Shown: positions 1-64,000 of the stretch, piece by piece
How positions within the stretch are numbered: the first letter of the stretch is position 1
Layout: every line of letters begins with the position of its first letter
Origin: Exiguobacterium sp. Helios
Lineage (GTDB): Bacteria; Bacillota; Bacilli; Exiguobacteriales; Exiguobacteriaceae
Reading direction: 5' to 3'
Length of the DNA stretch: 64,000 nucleotides
NCBI RefSeq assembly: GCF_014524545.1
Contig: NZ_CP053557.1
Coordinates: 62,001-126,000, forward strand
Notes under the pieces: generated by a model
Database searches by the model: none
Seen by the model: the letters and a program-made list of their open reading frames with translations, nothing else
What the model was told of the DNA's origin: nothing
Translations under genes and position numbers: made by a program

Positions 1-422
1 GTTATCCCTTGTCGATCATCTTATTTGATATCGATCACTTCAAACATGTTAACGATACGTATGGACATAAGGTCGGTGACCTTGTTCTGCGTGAACTCGG
101 TCGCAGGATCCGGGCCGTGCAACAGAAAAAGCAGAACGTCTTCGCGGCTCGATACGGCGGAGAAGAATTTGTCCTGTTACTTCATCAAGCTCCACAGAAC
201 GAAGCCATCGATTTCGCCGAAGAAATCCGGCATGCCGTCCTCGACCGGCCGTTCGTCGTCGATAGACATCGCTTATCCATCACCATCAGTCTTGGCGTCG
301 ATACCGTCGAATTTCCATCGGAACGATCGTTCGAAGAATCGCTCCGGCAAGCGGATCATGCTCTCTATGTCGGTGGCAAACATAACGGTCGGAATTGTAC
401 TGCCCATTACGCTAACCTTTGA
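1..422 (+). CDS. GGDEF-domain protein (diguanylate cyclase), 3' part only
   Basis: This is the 3' end of a gene that begins upstream of the window; codons run from position 3. The visible part is one GGDEF domain: LFDIDHFKHVNDTYGH is the nucleotide/metal-binding block, RYGGEEF (about 150-170) is the active-site signature, and SLGVD and ALYVGGKHNGRN are the closing conserved blocks. The family condenses two GTP molecules into cyclic di-GMP. The usual product-inhibition motif RxxD just before the signature is absent (QNVF stands there), so feedback at that site is unlikely. The sensor part lies outside the window, so the input signal cannot be read. Confidence 0.93.
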   Translation, partial: YPLSIILFDIDHFKHVNDTYGHKVGDLVLRELGRRIRAVQQKKQNVFAARYGGEEFVLLLHQAPQNEAIDFAEEIRHAVLDRPFVVDRHRLSITISLGVDTVEFPSERSFEESLRQADHALYVGGKHNGRNCTAHYANL

Positions 423-437
423 AAGGTCGTGACTATC

Positions 438-1217
438 TTGTCAATTACTGAAATTGAACGAACGATTTCGACTCTAGCCTCGCCTCGAACAATCCGGATT
501 TATCGTCCGACCGAACTCCCGGTCGACGAAGCGCTCCCGGTCATTTATATGCATGACGGTCAAAATGTCTTCAGTGGTGAGACCGCTTCGTTCGGAAAAG
601 GCTGGGAAGTCCATCATGCACTCCATACTGTTCAGTTGCATGCGATGATCGTCGCCATCGACAGTCCGGATGATGGAATGGACCGCTACGATGAGTATGC
701 CCCTTGGACGGACGAAGCCCTTTTAATGCGCACGGCCTATCCGTCTCATCGCAAGACGATTGGCGGCAACGGAAAGCAATACATGCACTGGATCGTTCAT
801 GAACTAAAACCGTATATTGACTCGCAGTATGCGACGATTCCGACGGATACGACGATGATCGGCAGTTCGATGGGGGGTGTCATTTCATTGTATGGCTTGT
901 TCGCTTATCCGGAAATCTTCACACGTGTCGCTGCTTTATCAACAGCCGGTTGGGCGAATTTTTCTTCTTTACTGGAATTCATTGAGCGCAGTCCACGTTT
1001 ATCCGAGCACCAGCGTTGTTATATGGATGTTGGTACGAAAGAAACGAGCGGACCGATGACGGAAAATGACTATCTTCATACAAACGAGGTTCTTGCGAAA
1101 GCCGTTCAAAAAAAAGTCCAACAAGCGACTTACGAAATCATTCCCGGTGCGATCCATCACGAGACCGAATGGGCAAAACGGATGCCGGATATTCTCCGTT
1201 TCTTATTTTCATCCTAA
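438..1217 (+). CDS. Alpha/beta hydrolase, putative esterase (esterase D/enterochelin esterase-like)
   Basis: About 259 residues of an alpha/beta hydrolase of the putative-esterase group. The MHDGQNVF block is typical of these cytosolic esterases, and GSSMGG carries the nucleophile serine (codon near 867). A C-terminal histidine (GAIHHETEW) fits the end of the Ser-Asp-His triad. The substrate is not predictable from sequence. An in-frame GTG at 429 is possible, but the ribosome site GAAAGG (421-426) is too close to it and is 11 nt from the TTG at 438, so TTG is preferred. The gene follows the GGDEF stop by 15 bp and is probably cotranscribed with it. Confidence 0.85.
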   Translation: MSITEIERTISTLASPRTIRIYRPTELPVDEALPVIYMHDGQNVFSGETASFGKGWEVHHALHTVQLHAMIVAIDSPDDGMDRYDEYAPWTDEALLMRTAYPSHRKTIGGNGKQYMHWIVHELKPYIDSQYATIPTDTTMIGSSMGGVISLYGLFAYPEIFTRVAALSTAGWANFSSLLEFIERSPRLSEHQRCYMDVGTKETSGPMTENDYLHTNEVLAKAVQKKVQQATYEIIPGAIHHETEWAKRMPDILRFLFSS

Positions 1218-1265
1218 AAAAGCAGGCGACGAAATCCCGGATTCGGATTTTGTCAGCCTGCTTTT
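1218..1265. terminator. Bidirectional intrinsic terminator
   Basis: A perfect 10-bp stem AAAAGCAGGC/GCCTGCTTTT (1218-1227 and 1256-1265) with further inner pairing AAATCC/GGATTT lies between two convergent genes. Its A-run and T-run let it work in both directions. Confidence 0.85.
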
Positions 1266-1277
1266 ATTCATCCATGA

Positions 1278-2195
1278 TTACTTTACCAATTCTTCCATTT
1301 GTTCTTTTACATAACGGTTGCGCGGGTGTTCCCGGCATTCGTCTGAACAAGAACGCATCACTTTCGGTTCACATTCTTCACAGCAGAAGTGTTGACGATT
1401 ACATTCCGGATTTGCACAATTCACGTAACGTGTTTCGTCTTTTCCACAGTAATAACAAGTCGAGACGACCGTTGGATTGACTTCGTTAACAGGTACTTGA
1501 ATGCGTTCATCGAACACATACAATTCCCCTTCCCAGTCTTCTCCACGCGTTGCTTCATCTTTCCCGTACATGACGACGCCGCCTTTTAAATGGAAGATAT
1601 CATCGCTGTTTTGACGTTTACGGAAATACGCCGTGAATTTTTCACAACGGACACCGCCCGTACAATACGTCAGAACTTTTTTTCCTTCAAACAAGTGTTC
1701 ATTTTCATCGAGCCATTGCGGAAATTCACGTGAGGCATCGACATCGACCTTGACGGCATTTTTAAAATGACCGAGATCGTATTCGTAGTTGTTCCGGACA
1801 TCCAGAATGACGACATCTTCATTTTGCATCATGTTTTTCCACTCGGCCGGTTCAAGATACGCGGCATTTTCTTCCGGCACGTTGAACTCATCTTCAAAAC
1901 GCCATGTGACCAGTTCGTTTTTATAACGAACGAAGATTTTTTTGAAGGCATGTTCGTCGACCTCATCAATTTTGAACTCGATGTCACTAAACCGTGGATC
2001 GGCAAGCAGGTCCTGCATGTATTGATCGGTTTGTTCGACTGTTCCAGACAGTGTGCCATTGATTCCTTCTGGTGCAATCAGGATTCTTCCTTTGATGCCA
2101 AGCTCTTTGCAATAGGCAAGATGCTCTTTTGTTAATTGTTCCGCATTGTCGATCGGAACATACTTATAAAATAATAGTACGCGATAAGGTTTCAT
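1278..2195 (-). CDS. trhO: tRNA uridine(34) hydroxylase, rhodanese-domain (TrhO/UPF0176)
   Basis: About 305 residues, the usual size for this family. The N-terminal half (KPYRVLLFYKYVPI, APEGINGTLSG) is the ferredoxin-like UPF0176 region. The central rhodanese domain carries the active loop CTGGVRC with the catalytic cysteine near residue 178. The C-terminal tail has a cluster of cysteines (CYYC, CANPEC, CCEEC, CSDEC) that resembles a metal-binding site. The family makes 5-hydroxyuridine at tRNA position 34, an early step of mo5U/cmo5U wobble modification. The start at 2195 (MKPYRV) fits the family; an in-frame ATG at 2204 is the alternative. A TTGTAC-17-TATTAT promoter and a structured leader precede it. 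Confidence 0.92.
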   Translation of the reverse strand: MKPYRVLLFYKYVPIDNAEQLTKEHLAYCKELGIKGRILIAPEGINGTLSGTVEQTDQYMQDLLADPRFSDIEFKIDEVDEHAFKKIFVRYKNELVTWRFEDEFNVPEENAAYLEPAEWKNMMQNEDVVILDVRNNYEYDLGHFKNAVKVDVDASREFPQWLDENEHLFEGKKVLTYCTGGVRCEKFTAYFRKRQNSDDIFHLKGGVVMYGKDEATRGEDWEGELYVFDERIQVPVNEVNPTVVSTCYYCGKDETRYVNCANPECNRQHFCCEECEPKVMRSCSDECREHPRNRYVKEQMEELVK

Positions 2196-2221
2196 AATCC
2201 TCATTGGCCCCCATGTCAGTT

Positions 2222-2290
2222 TTTTGCAGTAAAACGAACGTTGGCGAACGAAGCGTCATAGCTATTAGCTAGCTGGGAACGCCTGCAAAA
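2222..2290 (-). ncRNA. Candidate structured 5' leader (cis-regulatory RNA) of trhO
   Basis: On the transcript (minus strand) the segment is closed by a perfect 8-bp stem, TTTTGCAG with CTGCAAAA (2283-2290 and 2222-2229). Directly stacked inside is GCGT/ACGC (2253-2256 with 2279-2282), and a second arm is the hairpin CGTT-CGCC-AACG (about 2238-2249). This gives a compact three-way-junction shape starting about 9 nt after the predicted transcription start. A CCC in a loop could pair with the GGGGG near the ribosome site. I do not recognise it as a known riboswitch class. Confidence 0.45.
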
Positions 2291-2305
2291 CGCACCCATT
2301 TAAGT

Positions 2306-2334
2306 ATAATACCAACTTCATTTGAATTGTACAA
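2306..2334 (-). promoter_or_regulatory. SigA-type promoter of trhO
   Basis: Reading the minus strand, TTGTAC (2329-2334) and TATTAT (2306-2311) are separated by exactly 17 bp. Transcription would start near 2299, just before the structured leader. Confidence 0.7.
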
Positions 2335-2431
2335 TTGCCAGTTCAGCGGACAGCACGATAAAGTTTTTCCTTTCTGACGGGGAAAGAGTTAAAATAGAAA
2401 CTAGCAGTTTATTTTGTAAGGAGGATTCCGA

Positions 2432-3076
2432 ATGCTCCAAACCGTCCGTCAGTGGATTGAACAAATGATTACGTTTCTCCAGGATCTTCCGGGTGGTGCA
2501 TCGACCGGATTGATTGCTCCTTTTCTGGAATCACTTTTTCCGTTCCTCCCGCTTGTTCTTATCATTTCCGCCAATGCAGCGACTTATGGCTTTTGGATGG
2601 GTGTACTCGTCTCTTGGGTCGGTAGTATGCTCGGTTCCCTTGTCGTCTTTGCCTGTATCCGTTATTTATTTCGCCGCCCTGTCACGAGGTGGCTTGAACA
2701 ACATAAAGCCGCCCAGCAGTGGATTGAACGGGTTCGCCATATGAGTCCGATTTCGCTTGGTTTTTTCTTTTCACTTCCTTTCATGCCGGCCTTTATCATT
2801 ACAGCGATTTCTGCAATGATTCAACTGTCACTTCGGACGTATTTGATTGCCGCTGGAGCGGGTCGACTGATCGTCGTCATCATCTTCTCGTTAATCGGTA
2901 AAGAATGGTCAACATTTTTGGAACGACCGATCCGTCTTGTTTTTCTGTTTCTGATTTTACTCGCCATCTGGGGAGTCAGTCGTGGCGTCGAAGAAATCAT
3001 CAAACGGCGCGCCCTAGCACGACGTTCGAAGTCACTACGTGATCTTGAACAGGAAATCGGGGACAATAACAAATGA
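2432..3076 (+). CDS. TVP38/TMEM64 (DedA-like) integral membrane protein
   Basis: A 214-residue membrane protein with about five hydrophobic segments, ending in a basic cytoplasmic tail (KRRALARRSKSL). The block FFFSLPFMPAFIITAISAM matches the conserved core of the TVP38/SNARE-associated (VTT) family, and the FLESLFPFLPLVLI segment near residue 30 is the reentrant-type element of that fold. Members are linked to lipid scrambling or membrane homeostasis; the exact role here is unknown. A strong AAGGAGG site precedes the ATG at 2432. It is a single-gene unit, divergent from trhO. Confidence 0.85.
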   Translation: MLQTVRQWIEQMITFLQDLPGGASTGLIAPFLESLFPFLPLVLIISANAATYGFWMGVLVSWVGSMLGSLVVFACIRYLFRRPVTRWLEQHKAAQQWIERVRHMSPISLGFFFSLPFMPAFIITAISAMIQLSLRTYLIAAGAGRLIVVIIFSLIGKEWSTFLERPIRLVFLFLILLAIWGVSRGVEEIIKRRALARRSKSLRDLEQEIGDNNK

Positions 3077-3090
3077 TATAACCAACTGTC

Positions 3091-3115
3091 GGCACATCCT
3101 CCATCAGGGTGTGTC
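3091..3115 (+). terminator. Weak intrinsic terminator
   Basis: An 8-bp stem GGCACATC/GGTGTGTC (with two G-U pairs) is followed by TTTTA, 14 bp after the stop of the upstream membrane protein gene. Confidence 0.45.
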
Positions 3116-3236
3116 TTTTAATTATGCGGATTTCAACGTTTTTTATTCATTTCCCTTTATTTTTCCAGGCAGGACTTTTGAATCATTTTTTCATATTAAT
3201 ATGTTTTTAAAATAACGTTCACATTTTGTCCAACAT

Positions 3237-3250
3237 TGAAAACGCTTACA
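3237..3250 (+). promoter_or_regulatory. Catabolite-responsive element (cre, CcpA site)
   Basis: TGAAAACGCTTACA fits the CcpA cre consensus (TGNAANCGNTNNCA) at every fixed position. It lies 24 bp upstream of a TATAAT -10 box (3275-3280), so bound CcpA would block the promoter region of the DUF485-acetate symporter operon. This agrees with carbon catabolite repression of acetate/pyruvate-type symporters in Bacillus. Confidence 0.75.
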
Positions 3251-3274
3251 ATAAAATGGTAAGACCAATATTAA

Positions 3275-3280
3275 TATAAT
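3275..3280 (+). promoter_or_regulatory. Probable -10 box of the acetate symporter operon
   Basis: A perfect TATAAT stands 91 bp before the first start codon. No good -35 hexamer is found 16-18 bp upstream, so the promoter is weak or needs activation. The leader holds a short palindrome ATGAATTTAAATTCAT (3339-3354). Confidence 0.5.
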
Positions 3281-3370
3281 ACCTCGAATTCCCCCTTCTA
3301 AATTAGGATAGATTTTCCAAAGGAACTGTCTCTATAATGAATTTAAATTCATTTTCAAAGGAGGCGTCTC

Positions 3371-3697
3371 ATGCACCAGGTATCTGAAACAGCGAAGACG
3401 CAAACGACACGCTCTGCCCAGACAATCGTCGAAAGTGCATCGTTTAAACAATTGATGCGCGAAAAAAATGCATTCATCTTACCGGCCATTGTATTTTGTC
3501 TCATTTTTTATTTTACGCTTCCCATCATGACCAGCTACTTTACCTTCTTGAATCGGCCATTGCTTGGTGATATCACAGGGGCTTGGTTATTTGCTTTCCT
3601 GCAGTTCATCATGACGTGGACGTTTTGTACGCTTTATAACAAAAAAGCACGTTCGTTTGATCGATTGGTCGAACAGATCAAGGAGGAATCACGATGA
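3371..3697 (+). CDS. DUF485 family membrane protein (symporter partner)
   Basis: A 108-residue protein with two transmembrane segments (about residues 35-57 and 73-93) and a charged C terminus. The pattern FKQLMREKNAFILPAIVF then an FAFLQFIMTWTFCTLYNKKA block is the DUF485 family (YwcB/YjcH). These small proteins are encoded immediately upstream of acetate/monocarboxylate symporters and are thought to assist them. Its stop overlaps the next start by 4 bp (ATGA), giving translational coupling. AAAGGAGG precedes the ATG. Confidence 0.88.
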   Translation: MHQVSETAKTQTTRSAQTIVESASFKQLMREKNAFILPAIVFCLIFYFTLPIMTSYFTFLNRPLLGDITGAWLFAFLQFIMTWTFCTLYNKKARSFDRLVEQIKEESR

Positions 3698-5250
3698 ACT
3701 ATACCGCTGTCGCCCTATTCGCTGCGATTGTCGGGTTAACACTCGTCATTACATATTTCGCTGCCCGTAAAACAAAGACGGCGAATGATTTTTATACTGC
3801 GGACGGTGGCTTGACCGGTGCTCAAAACGGTATCGCCATTGCCGGTGACTATATGTCTGCGGCTTCCTTCCTCGGAATTGCCGGAATGATCGCCCTGGCC
3901 GGATTCGACGGATTTTTTTATTCGATCGGTTTTCTCGTTGCCTATCTTGTTGTTCTCTATCTCGTTGCCGAACCGTTGCGCAACTTAGGAAAATACACGA
4001 TGGCTGATATGATTGCTGCCCGTTTTAATGCCTCGAAAGTTCGGGGTGTCGCAGCGATGAACTCGATTGTTATTTCCATTTTCTACATGATTGCGCAATT
4101 GGTCGGAGCCGGTGCTTTGATTGAGTTGTTACTCGGAATTCCATATACGACAAGTGTCATCATCGTCGGTATTCTGATGACTGTGTACGTTGTGTTTGGC
4201 GGGATGACGGCCACCTCATGGGTGCAAATCATCAAAGCGATTTTGCTGATGGCCGGTACAGCCGTCATTTCCTTCATGGTATTTGCCAAATTCGACTTCT
4301 CGATCATGAAGATGTTCTCGGAAGTGAAACAAGCCACACCGCTCGGTGACTCCTTCTTGAATCCCGGTAATAAGTTTAAGTTACCGCTCGATACGATTTC
4401 CTTAAACTTGGCACTTGTTCTCGGAACAGCCGGCTTGCCGCATATCTTAATCCGCTTCTTTACGGTTAAAGATGCACCGACTGCCCGGAAATCCGTTGTT
4501 TATGCGACCTGGATCATCGGTGCGTTTTATATCTTAACGATTTTCCTCGGCTTTGGAGCCGCTGCCTTCGTTGGAGCAGATGACATCATCGCTGCGAATG
4601 CAGCCGGTAATATGGCGGCACCTCTCCTTGCGCAGGCGCTTGGTGGAGACTTACTGTTCGCCTTCGTTGCGGCTGTTGCTTTTGCGACCATCCTTGCCGT
4701 TGTGGCCGGACTGGTTTTATCGGCTGCTTCCGCCTTTGCCCATGATTTTTACAGTCATATTCTGCGTAAAGGACAAGCAACGGAAAAAGAACAAATGACG
4801 GCTGCGCGCCTCGCTTCCATTGCCGTCGCACTCGTTTCGATGGTACTGGCGTTATTTGCACAATCAATGAACGTCGCTTTCCTTGTTTCACTGGCCTTTG
4901 CAGTGGCAGCCAGTGCCAATTTGCCCGTCATTTTGCTGACGATTTTCTGGCGCCGTTTCAATACTGGCGGAGCTGTCACAGGTATGGTCGTCGGTCTTTT
5001 CTCTTCACTGCTTCTCGTCGCGCTCAGTCCTAATATCTGGGCAGTTGACGGTTCAGCCTTATTCGTCGGGGAAGCATTATTCCCACTGTCGAATCCGGGA
5101 ATTGTTTCGATTCCACTTGGTTTTCTAGGTGCGATTATCGGAACACTTGTTACGAAATCGGACGAAGTGGCCGGTAACTTCGAACGTATTCTTGTCAAAG
5201 CCAATACCGGTATTGATGCAGCAACTGAAGTTGCTGCATCAAAAGAATAA
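3694..5250 (+). CDS. Sodium:solute symporter, acetate/monocarboxylate type (ActP/YwcA-like)
   Basis: A 518-residue protein with about 13 hydrophobic segments. ANDFYTADGGLTGAQNG near residue 30 and GDYMSAASFLGIAGM are hallmark blocks of the cation/acetate symporter branch of the SSF family, as is GLPHILIRFFTVKDA in the middle. Members import acetate, propionate or pyruvate with a cation. It is the second gene of the DUF485 operon and should be repressed in good sugars through the cre box at 3237. A 14-bp-stem terminator follows. The substrate among small monocarboxylates is not certain. Confidence 0.88.
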   Translation: MNYTAVALFAAIVGLTLVITYFAARKTKTANDFYTADGGLTGAQNGIAIAGDYMSAASFLGIAGMIALAGFDGFFYSIGFLVAYLVVLYLVAEPLRNLGKYTMADMIAARFNASKVRGVAAMNSIVISIFYMIAQLVGAGALIELLLGIPYTTSVIIVGILMTVYVVFGGMTATSWVQIIKAILLMAGTAVISFMVFAKFDFSIMKMFSEVKQATPLGDSFLNPGNKFKLPLDTISLNLALVLGTAGLPHILIRFFTVKDAPTARKSVVYATWIIGAFYILTIFLGFGAAAFVGADDIIAANAAGNMAAPLLAQALGGDLLFAFVAAVAFATILAVVAGLVLSAASAFAHDFYSHILRKGQATEKEQMTAARLASIAVALVSMVLALFAQSMNVAFLVSLAFAVAASANLPVILLTIFWRRFNTGGAVTGMVVGLFSSLLLVALSPNIWAVDGSALFVGEALFPLSNPGIVSIPLGFLGAIIGTLVTKSDEVAGNFERILVKANTGIDAATEVAASKE

Positions 5251-5257
5251 TCCCCTT

Positions 5258-5290
5258 AACGGCTCCTTCAACCCCCTTGAAGGAGCCGTT
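5258..5290 (+). terminator. Strong intrinsic terminator
   Basis: A perfect 14-bp stem AACGGCTCCTTCAA/TTGAAGGAGCCGTT (5258-5271 and 5277-5290) with a 5-nt loop, followed by CCCTTTT, ends the symporter operon. Confidence 0.9.
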
Positions 5291-5357
5291 CCCTTTTACA
5301 TTTTACGAACGGATTGCCATACTAACCGTATGAAAGAACGTGAAAGGAATGTCTTAC

Positions 5358-6212
5358 ATGGAATTTTATTATTTTTTACCACTCGGCTTTTTTATTGGTA
5401 TCATCTCTGGTTTCTTTGGAATCGGCGGCGGCATCATCTTAACACCGCTTTTACTGATTCTCGGCTTCTCCCCAAGCGTCGCTATCGCGACGAGTTTAAT
5501 GTTGACGCTCGGTTCAACCGTATCCGGTACCCTATCACACCTCCGCCTGAAAAATGTGGTCTGGCGTGACAGCCTGGTCGTCGGTTTAGTCGGTATCATC
5601 GGTTCTACCATCGCGACTCCGATCGTTCTCCGATTAGAGGCAGTGAACGGTGCCCATCTCGTCATCTCGGTTGTGTATATCGGTTTATTATTATACTTTG
5701 CCAATAAGTTTTTACGTCCAAAGTCCTCGTCAGGTGCACAAACCGGTTGGAAAAACCGGTATCTGGCACTTGGTTTCATTGGGCTGTTCGCAGGATTCAT
5801 CTCGTCCTTGCTTGGTGTCAGCGGTGGTTTCATCATTACACCACTACTCGTCGGTATCGCCGGATATGAATTGAAACGGGCAGTCGGAACGAGTATTGCT
5901 TCGGCCCTACTGATCGTCTTGTCCGGCCTCGTCAACTATACGGTCGCAAGTACAGATGTCGATCTCCTCGTCGGGGTCATGCTAATCATCGGAGCATTAC
6001 TTGGTGCTCCAATCGGCGCGAAACAGTTGGCTCATTTCGACAGTCCTTTCGTCAAAAAATATCTCGGTATTTTTTATCTGACAGTTGCAACAAGCGTCCT
6101 TCTTGAAGTCCTTCATTTCAATACGGCTTCACTGATTGTCTTGATTGCCCTCAGTCTTGTTTTCTTACTGACACTCGTCGTCTACAGTCGTAAACGCTCT
6201 GTCCGACGCTGA
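5358..6212 (+). CDS. TSUP family membrane transporter (TauE/SafE)
   Basis: About 284 residues with eight or more transmembrane helices arranged as two repeats. Each half begins with the family motif: GIISGFFGIGGGIILTPLLL in the first and FISSLLGVSGGFIITPLLV in the second. The family moves sulfite, sulfonates, thiosulfate or related organic anions; the substrate here is unknown. In-frame GTG 5340 and ATG 5349 lie upstream, but GAAAGG (5343-5348) is best spaced for the ATG at 5358. It is a monocistron with a strong terminator. Confidence 0.87.
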   Translation: MEFYYFLPLGFFIGIISGFFGIGGGIILTPLLLILGFSPSVAIATSLMLTLGSTVSGTLSHLRLKNVVWRDSLVVGLVGIIGSTIATPIVLRLEAVNGAHLVISVVYIGLLLYFANKFLRPKSSSGAQTGWKNRYLALGFIGLFAGFISSLLGVSGGFIITPLLVGIAGYELKRAVGTSIASALLIVLSGLVNYTVASTDVDLLVGVMLIIGALLGAPIGAKQLAHFDSPFVKKYLGIFYLTVATSVLLEVLHFNTASLIVLIALSLVFLLTLVVYSRKRSVRR

Positions 6213-6229
6213 TTCTCCCTATAATTTCG

Positions 6230-6272
6230 CCTCCCGACCGTTCCCCGGCAGATCCGGATAACGGTCGGGAGG
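6230..6272 (+). terminator. Strong intrinsic terminator
   Basis: A 13-bp stem CCTCCCGACCGTT/AACGGTCGGGAGG (6230-6242 and 6260-6272) is followed by TCTTTTTT after the TSUP gene. Confidence 0.9.
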
Positions 6273-6419
6273 TCTTTTTTGTGCCTGGTTTTCATATTCA
6301 TCCGTTCTTTATATTTTGTTAAAACTTACAACTTATCGGAAAACTCTTTGTTCTTATGCACAACCAAAGATATACTTACTTCAACAGTATTTTATATAGA
6401 GAAAGAAGGTCTGATTTTT

Positions 6420-7637
6420 ATGTTGGAAGCGACGTATCATTCCCTTGAGGACTTAGCGGAAGCGATTGGTGTCGCACTGAGTGCTCCAATTACCATCGAG
6501 GATCGTAATCACCGATTGCTTGCTTATAGTACACACACTGCCGATACGGACCCGGCCCGGATTGCAACGATTATCGGGCGACGCGTCCCTGAATCGGTCA
6601 TTGATCAACTGTGGAAAGACGAAGTCATTCAGAATCTTGCGGCACAAAATGAACCGTTGATCATTTCAGCCCGTACAGGTGTCGGTTTGAATGACCGTGT
6701 CGCGATTGCGATCAAGCAAGATACAGAAATTTTAGGGTACATTTGGTCAATCGCCCGCAGCATCCCCTTTTCAGAAACCGAGTTATCCGACTTAAAAAAA
6801 GGAGCTTTGCTGGCTCAACGGCAGTTACTCGCCATCGATATGCAAAAGAAACGCCAAGAAGAAAAATCCGAACAATTCTTTTTTGAATTACTTCACGAAG
6901 ACATGTCCGAGTCGGAAATTTTAAAGACCTTCTCTAAACTACACATTGCTCCACCCGGAATCAGTCGCCTGATGGTGATCCGGTTTTCAGAAGCCATCAC
7001 ACCGCGACTTGCTGATCGGTTACGTTATTTGCTGACTATCCAACAAACCGTCCGACCGCTTTTGTACGCGTACGATGAAACCGATTTTATTTTGTGGATC
7101 AGCACAAATGATAAAGATGCCCACCACGAACGATTACAATTTGATGCCTTCATTCAATCTTTCCGACAAATGCTTGCCGAACGATTTAATTACACGAAAT
7201 TCATCTCTGCCAGCAGCGAAGTATTTACCGGCGTTCAGTCGATTCCGGAACGTTACGAAGAAACGGGGATCGTTCTCCGGTTAAAAGATGCATTTCCGTT
7301 TGAGTTAAATACCGTCACACGATATGAGCGTCTTGGTTTATTCCAGCTGTTACCGATTTTTTCCGAACGTCTGCGCAGAAGGACCGTTCGTTTAGAAGAG
7401 ATTGAGCGATTACGCGCCTATGACGGGAAACATGCCGCTTCGTTATGTGAGACGTTGGAGTGGTTCCTTCATTATGACGGAAACGTCAAACAGGTCGCTT
7501 CCCACCTGCATGTCCACCCGAATACGATTTTGTATCGGATGCGAAGAATCGAGGAAGAAGCCGGTATCCGGATGGAGTCGCTTCCGGAACGTGCCCTTCT
7601 TTACCTGTATTTAAAAGCAGACCGTTATCCTTTGTGA
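6420..7637 (+). CDS. adeR: PucR/CdaR-family transcriptional regulator of alanine dehydrogenase (AdeR-like)
   Basis: A 405-residue regulator. The N-terminal half (SAPITIEDRNHRLLAYSTH onward) is GAF-like, a probable ligand-sensing module. The C-terminal helix-turn-helix of the PucR type is seen in LEWFLHYDGNVKQVASHL and VHPNTILYRMRRIEEE. Bacillus AdeR has this architecture and activates ald, and here ald is the next gene on the same strand, which supports the assignment. The ATG at 6420 follows GAGAAAGAAGG; upstream in-frame codons lack a ribosome site. Its stop codon lies inside a perfect hairpin (7627-7652). Confidence 0.83.
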   Translation: MLEATYHSLEDLAEAIGVALSAPITIEDRNHRLLAYSTHTADTDPARIATIIGRRVPESVIDQLWKDEVIQNLAAQNEPLIISARTGVGLNDRVAIAIKQDTEILGYIWSIARSIPFSETELSDLKKGALLAQRQLLAIDMQKKRQEEKSEQFFFELLHEDMSESEILKTFSKLHIAPPGISRLMVIRFSEAITPRLADRLRYLLTIQQTVRPLLYAYDETDFILWISTNDKDAHHERLQFDAFIQSFRQMLAERFNYTKFISASSEVFTGVQSIPERYEETGIVLRLKDAFPFELNTVTRYERLGLFQLLPIFSERLRRRTVRLEEIERLRAYDGKHAASLCETLEWFLHYDGNVKQVASHLHVHPNTILYRMRRIEEEAGIRMESLPERALLYLYLKADRYPL

Positions 7638-7652
7638 TTTTTCACAAAGGAT
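7627..7652 (+). terminator. Perfect 11-bp hairpin overlapping the adeR stop codon
   Basis: ATCCTTTGTGA-TTTT-TCACAAAGGAT is perfectly symmetrical, and the TGA inside its left arm is the adeR stop codon. It is followed by TGCTTGTATTTTT. It could be a weak terminator that separates adeR from ald or a protein-binding palindrome upstream of the ald promoter. Confidence 0.55.
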
Positions 7653-7757
7653 TGCTTGTATTTTTGAAATCGCCGATAAAGTAGAACGCTTTCATTTCTC
7701 GTATACTGAAGGAGAAGTGACACACTGTTTGTTTATTCGCGAAAGGGGATCGCATTT

Positions 7758-8882
7758 ATGATCATCGGAGTATTAAAGGAAATTAAAAACAATGAAAATC
7801 GTGTCGCGTTAACGCCTGCTGGGGTAGCGGCTTTAACGGGTCAAGGACATACGGTCATCGTCGAAACAACTGCTGGTATGGGGAGCGGCTTTACAAACGA
7901 AGAATACACGCAAGCAGGGGCACAAATCATCGAGACAGCGGCTGAAGTTTGGGCTACTGCCGAGCTGGCATTGAAAGTTAAGGAACCGGTTGCTTCGGAA
8001 TATCAATACTTCCGTCCGGAACTCACATTGTTCACATACCTTCATCTGGCTGCAGAACCTGAGTTGACACGTGCACTCGTCGATTCAAAAATTACAGCAA
8101 TCGCATACGAAACGGTCGAAAAAAACCGGACGTTACCACTCTTAACACCGATGAGCGAAGTGGCCGGTCGGATGGCGTCACAAATCGGTGCTCAGTTTCT
8201 TGAAAAACCGCACGGTGGTATGGGCATCCTGCTTGCAGGTGTTCCTGGTGTCCGTCGCGGTAAAGTAACGGTCATCGGCGGTGGAGTCGTTGGAACAAAC
8301 GCAGCAAAACTTGCCGTTGGTCTCGGTGCAGATGTCACCATCATCGATGTCAGTCCGGAACGTCTCCGTCAACTCGATGACATTTTCGGTAATTCAATCA
8401 ACACGCTGATTTCAAATCCGTATACGATTGCAGAAGCTGTCGCTGAAAGCGATCTTGTTGTCGGTGCCGTCTTGATTCCTGGAGCAAAGGCGCCGAAACT
8501 CGTCACAGCTGAAATGGTCGAACGCATGAAACCGGGTTCTGTCATCGTTGACGTTGCGATTGACCAAGGCGGAATCTTCGAAACAGTTGACCGGATTTCG
8601 ACACACGATGATCCGACGTATGAAAAGTTCGGTGTTGTTCACTACGCTGTCGCTAACATGCCGGGTGCGGTTCCACGCACATCAACACTCGCTTTGACGA
8701 ATGCAACGCTTCCTTATGTATTGGAACTCGCAAACAAAGGAACACACCGTGCACTCGCCGAAAACGTCTCGCTTGAAAAAGGTCTGAATGTCGCGCAAGG
8801 ATTTGTCACGTACGAAGCTGTCGCCCGCGATCTCGGATATACGTACAAATCGGTTGAAGACGTTCTTCACTTACACGCTTAA
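7758..8882 (+). CDS. ald: Alanine dehydrogenase
   Basis: A 374-residue enzyme, full family length. It catalyses the NAD-dependent oxidative deamination of L-alanine to pyruvate and ammonia, allowing alanine use as carbon and nitrogen source. [20 protein letters not shown] is the conserved N terminus. ALKVKEP and YLHLAAE place the catalytic lysine near residue 75 and histidine near residue 96. [15 protein letters not shown] (about 168-182) is the Rossmann NAD-binding loop. AAAGGGG precedes the ATG. The regulator gene adeR lies directly upstream. Confidence 0.97.
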
Positions 8883-8901
8883 GTCCATTCTATATGACCG
8901 G

Positions 8902-8934
8902 AAACAGTCCGTTGCTCCGTGCAACGGACTGTTT
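8902..8934 (+). terminator. Intrinsic terminator of ald
   Basis: A perfect 14-bp stem AAACAGTCCGTTGC/GCAACGGACTGTTT with a 5-nt loop follows the ald stop, ending in TTTCTTGTCTT. Confidence 0.9.
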
Positions 8935-8990
8935 CTTGTCTTCCATTTCCCTTATGATGAACACATAACACGATATAAGGTGGTTTTAAC

Positions 8991-9854
8991 ATGGTACATA
9001 CGCTACACGCACAATCAAACGAGATCACGATTCCATTTGCGGAAGTCGATTTGTTACATCATTTAACAGTTGAATTCGAACCAACGCTGTTTCAGCAAAA
9101 AATTGAGCGACTTCGGCAGCTAGCACCGAACCATCCCCTCCCAGGAATTGCAGAAGCCTATGCGTTGTTTCATGAGCAAAATTTTTCAGCTGCCCGTCGG
9201 CAACTGGAGCAGACACGTGCTAAAACCGGCGATCATGTCCGGGCTCACTTGCTGCTCGGCTTGATGAGTGAAGTCGAACAATTTCAACACGAAGCGGAAC
9301 AGCATTTTTTGGCCGCTTTGTCGCTTTTTCCGGATGAACCGAGTGTCCACCGGCATTTGGCCGTCCATTATTATGACCGGGAATTTTATGGTGAGGCCGC
9401 TTCCCATGCTCTTCAGTACTTAAAAAAGATTGGTCCTGGCGGAGAAGGTACCTTGATGACCATCGATATGATGCAAGCCATGCCGGGTCATGACGACTAT
9501 GTGCTCGAATCCTTGTATGCGATGCTGCTCGAGATTCCGGATCACCGTCACGATATGATGTTCCATGCAATCGCTGCCAACAATGCGGAAATGCGTTATG
9601 ACCTGTTCTGTAAGACACTGGACGGCGAACCGGATGAAGACACCGTCTTCCAGCTCGATTCCATGCTTTCCTTGATGATTGAACACAGCATGTGGGCAGC
9701 CGTTTATGATCAATCAGAGGAACGGATGTATCAGACTGTTTTCAAGACCATCTGCCGCGATTTGACGTATCGCCATGCTGGAATCCGGTCCATTCCGCTC
9801 TACCTGTCGATCCGGAGCCGTTATTTCGTCCGTCGTCTGTTGCACCGTCCGTAA
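8991..9854 (+). CDS. Tetratricopeptide-repeat protein of unknown function
   Basis: A 287-residue soluble protein. From about residue 30 to 160 it shows TPR-like helical pairs, for example PLPGIAEAYALFHEQNFSAARRQL, HLLLGLMSEVEQFQHEAEQHF and VHRHLAVHYYDREFYGEAASHA. The C-terminal half is helical without a recognisable domain. There is no signal peptide or membrane segment, so it is probably a cytosolic scaffold or adaptor. AAGGTGG precedes the ATG. Its stop is only 1 bp from the end of the convergent membrane-kinase gene, with no terminator visible between them. Confidence 0.75.
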   Translation: MVHTLHAQSNEITIPFAEVDLLHHLTVEFEPTLFQQKIERLRQLAPNHPLPGIAEAYALFHEQNFSAARRQLEQTRAKTGDHVRAHLLLGLMSEVEQFQHEAEQHFLAALSLFPDEPSVHRHLAVHYYDREFYGEAASHALQYLKKIGPGGEGTLMTIDMMQAMPGHDDYVLESLYAMLLEIPDHRHDMMFHAIAANNAEMRYDLFCKTLDGEPDEDTVFQLDSMLSLMIEHSMWAAVYDQSEERMYQTVFKTICRDLTYRHAGIRSIPLYLSIRSRYFVRRLLHRP

Positions 9855-9855
9855 T

Positions 9856-10503
9856 TTACAAGGCAAAGGCGACAAGAGCTCCGATCGTCAGCGGAATCAA
9901 CAGGTTATCGGTATCCCGGTAAGAGACCGCTTCAATCAAGGCCGCAATGTTGGCCAGTAAAAAACCGTAACTGACGGCAAGCCAAGCCGGTTCTTCATAC
10001 AATAGGAAGGTCACTGTCAACACGAGAAACGAGGCGAGAAACATCGCGATGCTACCTTCGAACGAACGACGGATTTTTCCGCGGGTGTAGAATGTTTTCC
10101 CAAAGCGCTTTCCGACGAGGGCGGCTAATCCGTCTCCCCAGGCAAGGACCATACTTCCTGCGACAAGCGCCATCGGTTCCTGTTCGAAAAAGAACAGAAC
10201 CAGCAGGGCCAAGGCCATCGGGTAATACACTGTTCCATACGAAACCCGTTCCACCTGATTCATCCGCCCGGTCCCTCGTTTCAATGTAATCCAATTGATC
10301 AGTGTGAAAAAAAGCAGCGGTGTGATGGCGACATACCAATGCTCCATCCAAGCGAGGGCTAAAAACACCCAGTGCCCGACCGCGATATGAATCCACTTCC
10401 GTATCGTCTCGGGTTGCATCTGCAATTTTTTTCCCGTCCATTCGAGAAGGGCTAAGACGATTCCAACGATGACGATTGTTCCGACTGCAGCAATCCACTC
10501 CAT
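9856..10503 (-). CDS. Polyprenol/phytol kinase-like integral membrane protein (CTP-transferase superfamily)
   Basis: A 215-residue protein with about six or seven transmembrane helices. RKWIHIAVGHWVFLAL, AWGDGLAALVGKRFGK and RRSFEGSIAMFLASF are the conserved blocks of the dolichol kinase/phytol kinase/CdsA-like superfamily. Such proteins use CTP to phosphorylate isoprenoid alcohols or to activate phosphatidate. The short form in Gram-positive bacteria is not well characterised, and the substrate is unknown. AAAGGGGG precedes the ATG at 10503. Confidence 0.75.
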   Translation of the reverse strand: MEWIAAVGTIVIVGIVLALLEWTGKKLQMQPETIRKWIHIAVGHWVFLALAWMEHWYVAITPLLFFTLINWITLKRGTGRMNQVERVSYGTVYYPMALALLVLFFFEQEPMALVAGSMVLAWGDGLAALVGKRFGKTFYTRGKIRRSFEGSIAMFLASFLVLTVTFLLYEEPAWLAVSYGFLLANIAALIEAVSYRDTDNLLIPLTIGALVAFAL

Positions 10504-10618
10504 ACGAATCCCCCTTTTTTGATAGTTTCATTGTACTTCGTTCAATTGGCGTTTGCTCTTTCGAACCTTCATTTGTTAACATAAGGTCAAATGACGTTCT
10601 AGAGAGGAAGTATTCTGC

Positions 10619-11239
10619 ATGTATGATGCTCAAGCAGTACAAACGTTATCCAGTTGCCTGCTTCGTTTGAAAGAAGGCAAAGGAATCGGGACACTTGTGT
10701 CAGAAGATGAAGCCGATCTGCCGAAAGTAATGACCCGTCTCAAACAGTTCGATCCTTCCAAAAACGGTTTATCCATTAATGAAATCGTTCACCTTGCCAA
10801 TGCATTGATCGGGGAACATATGTCGGCAACGACGATTCAAAATTGGACGAAGCGCGAAGTCCGTGACATCATCGGCGTTCCGCACCGGGGTAAGAAGTAT
10901 TCCATTAACCAGGCTGCCATCATTTACTTACTGGATGATTTAAAGCATTTGTTTTCACTGGAGGAAACACGTGAATTATTGACGATTGTCTTCAAAAATC
11001 CAAACATTGATGAAGATGATTTAATCAGTCCGCTTGACTTCTATCTTGTGTATACACAACATGCGGAAACAAGCGGTCCGATCGAGTTGACGGAAAAACG
11101 CTTGAGACGGTCCTTAGAGCGCATCAACGCCTACCGCCCTGAAACTGTCCACGTTCTCCAACTGTGCCTCTATGCGCGCCGTATATCGCATCTGACGCAC
11201 GAAGCGAAGCAACGTCTTCAACATGTCTTACAAACTTAA
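10619..11239 (+). CDS. DUF1836 domain protein, probable HTH regulator
   Basis: A 206-residue protein. The centre (about residues 70-130) reads MSATTIQNWTKREV followed by GKKYSINQAAIIYLLDDLK, the DUF1836 signature, which resembles a MerR-like helix-turn-helix. The LSLEETRELLTIVFKNP-type helix and DDLISPLDFY segment complete the domain. Members are considered DNA-binding regulators, but targets are unknown. It starts at an ATG preceded by AGAGAGG. No neighbour obviously depends on it. Confidence 0.78.
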   Translation: MYDAQAVQTLSSCLLRLKEGKGIGTLVSEDEADLPKVMTRLKQFDPSKNGLSINEIVHLANALIGEHMSATTIQNWTKREVRDIIGVPHRGKKYSINQAAIIYLLDDLKHLFSLEETRELLTIVFKNPNIDEDDLISPLDFYLVYTQHAETSGPIELTEKRLRRSLERINAYRPETVHVLQLCLYARRISHLTHEAKQRLQHVLQT

Positions 11240-11241
11240 TA

Positions 11242-11284
11242 AAAAAAGATGTCCGGTCATCATCGATGGCCGGACATCTTTTTT
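11242..11284. terminator. Bidirectional intrinsic terminator
   Basis: A perfect 15-bp stem AAAAAAGATGTCCGG/CCGGACATCTTTTTT lies between the convergent DUF1836 and LURP-one-like genes, with A-run and T-run on both sides. Confidence 0.9.
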
Positions 11285-11287
11285 ATT

Positions 11288-11764
11288 TTAGACTGCTGTA
11301 AGTGACTTGTAGTTGACGTTATTCGTCAGGCTCTTTAGAACCGAGAGTAATTCGTACATCGAAAGCTTATCCGCATCTTTGACGAGACGGTATTCATCGC
11401 CGTCTTGCAGCAATTCTGCGACGACTTCTCCCGCTGAACTCCGTACTGAGAATTTTCCTTTTGTCAGGTCGAAGGAAATGGTGTACGTACCTCGTTCGTA
11501 AACGTTGTACTCACATTTCTTCGAGAAGAGTGAAAATTTCTCACGCATTTGACCTACTTCTTGACCATCGTGGTTCATCACGACCCATTTCTTGCATGTC
11601 GGGATGAACTTACCAAACGCTACCCCTCTACCTTCACCATTCATTACTTGGACACGACCGGTTTCGTCGTGTTGAACTGCACCAATCATTTGGTGCGATT
11701 CATCATAAATCGCGGCATGACCTTGCGAAAAAACGCAACCCTGCACATAGACAACTTTGCGCAA
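11288..11764 (-). CDS. LURP-one/tubby C-terminal-like protein (YxjI type)
   Basis: About 158 residues, predicted to be almost all beta strand. Features such as YVQGCVFSQGHAAIYDE, GQEVGQMREKFSLFSKKCEYNVYERG and AGEVVAELLQDGDEYRL recall the LURP-one-related/tubby-like barrel of the YxjI group, although the match is by eye and moderate. Function is unknown; the fold binds membranes or lipids in some relatives. An in-frame GTG exists at 11782, but the ribosome site AGAGGAG lies inside that extension, so the TTG at 11764 is the likely start. Confidence 0.55.
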   Translation of the reverse strand: MRKVVYVQGCVFSQGHAAIYDESHQMIGAVQHDETGRVQVMNGEGRGVAFGKFIPTCKKWVVMNHDGQEVGQMREKFSLFSKKCEYNVYERGTYTISFDLTKGKFSVRSSAGEVVAELLQDGDEYRLVKDADKLSMYELLSVLKSLTNNVNYKSLTAV

Positions 11765-11860
11765 CAGAAATTCTCCTCTCACTGCTAAAAAGTGCTGGTA
11801 TTTCGTCCCCAGTATATTTAGACATTCCGTATAATTTTGATTTTCTTTATCTGACTGATA

Positions 11861-11874
11861 TTTCGTTAACGAAA
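11861..11874. promoter_or_regulatory. 14-bp perfect palindrome, possible operator
   Basis: TTTCGTTAACGAAA is fully self-complementary and sits about 100 bp upstream of the LURP-one-like start codon, in an AT-rich intergenic stretch. A second inverted repeat TTGTCGA/TCGACAA (11914-11920 and 11928-11934) lies just after the Mrr gene. The binding protein, if any, is unknown. Confidence 0.35.
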
Positions 11875-11936
11875 ATGATTATTGCACCGTTTGAACAAAT
11901 TGACAACCCCCTTTTGTCGACAATCATTCGACAACA

Positions 11937-12461
11937 TTAGCGAAAGCCAATTTCATGAGCAAATTCCAGTAATTCGTTCCGATCAATCAACCGAACCCGA
12001 TTCGGTTCTGCCAGACGATAAGCGGCTTCCGTGTAGGTCGAGTTCGTCACGACCCATCCTTCATCCATGCCGTAAAACGGGACGGCAGCTGCCACTTGTT
12101 GAACGGCTTCGAGTCCTACGACTGAACCATACCGTTTCGCTTGAATCGCAATCCTATACCCTTGTGCGTCTTCAATCAATAAATCTGCTCCGAAATCACG
12201 TGAGGCCGGTGTCAACTCGACACGATACCCGGCTCTTTCAAAAAGCTCGACCAACCATTCCTCAAACTCTCGTCCTTCCATCCGGTCCAGTCGATTTGCT
12301 AATGATGGAGTCAGGAAGGAAAGGATCAAAAAGAGTGTACACCCTACTATACTGACAATCAAGATTAAAGGTTCCCAAGAACTCGAAAAAAAATAAGCAG
12401 CGGCTCCTCCGCTCACTGCGAATAAGAAGGCAATCATTCTTCGTTTTGTTTGTTTTTGCAT
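11937..12461 (-). CDS. Membrane-anchored Mrr-type restriction endonuclease-fold protein
   Basis: A 174-residue protein. Two adjacent transmembrane helices occupy about residues 9-50. The rest is an Mrr_cat nuclease fold: GREFEEWLVELFERAGY, then the catalytic pattern DFGADLLI ... IAIQAKRY (D-x(n)-Q-x-K), then VVTNSTYTEAA and RVRLIDRNELLEF. Catalytic residues are all present. Members cut modified or foreign DNA, but the small two-helix form of Bacillales has no established role. GGGTGG precedes the ATG. No methylase or other restriction gene is nearby. Confidence 0.82.
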   Translation of the reverse strand: MQKQTKRRMIAFLFAVSGGAAAYFFSSSWEPLILIVSIVGCTLFLILSFLTPSLANRLDRMEGREFEEWLVELFERAGYRVELTPASRDFGADLLIEDAQGYRIAIQAKRYGSVVGLEAVQQVAAAVPFYGMDEGWVVTNSTYTEAAYRLAEPNRVRLIDRNELLEFAHEIGFR

Positions 12462-12664
12462 CGTGCTGTTTCCACCCTTCTGATTCTATGTGATACCCTC
12501 TTTAATCATGATTGTTCTCTGAATTCATCATACTAAATTCAAGCTTCTCTTGCGCAGGTGATAGGAACGACGTCATCAGACGGAGAATATATAGAGAATA
12601 CGTCACCCTGCTGACTTTTTTACACACATCCGTTTATCGTTCATTCCTTTTAAGGAGGTAGCTC

Positions 12665-14809
12665 ATGGCAGAACATTCATCTCCTTCTTTCAGCAGAGTC
12701 ATTCATGCAACGTTGCGTGCTCTCGAAGAGCCTGTTGTACTAGTGGATCGATTCGGTATCATCGACTTTGCGAATCCTGCATTTCATCAACAGTTCCGGC
12801 TGTCATCAGCTGATACATCGCTTTCTTCATTCTTTTTATTAGAAGACACACTTTTTCCGATTTCAACTCGGGTTCAGATCGTTTCTCTTCCTTACACGTT
12901 GACGATTTCCCCAGTCGAACAAACGGATTTCTTTTTAGTGACAATCCAGTCTCTTGATCTCCATCAATTATTGGATTCCACCATCGATGCCGCTGTTCTC
13001 GTGACGGATCCAAATTTCCGTATCACAGCCATTAACGAAACAGCCGGGACGATGTTCGGTGTCGATCCGGCCGCACTGCCTCAGGAGATGACACCAATCT
13101 CGATCCACGATCCGGAAGAATTCCAGCTCCGGAAACAACATCTGGAACAGTTGAATCTAAAAAACCTGTCCGATGAAGATATCCTTCTATTGCACGGACG
13201 GGGTACAGAAAACGACTGGACGTATCATCGAACAGACGGTTCCCGGTTTTATGGCCGCTTATACATGACAAGTCTCAAAAATGGCGGTTTCTTCTTATTC
13301 ATTACAGACATCAGTTCTCAAAAACAAGTCGAGCTGCATCTCGCAAAAAGTGAACGGCGATTCCGTCTGATTGCCGAATCGGTTCTTGAAGCCGTCATCT
13401 TTCATAATGATGGCGTCATTCTCGATGCTAACCGGGCAGCGGAAATCATTTTCCGGACCCGACTCGAACTGATAAAAGGACAACAGATTCTTGATTTTGT
13501 CCAACCTGAGTTTCAGGAATCCGTCATTCGCCGAATCACGAATCATTATGAAGAACCTTATGAAGTCATCGGACGGCGGGCAGACGGCACTTCTGTCGAA
13601 ATTGAAGTGTTTCCCCGCGAAATCACATATGAAAAAAACCGGATGCGCGTCGCTGTCGTGCGCGACATCACCGAACAAAAGAAAATCGAAAAGATGTTGG
13701 AGCGTGAAAAAAATGCCATCATGCGTCAACGTGATATTACGCAATCGATTCTTCAAGCTTCCAATGAAGGCTTTTTACTGACCGGGGAAGATGGCAGTTT
13801 CACCTACATGAACGTTAAAGCACGTAAACTGCTGGATGTTCCTGGTATCGCACCAAGTAAAATCCAGGAGCGGATCAGTATGATTCCGAATCTCGATTTA
13901 GCAACACGTTACGCCATGTTGCAGCAAGTCGAGGAATTACTGGCAGGGAAACATTCCGAAATCTCCTTCCGCTTCACGCTGCAGCAACCCGATGAATCCA
14001 GTCATCACTACTTTGAATTTTATGCGACCTCGATCAAAAAAGAACGCAGTCGTTTTTCTCGTCACGGCTTTTTATTCGTATTCCGTGACCGGACGGAAGA
14101 ACAAAAAATGAATCACGTCAAAGATGAATTGATCAGCACCGTCTCCCATGAATTGCGGACGCCGCTCTCATCCATCCTTGGTTTCATGGAACTGTTGCGT
14201 TACCGGCAACCTACACCTGAAAAAACGACCCGGTATGTTGAAATCGTTCATGAGGAAGCAAAACGGCTAACCAATCTTCTTAATGATTTTTTAGATATCC
14301 AGCGAATGGAAGGTGGCAAACAAGACTATGTCTTCAAACCATTTTCGTTACGCCAATTGTTAGCAGAAACGATTGAAACCTGTGGTGAAACAGCAGAGAC
14401 ACATACGATTCATGCCACGATGGATGATGATCCGATTGTCATTTTTGCTGATGAAGACAAAGTTAAACAGGTCATCATCAATCTGTTATCCAATGCAATC
14501 AAATATTCACCTGCCGCTGATCATATTGATGTTCGCTTGGAAAAAGCAGCAGATCAAGCCATCTTGAGCGTGACCGATTACGGGCTTGGTATTCCATCTA
14601 CCGCTTTTGATAAACTGTTTACAAAATTTTATCGTGTTGACAATTCCGCTGTCCGAAAAATCGGTGGAACCGGTTTAGGGCTCGCCATCTGTAAGGAAAT
14701 CATAGAATCCCATGGAGGCGCTATCTCCGTCGAATCAGAATTAAATCAAGGATCAACGTTCACGATTGTATTAGAAATTGATCCACGAAAGGATTTTGAA
14801 AAAAAATGA
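12665..14809 (+). CDS. Soluble multi-PAS sensor histidine kinase without a cognate regulator nearby
   Basis: A 714-residue kinase with no transmembrane segment or signal peptide. PAS-like modules lie at about residues 15-95, 105-220, 230-342 and 358-480; the third is the clearest (RRFRLIAESVLEAVIF ... VVRDITEQKK). HisKA begins near 485 with the phosphoacceptor H495 in SHELRTPLSS. The ATPase domain has NLLSNAIKYSP (N-box, about 606-616), DYGLGIP and GGTGLGLAI. It should sense a cytosolic signal. AAGGAGG precedes the ATG. Its stop overlaps the next start by 4 bp, coupling it to two SDR genes rather than to a response regulator. Confidence 0.92.
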   Translation: MAEHSSPSFSRVIHATLRALEEPVVLVDRFGIIDFANPAFHQQFRLSSADTSLSSFFLLEDTLFPISTRVQIVSLPYTLTISPVEQTDFFLVTIQSLDLHQLLDSTIDAAVLVTDPNFRITAINETAGTMFGVDPAALPQEMTPISIHDPEEFQLRKQHLEQLNLKNLSDEDILLLHGRGTENDWTYHRTDGSRFYGRLYMTSLKNGGFFLFITDISSQKQVELHLAKSERRFRLIAESVLEAVIFHNDGVILDANRAAEIIFRTRLELIKGQQILDFVQPEFQESVIRRITNHYEEPYEVIGRRADGTSVEIEVFPREITYEKNRMRVAVVRDITEQKKIEKMLEREKNAIMRQRDITQSILQASNEGFLLTGEDGSFTYMNVKARKLLDVPGIAPSKIQERISMIPNLDLATRYAMLQQVEELLAGKHSEISFRFTLQQPDESSHHYFEFYATSIKKERSRFSRHGFLFVFRDRTEEQKMNHVKDELISTVSHELRTPLSSILGFMELLRYRQPTPEKTTRYVEIVHEEAKRLTNLLNDFLDIQRMEGGKQDYVFKPFSLRQLLAETIETCGETAETHTIHATMDDDPIVIFADEDKVKQVIINLLSNAIKYSPAADHIDVRLEKAADQAILSVTDYGLGIPSTAFDKLFTKFYRVDNSAVRKIGGTGLGLAICKEIIESHGGAISVESELNQGSTFTIVLEIDPRKDFEKK

Positions 14810-15891
14810 ACCGAACCTATCTGATGACAGGATTTCCGGGCTTTTTGGCAACGAAGCTGATCGAACGTTTGGCTCTTGTTCCTGAGCAAATTGACTGCTT
14901 TTATCTGTTGCATCTTAAACATGAACACGCGAGTGCCGTTTCGCAAAAAGAACAGCTTTTGCGGACGACTCCGCTCAAGGAAGAACAGTTAATTTTGATT
15001 GAAGGCGACATTACAAAAGAAGGGCTGGGTTTGCCTGGGTCAATCCGGCAGGAGGTGGCCGGTCGCGTCACCCATCTCTTCCACCTCGCTGCTCTGTATG
15101 ACTTAGCGACTTCTTACGATGCTGCTTTTCGGATTAACGTCACGGGCACTTCTCATGTGACACGTCTTGCCCATACCTTCGTTCACTTGGAGCGTTATGT
15201 TTACTTCAGTACCGCATACGTTTCCGGTCTTCGAACCGGAACGATCTCTGAAAATGAGTTATTGCATCAGGCAGACTTTAAAAATGCCTATGAAGAAACG
15301 AAATACATGGCAGAAGTACGGTTCCGCGAAGAAGTTGGAGCGTTACCCTATACGATCATCCGTCCCGGAATCGTGGTCGGACATTCCAAGACTGGTGAAA
15401 CACCTAAGTGGGATGGTGTCTATTTCGTTCTAAATGCGCTACGGTTTTTGAGCCCTTTTGCCCCGTTGCCTTATGCCGGACGAGCGAACGCACTCATCAA
15501 CCTCGTTCCGTATGATTATGTCGTCAATGCGACGACATATCTCAGTCATGCACCGGCCGGCATCCGGACGACCTATCACTTGACCGATCCGTTCCCGCAT
15601 GGTGCCCGCGCCATTTACGAGATGTTACATGTCGTCTATTACGGGTCCTATCCACGCGGGGTCGTCCCGTTTCGTCTCGTCACATCACTGCTGACACCAC
15701 GCGTCGCTAAACGCTTACAGATGCAGCGACAGACGCTTGATTACTTCGTGCATCCGGCCCGGTATGATATGAGTAACACATTGCGTGATTTGGACGGGAC
15801 CGGTATCATCTGCCCGGATTTAGCGGAACTGATTCCCCGCCTTGTCGCCTATTACAAAACAAAACATCCACAGACGGGAGAACTAATATGA
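14806..15891 (+). CDS. SDR-family NAD(P)-dependent protein (extended SDR, fatty-acyl reductase/male-sterility-like)
   Basis: A 361-residue extended SDR. TGFPGFLA (residues 8-15) is the dinucleotide loop, in the TGxxGxxG style of the NAD_binding_4 group. THLFHLAALYDL, FSTAYVSG and YEETKYMAE give the S-Y-K triad (Y162, K166). VRPGIVVGHS follows. The family reduces or epimerises lipid or sugar-linked substrates; the NAD_binding_4 resemblance points to an acyl or polyketide-like substrate, but this is inference. It is translationally coupled by ATGA to the kinase upstream and to the SDR downstream. Confidence 0.85.
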   Translation: MNRTYLMTGFPGFLATKLIERLALVPEQIDCFYLLHLKHEHASAVSQKEQLLRTTPLKEEQLILIEGDITKEGLGLPGSIRQEVAGRVTHLFHLAALYDLATSYDAAFRINVTGTSHVTRLAHTFVHLERYVYFSTAYVSGLRTGTISENELLHQADFKNAYEETKYMAEVRFREEVGALPYTIIRPGIVVGHSKTGETPKWDGVYFVLNALRFLSPFAPLPYAGRANALINLVPYDYVVNATTYLSHAPAGIRTTYHLTDPFPHGARAIYEMLHVVYYGSYPRGVVPFRLVTSLLTPRVAKRLQMQRQTLDYFVHPARYDMSNTLRDLDGTGIICPDLAELIPRLVAYYKTKHPQTGELI

Positions 15892-16631
15892 ATGTTTTAA
15901 TAACGGGCGTGAACGGAACGGTCGCTCCTGTCCTCGCGGACGTCTTCCGTTCCCATCACTACGAGATCACCGCATGGGATCGGTCTGTCGTCTCAACGAC
16001 TGATCCTGCCGTCATGGAAGCGTTCATCGATCGTGTCCAACCCGATTTGTTGCTCCATATCGGGATGGGTTCATCCGAATTTGCCGAAACGCTTGCGCGT
16101 CTGTCGTTTGAACGAAACATTCCGTTTCTTTTTACAAGTACGGCTTCCGTCTATTCCGACAATCAAAAAGGACCTCATGATCCTGCGGTCGTGCCGGCAG
16201 CAACGGATGAATACGGTGTATACAAACGAACGTGCGAACGTCTGATCCAAGCGGTCAATCCCGATGCGTACATCGTCCGGATCGGTTGGCAGATCGGGCA
16301 AGCAGCCGGCTCCAATAATATGATTGATTATTTGGAACGCCACGCTATTGCAGGTCCGATTCCCGCCAGCACAGAGTGGTATCCTTCCTGTGCTTTTTTA
16401 GAGGATACGGCACAGACGCTTTACACGATTATCACGACGTATACACCCGGTCTTTATCTGGCAAACGGGAATTCAAGTCATTCATTTTTTGACATCGTGA
16501 CAGCTTTGAACATCCTGCATGGGTCGAAGTGGCAGATTACCGAAGATAACCGTATGACGCGCGATGATCGGATGACCGATTCACGGGTTGTTATCCGACC
16601 GATTTCAAAGCGTCTCTCCTTTTTCCAATAA
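15888..16631 (+). CDS. SDR-family protein, RmlD-like sugar nucleotide reductase type
   Basis: A 247-residue short extended SDR. MNVLITGVNGTVAPVLADVF is the nucleotide-binding start; FLFTSTASVYS and YGVYKRTCERLI supply the S/T-Y109-K113 active site. The order and length resemble RmlD (dTDP-4-dehydrorhamnose reductase) relatives, but no other dTDP-sugar gene is present, so the substrate is open. It is the third gene of the kinase-SDR-SDR unit, overlapping the second by 4 bp, and a bidirectional terminator follows. Confidence 0.82.
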   Translation: MNVLITGVNGTVAPVLADVFRSHHYEITAWDRSVVSTTDPAVMEAFIDRVQPDLLLHIGMGSSEFAETLARLSFERNIPFLFTSTASVYSDNQKGPHDPAVVPAATDEYGVYKRTCERLIQAVNPDAYIVRIGWQIGQAAGSNNMIDYLERHAIAGPIPASTEWYPSCAFLEDTAQTLYTIITTYTPGLYLANGNSSHSFFDIVTALNILHGSKWQITEDNRMTRDDRMTDSRVVIRPISKRLSFFQ

Positions 16632-16678
16632 AAAAAGTGTCGTCCACCCTATCAAACATGGGCCAGACGACACTTTTT
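16632..16678. terminator. Bidirectional intrinsic terminator
   Basis: A 13-bp stem AAAAAGTGTCGTC/GACGACACTTTTT (16632-16644 and 16666-16678) with inner CCC/GGG pairing lies between the SDR operon and the convergent potassium transporter gene. Confidence 0.9.
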
Positions 16679-16696
16679 CAGGTTGTTCCCGGAACA

Positions 16697-18088
16697 TCAA
16701 CCAATCAACATATTTTCTTTCGGATAACGAATCAAACGATCGTGTTGAGCGGCAAACGTAAACAGAATCGTCAACGATCCGACCCGGCCGAGCAACATCA
16801 TAAACATAATCAAGGCTTTCCCGAAGTCGTTTAATTCCGCTGTGACATTCAATGACAGCCCGACTGTCCCGAATGCGGACACCGTCTCGAAGAACAAGCC
16901 GACAAAAGAAATGTTCGGTTGTGACAAAGCAAGCAACGTCGTGATCAAAGCAATGAACAGGAGACTAAACACGGCAATCGCATAAGCTTTTTGAATAGCC
17001 TGCGGCCGAACCGTCCGTCGCATCAAGACGGTCTCACGTTGTCCGCGCAGATAAGTCCAGACGTTTTTCAAGATGACAGCTGCCGTCGTGACCTTGATTC
17101 CGGATCCCGTCGAAGCAGAACCTGCCCCGATATACATCAAGACCATCATCAATCCGATCGATAACGGAACCATCGTCGTTAAATCAATCGTCTGAAAGCC
17201 TGCAGTCCGCGTCGTGACGACTTGGAAGAAGACAATGTGTAACGCTTCAAAAAAGGATTTGTCATGAAGCGATCCGAGGTTCGACACCCATTCATAAATC
17301 ATCATCGCAAGGACCCCAAGTCCATTGATGACAACAAGCGACAACACCATCAGTTTCGAATGTAAGGAAATCTTCTTAAAACTCCGTTTCGCAGAGATAT
17401 CCGCAATAACGGTAAAACCGAGTCCGCCAATCATCAATAACGCGGCAATCGTCAGGATAAAAGTCGTATCCTGTTGAAACCCGACCAGGTTATCGCCCCA
17501 TAATGCAAAGCCTGCATTGTTGAAGGCCGATACGGCATGGAACAGTCCATAATACAGTGATTTGCCGAACGTATACTTATATTGGATGAATAAGTCGAGG
17601 GCAATCAACAGCATTCCGATCAATTCAACGACGACGGTCGTCAAGATGATGTTCCGGGTAAGACGGATTGTTCCGCCTGGACTGTCGAGATTAAACATCT
17701 CTTGAATGATGATCCGTTGTCGGATACCGATCTTTCGTCCTGTCACGCTTAACAAGACAAGCGCAATTGTCATGAACCCGAGTCCCCCGACCTGAATCAG
17801 CAACATCATGATGATTTGTCCTAACAGATTGAAGGACTCGGCAATATTGATCGTCGAAAGACCTGTCACTGTTCCGGCCGAAGTCGCAACGAACAAACAG
17901 TCGATGAACGATACATCCTGACCTGCCTGTTGGGACATAGGTAACCACAGTAAAAAACCACCCAGTAAGATGGTCAAGGTAAAACCGGTCGCAATGAATC
18001 GGGCCGGTTTATCGAATAACTGATGATAAATCAGTTCTCCGAACCGTCCGAACTTCGCAAGACGTGAACGTCTTTTATGTGAAAACAT
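16697..18088 (-). CDS. Ktr-type potassium uptake channel subunit (KtrB/KtrD, TrkH family)
   Basis: A 463-residue membrane protein of the TrkH/Ktr family, with four M1-P-M2 repeats. The selectivity-loop glycines are seen in GTVTGLSTINIAESFN, NNAGFALWGDN, RTAGFQTIDL and TVGLSLNVTAELNDF. It imports potassium, driven or gated by sodium, and needs a cytosolic RCK subunit (KtrA/KtrC), which is not encoded in this window. A basic N terminus (MFSHKRRSRLAKF) precedes the first helix. TAGGAGG favours the ATG at 18088 over an in-frame upstream codon at 18133. Confidence 0.92.
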   Translation of the reverse strand: MFSHKRRSRLAKFGRFGELIYHQLFDKPARFIATGFTLTILLGGFLLWLPMSQQAGQDVSFIDCLFVATSAGTVTGLSTINIAESFNLLGQIIMMLLIQVGGLGFMTIALVLLSVTGRKIGIRQRIIIQEMFNLDSPGGTIRLTRNIILTTVVVELIGMLLIALDLFIQYKYTFGKSLYYGLFHAVSAFNNAGFALWGDNLVGFQQDTTFILTIAALLMIGGLGFTVIADISAKRSFKKISLHSKLMVLSLVVINGLGVLAMMIYEWVSNLGSLHDKSFFEALHIVFFQVVTTRTAGFQTIDLTTMVPLSIGLMMVLMYIGAGSASTGSGIKVTTAAVILKNVWTYLRGQRETVLMRRTVRPQAIQKAYAIAVFSLLFIALITTLLALSQPNISFVGLFFETVSAFGTVGLSLNVTAELNDFGKALIMFMMLLGRVGSLTILFTFAAQHDRLIRYPKENMLIG

Positions 18089-18195
18089 ATTCGTACTCCT
18101 CCTAAGATGAAATGACCCAAGTGCATCTATCATACTCCCTCAAAAACATTTGTTCTATTTAAATCTGCAATCTGCTAAACGTTTTCGTTTTTTTT

Positions 18196-18204
18196 TGGTA
18201 AAAT
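18196..18204 (+). promoter_or_regulatory. Extended -10 promoter element upstream of the motAB unit
   Basis: TGGTAAAAT is an extended -10 (TGn plus TAAAAT) 46 bp before the GTG at 18250. A sigma-D consensus (TAAA-N15-GCCGATAA) was looked for and not found. Confidence 0.5.
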
Positions 18205-18249
18205 AGATAAAAGTCGACGTTTAATCATAAAAGGAGGTTGAGGGAAACA

Positions 18250-18489
18250 GTGGACCCTAGGACGGCTGACCATTCGATTGAAGATGTCTCGCGAAGGCTT
18301 GAACGCCAATCGCAATGGATGCCCGCACAGCTATATTATCAATTCGAGGAGTTACTATCGCTACATGTGGATCAATCAATTCTAAACGAATTGTATATTG
18401 CATTAAAAAAATACGATGTATTAACCGATATAGAACGTGACGAACGAAACGAAAGCATTCAGTTGCTTATCGATGAAAACGGCGCGTGA
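18250..18489 (+). CDS. Small protein of unknown function upstream of motAB
   Basis: A 79-residue acidic protein (DPRTADHSIEDVSRRLERQ ... RNESIQLLIDENGA) with no signal peptide or membrane segment and helical propensity throughout. I do not recognise the family. An excellent ribosome site AAAAGGAGG (18229-18237) is 12 nt before the GTG at 18250; the in-frame TTG at 18238 is too close to be used. The stop lies 97 bp before motA on the same strand with no terminator, so it is probably in the same transcript and may be linked to motor function or its regulation. Confidence 0.65.
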   Translation: MDPRTADHSIEDVSRRLERQSQWMPAQLYYQFEELLSLHVDQSILNELYIALKKYDVLTDIERDERNESIQLLIDENGA

Positions 18490-18586
18490 TTCTCGGTTTT
18501 TGGATTTCCGAGCAGAAGACGCCTCTTCTGCTCTTTTTGTTTTTCGTTCACGATCAGACAACATGGGGAAAGGTGGCACAAATGAA

Positions 18587-19372
18587 ATGGATATCGTGTC
18601 GATTATTGGTATTATACTAGGGCTCATCACCTTAGTCGGAGGAATGATTCTCAAAGGGGCTCCACCCGTTGCATTACTGAACCCGGCAGCACTAGTCATC
18701 ATTTTTGTCGGTACAGCGGCAGCAATCATGATTTCATTTCCAAAGGAACGTCTTAAAATCATCCCTGCTTTGTTTAAAGTCATCTTCTTTGAACAGCAAT
18801 TGATGACAAAACAAACGTTGCTCCAACAATTTTTAACCCTTTCGACACAGGCTCGAAAGGAAGGTTTATTGTCACTTGAAACGGCAATCGAAGAAGTCGA
18901 TAATGCGTTCATGCGCCGCGGCGTCATGATGGTCATTGACGGTCAACCGTCAGAATATGTTGAAGACGTCATGACGCGTGACCTTGAAAACATGACTGAA
19001 CGGCACCATGCGAATGCCAACATCTTCACACAAGCCGGTACATATGCACCGACCCTTGGTGTTCTCGGGGCCGTCGTCGGTCTCGTTGCGGCCTTATCTG
19101 ATCTCTCAGACATCGAAAAATTAGGTCACGCGATTTCCGGTGCCTTTATCGCGACGCTGTTCGGGATCTTTACAGGATACGTCTTGTGGTTCCCGTTTGC
19201 GACCAAGTTAAAGCAAAAGTCAGCTACTGAAATCCAACTCTATGAAATGATGATTGAAGGAATCTTATCGATTCAGAACGGAGAATCTCCTAAAAACCTG
19301 GAGGATAAGTTACTTGTCTATCTGACACCGAAGGAGCGTGCGACGTATGAAACGGAAAAAGAAGCCGCATGA
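18587..19372 (+). CDS. motA: Flagellar motor stator protein MotA
   Basis: A 261-residue stator protein with four membrane helices. The C-terminal TYAPTLGVLGAVVGLVAAL and GHAISGAFIATLFGIFTGYVLW blocks match Bacillus MotA rather than the sodium-type MotP. MotA4MotB2 complexes conduct protons to drive the flagellar rotor. AAAGGTGG (18569-18576) sets the start at the ATG at 18587; in-frame codons upstream overlap the previous gene. Its 3' end overlaps motB by 26 bp. Confidence 0.95.
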   Translation: MDIVSIIGIILGLITLVGGMILKGAPPVALLNPAALVIIFVGTAAAIMISFPKERLKIIPALFKVIFFEQQLMTKQTLLQQFLTLSTQARKEGLLSLETAIEEVDNAFMRRGVMMVIDGQPSEYVEDVMTRDLENMTERHHANANIFTQAGTYAPTLGVLGAVVGLVAALSDLSDIEKLGHAISGAFIATLFGIFTGYVLWFPFATKLKQKSATEIQLYEMMIEGILSIQNGESPKNLEDKLLVYLTPKERATYETEKEAA

Positions 19373-20120
19373 TGAACACATCTCTGAAGGCTGGCTGATT
19401 CCTTACGCCGATCTCCTGACATTATTACTCGCTTTATTCATCGTACTGTTCGCTTCGAGTAACGTCGATGCCGTCAAACTGAAAGCCATGTCCCAATCGT
19501 TCAGTTCCGTCTTCAACGGCGGATCCGGCATGATTACGAACAGTTCCCTATCGACCTCACAAGAAGAAGAGGATTCAAAAAAAACGGATGCCCGAACAAA
19601 AGCACAAAGCTACGAAATCGCTGAGCTCGAAAAGATCAAAGAAGAAGCCAATGATTACATTAAACAACAGAAGCTTGAGAAAGATATCAAAGTCGAGGTC
19701 ACGAATGAAGGACTTGTCTTCACGATCCGTGACCGGGCCCTCTTTTCTCCTGCCCAAGCAGATGTAAAAGGTGATGCAATTCAAATCGCTCAAGGTATGA
19801 GTACCCTGCTTGTCAAAGCAGGACAACGTCAAATCCAGGTTTCGGGTCATACTGATAACATTCCGATCAATACCGTTCAGTATCCGTCGAACTGGGAACT
19901 CAGTGCAGAACGGGCGATCAGTTTCATGCGTGCTCTTCAGCGGAATCCGAAACTTGCACCTAAACGATTTACGGTCAGCGGCTACGGAGAGTATCAACCG
20001 ATTGCTTCGAATGATACGGAAAACGCTCGCAGTCAAAACCGGCGTGTCGAAGTCCTGATCCGTCCACTGATTGATATCAAAGCACAAAACGTCTTGGATG
20101 AAACGAAGGTAAAACCGTAA
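19347..20120 (+). CDS. motB: Flagellar motor stator protein MotB
   Basis: A 257-residue protein. The short basic N terminus leads to one membrane helix with the ion-binding aspartate (YADLLTLLLALFIVLFASS, D22). A plug/linker region follows, then an OmpA-like peptidoglycan-binding domain with VSGHTDNIPI and NRRVEVLIRPL. It anchors the stator to the cell wall and carries the ion path with MotA. AAGGAG at 19331 favours the ATG at 19347, inside the motA end. Flagellar genes are otherwise not in this window. Confidence 0.95.
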   Translation: MKRKKKPHDEHISEGWLIPYADLLTLLLALFIVLFASSNVDAVKLKAMSQSFSSVFNGGSGMITNSSLSTSQEEEDSKKTDARTKAQSYEIAELEKIKEEANDYIKQQKLEKDIKVEVTNEGLVFTIRDRALFSPAQADVKGDAIQIAQGMSTLLVKAGQRQIQVSGHTDNIPINTVQYPSNWELSAERAISFMRALQRNPKLAPKRFTVSGYGEYQPIASNDTENARSQNRRVEVLIRPLIDIKAQNVLDETKVKP

Positions 20121-20150
20121 CATCCTTTGCTGTATGACGATTCGGCAATC

Positions 20151-20194
20151 AAAACAGGTCCACTCCGAGAACAATCGGAATGGACCTGTTTTTT
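20151..20194. terminator. Bidirectional intrinsic terminator
   Basis: AAAACAGGTCCA pairs with TGGACCTGTTTT, with an inner TCCGA/TCGGA extension, between motB and the convergent DUF420 gene. A T-run follows on the plus strand. Confidence 0.88.
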
Positions 20195-20210
20195 TGATGC
20201 ACGATTTTGT

Positions 20211-20744
20211 TTAATAGTACGGACGAATCATCACGTAAACGATAACGCCCGTCAGACTGACATATAACCAAAGTGGCATTGTAAAACGCGTCCACTTCTT
20301 GTGTTTCTCGAAATTTTGATTCAACGCATGAGCGAGCGACATCAAGACGAGCGGTACGATGACCGCCGCTAAAATGATGTGCGAAATGAGAATAAAGAAA
20401 TAGACGGGACGAACGAATCCTTCTCCGCCGAATTTCGTCGATTCACTGACCGCATGATACGTCACGTACGAAATCAAGAATAATGTCGTCGTCGTCATGG
20501 CACCACCGATGAAACGGCGGTGATTGATCCGGTTTCCCCGGCGAATCGAAATCCAGGCACCGAGTAACAACATAAAGGTAAAGCTGTTAAAGATGGCATT
20601 TAAAAAAGGAAGCAGCGTCCAGTCAAACCCGTCACCGACTTGTAAAGGCGGCGCAAAAAACAACAGAGCGACCAACAGATTGATGACGAGCGTCAAAAGA
20701 ATGACGACCGGAACGAAATTACGTTTTTTAGCAGATTGTTGCAT
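20211..20744 (-). CDS. ctaM: DUF420 membrane protein, CtaM/YozB-like (cytochrome oxidase assembly)
   Basis: A 177-residue protein with five membrane helices. Conserved histidines sit in NRINHRRFIGG, VTYHAVSES and FILISHIILA, followed by HKKWTRFTMPLWLYVSLTGVIVYVMI, matching the DUF420 family (YozB; CtaM in Staphylococcus). Those proteins are needed for maturation of heme-copper terminal oxidases. It is the last gene of a minus-strand cluster, 3 bp after the flavin reductase gene, and has an AAGGAG site. Confidence 0.85.
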   Translation of the reverse strand: MQQSAKKRNFVPVVILLTLVINLLVALLFFAPPLQVGDGFDWTLLPFLNAIFNSFTFMLLLGAWISIRRGNRINHRRFIGGAMTTTTLFLISYVTYHAVSESTKFGGEGFVRPVYFFILISHIILAAVIVPLVLMSLAHALNQNFEKHKKWTRFTMPLWLYVSLTGVIVYVMIRPYY

Positions 20745-20747
20745 GTA

Positions 20748-22175
20748 TTATTCTCCTTGTTTCCAATCAAAGTATCGTTTTAACCATTTTGGCAATGGAC
20801 CGTCAAAGAGACGTTCACGCCAGTATAAATCAGCCGCACGTTGGACCGCCGCCCCACGAATCGGGTACGGATGAACGACACGGGATAACTGACCGACCTT
20901 ATCTTTGCGCGCCATCGCATAAACGACTTCCTGCATCCATTCGCCGGCCTGCTCGCCGATTGCATGGGCACCAATCAGTTTTCCGCGTTTATCAGCAATC
21001 AGTTTGACGCGACCTTCCGTCCGGCCGTTGATGACAAACCGATCGACTTCATCAAGTCCGGTTTCATAGACTTTGATGTCACTGTGTTTTTGACGTGCTT
21101 CTTCTTCTGTCAGTCCCAGGTGGAACAGTTCAGGTGTCGTAAACGTCACCCATGGAACGGCACGGTAATCTGGTTTTGTCCGTAAGCCGAACAAGGCGTT
21201 CGTGACGACCGTTTTTCCTTCGAGACCGGCCACATGTGTGAACGGCAACGATTGAATCGTATCACCGACAGCAAAGATATGACGTTGGTTCGTCCGAAGG
21301 GAAGCATCGACTTGAACATAACCTTTTTCCACATGAACACCTGCGCGATCAAGGCGTAACGCATCAATCCGCGGCTTCCGGCCAACAGCCACGAGTACGG
21401 CATCCGTTTCAATGACACGGGATTCTTCGCCTGTTTTGACTGTGACTTCGATTCCGTTCGCAGCTTTCCGGACACTTGTGACGGTCGTATCCAAATGGAG
21501 TGTCAATTCCTGTTCGATTTGTCGTTGTAGTACCGTGACCATGCTGCGGTCTTCTTTTGGCATCAAGGATTTAGCACCCTCAATCACAGTCACTTCCGTT
21601 CCGAGATGCGCATAGGCTTGCGATAATTCGAGACCAATCGCTCCGCCGCCGATGACAAGCAATCGTTCAGGGCGTTCCGTTTGTTCAAAAATCGTCTCAT
21701 TCGTTAAGTACGGAATCGTATCAAGCCCCTCAATCGGCGGAATGATCGGCTGTGATCCCGTCGAAATCGCGAATTTTTCTCCGACAACCAGTTGTCCCGC
21801 TACTTCGACTTCATTGGCACTCAAGAAACTGGCTTCGCCGATATAGACATCGACACCCAAATCCTCGAACCGTTTCGTTCCGTCATGCGACTGAATGATA
21901 TTCCGGGCACGGTCGACGCTTGCTTTTGTTTTGCTGTACACTGCGTCTCCGTTCAGGGTCACATTGTACTTGGCTGCCGTCTGCTTCATGACATGAACGT
22001 CATGCGCTGCTTCAATCAACGCTTTTGACGGGACACAACCGTAATGCAAACAATCTCCACCTAAATGTGTATGACGCTCAATCAATGCGACATGGGCACC
22101 AAGACTGGCTGCTCCTGCCGCAATTGTCATTCCGGCTGCTCCACCACCAATTACGACCAACTGATAACTTTTCAT
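20748..22175 (-). CDS. FAD-dependent pyridine nucleotide-disulfide oxidoreductase (MerA/dihydrolipoyl dehydrogenase-like)
   Basis: A 475-residue class I flavin disulfide reductase. VVIGGGAAGMTIAAGAASLG is the FAD loop, GGDCLHYGCVPSKAL holds the redox pair C42-C47, LLVIGGGAIGLELSQ is the NAD(P) loop, and IFAVGDTIQS is the second FAD contact. The C-terminal base is in HPYP, but the usual TLSE/TLAE that follows is replaced by IRGAA, and the protein ends in a basic amphipathic tail (WLKRYFDWK). No mercury-binding domain is present and no 2-oxoacid dehydrogenase genes are near, so the disulfide substrate is unknown. It overlaps the DUF1499 gene by 4 bp. Confidence 0.85.
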   Translation of the reverse strand: MKSYQLVVIGGGAAGMTIAAGAASLGAHVALIERHTHLGGDCLHYGCVPSKALIEAAHDVHVMKQTAAKYNVTLNGDAVYSKTKASVDRARNIIQSHDGTKRFEDLGVDVYIGEASFLSANEVEVAGQLVVGEKFAISTGSQPIIPPIEGLDTIPYLTNETIFEQTERPERLLVIGGGAIGLELSQAYAHLGTEVTVIEGAKSLMPKEDRSMVTVLQRQIEQELTLHLDTTVTSVRKAANGIEVTVKTGEESRVIETDAVLVAVGRKPRIDALRLDRAGVHVEKGYVQVDASLRTNQRHIFAVGDTIQSLPFTHVAGLEGKTVVTNALFGLRTKPDYRAVPWVTFTTPELFHLGLTEEEARQKHSDIKVYETGLDEVDRFVINGRTEGRVKLIADKRGKLIGAHAIGEQAGEWMQEVVYAMARKDKVGQLSRVVHPYPIRGAAVQRAADLYWRERLFDGPLPKWLKRYFDWKQGE

Positions 22176-22549
22176 CGGGAAGCCTCCTTATACCGTGCCG
22201 AAATGTCTTCCATTCGTTTTCGGTTGACGCCCCAGTCGGAATAACCGACACGGGAAGCTGAGCGGAAATGAACTTTTTGGGAAGCTTCGTCGAAATAAAA
22301 TTCAACATCATCTTTAAAACGAAGGACTCTACTCGAGAAGACAGCATGAATGTACGTTGGATCTTCTTTGACTACTGTCACCCGGTCAAGACTTTGAAGA
22401 ACCCGCATGATTTGAAATTTTGATTCTGCTAGATTTCCGTTGAACGGTAAAGGTGTCATCTTCAACGCTTCTTTATCCGTCTGTGTCGATACCGCGTTCG
22501 GTTTCCCTGTAAGCGGACTTAATCTGCCGTTCGATACGCCAAGTGCCAT
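22172..22549 (-). CDS. DUF1499 family protein
   Basis: A 125-residue soluble protein. MTPLPFNGNLAESKFQIMRVLQSL, YIHAVFSSRVLRFKDDVEFYFDE and VHFRSASRVGYSDWGVNRKRMEDI are the conserved DUF1499 blocks. The function is unknown. GGAGGA supports the ATG at 22549 (MALGVSNGRLSP); upstream in-frame codons give a poorly conserved extension. The stop overlaps the flavin reductase start, so the two are coupled. Confidence 0.85.
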   Translation of the reverse strand: MALGVSNGRLSPLTGKPNAVSTQTDKEALKMTPLPFNGNLAESKFQIMRVLQSLDRVTVVKEDPTYIHAVFSSRVLRFKDDVEFYFDEASQKVHFRSASRVGYSDWGVNRKRMEDISARYKEASR

Positions 22550-22646
22550 GACTGATTCCTCCATTCGTTTCGTCTTGCTGTGAAGCATGATTCTCATTTT
22601 ACTTTACCAGTTCAGTTTCGAAAGCGCTTCTCATTTGACTTTGCCG

Positions 22647-24032
22647 TTATGCTTTTGTGACCGGCAGGAGGATCGTCGCAATGGCTCCGCCTTCCGGTTG
22701 ATTATCGATGAACAGTTTTCCTTCATGCGCTTCAACCAGTTCCCGGCAAATCGCCAGTCCTAATCCTGTTCCCCCTTTTCCTTTTTGAACTTGATAAAAT
22801 TTCTCCGTGACGTGACGAAGATGATTTTTCGGAATTCCGGGACCTTCATCGCTGAAGGATAAAAAGAGGACACGTTCGGAACGGACAAGGCGAATCGTAA
22901 TTTCGCCGTCAACCGGTGAAAAACGGATGGCGTTGTCGAGTAAATTCAAAAAAACTTGTTTCAATCGGTTTTCGTCGTACAACCCGATTACCTGTGACGG
23001 TAACTTACGGATAATCCGAATATTTTTTTCCTCCAGTTTTTGCCGGAGCTGCGCCGTCACCGTTTCGATGACTTCCGTCAAATTCACTTCTTGCCGGTAT
23101 AAGACTAAACGACTCGTTTCGAGTTTTGAAAAATCAAGCAACTGTTCAACAAGAGAAATCAACCGTTCGGTTTCAGAATGGATGATGCCCATCCCGAGCG
23201 ATGCTTCTTCCGGCAATCGTTCCGGCTCTGCCAGCAACGTTTCACTCCACCCTTTGATGGAAGTGAGCGGTGTTCGTAACTCGTGCGAAATCCCGGAAAT
23301 AAACTCGTCTTTTAATGTTTCCTGTTGTTTGATCTGTTGTCCCATATAGTTGATTGTTCGGGCAAGCTCACCCAGTTCGAACGTGTACTCTTCATTGACC
23401 TTAACATCATAATGCTGTTTGGCGATTTGATCGGATGCACCGATGACTTCCTGAATCGGTCGAACGATCGACGAGACGAGACGGGAGGAATAAATGTAGG
23501 CCAGTCCCCAGATCACGACACCCAACAAGAGAATCGCCAGACAAATTTCAATGACCCGTTGATCGATTTTAGCGAGCGACGTCGTATAACGCAGTGCTCC
23601 TGTCGTCTGTCCGAACGATACGATCGGTTCTGTCACCTCAAGCAGATGTTCATTTGTTGCCGGATCATCGTAACGTTTCGTGATCGTTCCCCCGCTCAGC
23701 AGACGTGTCACTTCCTGTTTCGTCATATTCCGCTTTGAGACGAAACCCGTGGATGAATAACGGGGGACCCCCTTCGCATCCAGCACTTCGATCTCCGCAT
23801 CCGTGTAGGCATACGAATCAAGTACATCATGAATCGTCGCTTCTGAATCTTGAAAATCATATGCCAGACCACTGTTCGCAAATAAGACAGCACTTGCGTT
23901 CGCATGCCGTTTCAAGACATCTGTCGCCGTCACATAATAATAGTTATACGTCACGAAAGATAGGATTCCGATGACGAGCAGCACTGTCACCGTAATAATC
24001 GTCATGAACCGCATCAAAATCTGTCGTTTCAT
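22647..24032 (-). CDS. Membrane sensor histidine kinase of a two-component system
   Basis: A 461-residue kinase. Helices at about 10-32 and 160-181 flank an extracytoplasmic sensor of about 125 residues with PAS-like strand content. HAMP follows (about 182-235), then HisKA with H250 in SGISHELRTPLTS and an ATPase domain with NLLDNAIRFSP, DEGPGIP and GGTGLGLAI. It partners the response regulator whose gene overlaps it by 4 bp. The stimulus is unknown; the lipoprotein gene upstream of the pair may feed into it. Confidence 0.92.
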   Translation of the reverse strand: MKRQILMRFMTIITVTVLLVIGILSFVTYNYYYVTATDVLKRHANASAVLFANSGLAYDFQDSEATIHDVLDSYAYTDAEIEVLDAKGVPRYSSTGFVSKRNMTKQEVTRLLSGGTITKRYDDPATNEHLLEVTEPIVSFGQTTGALRYTTSLAKIDQRVIEICLAILLLGVVIWGLAYIYSSRLVSSIVRPIQEVIGASDQIAKQHYDVKVNEEYTFELGELARTINYMGQQIKQQETLKDEFISGISHELRTPLTSIKGWSETLLAEPERLPEEASLGMGIIHSETERLISLVEQLLDFSKLETSRLVLYRQEVNLTEVIETVTAQLRQKLEEKNIRIIRKLPSQVIGLYDENRLKQVFLNLLDNAIRFSPVDGEITIRLVRSERVLFLSFSDEGPGIPKNHLRHVTEKFYQVQKGKGGTGLGLAICRELVEAHEGKLFIDNQPEGGAIATILLPVTKA

Positions 24033-24721
24033 TTTTCGTTACGCCATTTATAGCCGTGTCCCCATAACGTCTCGATGAACTGGGGTTCTGCTGGATTTTC
24101 TTCGATTTTCTGACGTAAACGGCGAATGTTGACGTCGACCGTCTTCCGGTCTCCGAAGTAGTTTTCGCCCCACACTGCATCGAGCAACTCGTCCCGCGAC
24201 ATGACCTGATCTTCATTTTTAATGAAATGGCATAATAAATCGTATTCTGTCGGTGTGACTTCGACATCAATCCCTGCTTTTTGCACCCGCTTTGCTCCGA
24301 GATCAATGCGAAAAGGACCTGAGACGAGTTCACGCGGTTGTTTCCGGCGACGGAGCGTTTCGACCCGACGGAGCAGGGACTGGATGCGCGCCAACAGTTC
24401 AGCCGGGCTGAACGGCTTCGCGATATAATCGTCCGCACCGACACTGAGTCCCATGACTTTATCTTCTTCACGCGTCCGTGCCGTCAGCATGATGATGCCG
24501 ACGACCTCATCTTTCGAGCGCGCTTGTTCACATACCGCGAATCCGTCGACTTCCGGCATCATGATGTCGAGCAGCAGGATATCGAACGTTTGCTGTTCAA
24601 AGTAGTTCAATGCTTCCCGTCCGTTCTCCGCTTCAATCACTTCATATCCTGCACGTTTTAAATTAATGACGATGAAACTGCGGATCGCATGCTCATCCTC
24701 GGCCACTAATATTTTAGTCAT
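24029..24721 (-). CDS. OmpR/PhoB-family response regulator
   Basis: A 230-residue regulator. The receiver domain has the acidic pair in VAEDEHA, the phosphorylated aspartate D52 in LLLDIMMPEVDG, T in MLTART and K in AKPFSPAEL. A winged-helix DNA-binding domain follows (VTPTEYDLLCHFI ... DVNIRRLRQKIEENP ... TLWGHGYKW). It forms a coupled pair with the kinase (ATGA overlap). A GCAGGAGG site precedes the ATG. Confidence 0.94.
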   Translation of the reverse strand: MTKILVAEDEHAIRSFIVINLKRAGYEVIEAENGREALNYFEQQTFDILLLDIMMPEVDGFAVCEQARSKDEVVGIIMLTARTREEDKVMGLSVGADDYIAKPFSPAELLARIQSLLRRVETLRRRKQPRELVSGPFRIDLGAKRVQKAGIDVEVTPTEYDLLCHFIKNEDQVMSRDELLDAVWGENYFGDRKTVDVNIRRLRQKIEENPAEPQFIETLWGHGYKWRNEK

Positions 24722-24744
24722 CTTATTTTCCTCCTGCTTTTACT

Positions 24745-26010
24745 TTATTCCACGAGCGCTACGTTGGCAGCGTACTCTTCATAGGATTGATTGGTAGAGA
24801 TGACATACACGTAATCAATGCCTTCTTTAATTTTCTTCTTGCGATGACTGGCGATGTATTGAGTCTTTGGAATGATCTCCAGTTCAAAATCAATCGTTCC
24901 GGTCTCTCGGTTGATGAACCGGACCCGATTGTCCTTTTTCTCAATCGTTTCACGTGTCGCCCAGTTTGCGGGAAAACGCATGACGAAATTGTATTCGAGA
25001 TCAATATACTGCTCTTCCCGAAGCTCAAAGCCGCTTTCAAGAAACGGTTCCACGTCGGAGCCGTTCCATGCGTAATAGGCCGTGATTCTCGGTTTTTCTT
25101 CGGCCACACGTCCGATGCTTCCGTCAGGCGTGTATTGATGCGCAAATTCGATGACACCGTCCTGGTCGACATCTTTCGGGAACGTATACATCGGCTCGAC
25201 GATTTCTGATGTCTCTCCCCAGCGGACCGAGGTCAGCCGGTCTTGTTCAAGTTGAAAGACGCGTAGATGCATTTTTGCCTCACGGGTAAAGGAAACGAAT
25301 ATCCCCTTTTTCTTCGCCGGATTCACGGTATCAATTTCAAACAGATCATGATCCGCAAATAAATCACCTTCTTTGACTGGCAATGTGACATTTTGCCGGT
25401 TGGTCGGGTTCAAGGCTTCCTCATAATACACAAGTTCCGTCGTCCGTCCTTTTTTAAGCAATACCATATCCTGACGTCGGTCCTGATTCAAATCGGCAAT
25501 CGTCAATCGATCATATGTATCGATTTTAGTAGTGTTAATCGACGGCTTCATCAAATCTTTCAGGAGATAGACCGTGTTCTCTTCAAGACTCGTCACACCA
25601 ATCATCAGTTGATTCACTTTTTTGGATTTATCGAGGATGACATGCAGTTGATCAATCGATCGTCCTGTCGCAATCGGCTGGCTCACACGTAAAACCCACT
25701 TGTTCTTCAGGCGTTCATGTACCAACACTTTGATCTGAAATGTCCCTAGTTGTTCGATCCGGTAAAAGGTGATGGCTTCATCACGTCCATCCCGGTTCAA
25801 ATCAATCAATTCATACAGCCTTGAAATGGATTGATTCCGAGGGGCCACGATTTCCGCTTCTGTCGGCAAATCGGTCTCAATTTTTGTTTTTAATGATTTT
25901 TCCCATTCCGGTAACGCCGGGTGTTCAAGTAAGGAAGCCGGATGAGGCAATGTAAGACCGCATCCCGCCAAATATAGGGTCGATAAGAAAATTACAAAAT
26001 ATTTCATCAT
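24745..26010 (-). CDS. Lipoprotein with FG-GAP/VCBS-like repeats, first gene of the two-component cluster
   Basis: A 421-residue exported lipoprotein: MMKYFVIFLSTLYLAGCG gives a lipobox cysteine at about residue 18. Repeats of the form DLNRDGRDEAIT, DLNQDRRQDMVL and DVDQDGVIEFAHQ mark an FG-GAP/VCBS-type beta-propeller that may bind calcium. The C-terminal region (FVMRFPANWATRE ... RVRFINRETG) is a separate folded domain. It lies on the cell surface and is 23 bp upstream of the response regulator, so it may be the sensor accessory or the target. GAAAGG favours the ATG at 26010. Confidence 0.8.
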   Translation of the reverse strand: MMKYFVIFLSTLYLAGCGLTLPHPASLLEHPALPEWEKSLKTKIETDLPTEAEIVAPRNQSISRLYELIDLNRDGRDEAITFYRIEQLGTFQIKVLVHERLKNKWVLRVSQPIATGRSIDQLHVILDKSKKVNQLMIGVTSLEENTVYLLKDLMKPSINTTKIDTYDRLTIADLNQDRRQDMVLLKKGRTTELVYYEEALNPTNRQNVTLPVKEGDLFADHDLFEIDTVNPAKKKGIFVSFTREAKMHLRVFQLEQDRLTSVRWGETSEIVEPMYTFPKDVDQDGVIEFAHQYTPDGSIGRVAEEKPRITAYYAWNGSDVEPFLESGFELREEQYIDLEYNFVMRFPANWATRETIEKKDNRVRFINRETGTIDFELEIIPKTQYIASHRKKKIKEGIDYVYVISTNQSYEEYAANVALVE

Positions 26011-26132
26011 ACTTAAATCCTTTCCATACATGCTCTTCTCAAACTTTATCACACTCTTTCAAGTGAGAGTATATTGTGGAAGAAGTGTCAACTTGTTAAG
26101 ATGTAACAGATATTCGAAAGGGGTTTATATTC

Positions 26133-26939
26133 ATGGCTTACGAAATGATTGTACTTGATCTTGACGATACATTATTGACGAGCGACCATACGATTTCTCC
26201 AAAAACGAAACAATCGTTACTCGACGCACAACGTCGTGGCAAAAAAGTCGTGCTTGCGAGTGGTCGTCCGACTTACGCGATGATTGATTTAGCAAACGAG
26301 TTGGAACTTGCCCGCTATGGCAGTTATATCCTGAGTTTCAACGGGGCTTCCATCATCGACTGTAAAACAAAGGAGTCCCTCTTCTCCAGTACCCTTCTTC
26401 CGGAAACCGTACATCGTCTTTACGATTTAAGTAAACGGGAAAACATCGACATTCACACGTATGTCGGACACGAAATTTTGACAGAACGCGCTAACGGCTT
26501 CACGACAATTGAAGGGGAACTGACAGGAATGGATGTCATCATCGTCCCGGATTTCAAAGCAGCCATCACAGAACCGGTCGTCAAATGTTTGATGCTTGCG
26601 GAAGAAAACCGTTTGGCGGAAGTCGAACAAAAACTTCAACTTGAGTTAGCCGGTGAGCTTGCTGTCGCCCGCTCGAAGCCATTTTTCCTCGAGTTTACGG
26701 AAGCCGGTGTGACGAAGGGAACAAGTCTTGCCCTGCTCGCTGAACGTCTCGGAATCAAGCAGGCAGATGTCATCGCCTGCGGAGACGGCAACAATGATTT
26801 GACTATGATCGAATGGGCCGGTCTTGGTGTCGCGATGGCGAATGCTGCCGATACTGTCAAAGAAAAAGCCCAGTACATGACAGCTTCTAATGATGAGGAC
26901 GGTATTGCCCTCGTCATCGAAAAATTCATGATGGATTAA
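26133..26939 (+). CDS. Cof-type HAD-IIB family phosphatase
   Basis: A 268-residue HAD hydrolase. VLDLDDTLLTSD holds the nucleophile D9 and general acid D11; LASGRPTYA is motif II region; CGDGNNDLTMIEWAGLGVAMANA is motif IV with the C2B cap style of the Cof subfamily. Members dephosphorylate sugar phosphates, FMN or similar small metabolites; the substrate cannot be told. GAAAGGGG precedes the ATG. Monocistronic with a strong terminator. Confidence 0.93.
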   Translation: MAYEMIVLDLDDTLLTSDHTISPKTKQSLLDAQRRGKKVVLASGRPTYAMIDLANELELARYGSYILSFNGASIIDCKTKESLFSSTLLPETVHRLYDLSKRENIDIHTYVGHEILTERANGFTTIEGELTGMDVIIVPDFKAAITEPVVKCLMLAEENRLAEVEQKLQLELAGELAVARSKPFFLEFTEAGVTKGTSLALLAERLGIKQADVIACGDGNNDLTMIEWAGLGVAMANAADTVKEKAQYMTASNDEDGIALVIEKFMMD

Positions 26940-26947
26940 ACCATTCA

Positions 26948-26991
26948 AAAAAACCAATTTACTCCGTCTTTGTGGAGTAAATTGGTTTTTT
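26948..26991. terminator. Bidirectional intrinsic terminator
   Basis: A perfect 18-bp stem (26948-26965 with 26974-26991; core CCAATTTACTCC) with A-run and T-run ends lies between the HAD gene and convergent ung. Confidence 0.92.
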
Positions 26992-26997
26992 CATGTT

Positions 26998-27657
26998 TTA
27001 CGAAATACACCAATCGATTGGTGTTCGGTTTTGTTGCTGTAACCAGTTATTGGTCTGCGAATACGGCCGGCTGCCAAAAAAACCGCGGCTCGCCGAAAGT
27101 GGGCTTGGATGAACGGACTCGAGGACGAGGTGACGAGAGGTATCAATCAAGCTTTTTTTACTTTTCGCATGATTCCCCCAAAGAATGAATACAATCGGTT
27201 GCTCCTGCTGTCCAAGTACTTCGATGACACGATCCGTAAACGATTCCCAGCCCTTTTTCGCATGGGAACCGGCTTTCCCTGCTTCAACCGTCAGTGATGT
27301 ATTCAACAAAAACACGCCCTGCTTCGACCAGGCTTCCAGATTACCCGTCGTCGGCACCGGGCATCCGAGATCGGATCCTAGTTCCTTGTACATATTACGT
27401 AAAGACGGCGGAATCGCAATCCCGTCATTGACGGAAAAACTTAATCCGTTTGCCTGGTTTGGTCCATGATACGGATCCTGACCCAGGATGACGCAGCGGA
27501 CATCCTGCGGCGCCACCGCGTCAAAGGCATGGAAAATCCGATCCTTCGGCGGATAGACCGTCGTTTCCCGGTAAGCGGTCTTGACGAAATCCCATAATTG
27601 GATAAAGTAGTCTTTTTCTTTCTCTTCTTTTAAAATCTCCTGCCAGGCTGCATGCAT
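26998..27657 (-). CDS. ung: Uracil-DNA glycosylase
   Basis: A 219-residue family 1 uracil-DNA glycosylase, normal length. GQDPYHG (59-65) carries the catalytic aspartate D61, GLSFSV and FLLNTSLTV are the uracil pocket, and VHPSPLSASRGFFGS is the DNA intercalation loop with the catalytic histidine. It removes uracil from DNA to start base excision repair. AAGGAG precedes the ATG. Confidence 0.97.
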   Translation of the reverse strand: MHAAWQEILKEEKEKDYFIQLWDFVKTAYRETTVYPPKDRIFHAFDAVAPQDVRCVILGQDPYHGPNQANGLSFSVNDGIAIPPSLRNMYKELGSDLGCPVPTTGNLEAWSKQGVFLLNTSLTVEAGKAGSHAKKGWESFTDRVIEVLGQQEQPIVFILWGNHAKSKKSLIDTSRHLVLESVHPSPLSASRGFFGSRPYSQTNNWLQQQNRTPIDWCIS

Positions 27658-27739
27658 CCCGTTCGCTCCTTTTTTTCAGTCTCAAGCCCCTGTTCGTCCG
27701 GCTTGATTCTGCTATGATGGTACATGAGGTGGAATAAAG

Positions 27740-28462
27740 ATGATTCAAACAACACAGTTATTTGGTTTGCCTTTTGTCGACGCAACACCGTCGAATTGGT
27801 ATACCCATATTAAAACGATTTTACACAACAATGAAAAAGCCTTTATTGTTACAGCTAATCCCGAACTGGTCTTACGTTCTTTGCGTGATCCCGCTTATAG
27901 GCATATTTTACAACAAGCAACGTTCATCACGCCTGACGGAATCGGTGTGACGGCAGCCGGAAAACGGATGGGTCAACCGCTCACTGCGACATTGCCCGGC
28001 ATCGAGACGGCACGGGAGTTGCTTCGAACAGCCGACGCTTTAAAGAAACGGGTCTTCCTGCTTGGTGGACGTCCGGAAGTCATGAAGTCGCTGATTCAAC
28101 AATTATCAATCCGTTTTCCTGATATCCAGTTCGTTGGGACCTTTCATGGATTCGGCAAAGAAGAACAAGCTGCCAAAGTCATTCAAACAGCCGACGCCGA
28201 TTTGATTTTGGTGGCCCTCGGGGCACCGAAACAGGAAGAATGGATTGCATCCGTTTATAACAAAGTGGATCACGGCCTTTTCATCGGTGTCGGCGGAGCG
28301 TTTGATGTCTGGTCAGGTCACAGCAAACGGGCACCGAAGGTCTTCCGAAAGTTGAAGCTCGAATGGTTGTACCGGATTTCCAGTCACCCGCGCGGACTGG
28401 AGAAGTTAAAGGACCTGCTCCTTTTCGCATCCCTTGTTTTACGAAAAAAAACTCATCTGTGA
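27740..28462 (+). CDS. tagA: WecG/TagA/CpsF family glycosyltransferase (N-acetylmannosaminyltransferase)
   Basis: A 240-residue GT26 enzyme. TANPELVLRSL, TPDGIGVTAAGKRMG, VFLLGG and VALGAPKQEEWI are the family blocks; GVGGAFDVWSG and ASRAPKVF-like SKRAPKVFRKLKLEWLYR close the domain. In Bacillus, TagA adds N-acetylmannosamine to the undecaprenyl-PP-GlcNAc linkage unit of wall teichoic acid. No other teichoic acid gene is in the window. The basic C-terminal tail likely docks to the membrane. AGGTGG precedes the ATG. Confidence 0.93.
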   Translation: MIQTTQLFGLPFVDATPSNWYTHIKTILHNNEKAFIVTANPELVLRSLRDPAYRHILQQATFITPDGIGVTAAGKRMGQPLTATLPGIETARELLRTADALKKRVFLLGGRPEVMKSLIQQLSIRFPDIQFVGTFHGFGKEEQAAKVIQTADADLILVALGAPKQEEWIASVYNKVDHGLFIGVGGAFDVWSGHSKRAPKVFRKLKLEWLYRISSHPRGLEKLKDLLLFASLVLRKKTHL

Positions 28463-28465
28463 ACA

Positions 28466-28505
28466 CAAAATACCCGCTGTCCGGTTTACCGGACAGCGGG
28501 TATTT
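28466..28505. terminator. Bidirectional intrinsic terminator
   Basis: A perfect 18-bp stem with a 4-nt TTTA loop (28466-28483 with 28488-28505; core ACCCGCTGTCCGG) lies between tagA and convergent azoR. Confidence 0.92.
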
Positions 28506-28512
28506 TCGTTTC

Positions 28513-29145
28513 TTATGCGTTGACCGTTGAGAATGAACGACCAAGTTCTTTTGCTTCTGCGATTGCTGCTTCTTTGATTTCTTCTGCTTTTTCTGGGTTC
28601 ATTGCCATACCTTCGATGAACAATGAGTTGTAGTCTGTTACACCAGTGAAAGCGAGTGCTTGACGGAGGTAGTCATCTCCGAAGTTGAGGCCAGAACCGG
28701 CGTATACGCCGCCTGTTGCCTGAATGTGGAGTGCTTTTTTGCCTTCCATCAATCCTTTAGGACCTTCTGCAGTGTAAGCAAACGTTTTACCTGCAAGAAG
28801 AACGCTGTCGATGTACATTTTAAGACGGGCCGGGAATGAGAAGTTCCACATTGGCGTTACGAATACATATTCGTCCGCTTCCATATACTGCTCCAGGTGT
28901 TTCGTCATTGTACCGACTTTAGCGATTTCAACTTCTGAAAGCTCTTCGCCTGTCGCGAATTTGCCCCATGCGCTGAGTACGTCTGTATCGATTTCTTGGA
29001 CATCTTCTTTATATAGATCAAGAACTTGGACTTCAGCGTTCGGGTTAGCTGCTTTGTAGCTTTCGAGGAAAGCTTCACCAGCTTGAAGGCTGAATGAATG
29101 TTCTGTTGATTTCGGGTTTACAGTTACATAAAGTAATTTAGTCAT
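28513..29145 (-). CDS. azoR: FMN-dependent NADH:quinone reductase / azoreductase
   Basis: A 210-residue flavodoxin-fold enzyme of the AzoR family. VTVNPKSTEHSFSLQAGEAF is the FMN phosphate loop, TPMWNFSFPARLKMYIDSVL and QATGGVYAGSG are the flavin contacts. It reduces quinones and azo compounds by two electrons and protects against electrophiles. It lies downstream of a MhqR-like MarR gene on the same strand, and has its own TTGACA-17-TATATT promoter. Confidence 0.94.
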   Translation of the reverse strand: MTKLLYVTVNPKSTEHSFSLQAGEAFLESYKAANPNAEVQVLDLYKEDVQEIDTDVLSAWGKFATGEELSEVEIAKVGTMTKHLEQYMEADEYVFVTPMWNFSFPARLKMYIDSVLLAGKTFAYTAEGPKGLMEGKKALHIQATGGVYAGSGLNFGDDYLRQALAFTGVTDYNSLFIEGMAMNPEKAEEIKEAAIAEAKELGRSFSTVNA

Positions 29146-29185
29146 TTTTATTTCTCCCTTTTATCTAAAGTAATTTCTGTAAGTA

Positions 29186-29214
29186 AATATACCAACACCA
29201 TTTTCTTTTGTCAA
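29186..29214 (-). promoter_or_regulatory. SigA promoter of azoR
   Basis: On the minus strand TTGACA (29209-29214) and TATATT (29186-29191) are exactly 17 bp apart, between the MarR gene and azoR. Overlap by a MarR-type operator is plausible but no clear palindrome is seen. Confidence 0.8.
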
Positions 29215-29240
29215 TTAGTTTGATTTCAAAGAAAGCAACA

Positions 29241-29272
29241 AAAAAAGCTTAATCAGGATGATTAGGCTTTTT
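29241..29272 (-). terminator. Intrinsic terminator of the MarR gene
   Basis: On the minus strand AAAAAGCCTAATCA pairs with TGATTAAGCTTTTTT around a 3-nt loop. The stop codon of the MarR gene is inside the first arm. Confidence 0.8.
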
Positions 29273-29720
29273 CTGAGTGTGTATAATGGTCTGCACGATG
29301 ACCAATCCGTTTTAGCTGATCAATCAATTGCTCTTTTTCTGAAATGGACAAGTCACTGAATAAGTCTGTTAAAAACGCTTCATGTTTCGGGAACGTTTCT
29401 TCCATTAATTCTCTTCCCGCCTCTGTCAGTGTTCCGAACGTCACGCGACGATCCGTCGGGCATGATCGTCGGGCAAGAAGACCCCGGTTCTCTAATTTAT
29501 CCACGACGTACGTGACACTGCCACTCGTTAATAAGATTTTATCGCCGATTTGTTGAAGTGGTGTATCGCCTTTGTGGTACAACAATTCCAGTACACCAAA
29601 TTCCGATAAATTCAGCTGATGGGTCTTGATGTCTACTTTCACTTGTTCCGCTACTGCATGCATTGTGCGAGATAGAACAACGAGCATTTTTAATGCCAGC
29701 TTCGAGTCTGTCGATTCCAT
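29262..29720 (-). CDS. MarR-family regulator, MhqR-like
   Basis: A 152-residue winged-helix protein. SEFGVLELLYHKGDTPLQQIGDKILLTSGSVTYVVDKLENRGLL is the wHTH and CPTDRR the wing. The opening DSKLALKMLVVLSRT and the wing match MhqR-type repressors, which in Bacillus control azoreductases and dioxygenases in response to quinones. The adjacent azoR supports that role. The start at 29720 (MESTDSK) is chosen because GAGGGG lies before it; a longer in-frame extension to 29756 is not conserved. Confidence 0.87.
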   Translation of the reverse strand: MESTDSKLALKMLVVLSRTMHAVAEQVKVDIKTHQLNLSEFGVLELLYHKGDTPLQQIGDKILLTSGSVTYVVDKLENRGLLARRSCPTDRRVTFGTLTEAGRELMEETFPKHEAFLTDLFSDLSISEKEQLIDQLKRIGHRADHYTHSEKA

Positions 29721-29892
29721 TTTACGTTCGCCCCTCTTTATCTTGATTCGAACCAATCATAGACCTCTTTTTTCCATTGGTCAATTCCAGTCCGGATTTT
29801 CCACTTTTATGACGGACCTCTCAGTTTTTGCTTGCCGTGAAACGCGTTCCATACATTACGGTCTTGATATACACTACAAGGGAGGTCTTCTC

Positions 29893-30150
29893 ATGTCATT
29901 TCAAAAATTCCTGTCTCGTCTCTTTCAGAAAAATGTTGCTTACGAATTAGCGATCGAACAGCTGTACACATCGACCGGTTACTATTTGTGTAAGCATACG
30001 TTGGTCGATCAGTTTCCGGACTTGCCGCCAGCTCATCAAGTCGAGCTGCTTCAAAGAATTTCGGAACAACTCGATCGTTCGGCTTGGCTTGAAGGCCCGA
30101 TCACGAGACAGGACTGGATTCAGATCCATCAACAATTATCCAACAGCTAG
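29893..30150 (+). CDS. Hypothetical 85-residue protein upstream of a LacI regulator
   Basis: A small soluble protein (MSFQKFLSRLFQKNVAYELAI ... IQIHQQLSNS), basic at its N terminus and helical. I do not recognise the family. GGGAGG precedes the ATG at 29893, and the stop is 12 bp before the LacI-type gene whose AGGAGG site overlaps this gene's end, so the two are a bicistronic unit. Confidence 0.65.
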   Translation: MSFQKFLSRLFQKNVAYELAIEQLYTSTGYYLCKHTLVDQFPDLPPAHQVELLQRISEQLDRSAWLEGPITRQDWIQIHQQLSNS

Positions 30151-30162
30151 GAGGAACTTTTG

Positions 30163-31128
30163 ATGACCAACATTCGTGACTTAGCACGTGAAGCAGAGGT
30201 TTCAGTGACGACAGTCTCGCGTGTCCTCAATGATCATCCGTACGTCGCGGAAGATAAACGGCGGGCCGTCCGGGACGCCATCACAAAACTTGGTTACATC
30301 CGAAATCAAACTGCCGTCCATTTATCGACCGGTCAAACGAAAACAATCGGCGTCATGTTGCCTTACGTCGATCATCCGTATCATGCCGCAATTCTGCACG
30401 GGATTGCCCAGTCTGCTTTTGAAGCGGACTACCGTTTTTTGACGTGGCAGACGAACTACATCGCATCACACGAACAAACCGTTCTTCAAGCTCTTGCCCA
30501 ACGCGAAGTCGATGGACTGATTGTCGTCTCACACAGTCTGCCGGTCGAAGACATTTTGCAATACGAACAATATGGTCCGATTATTTTTTGTGAACACCAT
30601 GAAGATGTCTCTTCGGTCTACATCAATCATTATACCGCGTTTCAAAGCGGCTTGAAGGCACTTCAGTCTTTTGGTCATACCCAGATCGGGATCTGTCTCG
30701 GTCGTCCCGACAGTACAAACAGCCGTGCCCGAAAACGGGCTTATCAGGATACCGTATCGCTTGCCGACGTTTCCTGGATCTACCAACAGGCGTTGACGAT
30801 TGAAGACGGGGCCCGGATCGCACAGCAGTGGGCGAAGCAAACCAATCGTCCGACCGCTTTATTGACCGCAAGTGATCATGTCGCAGCCGGCGTCATCCTG
30901 GAGCTTCGTAAACAAGGCTACCGGATTCCGGAAGATTTAGCCGTGATCGGATTCGACGGAAGTGAGTTAGCAGTCGTTCTCAATTTAACGACGGTTGCCG
31001 TCCCTTACGAGACCATCGGACGCCAAGCTTTCTCGATCGCCATTAGTGACAATTGGCGGGATCATCCTCAAGTGGAAATTCCGACCACCCTTCTGAGCGG
31101 ATTGACCGCTCTTGAATCCAATGACTAA
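30163..31128 (+). CDS. LacI-family transcriptional regulator
   Basis: A 321-residue regulator. NIRDLAREAEVSVTTVSRVLNDHPYVAEDKR is the LacI helix-turn-helix with hinge region after it; the sugar-binding periplasmic-like domain runs from TIGVMLPYVDHPYH to the end with DGLIVVSH and VIGFDGSELA. The effector and targets are unknown; no sugar transport gene is next to it, though a LacI-type palindrome lies upstream of the PTS gene at 44787. AGGAGG precedes the ATG at 30163. Confidence 0.92.
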   Translation: MTNIRDLAREAEVSVTTVSRVLNDHPYVAEDKRRAVRDAITKLGYIRNQTAVHLSTGQTKTIGVMLPYVDHPYHAAILHGIAQSAFEADYRFLTWQTNYIASHEQTVLQALAQREVDGLIVVSHSLPVEDILQYEQYGPIIFCEHHEDVSSVYINHYTAFQSGLKALQSFGHTQIGICLGRPDSTNSRARKRAYQDTVSLADVSWIYQQALTIEDGARIAQQWAKQTNRPTALLTASDHVAAGVILELRKQGYRIPEDLAVIGFDGSELAVVLNLTTVAVPYETIGRQAFSIAISDNWRDHPQVEIPTTLLSGLTALESND

Positions 31129-31168
31129 AACCCGCTCTTGTCTCGCAAATGCGTCAAGAGCGGGTTTT
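31127..31168. terminator. Bidirectional intrinsic terminator
   Basis: A 14-bp stem AAAACCCGCTCTTG/CAAGAGCGGGTTTT lies between the LacI-type gene and the convergent NlpC/P60 gene. The last A residues are in the LacI gene stop region. Confidence 0.9.
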
Positions 31169-31184
31169 TGGTTAATTTTCTTTC

Positions 31185-31847
31185 TTATAAAGATCCGGCA
31201 GCAACGTAACGTGATCCCCAGTAGCCGCTTCGGAATGATTCTTTGACGACTTGTCCGTAATACGAGTTGGCATTGATCATCGTCGATCCATCCACCGCAA
31301 TCCCAACGTGTTGAATTCCGCTTCCGTGTGTGAAGAAGACCAGATCTCCAGCAACTGGAGCTGTTCGTTTCGTTGCGCCGTATTGGGCAGCCGCTGTTCG
31401 TGGTAATGATTTACCCAATGCATTGTAGACATAACGCGTAAAGCCGGAACAGTCGAAGCTGACAGGACCTGTTGCGCCAAATACGTAAGGACGTCCTTTT
31501 AAGCCTTCCGCCACGGATACGACGGCTGCTCCATTTTTAGTTAATCCCGTTGTCGCTTTTGCATTAAACGCTTTTGTGTATGTAGCCGCTATGTAAGCAT
31601 TTTTCCCCGCATACCGGAGTTGATACCAGTTGTTTGCCGTTTTGCCGAGGACCGTTACCGTTTGGCCTAATTTCAGTTGGCCTAATTTTTGACCTGTCGT
31701 CGTTGCTTTTGACCGAACATTCAACACGTCGACCGCCACGACAACTTTTTTTGCCGTACCGGCTTTTGTTTGGTGAGGAACAGCGGCAAAGCTACTGATG
31801 AGCAACGTTGCAAACACGATGACACGAATTAAAAATGAACTTTTCAT
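31185..31847 (-). CDS. Secreted NlpC/P60 cell-wall endopeptidase with SH3 domain
   Basis: A 220-residue exported protein. A signal peptide covers about residues 1-30. An SH3b domain spans about 35-95 (VLNVRSKATTTGQKLGQL ... WYQLRYAGKNAYIAATY). The NlpC/P60 domain follows, with catalytic C133 in FDCSGFTRYVY and H180 in SGIQHVGIAVD. Members cut the D-Glu-gamma-meso-DAP bond of peptidoglycan stem peptides. The single SH3 domain and small size are typical of wall-remodelling hydrolases of Bacillales. Confidence 0.93.
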   Translation of the reverse strand: MKSSFLIRVIVFATLLISSFAAVPHQTKAGTAKKVVVAVDVLNVRSKATTTGQKLGQLKLGQTVTVLGKTANNWYQLRYAGKNAYIAATYTKAFNAKATTGLTKNGAAVVSVAEGLKGRPYVFGATGPVSFDCSGFTRYVYNALGKSLPRTAAAQYGATKRTAPVAGDLVFFTHGSGIQHVGIAVDGSTMINANSYYGQVVKESFRSGYWGSRYVAAGSL

Positions 31848-31996
31848 CCGTCTGTCTCCCTTGTAAGTGAGTTTATGTAAAAAACTAAATTATCAGATAA
31901 TTACTGTTTTTATCCTATCATGTCGATTTCTTTCATCGTGTTACAGTTTATTAACAGGGATAGTTTACCGTAACATTTTTGCAACAAATAAAAAAA

Positions 31997-32038
31997 CAGG
32001 TCCTAAAATAGCATGCTAGAGCCATTCCAGGGTACCTG
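31997..32038 (-). terminator. Intrinsic terminator of the RND exporter gene
   Basis: On the minus strand GCAGGT pairs with ACCTG around an interior with CCT/AGG and the palindrome TAGCATGCTA, followed by a run of seven T. It lies 27 bp past the exporter stop. Confidence 0.7.
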
Positions 32039-32064
32039 CTTTAATCATTAGAAACTAAAACTGC

Positions 32065-35000
32065 TTAATCTATTGACTTCTTTTTCCGAAATCGGGCAAA
32101 GAATTCGTAGACGATCGGGACAATCAACAAGGTTAATAACGTTGAACTTGTTAATCCGCCAATGACCGTCACCCCGAGACCTTTCGAAATCAAAGCACCG
32201 CCTTCAAGACCTAGTGCCAATGGTGACAAGGCACCAATCGTCGCGAGCGCTGTCATCAAGATTGGACGAAGTCGTGTTCCTGCCGCGTCCAATAAGGCTT
32301 CACGTGTCTCGAGGCCCTCTTTTTCTTTGTGAATGACGCGATCAATCAGAACGATGGCGTTCGTCACGACGATTCCGATCAACATCAATGCACCGATTAA
32401 TGAAGATACTGAAATCGTTTCGCCTGTAATCAACAGCGCGAGTAATCCGCCGATGATGGCAAACGGAAGCGAGAACAGGATGACAAGTGGTGTCAATGCG
32501 CCTCCAAAGGTGACGACAAGAACAAGGTAGACGATGGCGACTGCTGCTGCCATCGCAAGTCCGAGTTGCGTGAACGACTCTTGAATTTGCTCCGTCACAC
32601 CACCTGCTTTATACGAAACACCTGTCGGAAGATTAATTTTTTTGACTGTTTTATCGATGGCTTGTGAAGCTTCTGTTGCTTTGTCTGTTTTTAATTCTGC
32701 AGTGACCGTCGCGACCAATTTGCCGTCCCGTTCACTGAGTGAATCCGGTGTCGTTCCTTTTTTAACGGAGACGAAATCCGACAGTTTCCGGACACCAAGC
32801 GGCGTCGTGACATCTGTTGTTTGTAAATCATTGATGGAATCATATGTCGTCTGTTCGTTCGGTACGATGACATCAAGTTCCTTGCCGTCTACTTTTATAG
32901 TAGAAAGTGGTTTTTCTTCGCCTTGCACATTGGCAATTCCTTGTGCCAATTGTGCTGTCGAGATACCGAATTCAGCGGCTTTTTGTTGATTAACTTCGAA
33001 CGTGTATTGCGTATACGACTCTTTTAAGTCGGTTGTTACTTTACGCACGTATTTCGATTCGCCTTCAATCGCTTTGACGAATTTTGGTGTCATCGTTTGT
33101 AGATCTTCGATTGAATTCGCATAAACCGAGTACGAAACACCGGAAGAAGCAGCTCCTCCACTGAAGTCCTGTTCTTTCCATTCGCCGGTCGGAATCTCTT
33201 TATTCAGTTGTTTGATTGCCTGTTGTTTTACATCGGCAAAATCAGCTGTATCCGGATCATACTGGGCGATGAAGACAGCTTGCTTTGTATTTCCGGGATT
33301 CAATGGATTTTCTCCACCGACTGTAAATTGAAGATTATCCACATCACGTTGCTTTTCGAAATATCCTTCTGCCAAGTCGGCAGCCTTCAATGAATCTTCT
33401 AACGTTTGACCCGGTTTCGGATTGTAGGTCACGTAAAACGTTTTTTCACTCTCTTGATTCAAGAAGTTGACGCCGATGGTCGGAACAAGCGCGAAACTGC
33501 CGATCAGCAACAGGACGGCAAGTCCGAACACGACGAGTTTATGGTTTAACGACCAATTCAGTACACCACGGTACCAATTGGCGAGTTTTCCGCCATCTTC
33601 TTTTTCCGGTTTTGGTGCCTTCCCTCGTTTAAAGAGTGAATCAGCAAACATTGGAACAACCGTTACCGCCACGATCAATGAGGCAAAGAGTGCAAACACG
33701 ACCGTTAACGCGAACGGAAGGAACAGTTCACCGACAAATCCTGTGACAAATCCGAGCGGCAGGAAGACGGCAATCGTGACGATGGTCGATGAAGCGACCG
33801 GAATGAATACTTCACGCGTCGCATCAATGATGAGCGTTTTCCCTTTTAACGGTTCAGCGGGATCCGTCAAGCGACGGTAAATGTTTTCAATGACGACAAT
33901 CGAATCATCCACGACGCGACCAATCGCAACTGTCATCGCCCCAAGCGTCATGATGTTGAGGGAGATGTCCAACTGTTTCAAGACCAAAATCGCCATCAAC
34001 AGAGATAATGGAATCGAAATAACGGCAATGATCGTTGATTTGACATTACGCAGGAACAAGAGAATGATGACGACAGCGAACAAGGCACCAATCAATGCTT
34101 TGCTGATCATCGTTGAGACCGATTCTTCAATCGGCTTCCCTTGGTCGAGCGTGACCGACGCTTTTACGCTGGCATTGTCTTTCTCAAAGTCTTTAATCGT
34201 CTCTTTGACCGCATTGACGACTTCGACCGTATTTGCATCTTGTGACTTCGTCACCTGGACGCCAATCGAACGTTCCCCGTTTGACCGGGAAATCGATTCT
34301 TCGATTCCTTTGTCTTCAATCGTCGCTAATTGCGATAATTTAACGGTCGGGACTTGCGTTGGTGCCGCCGCAGCCGGACTCGCTGCTTGTGCCGGAGCCG
34401 CATCTGTCGGCGCCGATTGTGCAGGTGCTTGCGTCTGTCCTTGTCCGGCACTGGCTTCAGGTGACTCTGTTGCTGCTTGTGGTGTGTACGGCAAACGGAG
34501 ATTCTTCAGTTCAGTGACTGTCGTTGCCTTTCCATCGAGGACAACGGCCTGTTCTTTATCACCTAGTTCATATAACCCAAGTGCCAAGCGGGAATCATTC
34601 GCTTGAATCAGTTGTTTGACGTTCTCTTCCGTCAATCCGTACTGTTGTAATTTCTTTTCATCAAATTGAATCTCGATTCGACGGATTTCCTGACCGGCAA
34701 TTTGAACCGTCTGTGCGCCTTCGATTCCTTCGAGTTTTGGTTGAAGTTCGTTTTCGACCAGTTTCGTCAAGTCGGATAATGAACGTTTTTCGTCCGATAC
34801 GGCAAATCCGATGACCGGGAAGGCATCAAAGGAGATTCGGGAAACCTGAGGTTCCTGTGCTCCTTCCGGCAATTCAACATTGGCCAGTGCTTCTTTGACT
34901 TTTTGTTCCGCTTCGTCCATGTCTGTACTGAAGCTGTAGTCGATTTGTAAATTTGAGGCATTTTGGAAAGAGGACGAGCGGACGGTTTCGACTCCGCCAA

Positions 35001-35223
35001 GGTTCTCGACCTTACTTTCAAGTTCACGGCTGACCTCATCGAGTACTTGTTCCGGTGTTGCTCCTGGATAAATCGTCGTCACGGACACGGTTGGTGTCGT
35101 GATATCCGGCAACGTCTCGAGTTTCATCGTCGTTCCGGCATAAATTCCGGCGACTGTGATGATAATCGTCAGTAACCAAAGGGCAAACTTATTATTGACT
35201 GAAAATTGAATGATACGCTTCAT
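32065..35223 (-). CDS. swrC: RND-family exporter, SwrC/AcrB-type
   Basis: A 1052-residue RND pump: helix 1 at about 13-30, two large extracytoplasmic loops, and two groups of membrane helices (about 370-570 and 860-1045). GRVVDDSIVVIENIYR carries the proton-relay aspartates, and PGATPEQVLDEVSRELE and NAIVLIDRV are family blocks. Gram-positive SwrC exports surfactin-type lipopeptides and other amphiphiles. An unusual Ala/Pro/Gln-rich linker (about residues 247-294) interrupts the first large loop. It is the second gene after a TetR regulator, as swrC follows yerO in Bacillus. The substrate is inferred only. Confidence 0.88.
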   Translation of the reverse strand: MKRIIQFSVNNKFALWLLTIIITVAGIYAGTTMKLETLPDITTPTVSVTTIYPGATPEQVLDEVSRELESKVENLGGVETVRSSSFQNASNLQIDYSFSTDMDEAEQKVKEALANVELPEGAQEPQVSRISFDAFPVIGFAVSDEKRSLSDLTKLVENELQPKLEGIEGAQTVQIAGQEIRRIEIQFDEKKLQQYGLTEENVKQLIQANDSRLALGLYELGDKEQAVVLDGKATTVTELKNLRLPYTPQAATESPEASAGQGQTQAPAQSAPTDAAPAQAASPAAAAPTQVPTVKLSQLATIEDKGIEESISRSNGERSIGVQVTKSQDANTVEVVNAVKETIKDFEKDNASVKASVTLDQGKPIEESVSTMISKALIGALFAVVIILLFLRNVKSTIIAVISIPLSLLMAILVLKQLDISLNIMTLGAMTVAIGRVVDDSIVVIENIYRRLTDPAEPLKGKTLIIDATREVFIPVASSTIVTIAVFLPLGFVTGFVGELFLPFALTVVFALFASLIVAVTVVPMFADSLFKRGKAPKPEKEDGGKLANWYRGVLNWSLNHKLVVFGLAVLLLIGSFALVPTIGVNFLNQESEKTFYVTYNPKPGQTLEDSLKAADLAEGYFEKQRDVDNLQFTVGGENPLNPGNTKQAVFIAQYDPDTADFADVKQQAIKQLNKEIPTGEWKEQDFSGGAASSGVSYSVYANSIEDLQTMTPKFVKAIEGESKYVRKVTTDLKESYTQYTFEVNQQKAAEFGISTAQLAQGIANVQGEEKPLSTIKVDGKELDVIVPNEQTTYDSINDLQTTDVTTPLGVRKLSDFVSVKKGTTPDSLSERDGKLVATVTAELKTDKATEASQAIDKTVKKINLPTGVSYKAGGVTEQIQESFTQLGLAMAAAVAIVYLVLVVTFGGALTPLVILFSLPFAIIGGLLALLITGETISVSSLIGALMLIGIVVTNAIVLIDRVIHKEKEGLETREALLDAAGTRLRPILMTALATIGALSPLALGLEGGALISKGLGVTVIGGLTSSTLLTLLIVPIVYEFFARFRKKKSID

Positions 35224-35267
35224 GGTAAAAATCCGCCTTCTCTCTCTTCTTTTTCGATTCCATCTTG

Positions 35268-35825
35268 TTATTTTGATGCTTGATCAATCTTGCGTGCTTG
35301 TTTCAATAACCGTTCAATCAAGGCCTGCCGTACGTCAGGTGCAGGTTGACCGAACTGAAAATGTTCCGACATTTTCAAGCCGTCCAATGTAAAACGAATC
35401 ATCATCGCGTCTACAGGATCTGCCTGTTCCATCAATTGATCAAAAAACTGATGAACCTGTTTTTTTCGTTCTTCCACAAAAGCGGCATTTTCCTTTAATA
35501 AGGACAATAAGAACAATACCGTATCGATGTCGAGGCAAAATTCTTCATCCCGTCTTGCTTGCAGCAGGACGAATGCTTCCATTGGACCAAATCCCTCTTC
35601 CCGGTACGTCTGATATTGCTGAAACTGACGCCGTTCCTGTTCTTCAATCACACCCATCAATAATTCTTCTTTGGAAGAAAAATGATACAACAATCCGCCT
35701 TTGGAGACATTCGCCTGTTTCGCCACTTCTTCAAGTGTCAGTTGTGGAAACCCTTGAGTCAGCATGATTTGAACAGTTGCATCCGTGATTCGACGTCGCG
35801 TTTCTAACGCTTTTATACTGACCAT
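35268..35825 (-). CDS. TetR-family regulator of the RND exporter (YerO-like)
   Basis: A 185-residue TetR regulator. ALETRRRITDATVQIMLTQGFPQLTLEEVAKQANVSKGGLLYHFSSKEELL is the N-terminal DNA-binding domain; the rest is the helical ligand domain. It precedes the exporter by 44 bp on the same strand, so it likely represses its own operon. A perfect palindrome ACCGTC-TG-GACGGT lies 27 bp upstream. AGGAG is 7 nt from the ATG at 35825 and 4 nt from the adjacent ATG at 35828. Confidence 0.9.
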   Translation of the reverse strand: MVSIKALETRRRITDATVQIMLTQGFPQLTLEEVAKQANVSKGGLLYHFSSKEELLMGVIEEQERRQFQQYQTYREEGFGPMEAFVLLQARRDEEFCLDIDTVLFLLSLLKENAAFVEERKKQVHQFFDQLMEQADPVDAMMIRFTLDGLKMSEHFQFGQPAPDVRQALIERLLKQARKIDQASK

Positions 35826-35851
35826 CATCTTTCTCCTTTCCATTTTACTGT

Positions 35852-35865
35852 ACCGTCTGGACGGT
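35852..35865. promoter_or_regulatory. Probable TetR operator
   Basis: ACCGTC-TG-GACGGT is a perfect inverted repeat of the kind bound by TetR-family proteins, placed just upstream of the TetR gene. It is the only strong palindrome there. Confidence 0.6.
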
Positions 35866-35961
35866 TTCTTTTTTAAATATACGAAGTTCTGTCCCGCTTT
35901 GCAAGATTAAATCAATGTTTCACGTGAAACGCTTCGTATTATATGAGCCGAACATGAAAAA

Positions 35962-36005
35962 AAACGTCTACCCGTACTCTTCGAATCGAGAACCGGTAGA
36001 CGTTT
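35962..36005 (-). terminator. Intrinsic terminator of proC
   Basis: AAACGTCTACC (35962-35972) pairs with GGTAGACGTTT (35995-36005). On the minus strand the stem is followed by a run of T, 10 bp after the proC stop. Confidence 0.88.
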
Positions 36006-36015
36006 CAAGTAATCT

Positions 36016-36783
36016 TTAGTGATCTTCCCGCGCACTTTCCATCAAAGCAGCATATATCGCTTGTGCTAAGTGATGTTCACGCAGAACACGGACTCCTCGA
36101 TCCGTCGGACCACCCGGAGCCGCTACATCATCAATCAGTTCCTCTGTCGGACGTTCTTCGTGTAACAGCAGTTCCGCCGATCCTTTCATAGCCTGCGCAA
36201 TGATCCGCCGGGCAGAAGAAGCATCAAAACCCGCTTTCGTTAAAACAGGTGTCATCGCGCCGACGATTTCATAGAAGAAAGCCGGACTGCATCCTGCTGC
36301 AGCCATCAAATAAGGCATCGTTGTCGCATTCGTTTCAACCGTCTGACCCACTCGTTCAAACAATGCCGTCGCTTGTTGTCTTTTCTGATCCGAGATAAGG
36401 TCACCAAACCAAAGTCCCGTCATTCCTGTCCGAAATGCGACAGGTGTATTCGGCATCGCACAGACAGCACCACATGAAACGTGTGCCTCGATGTCTGCCG
36501 GTGTAATATGCGCGGCGACGGACACTACCAATTGGTCCGTCCAAGTCTTTTGTTTGATGTAGTCGAGAACTCCGTCCGGCTGCATGGCTAAAACAACGAC
36601 ATCAAATTGTTCGACCTGTTCCTCGGCCGTCGTCCGAACACCGTACTGCTCCGCCAAAGCAAACAGACGTGTCCGGTCTGTTCGATTGGTCATCGTGATC
36701 GTTTGAGGGGAGATACCCGAATCAAGCCATCCTTTGACTAAGGACTCGCTCATCGAACCTGCCCCTACCATTAAAATTTTCAT
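36016..36783 (-). CDS. proC: Pyrroline-5-carboxylate reductase
   Basis: A 255-residue enzyme. MKILMVGAGSMSESLVKGW is the NAD(P) loop (GxGxM). VRTTAEEQ..DVVVLAMQPDGV and CAMPNTPVAFRTGMTG are the conserved centre, and PAFFYEIVGAMTPVLTKAG leads to the C-terminal dimer domain. It reduces pyrroline-5-carboxylate to proline. The usual APGGTT in the C-terminal domain is APGGPTDRG here, a mild divergence. The ATG at 36783 follows GGGAGG; an upstream in-frame start at 36813 is not supported. Confidence 0.87.
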   Translation of the reverse strand: MKILMVGAGSMSESLVKGWLDSGISPQTITMTNRTDRTRLFALAEQYGVRTTAEEQVEQFDVVVLAMQPDGVLDYIKQKTWTDQLVVSVAAHITPADIEAHVSCGAVCAMPNTPVAFRTGMTGLWFGDLISDQKRQQATALFERVGQTVETNATTMPYLMAAAGCSPAFFYEIVGAMTPVLTKAGFDASSARRIIAQAMKGSAELLLHEERPTEELIDDVAAPGGPTDRGVRVLREHHLAQAIYAALMESAREDH

Positions 36784-36806
36784 TGTTATTCCTCCCAACA
36801 AAAAAA

Positions 36807-36823
36807 GGACCACTTACTGGTCC
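36807..36823 (-). terminator. Intrinsic terminator of the CBS-domain gene
   Basis: On the minus strand GGACCA-GTAAG-TGGTCC is followed by seven T, directly after the CBS gene and before proC. Confidence 0.8.
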
Positions 36824-36841
36824 CTTCAGATTTCCTAGTCA

Positions 36842-37480
36842 TTATACACGAACTGCCAAGTCTTCCACAGCAACGACACGGAGTCCTTTTTCATTTAATT
36901 TCTTGACGATTTTCTTTTTCGTTTTCTCATCACAGTCAGTCGGTAATGTGATCAAGACCCGGCGCATGACACTGCTTTTCGCATCAAGTGTCATCAAACT
37001 CGCCACTGTTGAGTACTTATTAACGATTTTAGCGATCTTTTCAAGGGCACCTTTTTGTTCACTGAGTGCAACCGTTAAGATATAGCTGCCTGAATCACGA
37101 TTCCATGCTTCTTCGAGCATACCAAGCATCTTTCCGTGTGGTAAGATGCCGAAGAACTGTCCATCATCATTCAAGACTGCGATGTAAGGCAATTCTTTGA
37201 TTGAGAAAAAGACTTCAAAGAAGTTACTGCCTGTGTAAATGAACTTCGTCGTATTTTTGATTAACGTCATGACGTTATCATCTAAACTACCACCGTTCAT
37301 CCCGTGACGGTAAATATGCATTTTATAAATGTTCCCTTTGAACAATTGACCGGTCTGATCAAGAACCGGGACACAACGATATCCTGTTTCTTCTAGCGTC
37401 TGCAACGCTTCTCGAATCGTAGCGGTTTCTAAAATCTTGACACACTGGTGTTTCGGAATACACAAACTTTGAACGAGCAT
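36842..37480 (-). CDS. CBS-domain protein with C-terminal ACT-like domain
   Basis: A 212-residue cytosolic protein. Two CBS motifs span about residues 1-130 (ATIREALQTLEETGYRCVPVLDQ and FEVFFSIKELPYIAVLNDDGQFFGILPH). The remainder (YILTVALSEQKGALEKIAKIVNKYSTVASLMTL) has the beta-alpha-beta pattern of an ACT domain. Relatives such as AcuB or the c-di-AMP-binding CBS proteins bind adenine nucleotides, so a nucleotide-sensing role is likely, but the ligand is unknown. GAGGAGG precedes the ATG. Confidence 0.8.
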   Translation of the reverse strand: MLVQSLCIPKHQCVKILETATIREALQTLEETGYRCVPVLDQTGQLFKGNIYKMHIYRHGMNGGSLDDNVMTLIKNTTKFIYTGSNFFEVFFSIKELPYIAVLNDDGQFFGILPHGKMLGMLEEAWNRDSGSYILTVALSEQKGALEKIAKIVNKYSTVASLMTLDAKSSVMRRVLITLPTDCDEKTKKKIVKKLNEKGLRVVAVEDLAVRV

Positions 37481-37822
37481 ACAAAACGTCCTCCTCTTTC
37501 CTTTAACATGATTATACCTGATTTACATGACGCTCTAACTTAATTTCTTATTCGCTTCCGCTCTTCCTTCTCCTGCTTTTCTTCTATTCCCTTACAGGAG
37601 CCAAGAGAAAACACAAATTCCCTCAAGATTAAGAAGCAATTCCATCTTATTTTTGCAATTTTTAATTCTTTATTAAATCAACAATCCCATTAGTATTAAG
37701 ATTTATTAAGATTTCGTAAAGACGGGACATAGTTGTATTCTTTTACAATAGCGTCTGATACAATCGAACTCGTGAAGTCACTTCACTATTCTATTCTTGT
37801 TCTTAATATGGAGGCAGAAGAA
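37481..37822 (+). promoter_or_regulatory. Regulatory intergenic region of the phosphate uptake operon
   Basis: No gene is seen in these 342 bp. TTAAGA at 37696 and 37706 and TAAAGA at 37717 form three direct repeats 10-11 bp apart, like PhoP boxes (TTAACA-type repeats with helical spacing). A TACAAT -10 candidate lies at 37759-37764, and the perfect inverted repeat GTGAAGT-C-ACTTCAC lies at 37772-37786, downstream of it. The left part is AT-rich without other structure. Confidence 0.5.
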
Positions 37823-38440
37823 ATGTTCAGTAAAAAACAAGATCCATTCGCGGTTAAATTATCTGAGATTGCAGGACACCTGCAACAAACGTCACAATTT
37901 TTCGTCGACTTTAAAATCAATGGTATTGCCGATGTCAAAGAATTCGCCCATAAAGTAAAAGATTTTGAAACAGCTGGTGATGATTTGATGCATCAATTGA
38001 TCATCGATTTAAACAACGCGTTCATCACACCAATCGACCGTGAAGATTTATTAGCACTTGCTAATTCACTTGACGATGTCCTCGATGGTTTTGAAGAGTG
38101 TTCAGCTATCTTCGAAATTTACAATATCGTACAAGCAGACGAGCATATGATTCGTTTCGTGGATGAAATCCACATTGCCGTCAATGAGCTCGCTTTATCA
38201 ATGGATTTGTTAGTAGCACGTAAACTCCAACCGATGCGTGAACACGTCATCAAAGTGAAAGAGCAGGAAACCATCTGCGATAACTTGCGTCGTAAATCAA
38301 TCAAAGCATTGTTCGCAACAGAAACAGATCCAATCAAAATCATTCAATACAAAGAAATTTATGAATCGCTCGAATCAATTGCCGATTACTGCCAAGATGC
38401 AGCAAACGTCATTGAAACGATCATCATGAAAAACGCATAA
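37823..38440 (+). CDS. DUF47 family protein, PhoU-like partner of Pit
   Basis: A 205-residue helical protein of the DUF47/PhoU-like family. MFSKKQDPFAVKLSEIAGHLQQ, HKVKDFETAGDDLMHQLIIDLNNAFITPIDREDLLALANSLDDVLDG is the family signature. Such proteins are encoded just before Pit phosphate transporters and are thought to regulate them; they bind metal clusters. GGAGG precedes the ATG at 37823. It is followed after 16 bp by pit. Confidence 0.92.
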   Translation: MFSKKQDPFAVKLSEIAGHLQQTSQFFVDFKINGIADVKEFAHKVKDFETAGDDLMHQLIIDLNNAFITPIDREDLLALANSLDDVLDGFEECSAIFEIYNIVQADEHMIRFVDEIHIAVNELALSMDLLVARKLQPMREHVIKVKEQETICDNLRRKSIKALFATETDPIKIIQYKEIYESLESIADYCQDAANVIETIIMKNA

Positions 38441-38456
38441 GTGAGGAGCTAACGAG

Positions 38457-39461
38457 ATGGATAGTCTTTTTATCATCACCGCCATAATCGTCATTCTCGC
38501 ACTTAGCTTCGACTTCATTAATGGTTTCCACGATACAGCGAACTCGATTGCGACTTCGGTGTCGACTCGTGCTTTGAAACCACGTCACGCCATCATTCTT
38601 GCCGCGACGATGAATTTTTTAGGTGCAATCACGTTTACTGGCGTTGCTAAAACAATTTCCAGCGATATCGTCGATCCGTCGACGCTTGAGCACGGAAGTT
38701 ATGTCGTCATCGCTGCTTTACTCTCTGCTATCGCTTGGAACCTCTTAACGTGGTACTTCGGTATTCCGTCGAGTTCTTCGCACACGCTGATCGGTTCAAT
38801 CGCCGGTGCTGCTATCGCATCTGTCGGCTTTGGCGGAATTGAAGCTAAAGGGATTCTAAAAATCGTTCAGGCACTGATCATTTCACCGATTCTTGCCTTC
38901 ACGCTTGGATTTATCGTCTATGGAATCTTTAAAGTAGTTTTCAAAAAAGGAAACTTGGCGAAGACGAATCGTCGTTTCCGTCATATGCAAATTGCAACAG
39001 CCGCACTTCAATCGTATACACACGGAACGAATGATGCACAAAAAGCGATGGGTATCATCACGCTTGCCCTCATCTCTTCCGGTTTCCAAACCGATCACGA
39101 AGTCGCACTTTGGGTTAAACTATCGTGTGCGGTCGCAATGGGTCTAGGTACATCCGTCGGTGGATGGCGGATCATCAAGACCGTTGGTGGACAGATCATG
39201 AAAATCCGTCCGGTCAACGGGGTTGCGGCTGACTTGACGTCTGCTGCCATCATCTTTGGTGCGACAGCCATTCACTTACCGGTTTCAACGACACACGTTA
39301 TTTCTTCTGCCATTCTCGGTGTAGGTACATCACACCGGAAAAAAGGTGTTAAATGGGGAACAGCACAACGGATGTTGATTACATGGGTCATCACATTGCC
39401 GATTTCAATGGCCGTGGCGGCGCTCATCTACTACATCTTAGATTTCCTATTCATTAAATGA
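38457..39461 (+). CDS. pit: Low-affinity inorganic phosphate transporter (PiT family)
   Basis: A 334-residue membrane protein. The duplicated PiT signature is present: SFDFINGFHDTANSIATSVSTRALKP-type sequence at the N terminus and LQSYTHGTNDAQKAMGIITLALI in the second half. GIPSSSSHTLIGSIAGA and LPVSTTHVISSAILGVG are the other repeats. It imports phosphate as a metal-phosphate complex with protons. It is coupled to the DUF47 gene and lies behind Pho-box-like repeats. Confidence 0.95.
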   Translation: MDSLFIITAIIVILALSFDFINGFHDTANSIATSVSTRALKPRHAIILAATMNFLGAITFTGVAKTISSDIVDPSTLEHGSYVVIAALLSAIAWNLLTWYFGIPSSSSHTLIGSIAGAAIASVGFGGIEAKGILKIVQALIISPILAFTLGFIVYGIFKVVFKKGNLAKTNRRFRHMQIATAALQSYTHGTNDAQKAMGIITLALISSGFQTDHEVALWVKLSCAVAMGLGTSVGGWRIIKTVGGQIMKIRPVNGVAADLTSAAIIFGATAIHLPVSTTHVISSAILGVGTSHRKKGVKWGTAQRMLITWVITLPISMAVAALIYYILDFLFIK

Positions 39462-39468
39462 TCTTATT

Positions 39469-39492
39469 CCCCATCTAGTCAGCTAGGTGGGG
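39469..39492 (+). terminator. Intrinsic terminator of pit
   Basis: CCCCATCTA pairs with TAGGTGGGG (one G-U pair) around a 6-nt loop, followed by ATTTTCT. Confidence 0.75.
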
Positions 39493-39593
39493 ATTTTCTG
39501 TCTCAATTGAGCCCCTGCAGTTGTCGCTTGGACTAGAATTCGCTATGATTGATGGCAAGAAGATATGCTTATTTTATTTAGGAGGAATTCCAC

Positions 39594-40409
39594 ATGACAA
39601 AACGTAAAGCGTTAACGATTGCCGGCTCTGACACGAGTGGCGGTGCTGGTATTCAAGCTGATTTGAAGACGTTCCAGGAACTTGAAGTCTACGGGATGAA
39701 CGCACTGACGGTCATCGTCGCTCAAGATCCCGATCATTCTTGGCACCATGCGGTTTACCCAATCGATGCCGAACTCGTCCGGACACAAATCCATACGGTC
39801 CTTGGAGGAATTGGTGTAGATGCGATGAAGACGGGTATGCTCCCGACTGTCGAAATCATTGAAGTCGTTGCTGAAAAAATCAAGTCATCTGGTGTCAAAA
39901 ACGTCGTCATCGATCCGGTCATGGTGTGTAAAGGTGAAGATGAAGTTCTGAATCCCGATACCGCGAATGCTTTACGCGATGTCTTGACACCGCTCGCAAC
40001 GGTCGTGACCCCTAATGTTTTTGAAGCAGGTCAATTGTCCGGTCTTGGAAAAACACCTTCGACCATCGATGAAATGAAGCTCGCAGCTGCACGGATCCAT
40101 GAAAAAGGCGCGCAATACGTTCTTGTCAAAGGTGGCAGTAAGATTGACCACCCACGAGCAGTTGACGTGCTTTATGACGGAAAAGAGTTTATCCTAATTG
40201 AGGACGAGCGTATTGAGACACCGTATACGCACGGAGCAGGATGCACCTACTCTGCTGCAATTACAGCTGAACTCGCAAAAGGAGCTTCTGTGGAGCAAGC
40301 GGTCCGTACAGCGAAATCGTTTATCACTTCTGCGATTCGTCATTCATTCCGCCTGAATGAATATGTCGGCCCGACTGACCATGCTGCTCACCGAACAGTA
40401 ACGTCTTAA
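39594..40409 (+). CDS. pdxK: Pyridoxine/pyridoxal (hydroxymethylpyrimidine-type) kinase
   Basis: A 271-residue ribokinase-fold kinase of the ThiD/PdxK branch. LTIAGSDTSGGAGIQADLKTFQELEVYG is the N-terminal substrate motif; VVIDPVMVCKGEDEVL and TPYTHGAGCTYSAAITAEL hold the ATP site and the anion hole with the catalytic Cys-Thr-Tyr segment. The CTY instead of DTF near the active centre is typical of the Bacillus PdxK group, which phosphorylates pyridoxine vitamers. No other thiamine genes are near, which favours pyridoxal kinase over ThiD. GGAGGAA precedes the ATG. Confidence 0.9.
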   Translation: MTKRKALTIAGSDTSGGAGIQADLKTFQELEVYGMNALTVIVAQDPDHSWHHAVYPIDAELVRTQIHTVLGGIGVDAMKTGMLPTVEIIEVVAEKIKSSGVKNVVIDPVMVCKGEDEVLNPDTANALRDVLTPLATVVTPNVFEAGQLSGLGKTPSTIDEMKLAAARIHEKGAQYVLVKGGSKIDHPRAVDVLYDGKEFILIEDERIETPYTHGAGCTYSAAITAELAKGASVEQAVRTAKSFITSAIRHSFRLNEYVGPTDHAAHRTVTS

Positions 40410-40415
40410 TCGCTC

Positions 40416-40446
40416 AAGAAGTCCGCGCACTGATCGCGGACTTCTT
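40416..40446 (+). terminator. Intrinsic terminator of pdxK
   Basis: A perfect 12-bp stem AAGAAGTCCGCG/CGCGGACTTCTT with a 7-nt loop follows pdxK. Confidence 0.88.
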
Positions 40447-40470
40447 TCTGTATAGGAAAGGGGATTCATC

Positions 40471-40836
40471 ATGCAAGCACTTGATTTAACCGCTGTACAA
40501 GACTATATCGACAAGCATGCCAATACACCACTTTATGTCCACGTCGAAACGACGAACGGGGCGTACGCGACCCACCAGGATCCGACGTTCCACAGTGCCG
40601 GCATGTTTTTCCGCAACGCCGAGATTACGTACGAACGTGGTCTGATTACCGGAAACGGTCCGTACCGGATCGGACTGAAACTCTCCCACGGCTGGTTGTA
40701 CGGTGAAGGCTTAACGGATTATGAATTTGCAGGCGATCAACTGTTGATTGCCGGACACGACATGGAAGGACGCCTTGCGATTGCCTTCGAACTCAGTCCG
40801 ACTCCATTCGCGCAAGGCGCAGAGGAGGTAGAATAA
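40471..40836 (+). CDS. yojF: YojF family protein (DUF1806)
   Basis: A 121-residue protein. LYVHVETTNGAYATH, GMFFRNAEITYERGLITGNGPYRIGLKLSHGWLYGEGLTDYE is the DUF1806/YojF signature. Its function is unknown, but it is encoded next to bshB2 in Bacillales and so is suspected to assist bacillithiol metabolism. Its stop overlaps the bshB2 start by 1 bp, indicating strong coupling. AAAGGGG precedes the ATG. Confidence 0.88.
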   Translation: MQALDLTAVQDYIDKHANTPLYVHVETTNGAYATHQDPTFHSAGMFFRNAEITYERGLITGNGPYRIGLKLSHGWLYGEGLTDYEFAGDQLLIAGHDMEGRLAIAFELSPTPFAQGAEEVE

Positions 40837-41492
40837 TGGCTTACAATGAACAAGATCATCTCCTCGTCATCTTCCCTCACCCGGATGATGAAGCGTTCAG
40901 CTCGGCTGGAACGATTATCGAACATGCAGAGAACCGCGGACCCGTCACATATGCCTGCCTGACACTCGGTGAAATGGGACGCAACATGGGGCGTCCTGTC
41001 TTTACGAACCGCGAACAGCTCGCGACGATCCGCAAACACGAACTGATTGCCGCATCTGAAAAAATGAAGATTTCCGATTTACAAATGTGGGGACTCCGCG
41101 ACAAAACGGTCGAATTCGAAGACGAAGTGATGCTTGCTGAACGAATCGGACAATTGATTACGAAAACGCAACCGACACGGGTCATTTCGTTTTATCCGGG
41201 ATATGCTGTCCATCCGGATCACGAAGCGACAGCACGTGCCGTCGTCCGGGCACTTCGTGCGATTGACGAAAGTCAGCGTCCTGAATTTTTAGCGGTTGCC
41301 TTCGCTAACAATACACGTGACGAACTCGGTGAAGGAACGTTCATCCATGATGTCAGTGCCTATACCGATCAAAAAATCGCTGCCCTTCAAGCGCATGCAT
41401 CACAAACAGGCGGCTTGATGAAAGTCATCTCAGAAGACTCGAACATCCGTGATTTGCTCGTCAAAGAACGCTATTACCACTATCCGTTATAA
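40836..41492 (+). CDS. bshB2: Bacillithiol biosynthesis deacetylase BshB2
   Basis: A 218-residue LmbE-like zinc deacetylase. FPHPDDEAFSSAG carries the zinc-binding H and DD pair; YPGYAVHPDHEA holds the third metal ligand. In bacillithiol synthesis it deacetylates GlcNAc-malate to GlcN-malate, or removes other acyl groups as a paralogue. Coupling to yojF is the Bacillus arrangement (yojF-yojG). AGGAGG lies at the end of yojF. Confidence 0.93.
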   Translation: MAYNEQDHLLVIFPHPDDEAFSSAGTIIEHAENRGPVTYACLTLGEMGRNMGRPVFTNREQLATIRKHELIAASEKMKISDLQMWGLRDKTVEFEDEVMLAERIGQLITKTQPTRVISFYPGYAVHPDHEATARAVVRALRAIDESQRPEFLAVAFANNTRDELGEGTFIHDVSAYTDQKIAALQAHASQTGGLMKVISEDSNIRDLLVKERYYHYPL

Positions 41493-41498
41493 TTTCCG

Positions 41499-41528
41499 CA
41501 CCCCTGGACGTCCTTTCGTTCAAGGGTG
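41499..41528 (+). terminator. Intrinsic terminator of yojF-bshB2
   Basis: CACCCCTG pairs with CAAGGGTG (one mismatch) and is followed by eight T. Confidence 0.75.
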
Positions 41529-41568
41529 TTTTTTTTGTCTTACAAAATCCTCGATTGTCAGTCGACTT

Positions 41569-41597
41569 TTGAGTCACCTTCTGCTAGTGTGAATAGT
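41569..41597 (+). promoter_or_regulatory. Probable promoter of queCDEF
   Basis: TTGAGT (41569-41574) and AATAGT (41592-41597) are 17 bp apart. Transcription would start near 41604, so the riboswitch would begin almost at the 5' end. Confidence 0.45.
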
Positions 41598-41611
41598 TGA
41601 GACTGTGTCTC

Positions 41612-41646
41612 CGGAGTTCGTAACCTCCTCCGTCACAAAAACTAGG
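41612..41646 (+). promoter_or_regulatory. PreQ1-I riboswitch (type II-like) controlling queC translation
   Basis: Stem CGGAG/CTCCG (41612-41616 and 41628-41632) encloses the loop TTCGTAACCTC; an A-rich tail CACAAAAACTAGG follows. CCT of the loop (41624-41626) can pair with AGG of the tail (41644-41646), forming the H-type pseudoknot of preQ1-I aptamers and hiding the ribosome-binding region. The small size, A-rich tail and the downstream queuosine precursor genes make the assignment firm. Confidence 0.85.
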
Positions 41647-41662
41647 AATGGAAGTGTATCCA

Positions 41663-42319
41663 ATGAAAAATGAACGTGCTCTTGTCGTCTTCAGTGGCGG
41701 TCAAGATTCGACGACCTGCCTGTTTCAGGCACTTGCCGACTATTCAGAAGTTGAAGTCGTTACCTTCAACTACGGGCAACGTCATGCCGCAGAACTCGAT
41801 GTCGCTCGCGAAATCGCATCTGAACTCGGTGTGAAACATCACGAGCTCGATCTCTCACTCCTCAGTCAATTGACAAGCAATTCTCTGACTGACCACTCAC
41901 AATCGATCACGACAAACGAAGACGGGCTTCCTTCTACCTTTGTAGATGGCCGAAATCACCTGTTTCTGTCCTTCGCAGCCGTCCTCGCTAAAGGACGTGG
42001 CATCCGCCATATCATTACCGGTGTATGCGAAACAGACTTTTCCGGTTATCCCGATTGCCGTGATTCCTTCATCAAGTCACTGAATGTGACGCTTAACCTC
42101 GCGATGGACTATCCATTCGTGATTCATACTCCGCTCATGTGGCTCGACAAAAAAGAGACATGGGCATTAGCTGATTCGCTCGGCGCGTTTGAATTTGTCC
42201 GCGAACGGACATTAACGTGTTACAACGGAATCATTGGAGACGGCTGTGGCGATTGCCCTGCTTGTGAATTACGGAAAAAAGGCTTAGATGCCTACATCGA
42301 GGAGGTCCAACACACATGA
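41663..42319 (+). CDS. queC: 7-cyano-7-deazaguanine synthase QueC
   Basis: A 218-residue enzyme. [17 protein letters not shown] is the ATP pyrophosphatase P-loop; [16 protein letters not shown] is the substrate region; [19 protein letters not shown] holds the zinc-binding cysteines. It converts CDG to preQ0 using ATP and ammonia. The start at 41663 is preferred because GGAAG is 8 nt upstream; the in-frame ATG at 41648 would lie within 2 nt of the AGG used by the riboswitch. First gene of queCDEF, overlapping queD by 4 bp. Confidence 0.96.
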
Positions 42320-42771
42320 AATTCAACTATGAAGCACCCGAAACAGTCGAGCGCCCGACCGGCGACTCGCTTATTTATACAAAATCACGTGTCATGATCG
42401 TCAAAAAATTGACGTTTGACGCAGCCCATCACCTGTATGACTATGATGGCAAGTGCCGCGCCCTGCACGGCCATACGTATCACGTGGATCTCGGCATCAG
42501 CGGATTCCTTGATCACCGCGGTATGACACTAGACTTTGGCGATTTGAAGAAAATTTTCAAAGAGCATCTCGAACCGTTACTCGATCACCGTTACTTGAAT
42601 GAGTCGCTTCCTTACATGAATACAACGGCTGAAAACATGTCGGCCTGGATTTTTGAAACACTCGGTAAACATCTGCCGGATGAACGCGGTCTGCGTGTCG
42701 AGTTCGTTAAACTGTATGAAACACCGACTGCTTTTGCAGAAGTCCGCCGGGAATGGATGCTCGAGTCATGA
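42316..42771 (+). CDS. queD: 6-carboxy-5,6,7,8-tetrahydropterin synthase QueD
   Basis: A 151-residue T-fold enzyme. [27 protein letters not shown] carries the zinc-binding histidines and the catalytic cysteine (CRALHGH). [25 protein letters not shown] and [11 protein letters not shown] are further family blocks. It makes 6-carboxytetrahydropterin from dihydroneopterin triphosphate, the first dedicated step to preQ0. It overlaps queC and queE by 4 bp each. Confidence 0.96.
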
Positions 42772-43484
42772 GTCAACTGAAGAAAATACCGAAGATTCCT
42801 GTTCTTGAAATCTTTGGTCCAACCTTTCAAGGTGAAGGACGTTCGATCGGTCAAAAAACGATGTTCGTCCGGACGGGTGGCTGTGATTATTCCTGTGCCT
42901 GGTGTGACTCGGCCTTCACTTGGGACGGATCGGAAAAACCGGATTTACTGACAGCAGAAGAAATCCTGACGCAACTCGATGCCCTCGGTTCGTATGGTCA
43001 TGTCACGATTTCCGGCGGTAACCCTTTGTTACACGCATCGATCGGGACACTCGTCGACGCACTGAAGAGCCGTGGCATCACGATGTCGGTCGAAACACAA
43101 GGTTCTTACTGGCAAAACTGGGTGCTCGATATCGAAGACGTCACGATCAGTCCGAAACCGCCGTCGAGTGGCATGACCGTTGATTATGACCGCCTTGATG
43201 TCTTTTTCAAACGATTGCCTGAACAGCAACGCGCCGTTAAAATCGTCATCTTTGATGAGGCGGATCTTGACTTTGCTGCTGCCATTTCAGAACGCTACGC
43301 CTTAAAAACCTTATATCTGTCACTCGGTAATCCTGATCCTGCGGAAGAAGGTACGATTGCACCGCGGATGTTATCCGGCTTAAAAACTTTATGGGAACGC
43401 GTCGCAACTGACGAACGATTTAATCATGCACGGGTTCTTCCACAACTACATGCCCTCGTTTTCGCAAACGATCGCGGCGTTTAA
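42768..43484 (+). CDS. queE: 7-carboxy-7-deazaguanine synthase QueE (radical SAM)
   Basis: A 238-residue radical SAM enzyme. [35 protein letters not shown] contains the CxxxCxxC iron-sulfur motif. [11 protein letters not shown] is the SAM-binding GGEPL-type region. It rearranges 6-carboxytetrahydropterin into CDG. The ATG at 42768 overlaps the queD stop (ATGA); an in-frame start at 42753 would add five residues. Confidence 0.95.
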
Positions 43485-43495
43485 GGAGATTAATT

Positions 43496-43984
43496 ATGCG
43501 TCCAGAAGATTTAAACGATTTGTCCTTACTTGGTCAAAAGTCTGTCCCGTATATTTTTGAATATCAACCGGAAGTGCTTGAAGCCTTCCCGAACCGTCAC
43601 CCGGAAAATGATTACTTCGTAAAATTCAATGCACCTGAATTTACGAGCCTTTGTCCGATTACGAATCAACCGGATTTTGCGACCATCTACATCTCTTACA
43701 TCCCGGACGAGAAGCTGGTCGAATCAAAATCACTAAAACTTTATCTGTTCAGCTTCCGTAATCATGGTGACTTCCATGAAAACTGCATCAACGTTATCGG
43801 GAAGGATCTTGTCAAACTGATGGAACCCCGTTACCTCGAAGTATGGGGAAAATTCACACCACGCGGCGGGATTTCAATTGATCCATACTACAACTACGGT
43901 AAACCGGGTACGAAATATGAACAGATGGCAGAGCACCGTCTGTTTAATCATGATTTATATCCCGAAACCATCGATAATCGATAA
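43496..43984 (+). CDS. queF: NADPH-dependent 7-cyano-7-deazaguanine reductase QueF
   Basis: A 162-residue unimodular Que[48 protein letters not shown] contains the catalytic cysteine and the ESKSLKLY QueF signature. It reduces preQ0 nitrile to preQ1, the ligand of the riboswitch upstream, closing a feedback loop. AAGGAG precedes the ATG. It is the last gene of the operon; the structured repeat at 43997 follows 12 bp later. Confidence 0.97.
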
Positions 43985-43996
43985 TACAGTAAAAGA

Positions 43997-44234
43997 GGCT
44001 GACTCAAAAAGGAATCTCTCGTCTTTTCACGCCCTTTCCTCAGGCGAGACACAAGCCAGTTTTCCTGCCTCATTCAGGCAGGAAAGCGGGTCTTGTTTGT
44101 CTCTGACAGCACAAAAATGCGCTTTTTCCTGTAGGAGTTGCGTGAAACGAGTGATTCCTGTTTAAACGAGAAAAGGGCGGCAGAATTAGAATCTGCCATC
44201 CTTTTCTTTGTAAGGACTGACTTTTGAGTCAGCC
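43997..44234. repeat. 238-bp structured element with terminal inverted repeats (MITE-like or RNA element)
   Basis: Ends are a perfect 13-bp inverted repeat GGCTGACTCAAAA (43997-44009) and TTTTGAGTCAGCC (44222-44234). Inside, GGAATC-t-CTCGT-ct-TTTCACG (44011-44031) pairs with CGTGAAACGAG-t-GATTCC (44141-44158). It encloses a hairpin with 10-bp core TTTCCTGCCT/AGGCAGGAAA and outer GAGACACAAG pairing (44046-44103). A second hairpin is AGAAAAGG..GGCAGA/TCTGCC..CCTTTTCT (44169-44207). No coding capacity is seen. The right end with its T-run may also terminate queCDEF or the convergent XRE gene. Confidence 0.7.
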
Positions 44235-44248
44235 CTTTTTTTCTATCG

Positions 44249-44533
44249 TTAACTCGAAGGCAAATCAATGATTTTTTGATCTTCCTCTTGTTGAAAAATC
44301 ATTTGCGCCGACCAGATATCCCGAAGTAAATGTTCGTACGGAACACCTAACACCTTTGCCAACCGTTCGATCATCGAAAAGGATGGATATGCCAGGCTTT
44401 TTTCAATCCGATTCATCATTTCAGGTGTCGTTTCCGTCAGTTCCGCAAGTTGTTCGAGCTCCATGCCCTGTCGGTTCCGTAACATTCGAATTCGTTCTCC
44501 ATAGTTCGTGAGAGGAATGATCGATTCACTCAT
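44249..44533 (-). CDS. XRE-family helix-turn-helix regulator
   Basis: A 94-residue regulator. YGERIRMLRNRQGMELEQLAELTETTPEMMNRIEKSLAYPSFSMIERLAKVLGV is a complete Cro/C1-type HTH covering residues about 10-65. The short C-terminal tail (WSAQMIFQQEEDQKIIDLPSS) is acidic with no known domain. It lies divergent from a PTS gene and may regulate it, though a LacI-type operator sits there instead. AAGGAG favours the ATG at 44533. Confidence 0.88.
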   Translation of the reverse strand: MSESIIPLTNYGERIRMLRNRQGMELEQLAELTETTPEMMNRIEKSLAYPSFSMIERLAKVLGVPYEHLLRDIWSAQMIFQQEEDQKIIDLPSS

Positions 44534-44697
44534 GATTTCGTCTCCTTTTTCTAAGCACATGACGCTCCGCTTTCTTTCCTGTTAACTTATTCCCGATTTT
44601 CATTTTTCAACACTTCTCCTATTCATAATATTCATTTTCTAAAATATAATTTCAAAAAAATCATAAAAAAGAACTAGCTTTTTAAAAAGTTATCGCT

Positions 44698-44746
44698 TAC
44701 AATTCTAGGTGCAAGCGGTTGCATTAATCGCTTACATTTCTTGCAC
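44698..44746 (+). promoter_or_regulatory. Promoter/operator region of the glucoside PTS operon (LacI/CcpA-type site)
   Basis: TACAAT (44698-44703) is a -10 candidate. Directly downstream, TGCAAGCGGTTGCA (44710-44723) fits the LacI/CcpA-type operator pattern TGNAANCGNTNNCA. Two direct copies of ATCGCTTACA (44692-44701 and 44727-44736) flank it, and GTGCAAG/CTTGCAC (44709-44715 and 44740-44746) form a wider inverted repeat. Confidence 0.6.
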
Positions 44747-44786
44747 TAATTACACAGATAACAGATACATAGAGGAGTGAAACCAC

Positions 44787-46442
44787 ATGAAAAACAAGAT
44801 TTCATTTGATTTCTGGCAAAAGCTAGGAAAAGCTTTAATGGTAGTCATCGCAGTCATGCCAGCTGCCGGAATCATGATCTCGATCGGGAAGTTGATCGGA
44901 ATGTACGGTGGCGACATCGTGTTTATGCAAACGGTTGCAAGAATTGTTGAAGATTTAGGTTGGGCCATCATTACTAACCTGCATGTCTTGTTCGCCGTTG
45001 CGATCGGTGGATCGTGGGCAAAAGAACGGGCCGGCGGAGCATTTGCTGCCTTACTTGCCTTTATCTTAGTCAACCGTGTTACCGGTGCTATCTTCGGTGT
45101 CAACTCGACGATGCTTGCCGATCCAAAAGCAACCGTCACGTCTTTACTTGGTTCTGATTTAATTGTAAAAGATTATTTCACTTCTGTCCTTGGTGCTCCG
45201 GCGCTTAACATGGGCGTATTCGTCGGAATCATTTCCGGTTTCCTTGGAGCTGTACTCTTCAATAAATTTTATAACTTCAGCAAGTTGCCTGATGCACTTG
45301 CATTCTTTAACGGTAAACGATTCGTTCCATTCGTCGTCATCGGTGGATCCGTCGTTGCAGCGTTTGTTTTATCACTCGTTTGGCCATTCGTCCAAGGATT
45401 ATTGAATGACTTCGGACGCTGGATCGCGACGTCACGCGATACGGCACCGATCCTTGCTCCATTCGTTTACGGAACACTGGAACGTCTGCTCTTACCGTTT
45501 GGTCTTCACCACATGCTGACGGTTCCGATGAACTACACGGAACTCGGTGGAACGTATAAAATTTTAACGGGGGCAGCGCAAGGTTCGACGGTCGCAGGTC
45601 AAGATCCGTTATGGCTCGCCTGGATTACCGATCTCGTTAACTTAAAACAAGCAGGTAACACACAAGGATACAACGATTTGATCAACAGTGTCGTCCCGGC
45701 ACGTTTTAAAGAAGGACAAGTCGTTACTTCCCTGGCTTCTTTAATCGGTGTTGCTGTTGCCATGTACATGTCGGTTGATGAAGACAAAAAGAAAGCTTAT
45801 AAACCGGTCTTCCTATCTGCCGGTCTTGCCGTTTTCTTAACAGGGGTAACGGAGCCGATCGAATTCATGTTCATGTTCATCGCACCTGTCCTTTACGTTG
45901 TCTATGCTGTCTTAACAGGTGTTGCATTTGCTTTGGCTGACGTCATGCATCTCCGGATCCATGCGTTCGGAGCGATTGAATTGTTGACACGGATTCCGCT
46001 GATTGCAAAAGCGGGACTGATCGGTGACTTGATCCGCTTCATCGGTGTTTGTGTGTTCTTCTTCTTCTTGAACTTCTTTACATTCCGTTTCGTTATTAAA
46101 AAGTTCAACTATGCAACACCTGGCCGTAACGGAAACTACTTGGATGATGTCGTCGTTTCAGATAACACTCAAGCTACGAACGAAGCGGCTGCAACAAACG
46201 ATCAATCACAAGCCTCACGCATCATCGGATTATTAGGGGGTCAAGCAAACATCGAGGAAGTCGATGCCTGTATGACACGCCTGCGCGTCACGGTCAAAGA
46301 TCCAAGTCTTGTCGCACCGGAATCTGATTGGAAATCCAATGGTGCACTTGGATTAATCCTAAAAAATAATGGCGTGCAAGCTATTTACGGTCCTAAAGCG
46401 GATGTCTTGAAATCAGATATCCAAGATCGAATCGGCGCATAA
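44787..46442 (+). CDS. PTS permease EIICB, glucose/alpha-glucoside type
   Basis: A 551-residue PTS transporter. The EIIC domain (about 1-450) has 10 or so helices, with FGLHHMLTVPMNYTELGG and FLTGVTEPIEFMFMFIAPVLYVVYA as the sugar-binding loops. A linker rich in N, A, Q (about 452-470) leads to EIIB, with the phosphorylated C495 in VDACMTRLRVTV. No EIIA is fused, so it relies on a shared EIIA. The length and motifs fit the maltose/alpha-glucoside or glucose group; the sugar is not certain. GAGGAG precedes the ATG. Confidence 0.88.
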   Translation: MKNKISFDFWQKLGKALMVVIAVMPAAGIMISIGKLIGMYGGDIVFMQTVARIVEDLGWAIITNLHVLFAVAIGGSWAKERAGGAFAALLAFILVNRVTGAIFGVNSTMLADPKATVTSLLGSDLIVKDYFTSVLGAPALNMGVFVGIISGFLGAVLFNKFYNFSKLPDALAFFNGKRFVPFVVIGGSVVAAFVLSLVWPFVQGLLNDFGRWIATSRDTAPILAPFVYGTLERLLLPFGLHHMLTVPMNYTELGGTYKILTGAAQGSTVAGQDPLWLAWITDLVNLKQAGNTQGYNDLINSVVPARFKEGQVVTSLASLIGVAVAMYMSVDEDKKKAYKPVFLSAGLAVFLTGVTEPIEFMFMFIAPVLYVVYAVLTGVAFALADVMHLRIHAFGAIELLTRIPLIAKAGLIGDLIRFIGVCVFFFFLNFFTFRFVIKKFNYATPGRNGNYLDDVVVSDNTQATNEAAATNDQSQASRIIGLLGGQANIEEVDACMTRLRVTVKDPSLVAPESDWKSNGALGLILKNNGVQAIYGPKADVLKSDIQDRIGA

Positions 46443-46467
46443 ACCAGATGATTTAGGGTAAATAAGA

Positions 46468-46498
46468 AAAGGTGAAGCTCTCCTTGAGTTTCACCTTT
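46468..46498 (+). terminator. Intergenic hairpin, partial terminator
   Basis: AAAGGTGAAGCTC pairs with GAGTTTCACCTTT (one G-U) around a 5-nt loop, followed by CTTTATT. It lies between the PTS gene and the EEP-family gene and may reduce read-through. Confidence 0.7.
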
Positions 46499-46526
46499 CT
46501 TTATTGAAAAACAGGAGGATCAACAG

Positions 46527-47330
46527 ATGCGATTACTTACGCTCAATTGCCATTCTTGGCAGGAAACCAATCAACTCGATAAACTCGATCAAATCGTTAC
46601 ACAAATCATCCAACAGGATTATGATGTCATTGCTTTACAGGAAGTGAGTCAATTGATGGATACTCCGATCCTTTATGACAACATCCGTGAAGATAATTTT
46701 GTTTACTTGATTCAACAAGCCTTGGCGAAACAAGGTTTCGACTATTCGTTCGTCTGGGACTTCTCGCATATCGGATATGATGCGTATGAGGAAGGTCTCG
46801 CTCTTTTGACGAAACACCCCATCTTAAAATCAGACAGTTATTACGTCAGCAGAAGTCAGGACACGATGGACTGGAAGTCCCGCAAAATCGTCCGGGCAAC
46901 CATCGATATCGACGGGACACAAATCACGTTTAATTCCTGTCACCTCGGTTGGTGGGAAGATGCGGATGAGCCGTTCAGTGAACAGTTCGATCATTTGATT
47001 GCCCGAATGGACCCTCTTGAATGGACGATGTTCTTAGGCGACTTCAACAATGATGCATTGGAACGTGAGGCCGGCTATGACCATATGATACAACGCGGCC
47101 TCCACGACGTCTTTTTGTTGGCTCAAGAGACTGTTGGTATTGAAACGGTCGAAGGCAAAATTGACGGGTGGGAAGAAAATCAACAAGGATTACGTCTCGA
47201 CCTGGTCTTATCGAACCGAAAAATCGACGTCGATCGCGTCGGAGTCGTCTTTGACGGGGTGTTCGCACCGGTTGTTTCTGACCACTTTGGTGTCGAAGTC
47301 GATATCTCGATTCAAAAAGAACCCATTTAA
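46527..47330 (+). CDS. Endonuclease/exonuclease/phosphatase (EEP) family hydrolase
   Basis: A 267-residue DNase I-fold protein. MRLLTLNCHSWQ, DVIALQEVSQ (metal-binding E), NSCHLGWWED (N, H), FLGDFNND (D-x-N) and VVSDHFGVEV (SDH) are the full EEP catalytic set. There is no signal peptide. EEP members include nucleases, sphingomyelinases and inositol or sugar phosphatases; the place after a PTS permease suggests a phosphoester of an imported sugar or polyol, which is inference. AGGAGG precedes the ATG. The sucrose promoter begins 4 bp after its stop. Confidence 0.85.
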   Translation: MRLLTLNCHSWQETNQLDKLDQIVTQIIQQDYDVIALQEVSQLMDTPILYDNIREDNFVYLIQQALAKQGFDYSFVWDFSHIGYDAYEEGLALLTKHPILKSDSYYVSRSQDTMDWKSRKIVRATIDIDGTQITFNSCHLGWWEDADEPFSEQFDHLIARMDPLEWTMFLGDFNNDALEREAGYDHMIQRGLHDVFLLAQETVGIETVEGKIDGWEENQQGLRLDLVLSNRKIDVDRVGVVFDGVFAPVVSDHFGVEVDISIQKEPI

Positions 47331-47333
47331 CGG

Positions 47334-47362
47334 TTGACAACGCTTTCTTTTCTCCTTATGAT
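47334..47362 (+). promoter_or_regulatory. SigA promoter of the sucrose PTS operon
   Basis: TTGACA (47334-47339) and TATGAT (47357-47362) are separated by 17 bp, close to the ideal consensus. The strong promoter is expected because control is by antitermination downstream. Confidence 0.9.
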
Positions 47363-47384
47363 GAGGGCAACAAGCAAATAGTGC

Positions 47385-47412
47385 GGATTGTGACAGTACG
47401 GCTGGCAAGACC
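47385..47412 (+). promoter_or_regulatory. Ribonucleic antiterminator (RAT) for a BglG-family protein
   Basis: The 28-nt segment starting GGATTGTGACAGTACGG and ending GCAAGACC matches the RAT consensus of the SacT/SacY/LicT family. Its 3' part overlaps the terminator stem that starts at 47404, so binding of the antiterminator excludes the terminator. Confidence 0.9.
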
Positions 47413-47453
47413 GATTCAGCATCTCGTTCGTGGAGATGCTGTTCGGTCTTGCC
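47404..47453 (+). terminator. Conditional terminator (attenuator) of the sucrose operon
   Basis: GGCAAGACCGA pairs with TCGGTCTTGCC (47404-47414 and 47443-47453), with an inner CAGCATCTC/GAGATGCTG stem, followed by seven T. It is mutually exclusive with the RAT. Confidence 0.93.
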
Positions 47454-47505
47454 TTTTTTTGTGGCTTGTTGCAACTGCACGCCTTTCCTAAAGGAGGAAC
47501 TCAAG

Positions 47506-48918
47506 ATGGATTACAAACAAACTGCAGCACATGTCCTCGAACTCGTCGGAGGCCGGGAAAACATCATTACGGCCGCCCATTGTGCAACACGGCTCCGCCT
47601 CGTCCTGCATGACGAATCCAAAGTGAATCAGCCTGCTCTCGAAGACTTGGACGGTGTCAGTGGTGCATTCTCAAGTTCAGGTCAGTATCAAATCATCTTC
47701 GGAACAGGTACTGTCAACAAGGTCTTCGCTGAATTCGCCCCACTCGCTGGTGTAAGGCCGGACGGAGAAGAACAGCTTGATGTCAAAAAAGCAGCTTCGC
47801 AAAAATTGAATCCGTTTGCCCGTCTTGCCCGCTCATTATCAAACGTCTTCGTACCGCTGATTCCGGCTATCGTCGCTGCCGGTCTGTTAATGGGACTGCT
47901 CGGAATGATCAAGGCATTCGGCTGGGTCAGCGGTGATTCGCCAATCGTCCAGTTGCTCGATATGTTCTCGTCTTCCGCTTTCATCATCTTACCGATTCTG
48001 ATCGGTTTCTCGGCTGCCCGTGAATTCGGTGCGAATCCGTACCTCGGTGCCGTCATCGGTGGAATCATGACCCATCCATCGTTATTAAATCCGTGGACAC
48101 TCGGAAACAGTGAACCGGAAGTGATGCATTTCCTCGGCATGAACATTGAATTGATCGGCTATCAGGGAACGGTTTTCCCGGTTCTTCTGACAGTTTGGGT
48201 CATGGCTAAGATTGAACAAGAAGTCCGTAAACGGACACCAGAAACACTTGATCTCCTCGTCACACCGTTCGTGACGATTCTCGTGACAGGCTTCCTCGCA
48301 CTCATCGTCATCGGTCCAATCGGCACGTTGCTCGGTAAGGGAATCTCGTTTGTTCTTGTCTTCTTCTATGAGCAGTTCTCGGTCGTCGCCGGTCTCTTAT
48401 TCGGTGGTCTGTACTCGACAATCGTCATCACAGGAATGCACCACAGTTTCCATGCGATTGAAGCGGGATTACTTGCCGATAAGAGTATCGGTAAAAACTT
48501 CTTACTTCCTATCTGGTCTATGGCAAACGTCGCCCAAGGCGGAGCAGGACTTGCCGTTTACTTCATGACGAAAAACGTCAAACTCAAAGCACTCGCTCTC
48601 CCGTCTGCTTTTTCCGCATTTCTCGGGATTACGGAACCTGTCATCTACGGGGTCAACCTTCGACTCGGTAAACCGTTTATCGGTGGTGCGATTGGTGGCG
48701 CGATCGGCGGCGGATATGTCGTCTTGACACAAGTCGCAGCGAACGCTTACGGATTAACCGGTATTCCGATGATTGCCATCGTCGCTCCGCTCGGCGCCTC
48801 CAACTTGATCAACTATTTGGTTGGTTTCGCAATTGCTGTCGCAACGGCCTTCGTCGCTACCGTCATCTTGATGCGTCTCGATACACGAAAACAAAAACAG
48901 ACGGATTTGGCTGCTTAA
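47506..48918 (+). CDS. sacP: PTS sucrose-type permease EIIBC
   Basis: A 470-residue permease with EIIB first: NIITAAHCATRLRLVLHD carries the phosphorylated C26 in the sucrose/beta-glucoside style. EIIC runs from about residue 100, with LGAVIGGIMTHPSLLNPWT and GGLYSTIVITGMHHSFHAIEAGL, and FLGITEPVIYGVNLRLGKPF. No EIIA is fused, as in sucrose permeases. Control is by a RAT/terminator leader, and the antiterminator and a fructokinase follow, which supports sucrose. AAGGAGG favours the ATG at 47506. Confidence 0.9.
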   Translation: MDYKQTAAHVLELVGGRENIITAAHCATRLRLVLHDESKVNQPALEDLDGVSGAFSSSGQYQIIFGTGTVNKVFAEFAPLAGVRPDGEEQLDVKKAASQKLNPFARLARSLSNVFVPLIPAIVAAGLLMGLLGMIKAFGWVSGDSPIVQLLDMFSSSAFIILPILIGFSAAREFGANPYLGAVIGGIMTHPSLLNPWTLGNSEPEVMHFLGMNIELIGYQGTVFPVLLTVWVMAKIEQEVRKRTPETLDLLVTPFVTILVTGFLALIVIGPIGTLLGKGISFVLVFFYEQFSVVAGLLFGGLYSTIVITGMHHSFHAIEAGLLADKSIGKNFLLPIWSMANVAQGGAGLAVYFMTKNVKLKALALPSAFSAFLGITEPVIYGVNLRLGKPFIGGAIGGAIGGGYVVLTQVAANAYGLTGIPMIAIVAPLGASNLINYLVGFAIAVATAFVATVILMRLDTRKQKQTDLAA

Positions 48919-48925
48919 TTAAACG

Positions 48926-48959
48926 ATGCGACCCCTTGAGAATCCTCTTCGGGTCGCAT
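48926..48959 (+). terminator. Intrinsic hairpin after sacP
   Basis: ATGCGACCC pairs with GGGTCGCAT around a 16-nt loop; the T-run after it is short. It may leave some read-through to the antiterminator gene. Confidence 0.65.
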
Positions 48960-49020
48960 TTGTCAGTTTTCCTAGATTGCCGATAACCCGTATAATGGAA
49001 GTAGAAAGGAGGTAGTCAGA

Positions 49021-49878
49021 CTGATCATTCATAAAGTACTCAACAATAACGCCATCGTCACAAAAGAACAAGGTCAGGAACGGATCATCATGGGGCCCGG
49101 CATTGCTTTTGGTAAAAAAAAGAAGGATCCTGTTGATCCGACAAAAATTGAAAAAATGTTCATCCCGTCTTTTGAAAATGCCGAACAGTTCAAGGAAATC
49201 CTGACGACGACTCCACTGGATATCATCGATTTGTCGGAACAGATCATTTCTTATGCAGAAGGCGAACTGAAAACACCTTTTCATGACTACATTCATGTCA
49301 GTCTGACCGATCACCTCGCCCACGCCGTCCGGCTTGCCCGTGAACAACTGGTCGTCCATAATCGCTTGGCGGAAGAAATCCGGTTACTGTATACAGCGGA
49401 ATATCAGATTGGAGAATGGGCAGTCGCCCATATTGAACAACAGTTAGCCGTTTCATTACCGAAAGAAGAAGCTGCGAACATCGCCCTTCACTTGTATAAT
49501 GCACGACAACGACATCCTAATATGGCAACCGCCCTCCAGACGGCTACGTTATTAAATGAGTTGCGTGAACAAATCGAAGCCTTTTTCGGTCAAACGATTG
49601 AAACGACCTCGATGACCTATTACCGGTTCTTCACCCATATGAAACTCGTCTTAGCCCGGATCGAACAAGGGCAAACGTTACATGACATGGATGACGTCAT
49701 CTTATCCGCTGTTCAAACCCGTTATACGGACGCTTTCCGTTGTGCGGAAAACATGGCGTCCTGGTTGGAACAAGAATTACAGACGACTGTGCCGCAATCC
49801 GAAGTCGGCTATATGGCTCTTCACGTGGAACGGATTCGGCCAGATTTTGAAAGGGGTACCTCCTATGAAAATTTATAG
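49021..49878 (+). CDS. BglG/SacT-family transcriptional antiterminator with a CTG start
   Basis: A 285-residue antiterminator. The RNA-binding domain (IIHKVLNNNAIVTKEQGQERIIMGPGIAFGKKKKD) opens the protein, followed by two PTS-regulated domains with the expected histidines near residues 99, 157, 206 and 268. The RNA-binding domain cannot be complete from the first in-frame ATG (49090). No ATG, GTG or TTG is available upstream in frame; AAAGGAGG (49005-49012) is 8 nt before CTG at 49021, so CTG is the likely start. A TATAAT -10 box lies at 48991-48996. It should bind the RAT at 47385 and be regulated by sucrose-dependent phosphorylation. Confidence 0.88.
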   Translation: MIIHKVLNNNAIVTKEQGQERIIMGPGIAFGKKKKDPVDPTKIEKMFIPSFENAEQFKEILTTTPLDIIDLSEQIISYAEGELKTPFHDYIHVSLTDHLAHAVRLAREQLVVHNRLAEEIRLLYTAEYQIGEWAVAHIEQQLAVSLPKEEAANIALHLYNARQRHPNMATALQTATLLNELREQIEAFFGQTIETTSMTYYRFFTHMKLVLARIEQGQTLHDMDDVILSAVQTRYTDAFRCAENMASWLEQELQTTVPQSEVGYMALHVERIRPDFERGTSYENL

Positions 49879-50800
49879 TCTTGGTGAAGCATTGATCGAT
49901 TTAATACCGCTCGATGCCGATAATGTAACGTTCCAAAAAAATCCGGGTGGTGCACCGGCCAATGTCGCCGTTGGATTAGCACGGCTCGGCGCCGACAGTT
50001 ATTTCCTTGGTTCCGTCGGTGACGATTCGATGGGACACTTTTTAAAGGATACACTTCATCATTACGGTGTTAAGACGGATCATCTTGTTTTTGATCCGAC
50101 ACATAAGACCGGCCTTGTCCTCGTTACGAATGCAGCCGACGGTGACCGGTCATTCGAGTTCATCAACAGTTATCGTGCGGACATGAGTTTTCATGAAAAA
50201 GACATTCCGGATTCACTCGCCGAGGCGGACCTCTTGCATATCGGATCAATCTCCTTGATTTCCGGAGATGCGGTCGAAGCGACACGGCGGGCGATTGAAG
50301 TGGCGAAAGCCAATAATGTCCCGATCTCTTACGACCCGAATTTACGTGAATCGTTATGGTCTGATTTAGATGCTGCCCGTTCCACGATTCGGTCCGTCTT
50401 ACCGGATGCTCAAATCGTGAAACTGGCGGAGGAAGAACTGACCTTTTTAACCGGCCAGACGAATTTGGATGAAGGGGCTGCCGAACTACTCGCAGAATAT
50501 CCGATTCGGTTACTGGCTGTAACGCGTGGCGCGGAAGGTTCTCTGATTTATACCGACCGCTCGATGGCAGAGATTCAAGCGATTTCTGTCGATGCGATTG
50601 ATACGACGGGAGCAGGTGACGCGTTCATGTCCGGTCTCCTCCATCAATGTGCCATCCGCTCGTTTTCGTTTGACTGGGATGAAAACGAATTACAGGATAT
50701 CGGCCGCTTTGCTGCGATTTCCGGAGGTTTAGCCGCTTCGGTCAAAGGCGCGATGGTTGCTTTGCCAACGCTTGACGAGGTTTCACGACGGTTGACGTAA
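49865..50800 (+). CDS. PfkB-family fructokinase
   Basis: A 311-residue sugar kinase. SLGEALIDLIP at the N terminus, GGAPANVAVGLARLGA and the signature DTTGAGDAFMSGLL (catalytic Asp and anion hole) mark the fructokinase group of the PfkB family. It would phosphorylate the fructose released from sucrose-6-phosphate. It overlaps the antiterminator end by 14 bp and is preceded by AAAGGGG. Sucrose-6-phosphate hydrolase is not found next to it. Confidence 0.9.
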   Translation: MKIYSLGEALIDLIPLDADNVTFQKNPGGAPANVAVGLARLGADSYFLGSVGDDSMGHFLKDTLHHYGVKTDHLVFDPTHKTGLVLVTNAADGDRSFEFINSYRADMSFHEKDIPDSLAEADLLHIGSISLISGDAVEATRRAIEVAKANNVPISYDPNLRESLWSDLDAARSTIRSVLPDAQIVKLAEEELTFLTGQTNLDEGAAELLAEYPIRLLAVTRGAEGSLIYTDRSMAEIQAISVDAIDTTGAGDAFMSGLLHQCAIRSFSFDWDENELQDIGRFAAISGGLAASVKGAMVALPTLDEVSRRLT

Positions 50801-50820
50801 CATATATGAGAAGACATCAA

Positions 50821-50856
50821 ACCCGCTCCCCTGTCCAATCAGACAGAAGAGCGGGT
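50821..50856. terminator. Bidirectional intrinsic terminator
   Basis: ACCCGCTC pairs with GAGCGGGT, with inner CTGTC/GACAG, followed by CTTTTTTT. It lies between the sucrose operon and the convergent hydrolase gene. Confidence 0.88.
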
Positions 50857-50862
50857 CTTTTT

Positions 50863-51558
50863 TTACTGTGCAGATATGAATTCCCGGATCACCTTCAACG
50901 TTTCATCCTGTTGTTCTTTTGGCGTCAACGGACTGTCATTGTCCCCTTTTTGTTTGCCGTACATCCCGAAGTTGGCATGGTTTCCATCCTGGATCAGATG
51001 AAACACTGCATCAGAACGGACATCCTGTTTACTGTCCTCAATATCCTCGACCGGTAAAACCCCGTCCCTTCCACCGTAGACGGTTAGCGACGGAGTATCG
51101 ATTACATCAATCGGATAAGAAGCTAAAAAAATCATGCCTTTGATTTTCGGACTGTCTTCCAAAATCGTTGAAGCGGCGCTTCCGCCTAACGAATGACCAA
51201 TCAAATACCACTGCTTGATTTTTGGATGCTCTTCGATGATCGATAATCCCTTTTTAGAGTCCAGCAGCGCAATATTAAACGGCAGTTTCGGCAGGGCGAC
51301 ATAATATCCTTCTTGTGCCAATTGGTGACCGAAATAGCTGTATGCAGCGGGATCCACTTTGGCCCCTTGATAAAAAATGAAGCCCGTTTCACTCGTGTCG
51401 TCTCCGAACTGATAACCTTGTCCGACCGGTTCACCGAAATACTGTTTTGCTTCTTTTGTTGGATTGTAATCAAATTGAGCCCAAATCATGAATGCTGCAA
51501 CTAAGATCCCTACCAGAATCAGTAGACTGATGCTGATTCGTTTTAACCATCTTTTCAT
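50863..51558 (-). CDS. Membrane-anchored or secreted alpha/beta hydrolase
   Basis: A 231-residue protein. One N-terminal hydrophobic helix (about residues 8-28) exposes the catalytic domain outside. GFIFYQGAKVDPAAYSYFGHQLAQEGYYV and LIGHSLGGSAA hold the oxyanion region and the nucleophile serine; VYGGRDGVLP and DGNHANFG supply Asp and His. This is the alpha/beta hydrolase 5 group; the substrate is unknown. AGGAGGG lies best for the second ATG at 51558. Confidence 0.85.
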   Translation of the reverse strand: MKRWLKRISISLLILVGILVAAFMIWAQFDYNPTKEAKQYFGEPVGQGYQFGDDTSETGFIFYQGAKVDPAAYSYFGHQLAQEGYYVALPKLPFNIALLDSKKGLSIIEEHPKIKQWYLIGHSLGGSAASTILEDSPKIKGMIFLASYPIDVIDTPSLTVYGGRDGVLPVEDIEDSKQDVRSDAVFHLIQDGNHANFGMYGKQKGDNDSPLTPKEQQDETLKVIREFISAQ

Positions 51559-51717
51559 ATTCATCCCTCCTCTTTTATGATACCCAATATAATGTGCAAA
51601 ATCACATATGAAAGAAGTGTTTTGAATTTTCAGTTAATGTAAGCGTATCTATCTCTTTTTCAATATTTGGTTTAAGATTAAAAAAGCATCCGTTATTCGA
51701 AAGGGGAATCATTTGTT

Positions 51718-52989
51718 TTGCCACGTACTGTTGTCTCCACGATTCAGTGGTTTTTGTTTATTATTTGTACTAACATTGCCCCGCCACTCGCGATTGCTGC
51801 CTCATTTGAACTATCAAGTGCAGATACCCTCGCTTTCCTCTCACGTTGTTTATTCGTTTTTGCGATTTTAAGTCTCATTCAAGTGTTATTCGGCCACCGT
51901 CTGCCGATCATGGAAGGCCCTGCCGGTATTTGGTGGGGAGTATTCGCGCTTTATTCTTCCATCGGAATCACCTTGTACGGCAGTTACTCCAACACGTTAC
52001 AGTCGTTAGGTTTTCTTCTCATCTTAAGCGGGATCATCTGTATCATTCTCACCCTGACCGGGGTGCTTCGTCGACTCGTTCCTCTGTTCACACCACAAGT
52101 CATCGGTGTTTATATGTTACTGTTATCGGCTCAATTATCCGGTTCGGTCATGAAAGGATTGCTCAATATCGAAGACGGAAAGATTCAGGTGCTTCCTGCC
52201 GTCATTTCTGTCTTAACCGTCATCATCTCACTTTATTTAGAACGTAGCGATCGGTTGCGTCAGTATGCGTTATTGATCACCCTGCTCGTTGGTTGGAGCA
52301 TGTTTGCTTTGATTGGTCGTGCCGAAATGCCGACGTTCGACGGTCCGTTCTTTACCTTCCCTGATTTGATGCCGTTCGGTGGTATTCAACTCGACTGGAG
52401 CTTACTCCCGACAGCACTGATCATCTCATTGTTGCTGATGACAAACGTCTTGGCGAACATCAAAGTCATTGAACGAATCATCAGTGCAAAACGTGGTGAG
52501 CAAGTGAAGGGACAAGTCGCGACAGCCGGCGTCACAGCCGGAATCGGGCAAATTTTCGCGGGAATGTTCGGAACGGTCGGTCCCGTTGCGATTTCCGGGA
52601 CAGCCGGTTTCATCGCTTCAACCGATAATACGGATCGGAAGGCCTTTGCGATTGCCAATGCCATTTGTCTGTTCCTCAGCGTCGTCACTCCGTTCGTCGG
52701 ACTGATTGCAAAGATTCCGGTCGCTGTCGGATACGCAATGGTTGCTCCAATCGTCGCCGGAATGGCGATTATCGGGGTCACGGAAGCTTCGCGGGAATTG
52801 AATCGCCAGACCGCCATGATTACGGTCGGCTTACCGGTTCTAGTCGGAATCGGTGCCCTGCTTCTTCCGAAAGGTGCCACTTCCGATTTGCCTCCGCTCG
52901 TCACGACATTGATGTCGAATGGTCTCGTACTCGGAACACTCGTCGCCCTGCTCGCAGAATCTTTACGTCATATTCGTACAAATGATTGA
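51718..52989 (+). CDS. NCS2-type purine/pyrimidine permease
   Basis: A 423-residue membrane protein with about 12-14 helices. The pattern SIGITLYGSYSN, GIGQIFAGMFGTVGPVAISGTAGFIAST and GMAIIGVTEASRELNRQTA matches nucleobase:cation symporter-2 proteins, the xanthine/uracil permease group. The nucleobase is not predictable. It begins at TTG 51718, 11 nt after GAAAGGGG; no nearer ATG is in frame. No purine riboswitch was seen upstream. Confidence 0.82.
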   Translation: MPRTVVSTIQWFLFIICTNIAPPLAIAASFELSSADTLAFLSRCLFVFAILSLIQVLFGHRLPIMEGPAGIWWGVFALYSSIGITLYGSYSNTLQSLGFLLILSGIICIILTLTGVLRRLVPLFTPQVIGVYMLLLSAQLSGSVMKGLLNIEDGKIQVLPAVISVLTVIISLYLERSDRLRQYALLITLLVGWSMFALIGRAEMPTFDGPFFTFPDLMPFGGIQLDWSLLPTALIISLLLMTNVLANIKVIERIISAKRGEQVKGQVATAGVTAGIGQIFAGMFGTVGPVAISGTAGFIASTDNTDRKAFAIANAICLFLSVVTPFVGLIAKIPVAVGYAMVAPIVAGMAIIGVTEASRELNRQTAMITVGLPVLVGIGALLLPKGATSDLPPLVTTLMSNGLVLGTLVALLAESLRHIRTND

Positions 52990-52990
52990 A

Positions 52991-53019
52991 TTGCAAAAAA
53001 AAACCTTAAATGTTATATT
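52991..53019 (+). promoter_or_regulatory. SigA promoter of the secreted AT-rich gene
   Basis: TTGCAA (52991-52996) and TATATT (53014-53019) are 17 bp apart, beginning right after the permease stop codon. Confidence 0.75.
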
Positions 53020-53053
53020 AAAACAGTTAAAAATAAGCATTTGGAGGTTTAAG

Positions 53054-53563
53054 ATGAAAAAAATCACAAAGATTTTAAGCGCTACCCTACTTTTATCGAC
53101 TTCTCTTGTACTTGTAGGACCTAAATATACTCAGGCATTAAGTGGAAATGAAGGTACATATTTCTATTATGCTCCTGCGGCATCCCCTGTTTACAAATCA
53201 AAAAGTTACGGTGCATGGGAAGTCGAATCTAAGACAATGCACGGTCCACAGAAAATGATTGTATCCGAGAAAGTAAAAACCAATTGGAGTGTTACTGGGG
53301 CAGGTGAAATTTCAAGGGGTTCTATTAAGGGATCTTTAGAAGGATTCTTCGGTAAAGATAAAACTATAACGGTGAATTCTGAAAAATACATTCCAAAAGG
53401 GAAAAAAGGCACTTTTAAGACTCGTATTGTGTACAAGAACTATACACAAAAATACAATCAATGGTTTACTACAGATGGTCATCGTAGTAAGACGGGAAAA
53501 ACAAAAACAATTAAAATCAAAAAAAAATATAATGTAGAAGGTAAGATCAGTATTACTAAATAA
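53054..53563 (+). CDS. Small secreted protein of unknown function, AT-rich
   Basis: A 169-residue protein with a clear signal peptide (KKITKILSATLLLSTSLVLVG, cleavage near QALSG at residue 32). The mature part is rich in lysine, tyrosine, glycine and threonine and appears beta-rich (SGNEGTYFYYAPAASPVYKS, IPKGKKGTFKTRIVYKN). I do not recognise a family. The gene and its flanks are markedly more AT-rich than the surroundings and use A-ending codons, suggesting recent acquisition. GGAGG precedes the ATG; it has its own promoter. Confidence 0.75.
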   Translation: MKKITKILSATLLLSTSLVLVGPKYTQALSGNEGTYFYYAPAASPVYKSKSYGAWEVESKTMHGPQKMIVSEKVKTNWSVTGAGEISRGSIKGSLEGFFGKDKTITVNSEKYIPKGKKGTFKTRIVYKNYTQKYNQWFTTDGHRSKTGKTKTIKIKKKYNVEGKISITK

Positions 53564-53920
53564 CAGCTTACACAGAAATCCTATAAAACAACTCCAGTAT
53601 GAATAGAGAGCACTGAAAAACCTCGTGCTCTTTGAGCGTGATCAAGAGAAAAGACGATTGATTTCCGAGTTAGTCGGGTCAATCGCCTTTTTTTCTTTTA
53701 AAGTTTTTCAGTACCCTCGTACGAATATGGAGTTTTTTTGATCTATTTTCGAAGTAAAATATTCATCACGAAAAATAAAAATCATTACTATAGCAGACAG
53801 TTTGATTGTTTTAACTGTCTGTCATAGTAGACGTTGTACAGTACCTTTTTTTATTCGATTGAGTCTCACAATACCAGAAGCATTGAAACAGACCATTTTC
53901 CATACCTCATCAGTATAAAA
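53564..53920. other. AT-rich convergent intergenic region with several inverted repeats
   Basis: No gene is seen in these 357 bp. AGAGCAC/GTGCTCT (about 53604-53632) and CGATTGA/TCAATCG with a T-run (53655-53692) are terminator-like hairpins for the secreted gene. A larger imperfect inverted repeat, ACTATAGCAGACAGTT with AACTGTCTGTCATAGT (53787-53802 and 53813-53828), follows; on the minus strand it ends in a T-rich stretch and may terminate the peptide transporter gene. Confidence 0.6.
53655..53685 (+). terminator. Intrinsic terminator of the secreted protein gene
   Basis: CGATTGA (53655-53661) pairs with TCAATCG (53679-53685) and is followed by CCTTTTTTT. Confidence 0.7.
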
Positions 53921-55414
53921 TCAACGGATTCCTTTCATGAGAACTTGGAGTTTTTTCGAAAAAACAAGCAGTAGCAATCCGAAGAACACTGCAACTAAGC
54001 CTGTGATACCAAAATACATGACTTCCGTATCACGATCATAAAACTTAACGATTTGAGCATTAACGGCTTGTCCTGTAGCATTTGTCATAAACCATAGACT
54101 CATCGTCTGTGCCGAAAATGCAGATGGAGCCAGTTTTGTCGTCGCCGATAAACCGACTGGAGAAAGAAGAAGTTCACCGATCACAACTAGCAGAAAACTA
54201 AATACTAACCAAAGCGGACTGACCAATCCTTCTGTTCCGAACAATAGACCTGGAATCATCATGACGATGAAGGATAAGCCGGCAAATACTAAACCAAACG
54301 AAAACTTTTGAAGTGTTGTCGGCTGGCGATCCCCAAGCTTAATCCAGATACTTGCAAAGACTGGTGCTAGTGCAATAATAAACAGCGGATTGACGGATTG
54401 GAAAAGTGCCGGGCTAAATTCATATCCGAGGAAACTTAACTCCGTACGTTGATCGGCAAATTTAGATAATACATATGTTCCCTGTTCTTGAATGGCCCAA
54501 AAAATAACAGCTGCCAAAAATAATGGAATGTATGCATACAATCTTGATTTTTCATCAGAATTAATTTTAGGACTACGCAACATAAAATAGAAGTAAAAGA
54601 CTGGAATGATGACTCCAAGAATCGTCACAACAAACGAAAACGTATTAATCGTCAACCAACCGATTGTTGAAGCAATCCAGCCAAGAACCACAATACCAAT
54701 CAAAGCGAAAGAAACTACTTTATAAAAGTGTACTCTTTCTTCTTTTGACATCGGATTTAATACGTATTGACCAGCTTGTCCGAGATTTTTTTTCTTTGTC
54801 AATACAAAGACAATCAGTCCTAAAAACATACCTACTGCCGCAACAGCAAAACCGGCATGGAAACCTGCCTGCAAACGCACTCCATCTACGATAATCGGAG
54901 ATAAGAATGCACCTGCATTGATTCCTGTATAAAAAATACTAAAACCAGCATCACGTCGGCTATCCGTTTTGCTGTACAGATCACCTACAATATTTGAAAC
55001 GTTTGGTTTCAATAACCCTGTCCCAATTACAATCAAACCCATTGAGAAGAACAGTGCTGTAGCGCCTGCCGGTAAGGACAGAACGATATGTCCAGTCATA
55101 ATCAATACACCGCCGTAAAATACAGTCCGTGATGTTCCTAATAAACGGTCGGCTATCCATCCGCCGATGACACCGGACATATAAACTAATGATCCGTAGA
55201 TCGCCATGATGGAAGACGCCATTTTTTCGTCGATTCCAAGACCACCATCTTTTACAGAGTAGTACATATAATAGATAAGGATGGCACGCATCCCGTAGTA
55301 GGAGAAGCGCTCCCAAAACTCAGTAAAGAATAACGTGAACAGTCCTTTTGGATTTCCGAAGAATCCTTTTTGCGGAACAGTCTTGTAGACCTGATCGCGA
55401 TCAAACTCTGCCAT
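53921..55414 (-). CDS. dtpT: Di/tripeptide proton symporter (POT family)
   Basis: A 497-residue membrane protein with about 14 helices. FFTEFWERFSYYGMRAILIYYM carries the ExxERFxYY proton-coupling motif. GGWIADRLLGTSRTVFYGG, GLLKPNVSNIVGDLY and DAGFSIFYTGINAGAFLSP are the PTR2 signatures. It imports di- and tripeptides with protons. AAAGGAG precedes the ATG at 55414. Monocistronic. Confidence 0.95.
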   Translation of the reverse strand: MAEFDRDQVYKTVPQKGFFGNPKGLFTLFFTEFWERFSYYGMRAILIYYMYYSVKDGGLGIDEKMASSIMAIYGSLVYMSGVIGGWIADRLLGTSRTVFYGGVLIMTGHIVLSLPAGATALFFSMGLIVIGTGLLKPNVSNIVGDLYSKTDSRRDAGFSIFYTGINAGAFLSPIIVDGVRLQAGFHAGFAVAAVGMFLGLIVFVLTKKKNLGQAGQYVLNPMSKEERVHFYKVVSFALIGIVVLGWIASTIGWLTINTFSFVVTILGVIIPVFYFYFMLRSPKINSDEKSRLYAYIPLFLAAVIFWAIQEQGTYVLSKFADQRTELSFLGYEFSPALFQSVNPLFIIALAPVFASIWIKLGDRQPTTLQKFSFGLVFAGLSFIVMMIPGLLFGTEGLVSPLWLVFSFLLVVIGELLLSPVGLSATTKLAPSAFSAQTMSLWFMTNATGQAVNAQIVKFYDRDTEVMYFGITGLVAVFFGLLLLVFSKKLQVLMKGIR

Positions 55415-55533
55415 ATGAACGGCTCCTTTCGTCTACCTTCGATATGTGCACATTGTCCAATCTTTTTCCCGCTTTCCCCAAACGATAAGCATGAACGAAC
55501 GAATTGAACGCAAATACACTGTTTTGCCTGAAT

Positions 55534-55563
55534 TGTCTCACTTCTTTTTTTGTTTGTGAGACA
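55534..55563. promoter_or_regulatory. Inverted repeat upstream of dtpT
   Basis: TGTCTCAC (55534-55541) and GTGAGACA (55556-55563) form an 8-bp inverted repeat with a T-rich 14-nt centre, about 120 bp before the dtpT start. It may be an operator or the terminator of the NAD-binding-protein operon. Confidence 0.35.
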
Positions 55564-55650
55564 GCACTATATCATTCAACCGTAAATCATTTGAGGAGTC
55601 AAATATTAATTTCGGTACACAAAAAAGAGTGATACGAAAAATCCGCTCAC

Positions 55651-56286
55651 TCAAGTCTGCATCTCTTTTGATTCAACAATCGTTACTCCTGGTGGTTCAT
55701 GCAGCGTATGATGAATCATCGCCTGCGCGACCTTCGCCGCTTCAATCGGTGCGTACGGGCTGCGCCGCAACAATGGACGTAACACAGTGGATACCCGGGC
55801 CGCCGCCTGTTCGCCAAAACGGAATTCATCCCGCTCGCCTAACAATAACGAAGGGCGGAAAATAAGTAAGGCATCGTAACCGAGTACGCGTAATCCATTT
55901 TCCGCGTCCCCTTTGACACGGTTATAAAATGTTTTCGCATTCGGATGGGCGCCGAGTGCCGAAATCAGAGCAAATCGAGTAGCCCCTAGATCAAGCAATT
56001 CCCGTCCCACTTCAATTGGATATGTATAATCCACGAGACGAAACGCTTCTTGCGACCCAGCCTGTTTGATCGTTGTCCCCAGCGCACAGTAAACGTGGTC
56101 GACTTCCGGTAATTCGATTTCCGTCACATGATCAAAATCAATCACCCATTCTTCGAGTTTTTGATGAAATCGATTCATCGGACGACGTACGAGAACATGT
56201 ACTTCCTGATATTCATCATGCGCCAATAGTTGATCGACCAGTTCTTGCCCCACTAAACCAGTCGCTCCTAAAATAGCTGCTTTCAT
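55651..56286 (-). CDS. NAD(P)-binding Rossmann protein (NmrA/HTATIP2-like)
   Basis: A 211-residue atypical SDR. MKAAILGATGLVGQELVDQLL is the nucleotide loop, DHVYCALGTTIKQAGSQEAFRLVDYTY and FALISALGAHPNAKTFYNRVKGDAE are typical of the HTATIP2/oxidoreductase group, and LLIFRPSLLLGERDEFR follows. The exact reaction is unknown; related proteins act as redox sensors. It overlaps the ATP-grasp gene, whose GAGGAGG lies 7 nt from the ATG at 56286, and is the last gene of a three-gene unit. Confidence 0.82.
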   Translation of the reverse strand: MKAAILGATGLVGQELVDQLLAHDEYQEVHVLVRRPMNRFHQKLEEWVIDFDHVTEIELPEVDHVYCALGTTIKQAGSQEAFRLVDYTYPIEVGRELLDLGATRFALISALGAHPNAKTFYNRVKGDAENGLRVLGYDALLIFRPSLLLGERDEFRFGEQAAARVSTVLRPLLRRSPYAPIEAAKVAQAMIHHTLHEPPGVTIVESKEMQT

Positions 56287-57512
56287 CATCCATCCTCCTC
56301 TTGATTTTCACGTTGTCCGATCGGTAAGAAATAAGATCGATTCCCCGTAATCCGTTCACCTGCCCGCACCCCGACAGCACTCGGTCGCCCGCCAAGCACA
56401 AATACACCAAACATATATGCGACTTCTGTTTCATCTTCTAATGACCATATCGGTAATTCCTGATAACGTTGATACACGGCAGACTGATCGCTGAATGAAC
56501 GTTGTTCGTTGCTGAACAGGACATTCCCGTCCCCTTGACGGACAGTAACCGTATCCCCTTCCCGTCCAAAGATTGGTTTTTCAACAAATGCCTGATTTTG
56601 ACGTAAAAACGGCTCCGGACTCAAATAGGTCGGTAAGAAATACTGAGCAATAATCTCATGATCACGCCCGGTCAAATAAGGATGGTCTGTTTCATGCAAG
56701 AGCCAAATCAAGGCCAAGACCGATTTTGCCTGCATCAGAAAAGCCGACGGTGGATTGATGATTTCAAGCAATCCCATCTCGACGAGCTGCAGCAACAAAT
56801 GTCCCAGCTCTGTTCCGTCTTCATCACGGTCGAGTAAAGCCATCTCAATCGGAAACGTCTGCCGGTACAGAATATCGATTCGCCGTCCCTGTTGGTCATA
56901 CAACCCATCTTCTGCCCGTATCTCAAGTTCGTCAAGAGGACAGTATGTAGCACCGGCAACAAATTGTTGCAGATACTCTGTCGTCCACCGGTCTTCGATG
57001 TTGTCTCCGTGTGACGTGAAGACGACGTGCGGCTGTTCGTGACGAATCCTGTGGCTTGCCGCCTTCACCGCACGATCAACGCTGTCCGCCAACTGTTTCG
57101 CTTGTCCGTCATTAATTGATCGAAAACCCACTTTTCGCGCAATCCGATCATTGACTTCAAAGGACTCCTTAATGAATGTCGGCGTATCCGCATTCCATTC
57201 CATGATCGAAATCCGATGATTTGTGACAATGAAATCGAAGCGGCTGATGACTGATAAAGGACGCATCGTCTGTAACCGTAAAAACGGTAAAGCATCCTTT
57301 GGAAAACCAAGTTCAATTAATCCGTCGTCATCCATCGTCCAAAGAATCGGAATCACTTTTTCAAAGATGGTATACGCTTCTCGTGCCGCTGTCCGCAATG
57401 CCTGAATCGTCTCGTTCGAAACGGGCATCACTTCCGCCAAAGCGTAAATTTCCCCATCCAGCACATCCCAAAAAGCGTCGATATCCCCGTACAATTCCTG
57501 TCGTGTCCTCAT
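56286..57512 (-). CDS. Glutathionylspermidine synthase-like ATP-grasp enzyme (YjfC/YgiC-like)
   Basis: A 408-residue protein of the glutathionylspermidine synthase C-terminal family. RFDFIVTNHRISIMEWNADTPTFIKESFEVN, VVFTSHGDNIEDRWTTEYLQ, CPLDELEIRAEDGLYDQQGRRIDILYR and PIFGREGDTVTVRQG are the family blocks, with the ATP-grasp acidic residues in ALIWLLHET. No amidase domain is fused. As in Enterobacteria ygiB-ygiC, it is paired with a small Cys/Ser-rich lipoprotein gene, 4 bp overlap. The peptide or amine substrate is unknown. Confidence 0.87.
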   Translation of the reverse strand: MRTRQELYGDIDAFWDVLDGEIYALAEVMPVSNETIQALRTAAREAYTIFEKVIPILWTMDDDGLIELGFPKDALPFLRLQTMRPLSVISRFDFIVTNHRISIMEWNADTPTFIKESFEVNDRIARKVGFRSINDGQAKQLADSVDRAVKAASHRIRHEQPHVVFTSHGDNIEDRWTTEYLQQFVAGATYCPLDELEIRAEDGLYDQQGRRIDILYRQTFPIEMALLDRDEDGTELGHLLLQLVEMGLLEIINPPSAFLMQAKSVLALIWLLHETDHPYLTGRDHEIIAQYFLPTYLSPEPFLRQNQAFVEKPIFGREGDTVTVRQGDGNVLFSNEQRSFSDQSAVYQRYQELPIWSLEDETEVAYMFGVFVLGGRPSAVGVRAGERITGNRSYFLPIGQRENQEEDG

Positions 57513-57847
57513 CCGCCGAAGAAGCCGGACGATGACCCCGTCCCAAATCCTTTTGTCTTGGCATTATAACTTTTGACGTCCTTTGATCGGGGTGTGTACC
57601 CTTTCGTTCGCATCGCACTATGCATCAAGGCGCGTGAAGCAAAGTAACTTCCTCCCCAGTAAAAGAACCCCGAGTGTGTCGAGCTTGAATCATCACAATA
57701 CCAAACACCTTCATCGTTATCATATTCATAATCATCACAATCCGGATCATCCGGACGTTCCGCTTTTGCATTGTCCGATCCACATCCACTGAGCGTCGTT
57801 CCGATTAATAACGTAGCTGCAAGTGTTGCCTGCTTCATCCAACTCAC
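57509..57847 (-). CDS. Small lipoprotein linked to the ATP-grasp enzyme
   Basis: A 112-residue lipoprotein. QATLAATLLIGTTLSGCGSD gives the lipobox cysteine. The mature part is acidic (DDPDCDDYEYDNDEGVWYCDD), has a pair of cysteines and ends in a Gly/Ser-rich tail (TGSSSGFFGG). It resembles the YgiB/YjfM-type partners of glutathionylspermidine synthase-like proteins, which may be the substrate. GAGAGGGG is 8 nt before GTG 57847, which is preferred over the ATG at 57838 that lacks a ribosome site. First gene of the operon. Confidence 0.75.
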   Translation of the reverse strand: MSWMKQATLAATLLIGTTLSGCGSDNAKAERPDDPDCDDYEYDNDEGVWYCDDSSSTHSGFFYWGGSYFASRALMHSAMRTKGYTPRSKDVKSYNAKTKGFGTGSSSGFFGG

Positions 57848-57980
57848 ATCGCATACCCCTCTCATCACAATTTGTTATTCTAAGTATACGCTTTTTCCAC
57901 CAAAAAAGTTTCTAAGTCGTTCCGGAACTTTTTTTGTTAATGCCAGTAGAATAACGAAGAAGACTTGAGGAGGAAATCAA

Positions 57981-58427
57981 ATGTCACTTGCCTATTATGT
58001 CGAAGATCAAAATGAGTTCAAATCAATTTATCAATACAGCCGCTTTGCCATTGAACCGGAGGAAATCATTGCGCATCAACTTTGCGAATTTCATATCATC
58101 GAAGGTCACTTATATGAGTTGCGTTCCAATGAAATGGACGGCGAATACGATCAGTTAATCGTCGATCATGTGGAAGCGTCTCCCCGTGATCCGGCGGACC
58201 GTGTCTATCCGCCGCACCAGATTCATCTCGAATTCCGACGCTTCCAGGAAAGTGCTTCACATCCGGTCATCAAGACAGTGACCGTCCCGAATCATATCCA
58301 GGCCATGCGCTTTTTAGTTAAAGATAAATTGAGCGTACCCGATCACGGCGTCTTTGAACGAGACAGCTGTGAAGTCGATTTAGACCGAAATTGTTACGTG
58401 ATTTATTTAGGCGAAGAAATCATTTAA
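57981..58427 (+). CDS. Hypothetical 148-residue protein
   Basis: A soluble acidic protein (MSLAYYVEDQNEFKSIYQYSRF ... NCYVIYLGEEII) rich in beta strand with no signal or membrane segment. I do not recognise the family. TGAGGAGGA precedes the ATG. It lies divergent from the lipoprotein operon and is followed on the same strand by a very small gene and an ABC-F gene. No terminator is obvious at its end. Confidence 0.65.
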   Translation: MSLAYYVEDQNEFKSIYQYSRFAIEPEEIIAHQLCEFHIIEGHLYELRSNEMDGEYDQLIVDHVEASPRDPADRVYPPHQIHLEFRRFQESASHPVIKTVTVPNHIQAMRFLVKDKLSVPDHGVFERDSCEVDLDRNCYVIYLGEEII

Positions 58428-58513
58428 TGAAAGAATTAAGTATAGTTCGTTTTCAAGACAGGTTTTTTTTGGCATACTAGAGGATAAGAACGAATTAATC
58501 GAGGTGAACACAC

Positions 58514-58687
58514 ATGAGCGAACAACCAAAAAAATTGTCTCTTCAAGAAGCAATGATTGAACAATTAAAAGCAAAAAAACAATCACAGACAAAACGTCCG
58601 ACCGGTTTGCGCGGAACAGAAACAAAACAAATGACAAGCCAAAAAACGAAAAAAACGAACAACCAGAAAAAACGGACAGGCGTCTAA
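58514..58687 (+). CDS. 57-residue basic, Lys/Gln/Thr-rich protein upstream of an ABC-F gene
   Basis: A short gene starting at ATG 58514 with GAGGTG 7 nt upstream. The product begins MSEQPKKLSLQEAMIEQLKA and continues with K/T/Q-rich sequence (KQSQTKRPTGLRGTETK, SQKTKKTNNQKKR), net strongly basic and probably disordered except for the first helix. I do not recognise the family. A basic tail of this kind could bind RNA or ribosomes, which would fit the ABC-F gene 27 bp downstream on the same strand, but that is inference. Confidence 0.65.
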   Translation: MSEQPKKLSLQEAMIEQLKAKKQSQTKRPTGLRGTETKQMTSQKTKKTNNQKKRTGV

Positions 58688-58714
58688 TTGAATTCGTGAA
58701 ATAAGGGAGTAACT

Positions 58715-60271
58715 ATGAGTATTTTAACGGTATCAAACTTAAGCCATGGTTTTGGCGATCGTGCGATTTTCGAAGATGTCTCGTTTCGTCTGTTAAAAGG
58801 GGAACACATCGGTCTTGTCGGAGCAAACGGTGAGGGTAAATCGACGTTCATGAACATCATTACTTCACAGCTCGAACCAGACGAAGGAAAAGTCGAATGG
58901 GCGAAACACGTTCGTGTCGGCTATCTGGATCAGCATGCTGTTCTTTCCAAAGGACTCACGATTCGTGACGCCTTAAAAGGAGCATTCCAATACTTGTTCG
59001 ACATCGAGCAGGAAATCAATGATCTGTATACAAAAATGGGTGAAGTCGAACCAGACGAACTCGAAAAAATGTTAGAAGAAGTCGGTGTCTTACAAGACAT
59101 CTTGACGAACAATGATTTTTATACGATTGATGCGAAAGTCGAAGAAATCGCACGCGGTCTAGGTCTTGATGAGATCGGTCTCGATCGTGATGTCCAGGAA
59201 CTAAGCGGCGGACAGCGGACAAAAATCCTGCTCGCGAAGCTGTTGCTTGAAAAACCAGACATCCTGTTACTCGATGAGCCGACCAACTACTTGGATGTGC
59301 AACATATCGAATGGTTGAAACGTTACCTCAATGATTACGAAAATGCGTTCATCTTGATTTCACACGATATTCCATTCTTGAACAGTGTCATCAACTTGAT
59401 TTACCATATGGAAAACCAAGGACTCAATCGTTACGTCGGTGATTACGACAACTTCCTGACTGTCCATGAGGCGAAGAAGAAGCAACATGAGTCAGCCTTT
59501 AAACGTCAACAGCAGGAAATTTCCGAGCTGAAAGACTTCGTCGCCCGAAATAAGGCCCGTGTCTCGACACGGAACATGGCGATGTCCCGTCAGAAGAAAC
59601 TCGATAAGATGGATGTCATCGAACTCGCGCAGGAACGTCCGAAACCTGAGTTTCATTTCCAGACAGCCCGGACACCAAGTAAGTTGATGTTCGAAGCGAA
59701 AGGACTTGTCATCGGATACGATGAGCCGCTTTCCCGTCCGCTTGACTTGATGATTGAGCGCGGTCAAAAAATCGCGTTACACGGGGCAAATGGTATCGGG
59801 AAGTCGACGTTACTCAAAAGTCTGCTTGGTGAGATTCCTTCGGTTTCCGGTACAGTCGAACGTGGAGAAAATCTTCACATCGGCTACTTCGAACAGGAGA
59901 TCAAGGAAAAAAATTCGAATACGTGTATCGAAGAGATTTGGGGCACATTCCCGTCTCTGACACAGCAGCAGGTCCGGGCTATGCTCGCGAAATGCGGTCT
60001 GATGACGAAACACATCGAATCGAAAATCGAAGTCCTCAGTGGTGGGGAAAAAGCGAAGGTCCGCCTTTGTAAATTGATGAACACAGAATCCAACATTCTT
60101 GTTCTCGATGAGCCCACCAACCACTTGGATGTCGAAGCAAAAGAAGAACTCAAACGGGCTCTTCAGGAGTATAAAGGAACGGTTCTGTTGATTTCACACG
60201 AACCTGAATTTTACGAAGCCGTCGCAACGGATTTATGGAATTGTGAATCGTGGACGACAAAAGTGTTCTAA
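58715..60271 (+). CDS. ykpA: ABC-F family ATPase (YkpA/YbiT-like)
   Basis: A 518-residue protein with two ABC domains and no membrane segment. Walker A motifs are GANGEGKST and GANGIGKST; signatures are LSGGQRTK and LSGGEKAK; Walker B sequences are LLLDEPTNYLD and LVLDEPTNHLD. The linker between them (AKKKQHESAFKRQQQEISELKDF ... ARNKARVSTRNMAMSRQKKLDKM) is the ribosome-interacting PtIM helix. ABC-F proteins act at the ribosome E site in translation factor or antibiotic-protection roles; length and sequence resemble the YbiT group. AAGGGAG precedes the ATG. Confidence 0.92.
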   Translation: MSILTVSNLSHGFGDRAIFEDVSFRLLKGEHIGLVGANGEGKSTFMNIITSQLEPDEGKVEWAKHVRVGYLDQHAVLSKGLTIRDALKGAFQYLFDIEQEINDLYTKMGEVEPDELEKMLEEVGVLQDILTNNDFYTIDAKVEEIARGLGLDEIGLDRDVQELSGGQRTKILLAKLLLEKPDILLLDEPTNYLDVQHIEWLKRYLNDYENAFILISHDIPFLNSVINLIYHMENQGLNRYVGDYDNFLTVHEAKKKQHESAFKRQQQEISELKDFVARNKARVSTRNMAMSRQKKLDKMDVIELAQERPKPEFHFQTARTPSKLMFEAKGLVIGYDEPLSRPLDLMIERGQKIALHGANGIGKSTLLKSLLGEIPSVSGTVERGENLHIGYFEQEIKEKNSNTCIEEIWGTFPSLTQQQVRAMLAKCGLMTKHIESKIEVLSGGEKAKVRLCKLMNTESNILVLDEPTNHLDVEAKEELKRALQEYKGTVLLISHEPEFYEAVATDLWNCESWTTKVF

Positions 60272-60286
60272 AGGTAAACACCATCT

Positions 60287-60332
60287 GACGGAAGGCCGGG
60301 ACTCGATTTTAGATCGAGTCCTGCGTTCCGTC
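60287..60332 (+). terminator. Intrinsic terminator of the ABC-F gene
   Basis: GACGGAA pairs with TTCCGTC, enclosing an inner 9-bp stem GGACTCGAT/ATCGAGTCC; seven T follow. Confidence 0.92.
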
Positions 60333-60436
60333 TTTTTTTGTGCTTCCATTTAATTCATAGACTTAATCATTGCCTTGTTCAGCGATTTGTATCAAACTAA
60401 ATGGCAGATGCAACTTTTTCTGAAGGAGTGGATGTC

Positions 60437-61222
60437 ATGGAAACCATCACTAAAAAAGCCAACTTATCATTACTCGAACTTCCGAGCGGCGGGGACGAGT
60501 CGTTATTTTGCCGTCTCTACTCTCCTGCGCTCGCTGCTCCTGCCCCACTCATCGTCCTGTTTCATGGATTCCCCGGGAAACAATTGAACATGGACTGGGC
60601 GGTTCAATTACAAAACCTTGGCTTTCACGTCCTTGTGACGTCTTACCGCGGAACGATTGGCAGTCCGGGAGCATTCCGTTTCCAACATGTCCTTGAAGAT
60701 GCGACTGCCATCATGCAACATGTCATTTCTCCCGCCTTTACGCAAGCACACGATATCTCAGTAGATCAGATTTCAATCGTCGGCCACAGTATGGGCGGCT
60801 TTGCCGGACTTCATGCGTTCGTCGATGTTCCGGACATTGCGCATTACATCGGTATCTCTCCATTCAACTTCGGTTTGATCGGTCAACTGGTACTCGATTA
60901 TCCGGAACATGAAGAGGCGTTACAAGGCGTCTTGAGCCGCGGAGCCCAGTTCCTGTCGCATACCGACGGCGACATACTGCTCGACGAACTAAAACGACAT
61001 CATGCGACGTGGAACCTGCTGTCACTGAAAGAACAACTCGGAACACGTTCCGCCTTACTTGTGACGTCGGAACGTGATGAGACGTCCATCAAATCACTTC
61101 ATCATGACTTGCTTCAGGATGCCAGCGCCTTTGAACAAATCATTGTCGATAGTGATCACAACTATATCGACAATCGGGAAGATGCCTTTCAGGCTTGGAC
61201 CACGTGGTTAAGACAACGCTAA
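60437..61222 (+). CDS. Alpha/beta hydrolase (serine esterase-like)
   Basis: A 261-residue hydrolase. LIVLFHGFPGKQLNMDWAVQL is the oxyanion HGFP motif, VGHSMGGFAGLHAF carries the nucleophile serine, TSERDETS the aspartate and DSDHNYIDNR the histidine. This is a generic dienelactone hydrolase/peptidase S9-like fold, and the substrate is unknown. AAGGAG is 9 nt before the ATG at 60437; an in-frame ATG at 60401 has no ribosome site. Confidence 0.87.
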   Translation: METITKKANLSLLELPSGGDESLFCRLYSPALAAPAPLIVLFHGFPGKQLNMDWAVQLQNLGFHVLVTSYRGTIGSPGAFRFQHVLEDATAIMQHVISPAFTQAHDISVDQISIVGHSMGGFAGLHAFVDVPDIAHYIGISPFNFGLIGQLVLDYPEHEEALQGVLSRGAQFLSHTDGDILLDELKRHHATWNLLSLKEQLGTRSALLVTSERDETSIKSLHHDLLQDASAFEQIIVDSDHNYIDNREDAFQAWTTWLRQR

Positions 61223-61228
61223 AAAACG

Positions 61229-61257
61229 AGCGTCCTCATTTCACTAGTGAGGACGCT
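61229..61257. terminator. Bidirectional intrinsic terminator
   Basis: AGCGTCCTCA pairs with TGAGGACGCT around a 9-nt loop, with A-run before and T-rich stretch after, between convergent genes. Confidence 0.85.
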
Positions 61258-61757
61258 TGCTTTTTAGGTGTTGCTGTTTTCGGACGGACCTGCATCCGGT
61301 ACAAAATCAGTGTAAACAATGTCAGTGTCGAACAGGCATACCAAATGGTCGTGAAAAGTGTTCCTGTATCCGTCCCGATGAATATCCCGTGAAGCGTCAT
61401 CAAGAGCCAGGCCGGCAGGACAAGCCAGTGCGTTAATTTCCATAATGTTTTTCCGAGCGCCTCTTTCAAGAAATCAGAAGTAACCAAGACAAAACCAAAC
61501 AGGTACAGACTGATCGTTCCAAAGGCATTCCAAAGCGGCTCATAGGATGCCGTTCCCGGAATCAGAATTTCAAGTAAACTCAGAGGAGCATACGTATCGA
61601 CGACGATCAGCGTCGCATGAAGCACAATCGCCAATAATCCGGCCCAGCCACTGTACAGGTGAATATTATGCAGACGTGCCTTTTGTTTTCTCAATGCCGG
61701 GAATGAACCGAGTAGACCGGCTAACACCGATAGTGTCAAAAAGAAATGTCCGGTCAA
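61236..61757 (-). pseudogene. Ferric reductase-like membrane protein, N-terminally truncated
   Basis: About 173 residues with five membrane helices. HLYSGWAGLLAIVLHATLIVVD and HWLVLPAWLLMTLHGIFIGTD carry the paired heme-binding histidines of ferric reductase/YedZ-like domains. The family normally begins about 12-15 residues earlier; here the homologous sequence starts abruptly at SGLTGHFFLTLSVLAG. Upstream in frame is a stop codon about 12 codons away, and no ATG or ribosome site exists, only a TTG at 61757. It is therefore probably broken by the same event that truncated the kinase gene on the other strand. Confidence 0.65.
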
Positions 61758-61766
61758 CCCGGATCC

Positions 61767-62198
61767 ATGAGCCCGGTCGATTTAAGCACACTCGTCACGC
61801 AGACTTCTGAACGGTTTAAACATACGTTGGTCGATCGGACATTGGCTTTGACCGTCACACCTCACCTGTTGATCAAGGGAGATGCCAATCAATTAATCCG
61901 TTTGTTGACGATTTTTTTAGAAAATGCCGTTGCTTACAGCGATGCTGATATTGAAGTTCAACTGCAACAGACGTCAACCGGTGTTCGATTAACTATCGCT
62001 GATCACGGAATCGGCATTCCATCGGAAAATCACGATAAGATATTTGAACGGTTCTTCCGCGGTGACCACTCTCGCCATGGTACCGGAACCGGGCTCGCCA
62101 TCGCCAAATCGATTGCCGATACACATCAAGCCGCTATCTTGGTTGAATCCACACCCGAAACCGGAACACGCTTCACGATTCTTTTTCCACTTTCTTAA
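61767..62198 (+). pseudogene. Histidine kinase remnant (ATPase domain only)
   Basis: The segment encodes only the end of a sensor kinase: PVDLSTLVTQTSERFKH, the N-box IFLENAVAYSD, DHGIGIPSENHDKIFERFFRG and GTGTGLAIAKS. The sensor, membrane helices and the phosphoacceptor histidine domain are missing, about two thirds of a normal kinase. In-frame ATGs at 61746 and 61767 have no ribosome site. The kinase sequence begins within about 10 bp of where the opposing ferric-reductase-like gene ends, marking a deletion junction. Confidence 0.75.
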
Positions 62199-62203
62199 TG
62201 ACC

Positions 62204-62224
62204 GTCAGCTAACTGTCAGATAAC
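62204..62224 (+). promoter_or_regulatory. OmpR-type direct repeat upstream of the DUF2231 gene
   Basis: GTCAGCTAAC (62204-62213) and GTCAGATAAC (62215-62224) are near-identical direct repeats with 11-bp spacing, the layout bound by OmpR-family response regulators. It lies about 50 bp before the DUF2231 start and may be the target of the regulator lost in the deletion. Confidence 0.5.
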
Positions 62225-62273
62225 CCGGTTAAAGTAACAGTATGTTCTTATTACTTATCAAGGAGGTTATCTT

Positions 62274-62687
62274 ATGTTAGGTGGCGTACCACTTCATCCC
62301 CTGCTCGTTCATGCACCGATCGCTCTTTTACTGTTCGCAACACTCTTATTACTATTCAGTTTGAAATGGGTCCAGTTAAAATTATTTGTCCTCATCACTT
62401 TATTTGCCGGCCTGTTGTCCGGCGTCGCAGCGTATTTATCCGGTGACGGAGCAGAAGAATATGCAGAAACCAACCTGAGCAGTGCAACACACGCTGCCAT
62501 CTCGAATCATGAAAATTTCGCCTTGTTCAGTCTCGTTGCCTTTGGAATTGCCTTTGTTCTCCTGTTGCTCGGCTACCGTTCCAACAAAAAAACAATGCTT
62601 ATGCTGAGCCTGATTGTTGCTGTTGTCGGAAGCGGTTTACTCGCTTATACCGGTCATCTCGGCGGACAGATGGTGTACGCCAAATAA
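62274..62687 (+). CDS. DUF2231 family membrane protein
   Basis: A 137-residue protein with four membrane helices. GGVPLHPLLVHAPIALLLFATLLLLFSL and GVAAYLSGDGAEEYAE, HAAISNHENFALFSLVAFGIAF and LAYTGHLGGQMVY are the DUF2231 pattern, with conserved histidines that may bind heme or metal. Function is unknown; such proteins often sit near two-component systems and redox membrane proteins, as here. AAGGAGG precedes the ATG. Confidence 0.87.
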   Translation: MLGGVPLHPLLVHAPIALLLFATLLLLFSLKWVQLKLFVLITLFAGLLSGVAAYLSGDGAEEYAETNLSSATHAAISNHENFALFSLVAFGIAFVLLLLGYRSNKKTMLMLSLIVAVVGSGLLAYTGHLGGQMVYAK

Positions 62688-62733
62688 AAAATCCCCTTTC
62701 CTCCAAAAGATCCATGGAGAAAAGGGGATTTTT
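62686..62733. terminator. Bidirectional intrinsic terminator
   Basis: A 19-bp stem with one mismatch (62686-62704 and 62715-62733; core AAAAATCCCCTTT/AAAGGGGATTTTT) lies between the DUF2231 gene and the convergent helicase gene. Confidence 0.92.
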
Positions 62734-62739
62734 ACTTAC

Positions 62740-63972
62740 TTATTTATGGTGATCACGGCCTGGACGACGGTTGCTCGAGCGGCGTGTGTTACCGCGACCT
62801 TCCGCCGGTTTTTTCGTTCCTTTACTTTGATCGTGCTGTGCACGAATCATTTCATCCGAAAGTTCGACGACAATCGGCGTCACTTCGACACCCAGTTCGC
62901 GTTCCATATCACGGAAACTGCGACCGTCACGTGGTGTGACGATTGAAATCGCTACGCCGTCGTTTCCGGCACGACCTGTCCGACCGATCCGGTGAACATA
63001 ACTTTCCGCATCGTCCGGTAAATCGTAGTTGAAGACGTGCGTGACACCAGTCACGTCAAGACCACGTGATGCAACGTCTGTCGCAATCAGGAATGGTGTT
63101 TTTCCTTGATAGAACTTCGCCATCGCCTTTTCACGTTTCCCTTGCGTCAAACCACCGTGCAATTCATCCGTCGGATACCCTTGCATCTGTAATTCTTCAT
63201 TCAGCTTGCTGACACGGCGTTGTGTCCGGCAGAAGATGATGGCGGCATAAGGACGCATCTCGTCAAGCATCGTCCGGAGTGTCGCCTGTTTCCGACGGTC
63301 CGTCGTCTCGACGACGAACTGTTCGATTGCATCGACCGTTACTTTTTCTGCCTCGACTTGGACTTCAATCGGATCACGCAAATACGTTTTCGCGAGTTGC
63401 TCGACTTTTTCCGGCATCGTCGCTGATAACATGACGAACTGACGATCAACTGGTGCTGCTGCAATGATATCTTCGATTTCCGGTAAGAATCCGATTTGCA
63501 GCATCTGATCCGCTTCATCTAAAACAAGCGTCTTCAATTCACTCAAATCAAGTGTTCCGCGACCAACGTGATCCAAAATCCGCCCCGGCGTCCCGATGAT
63601 GATTTGTGGCATGCGACCGAGACGTTGGATTTGTTTGAAGACATCCTGTCCACCGTATACAGCCAGCGCACGGATATCTTCCATGTTCCGGATTAACTTG
63701 TGTGTTTCATCTGCAATCTGACGTGCGAGTTCACGTGTCGGTGCGACGATCAACGCTTGGACCGTTTTGCTGTCTAAATCGATTTGTTCGAGAATCGGCA
63801 GAAGAAACGCCAGCGTCTTCCCTGTTCCGGTTTGTGCTTTTCCTATTAAATCACGACCGGCGAGCAAATGCGGAATCGCCTGCTCTTGAATCGGCGTTGG
63901 TTGTTTGATGCCTTGTTTTTGTAATTTCTTTACCCATTGTTCTTGAATGTGTAGTGCTTCAAATGTTGACAT
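62740..63972 (-). CDS. DEAD-box RNA helicase
   Basis: A 410-residue helicase. The Q-motif (GIKQPTPIQEQAIPHLL), AQTGTGKT, PTRELARQ, TPGRILDHV, DEAD, SAT, and the second-domain motifs ATDVASRGLDV and HRIGRTGRAG are all present. The basic C-terminal tail (GRGNTRRSSNRRPGRDHHK) should bind RNA. Members unwind short RNA duplexes in ribosome assembly, decay or cold adaptation. The length is between Bacillus CshB and CshC, so no symbol is given. TAGGAGG precedes the ATG. Confidence 0.95.
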   Translation of the reverse strand: MSTFEALHIQEQWVKKLQKQGIKQPTPIQEQAIPHLLAGRDLIGKAQTGTGKTLAFLLPILEQIDLDSKTVQALIVAPTRELARQIADETHKLIRNMEDIRALAVYGGQDVFKQIQRLGRMPQIIIGTPGRILDHVGRGTLDLSELKTLVLDEADQMLQIGFLPEIEDIIAAAPVDRQFVMLSATMPEKVEQLAKTYLRDPIEVQVEAEKVTVDAIEQFVVETTDRRKQATLRTMLDEMRPYAAIIFCRTQRRVSKLNEELQMQGYPTDELHGGLTQGKREKAMAKFYQGKTPFLIATDVASRGLDVTGVTHVFNYDLPDDAESYVHRIGRTGRAGNDGVAISIVTPRDGRSFRDMERELGVEVTPIVVELSDEMIRAQHDQSKGTKKPAEGRGNTRRSSNRRPGRDHHK

Positions 63973-64000
63973 AGTATCCTCCTAAAAATTATCCACAGAA

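What the first reader, a model, noticed from the sequence alone, without database searches (positions are those of the whole stretch)
43997..44234. Structured 238-bp inverted-repeat element after queF
A perfect 13-bp terminal inverted repeat encloses a long internal stem and two hairpins with compensating layout, with no coding capacity. It looks like a non-autonomous mobile element or a repeat RNA, perhaps reused as a terminator. The ends resemble the GGCTGACTCAAAA-type ends of small repeats in Bacillales, but I have no database to confirm this.
Basis: partly seen in the sequence, partly recalled or inferred. Interest (0 to 1): 0.6.

Follow-up and report, generated by a model that had tools for sequence, protein, structure and literature searches.

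The report
Mobile repeat that replaces gene-end terminators
This 238-base stretch is one copy of a small gene-less mobile repeat of Exiguobacterium bacteria that appears to spread by taking the place of the hairpin 'stop signs' at the ends of genes, so that each new copy can serve as the gene's new stop signal.

Summary
In detail: 43997-44234 has a perfect 13-bp terminal inverted repeat, very strong structure (z about -11) and no credible gene. It is one copy of a dispersed family: 19 BLAST matches in its own genome and matches in all 19 Exiguobacterium genomes searched, but in 0 of 22 others. The element is modular: inverted ends, a covarying three-way-junction core and a second hairpin. The core alone is wider: it recurs in other Bacillales genera and had no Rfam match. 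The main result comes from comparing sites. I tested 26 of 40 loci. At 25, relatives carry a simple stem-loop where the element sits; the stem-loop is gone, the A-rich and T-rich sides are mostly kept, and no target duplication is evident. A strict rule of 25 terminator-like, against 1.9% of background positions. All 27 loci checked have a gene ending at the element, 18 of them two convergent genes. I read it as a non-autonomous element that replaces terminators and supplies a new one. From memory, Enterococcus EFAR elements behave alike. What moves it is unknown.

The parts
43997..44234 (+). whole composite element (238 bp)
   Evidence: boundaries from the perfect terminal repeat and from alignment with 35 other copies
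43997..44009 (+). left terminal inverted repeat GGCTGACTCAAAA
   Evidence: pairs with 44222-44234
44222..44234 (-). right terminal inverted repeat
   Evidence: 44217-44232 is also a small hairpin followed by a T run
44010..44159 (+). core arm: outer stem 44010-44023 / 44148-44159 enclosing the core
   Evidence: fold; covarying pairs (helix 2)
44024..44147 (+). conserved three-way-junction core, match of covariance model R1
   Evidence: G000:C1:106024-106147; 28 of 43 pairs with changes on both sides in 24 sequences
44059..44087 (+). variable inner hairpin of the core
44108..44123 (+). small side hairpin of the core (AGCAC..GCGCT)
   Evidence: helix 3
44170..44206 (+). second hairpin, terminator-like, GAAAAGGGCGGCAGA..TCTGCCATCCTTTTC
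   Evidence: covarying helix 7
43991..43996 (+). A-rich stretch AAAAGA, at the place of the A-tract of relatives' terminators
   Evidence: at this locus the last 9 nt before the element do not align with G010, so that this stretch was kept is inferred from other sites
44235..44242 (+). T tract CTTTTTTT, at the place of the T-tract of relatives' terminators
   Evidence: at this locus the first 13 nt after the element do not align with G010, so that this stretch was kept is inferred from other sites
43496..43984 (+). queF; its stop codon ends 12 nt before the element
   Evidence: Pfam QueF
44249..44560 (-). small helix-turn-helix regulator gene, convergent with queF; its stop is 14 nt after the element
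   Evidence: Pfam HTH_31 and HTH_3

Best explanation
It is a small, gene-less, modular mobile repeat that spreads among the intrinsic terminators of Exiguobacterium chromosomes. SHOWN by comparison: at 25 of 26 sites compared, relatives have a simple stem-loop where this family has the 240-bp element; the stem-loop is missing from the filled site and the A-rich and T-rich sides are mostly kept. In one genome, two sites with unrelated flanks carry copies identical over 237 nt. INFERRED: the element then acts as a two-way transcription terminator, so that insertion is nearly harmless to the host. INFERRED: the target is recognised by shape (a hairpin or cruciform) and not by sequence, since the replaced stem-loops are unrelated to each other. 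UNKNOWN: what moves it. My best guess is a structure-directed exchange during replication, in which the hairpin on a single strand is cut or skipped and the element is copied in between the two tracts, with or without a dedicated enzyme.
For: Matches in all 19 genomes of the genus searched, 10-25 each. The queF-HTH junction has only a short hairpin and no element in 16 of 18 other genomes. Of 26 sites tested (of 40 loci), 25 have a simple stem-loop in relatives (one to four relatives looked at per site). In the paired comparison 18-58 nt of the empty site are missing, local flank identity is 79-100%, and the 60-nt window at the site folds to -15 kcal/mol or lower at 25 of 25 sites against 1768 of 9303 background windows. 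A strict terminator rule gives 22 of 25 sites against 1173 of 63050 background positions. Direct repeats across the 25 filled sites are no longer than between mismatched flanks (mean 3.3 against 3.5 nt; 1 of 25 reaches 6 nt, against 17 of 600). Clearest case: G017 filled against G018 and G003 empty, flanks 100% and 98% identical to G018. Copies L044 and L224 of G017 are identical over 237 nt. All 27 loci checked have an open frame ending at the element (median 14 nt); at 18 two convergent ones do. Terminator-like hairpins lie inside the element, three on the + strand and one on the - strand.
Against: No RNA data, so terminator activity is inferred. One of 26 sites (L040) has a partial older composite and not a simple stem-loop in relatives. 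In G001 and G016 a related but different insertion at the queF site lies inside the terminator with a 12-nt duplication, i.e. ordinary insertion. Three of 25 empty sites fail the strict automatic rule, though they fold as hairpins. At 11 of 25 sites the site window is not the lowest-energy window of its locus. At some sites, the window's own among them, the sides next to the element do not align well with the relative. No mobilising gene was found; PF01797 is absent from the own genome.
Confidence: 0.72

Rival explanations
1. Ordinary MITE: a transposase encoded elsewhere recognises the GGCTGACTCAAAA ends and inserts it by cut-and-paste with a target duplication, and selection leaves only copies near gene ends.
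For: Terminal inverted repeats, no coding capacity, many copies, sites without it in relatives.
Against: No duplication is evident at the 25 replaced sites and 18-58 nt of target is missing. None of the 23 matches to GGCTGACTCAAAA in the own genome (up to 1 mismatch) was seen to bound a longer gene-bearing element in the 0.5 kb around it that I printed; this was by eye and limited in range.
Confidence: 0.12
2. No dedicated enzyme: replication or repair stalls at a terminator hairpin, the nascent strand switches by A-tract and T-tract microhomology to a copy of the element elsewhere, copies it and returns.
For: The kept sides are short A-rich and T-rich tracts such as terminators share. No BLAST match in the plasmid and phage collections. 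One site (L225/L043) carries the element in opposite orientations in two close genomes.
Against: By eye, the simple stem-loops of different species at one site are mostly versions of one another and not swapped, so the element would have to be a favoured donor; at queF, however, they do differ between clades.
Confidence: 0.3
3. Two steps: the element inserts beside or inside a terminator, and the now redundant old hairpin is later deleted.
For: G001 and G016 at queF show an insertion inside a terminator with both parts kept.
Against: Very young copies (flanks 98-100% identical, copies identical over 237 nt) already lack the old hairpin; no intermediate was seen among the 25 sites.
Confidence: 0.12
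4. A functional structured RNA (small RNA or 3' UTR element) kept for a host role, whose spread is secondary.
For: Strong covariation of the core within the genus and in other Bacillales. At each of nine core-only sites asked, at least one relative has a gap of about element length between the flanks.
Against: No Rfam match at gathering score. Sites of the composite differ between species. Covariation is also expected of inverted-repeat DNA. Several core copies have internal deletions.
Confidence: 0.1

Closest known systems
EFAR elements of Enterococcus faecalis (recalled; De Gregorio et al. 2009 FEMS Microbiol Lett 292:7, seen only as a mention and a reference in PMC3733652)
   Same: From memory: palindromic miniature elements of variable modules, mostly about 170 bp; empty sites are unrelated 24-37-bp stem-loops that are mostly deleted on insertion. 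The behaviour is the same as here.
bcr1 of the Bacillus cereus group
   Same: Small structured dispersed repeat of a Bacillales genus (PMC2267715 Table 3, section read: model 167 bp).
   Different: Recalled to make ordinary target duplications; not known to me for replacing terminators. No sequence comparison was made.
YPAL / RU-2 of Yersinia
   Different: Makes target duplications of 3-26 bp (same passage); here 18-58 nt of target is missing and no duplication is evident.
REP / REPIN with RAYT transposases
   Same: Palindromic and intergenic; several Bacillales loci hold the core as inverted pairs.
   Different: No Y1 (PF01797) match in the own genome and a match in only 9 of 19 genus genomes.
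Bhal-1 and Bant-1 stem-loop families (PMC2267715 Table 3)
   Same: Intergenic repeats of 74 and 72 bp in Bacillus halodurans and B. anthracis; might be the Bacillales core.

Membership tests
EFAR-like terminator-replacing element (features recalled) | empty sites are unrelated stem-loops | tested here: met
   25 of 26 sites tested
EFAR-like terminator-replacing element (features recalled) | most of the stem-loop is deleted on insertion | tested here: met
   18-58 nt of the empty site missing in 25 comparisons
EFAR-like terminator-replacing element (features recalled) | modular palindromic structure of variable make-up | tested here: met
   composites, core-only copies, half copies, two-core versions
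EFAR-like terminator-replacing element (features recalled) | acts as a two-way terminator | not testable with these tools
   needs RNA data; structure and T tracts fit
EFAR (as a sequence family) | sequence homology with EFAR | not tested
   EFAR sequences not at hand
MITE | terminal inverted repeats, no gene, many copies | tested here: met
MITE | target site duplication | tested here: not met
   direct repeats across 25 filled sites no longer than across mismatched flanks; one 12-nt duplication in a different insertion
MITE | ends shared with an autonomous transposon | tested here: inconclusive
   none seen in the own genome in 0.5 kb around 23 matches to the end sequence
REP/RAYT | Y1 tyrosine transposase in the genome | tested here: not met
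   0 in own genome; 9 of 19 genus genomes have a match
any Rfam family | match at gathering score | tested here: not met
   0 in the window and 0 in 12 loci holding core copies

The most novel reading that the evidence does not exclude
A distinct mode of DNA mobility, hairpin-for-hairpin exchange: a palindromic element moves by replacing the tip of any genomic hairpin, chosen by shape, leaving the arms or tracts and making no target duplication. The core repeat shared with other Bacillales would be its structural signature, and core-only copies, each set in its own site-specific outer stem, would be older products of the same process.
Probability: 0.35. Interest if true: 0.85.

Novelty: new variant of a known kind. 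Interest (0 to 1): 0.6.

Why it matters
It gives a clean set of before-and-after sites, one with 98-100% identical flanks, for an element that takes the place of terminator hairpins. That makes the open question of how stem-loop-targeting miniature elements move directly testable. It also shows how a mobile repeat can rewrite gene ends across a genus at little apparent cost, and it ties the element to a structured repeat of several Bacillales genera that had no match in Rfam.

Tried and rejected
Rfam at a relaxed threshold gave six matches, all far below the families' cutoffs: best by score RsaE (17.6 bits, cutoff 79), best by E-value CsrC (0.011; 15.8 bits, cutoff 61); rejected. A RAYT/Y1 transposase as the mover: absent from the own genome and a match in only 9 of 19 genus genomes; not supported. 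BLAST of the element against the plasmid and phage collections gave no match.

Nine literature searches were run. In the rows listed I saw no description of this element in Exiguobacterium or of a mobile element replacing terminators. The lists were capped (20 of 851; 15 of 267; 15 of 69; 12 of 28). Six sequence words of the Bacillales core gave no paper. The library is open-access only. I saw passages of PMC3733652 and PMC2229807, and passages and one section of PMC2267715.

Core-only copies were examined for empty sites. At each of the nine sites asked, at least one relative has a gap of about element length. Five shorter versions were aligned; by eye they look like later deletions, but at two (L215 and L216 in G004) a true empty site with a short direct repeat is not excluded. 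So I draw no insertion mechanism from them. Site-specific outer stems: in 13 own-genome core-only copies the left flank pairs best with its own right flank in 11 of 13 (9 of 156 cross pairs as good); in 27 Bacillales copies this holds in only 7 of 27 (165 of 702 cross pairs as good). Whether the outer stems are the target's own was not resolved.

The minimum-energy comparison is a weak control (19% of background windows also reach -15 kcal/mol); one search is the better one. In one search my script took the wrong loci for sites L021 and L040; corrected. The empty site used for L223 is L243 and L242.

Full report
WHAT IS THERE. The 238 bp at 43997-44234 begin with GGCTGACTCAAAA and end with its exact complement. 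Both strands fold far better than shuffles (z -11.2 and -11.3). The element fills the gap between queF and a convergent small HTH gene: queF stops 12 nt before it and the HTH gene stops 14 nt after it. There is no credible gene inside and no Rfam match.

A FAMILY. BLAST finds 19 matches in the own genome: three copies spanning nearly the whole element (this one, 1444146, and 2953266 with an internal deletion), one copy reduced to its two ends (2948313-2948457), halves, and copies of the core alone (sequences). All 19 genomes of the genus searched have 10-25 matches each; 22 genomes outside it, six of them in the same family, have none. The genus is Exiguobacterium: contig lengths of G010, G012 and G009 equal those of E. 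sibiricum 255-15, E. undae DSM 14481 and E. antarcticum DSM 14480 records.

ANATOMY. The full element has inverted ends; a core arm of about 150 nt; a second, terminator-like hairpin (44170-44206); and a right end that is itself a small hairpin before a T run. On 36 copies, the fold of this copy has 94.6% of cells paired and 21 of 92 pairs with changes on both sides; none of 500 shuffles reached either value. The ends are themselves a terminator-like motif of this genome: GGCTGACTCAAAAGTCAGCC stands alone as a small hairpin at 1059023, with similar ones at 789174 and 2863747.

THE CORE IS WIDER. An alignment of 24 cores supports a three-way junction: 28 of 43 pairs have changes on both sides (shuffle mean 12.3). 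The covariance model R1 finds 20 copies in the own genome and matches in 42 of 299 genomes of the class: 13 Exiguobacterium, 11 of the 14 sampled genomes of another genus of the family, and 18 from eight other families. It gave 76 matches at E up to 1 in 54 of 73 loci, 55 of them below 0.01 (loci counted). They lie in Oceanobacillus, Lysinibacillus, Salibacterium, Halalkalibacter, Planococcus, Psychrobacillus and similar genera. None of the nine loci outside Bacilli (Desulfofustis, Electrothrix, Bacteroidales, Mediterraneibacter, Cellvibrio, Actinomycetota, Lentisphaerae, Kiritimatiellae, Rhizobiaceae) matched; nor did ten others of the 73, a Staphylococcus locus among them. On the 76 matches the pairs again covary (35 of 43 pairs), but that alignment was fitted to the model. 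No Rfam family matches 12 loci holding core copies, ten of them from other genera. That this is a common Bacillales repeat I first recalled from memory; the calls above are the test.

EMPTY SITES. At the queF site, 16 of 18 other Exiguobacterium genomes have only a short hairpin between the two genes (folds). I then asked for the flanks of 25 more copies (7, 11, 7). So 26 of 40 loci were tested, the 40 being the 27 and the 14, which share one. They were chosen without sight of their own empty sites, but not at random; of the 14, three were left out. In 25 of 26, relatives (one to four looked at per site) have a simple stem-loop where the element stands. The A-rich side before it and the T-rich side after it are mostly kept; the stem-loop between them is gone. 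At L235 part of the old stem (AAAATGAC ... GTCATTTT) is also kept. The 26th site, L040, has a partial older composite in relatives.

HOW SURE. In pairwise comparison the local flank identity is 79-100% and 18-58 nt of the empty site are missing from the filled one. The local fold is -15 kcal/mol or lower at 25 of 25 sites against 1768 of 9303 background windows; the site is the lowest window of its locus in 14 of 25. A stricter rule, a stem of at least nine pairs with an A or T tract, is met at 22 of 25 sites and covers 1173 of 63050 background positions. The three that fail still fold as hairpins. Direct repeats across the filled sites are no longer than chance: mean 3.3 nt against 3.5 for mismatched flanks, with 1 of 25 reaching 6 nt against 17 of 600. 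The youngest case is G017 against G018 and G003, with flanks 100% and 98% identical to G018. In G017 two copies at unrelated sites, L044 and L224, are identical over 237 nt, and both stand where relatives have a stem-loop. At the window's own site the 9 nt to the left and 13 nt to the right of the element do not align with G010, so the tracts there are matched by position only.

CONTEXT. Of 27 loci with long flanks, all have an open frame ending at the element, median 14 nt away, and 18 lie between two convergent ones (open frames only, no gene caller).

EXCEPTIONS. In G001 and G016 the queF terminator is interrupted by a longer insertion that holds a partial composite and a second, divergent core, with a 12-nt duplication. 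At one site G017 and G018 carry the element in opposite orientations. Core-only copies: at each of nine own-genome sites asked, at least one relative has a gap of about element length; five shorter versions look like deletions, two of them not certainly. Each of 13 core-only copies of the own genome tends to sit in an outer stem of its own sequence (self pairing best in 11 of 13); this would fit insertion into hairpins but does not prove it, and in 27 Bacillales copies it holds in only 7.

MECHANISM. Shown: copies at new sites, in place of stem-loops. Inferred: the element then serves as terminator, and the target is read by its shape. Not known: the agent. No Y1 transposase is in the own genome, and 9 of 19 genus genomes have a match. 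The own-genome matches to the end sequence showed no longer element around a gene in the stretch printed. BLAST against the plasmid and phage collections gave nothing. I give about 0.3 to template switching between terminators without a dedicated enzyme, and do not exclude an unknown structure-specific recombinase.

WHAT IS KNOWN. The closest precedent is the EFAR family of Enterococcus faecalis, which I recall as inserting into unrelated stem-loops and deleting most of them. The paper is not in the library (looked up; one search tried a DOI from memory) and I saw only its mention and citation, so this comparison rests on memory. I therefore file the element as a new variant of a known kind: it works like EFAR, while membership by sequence is untested.

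Noticed in passing
L131 (G001) and L130 (G016), queF site; also L237 and L238 (G017): A longer version holds a second, divergent core (GTTTTCCTGGGACAAGC..GCTTGTTTTTCCC) beside the composite core; at queF it lies inside the terminator with a 12-nt duplication GAAATCCCTTTG.
   Followed up: partly
L225 (G017) and L043 (G018): Same site, element in opposite orientations in two close genomes: in-place inversion or independent insertion.
   Followed up: partly
L240 (G017) and L027 (G018): Apparently the same site by eye, with the core arm inverted inside otherwise like-oriented ends.
   Followed up: no
L015, L004 and L220: Internal deletions of the core, by eye between the repeats CTTTCCT and CTTTTTCCT.
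   Followed up: partly
L306, L316, L326, L352, L363, L371 and others: In these Bacillales loci the core occurs as inverted pairs roughly 70-100 nt apart, like REPIN doublets.
   Followed up: no
G000:C1 1059023, 789174, 2863747: Stand-alone small terminator-like hairpins GGCTGACTCAAAAGTCAGCC and variants share the element's end sequence; the ends may derive from such a terminator.
   Followed up: partly
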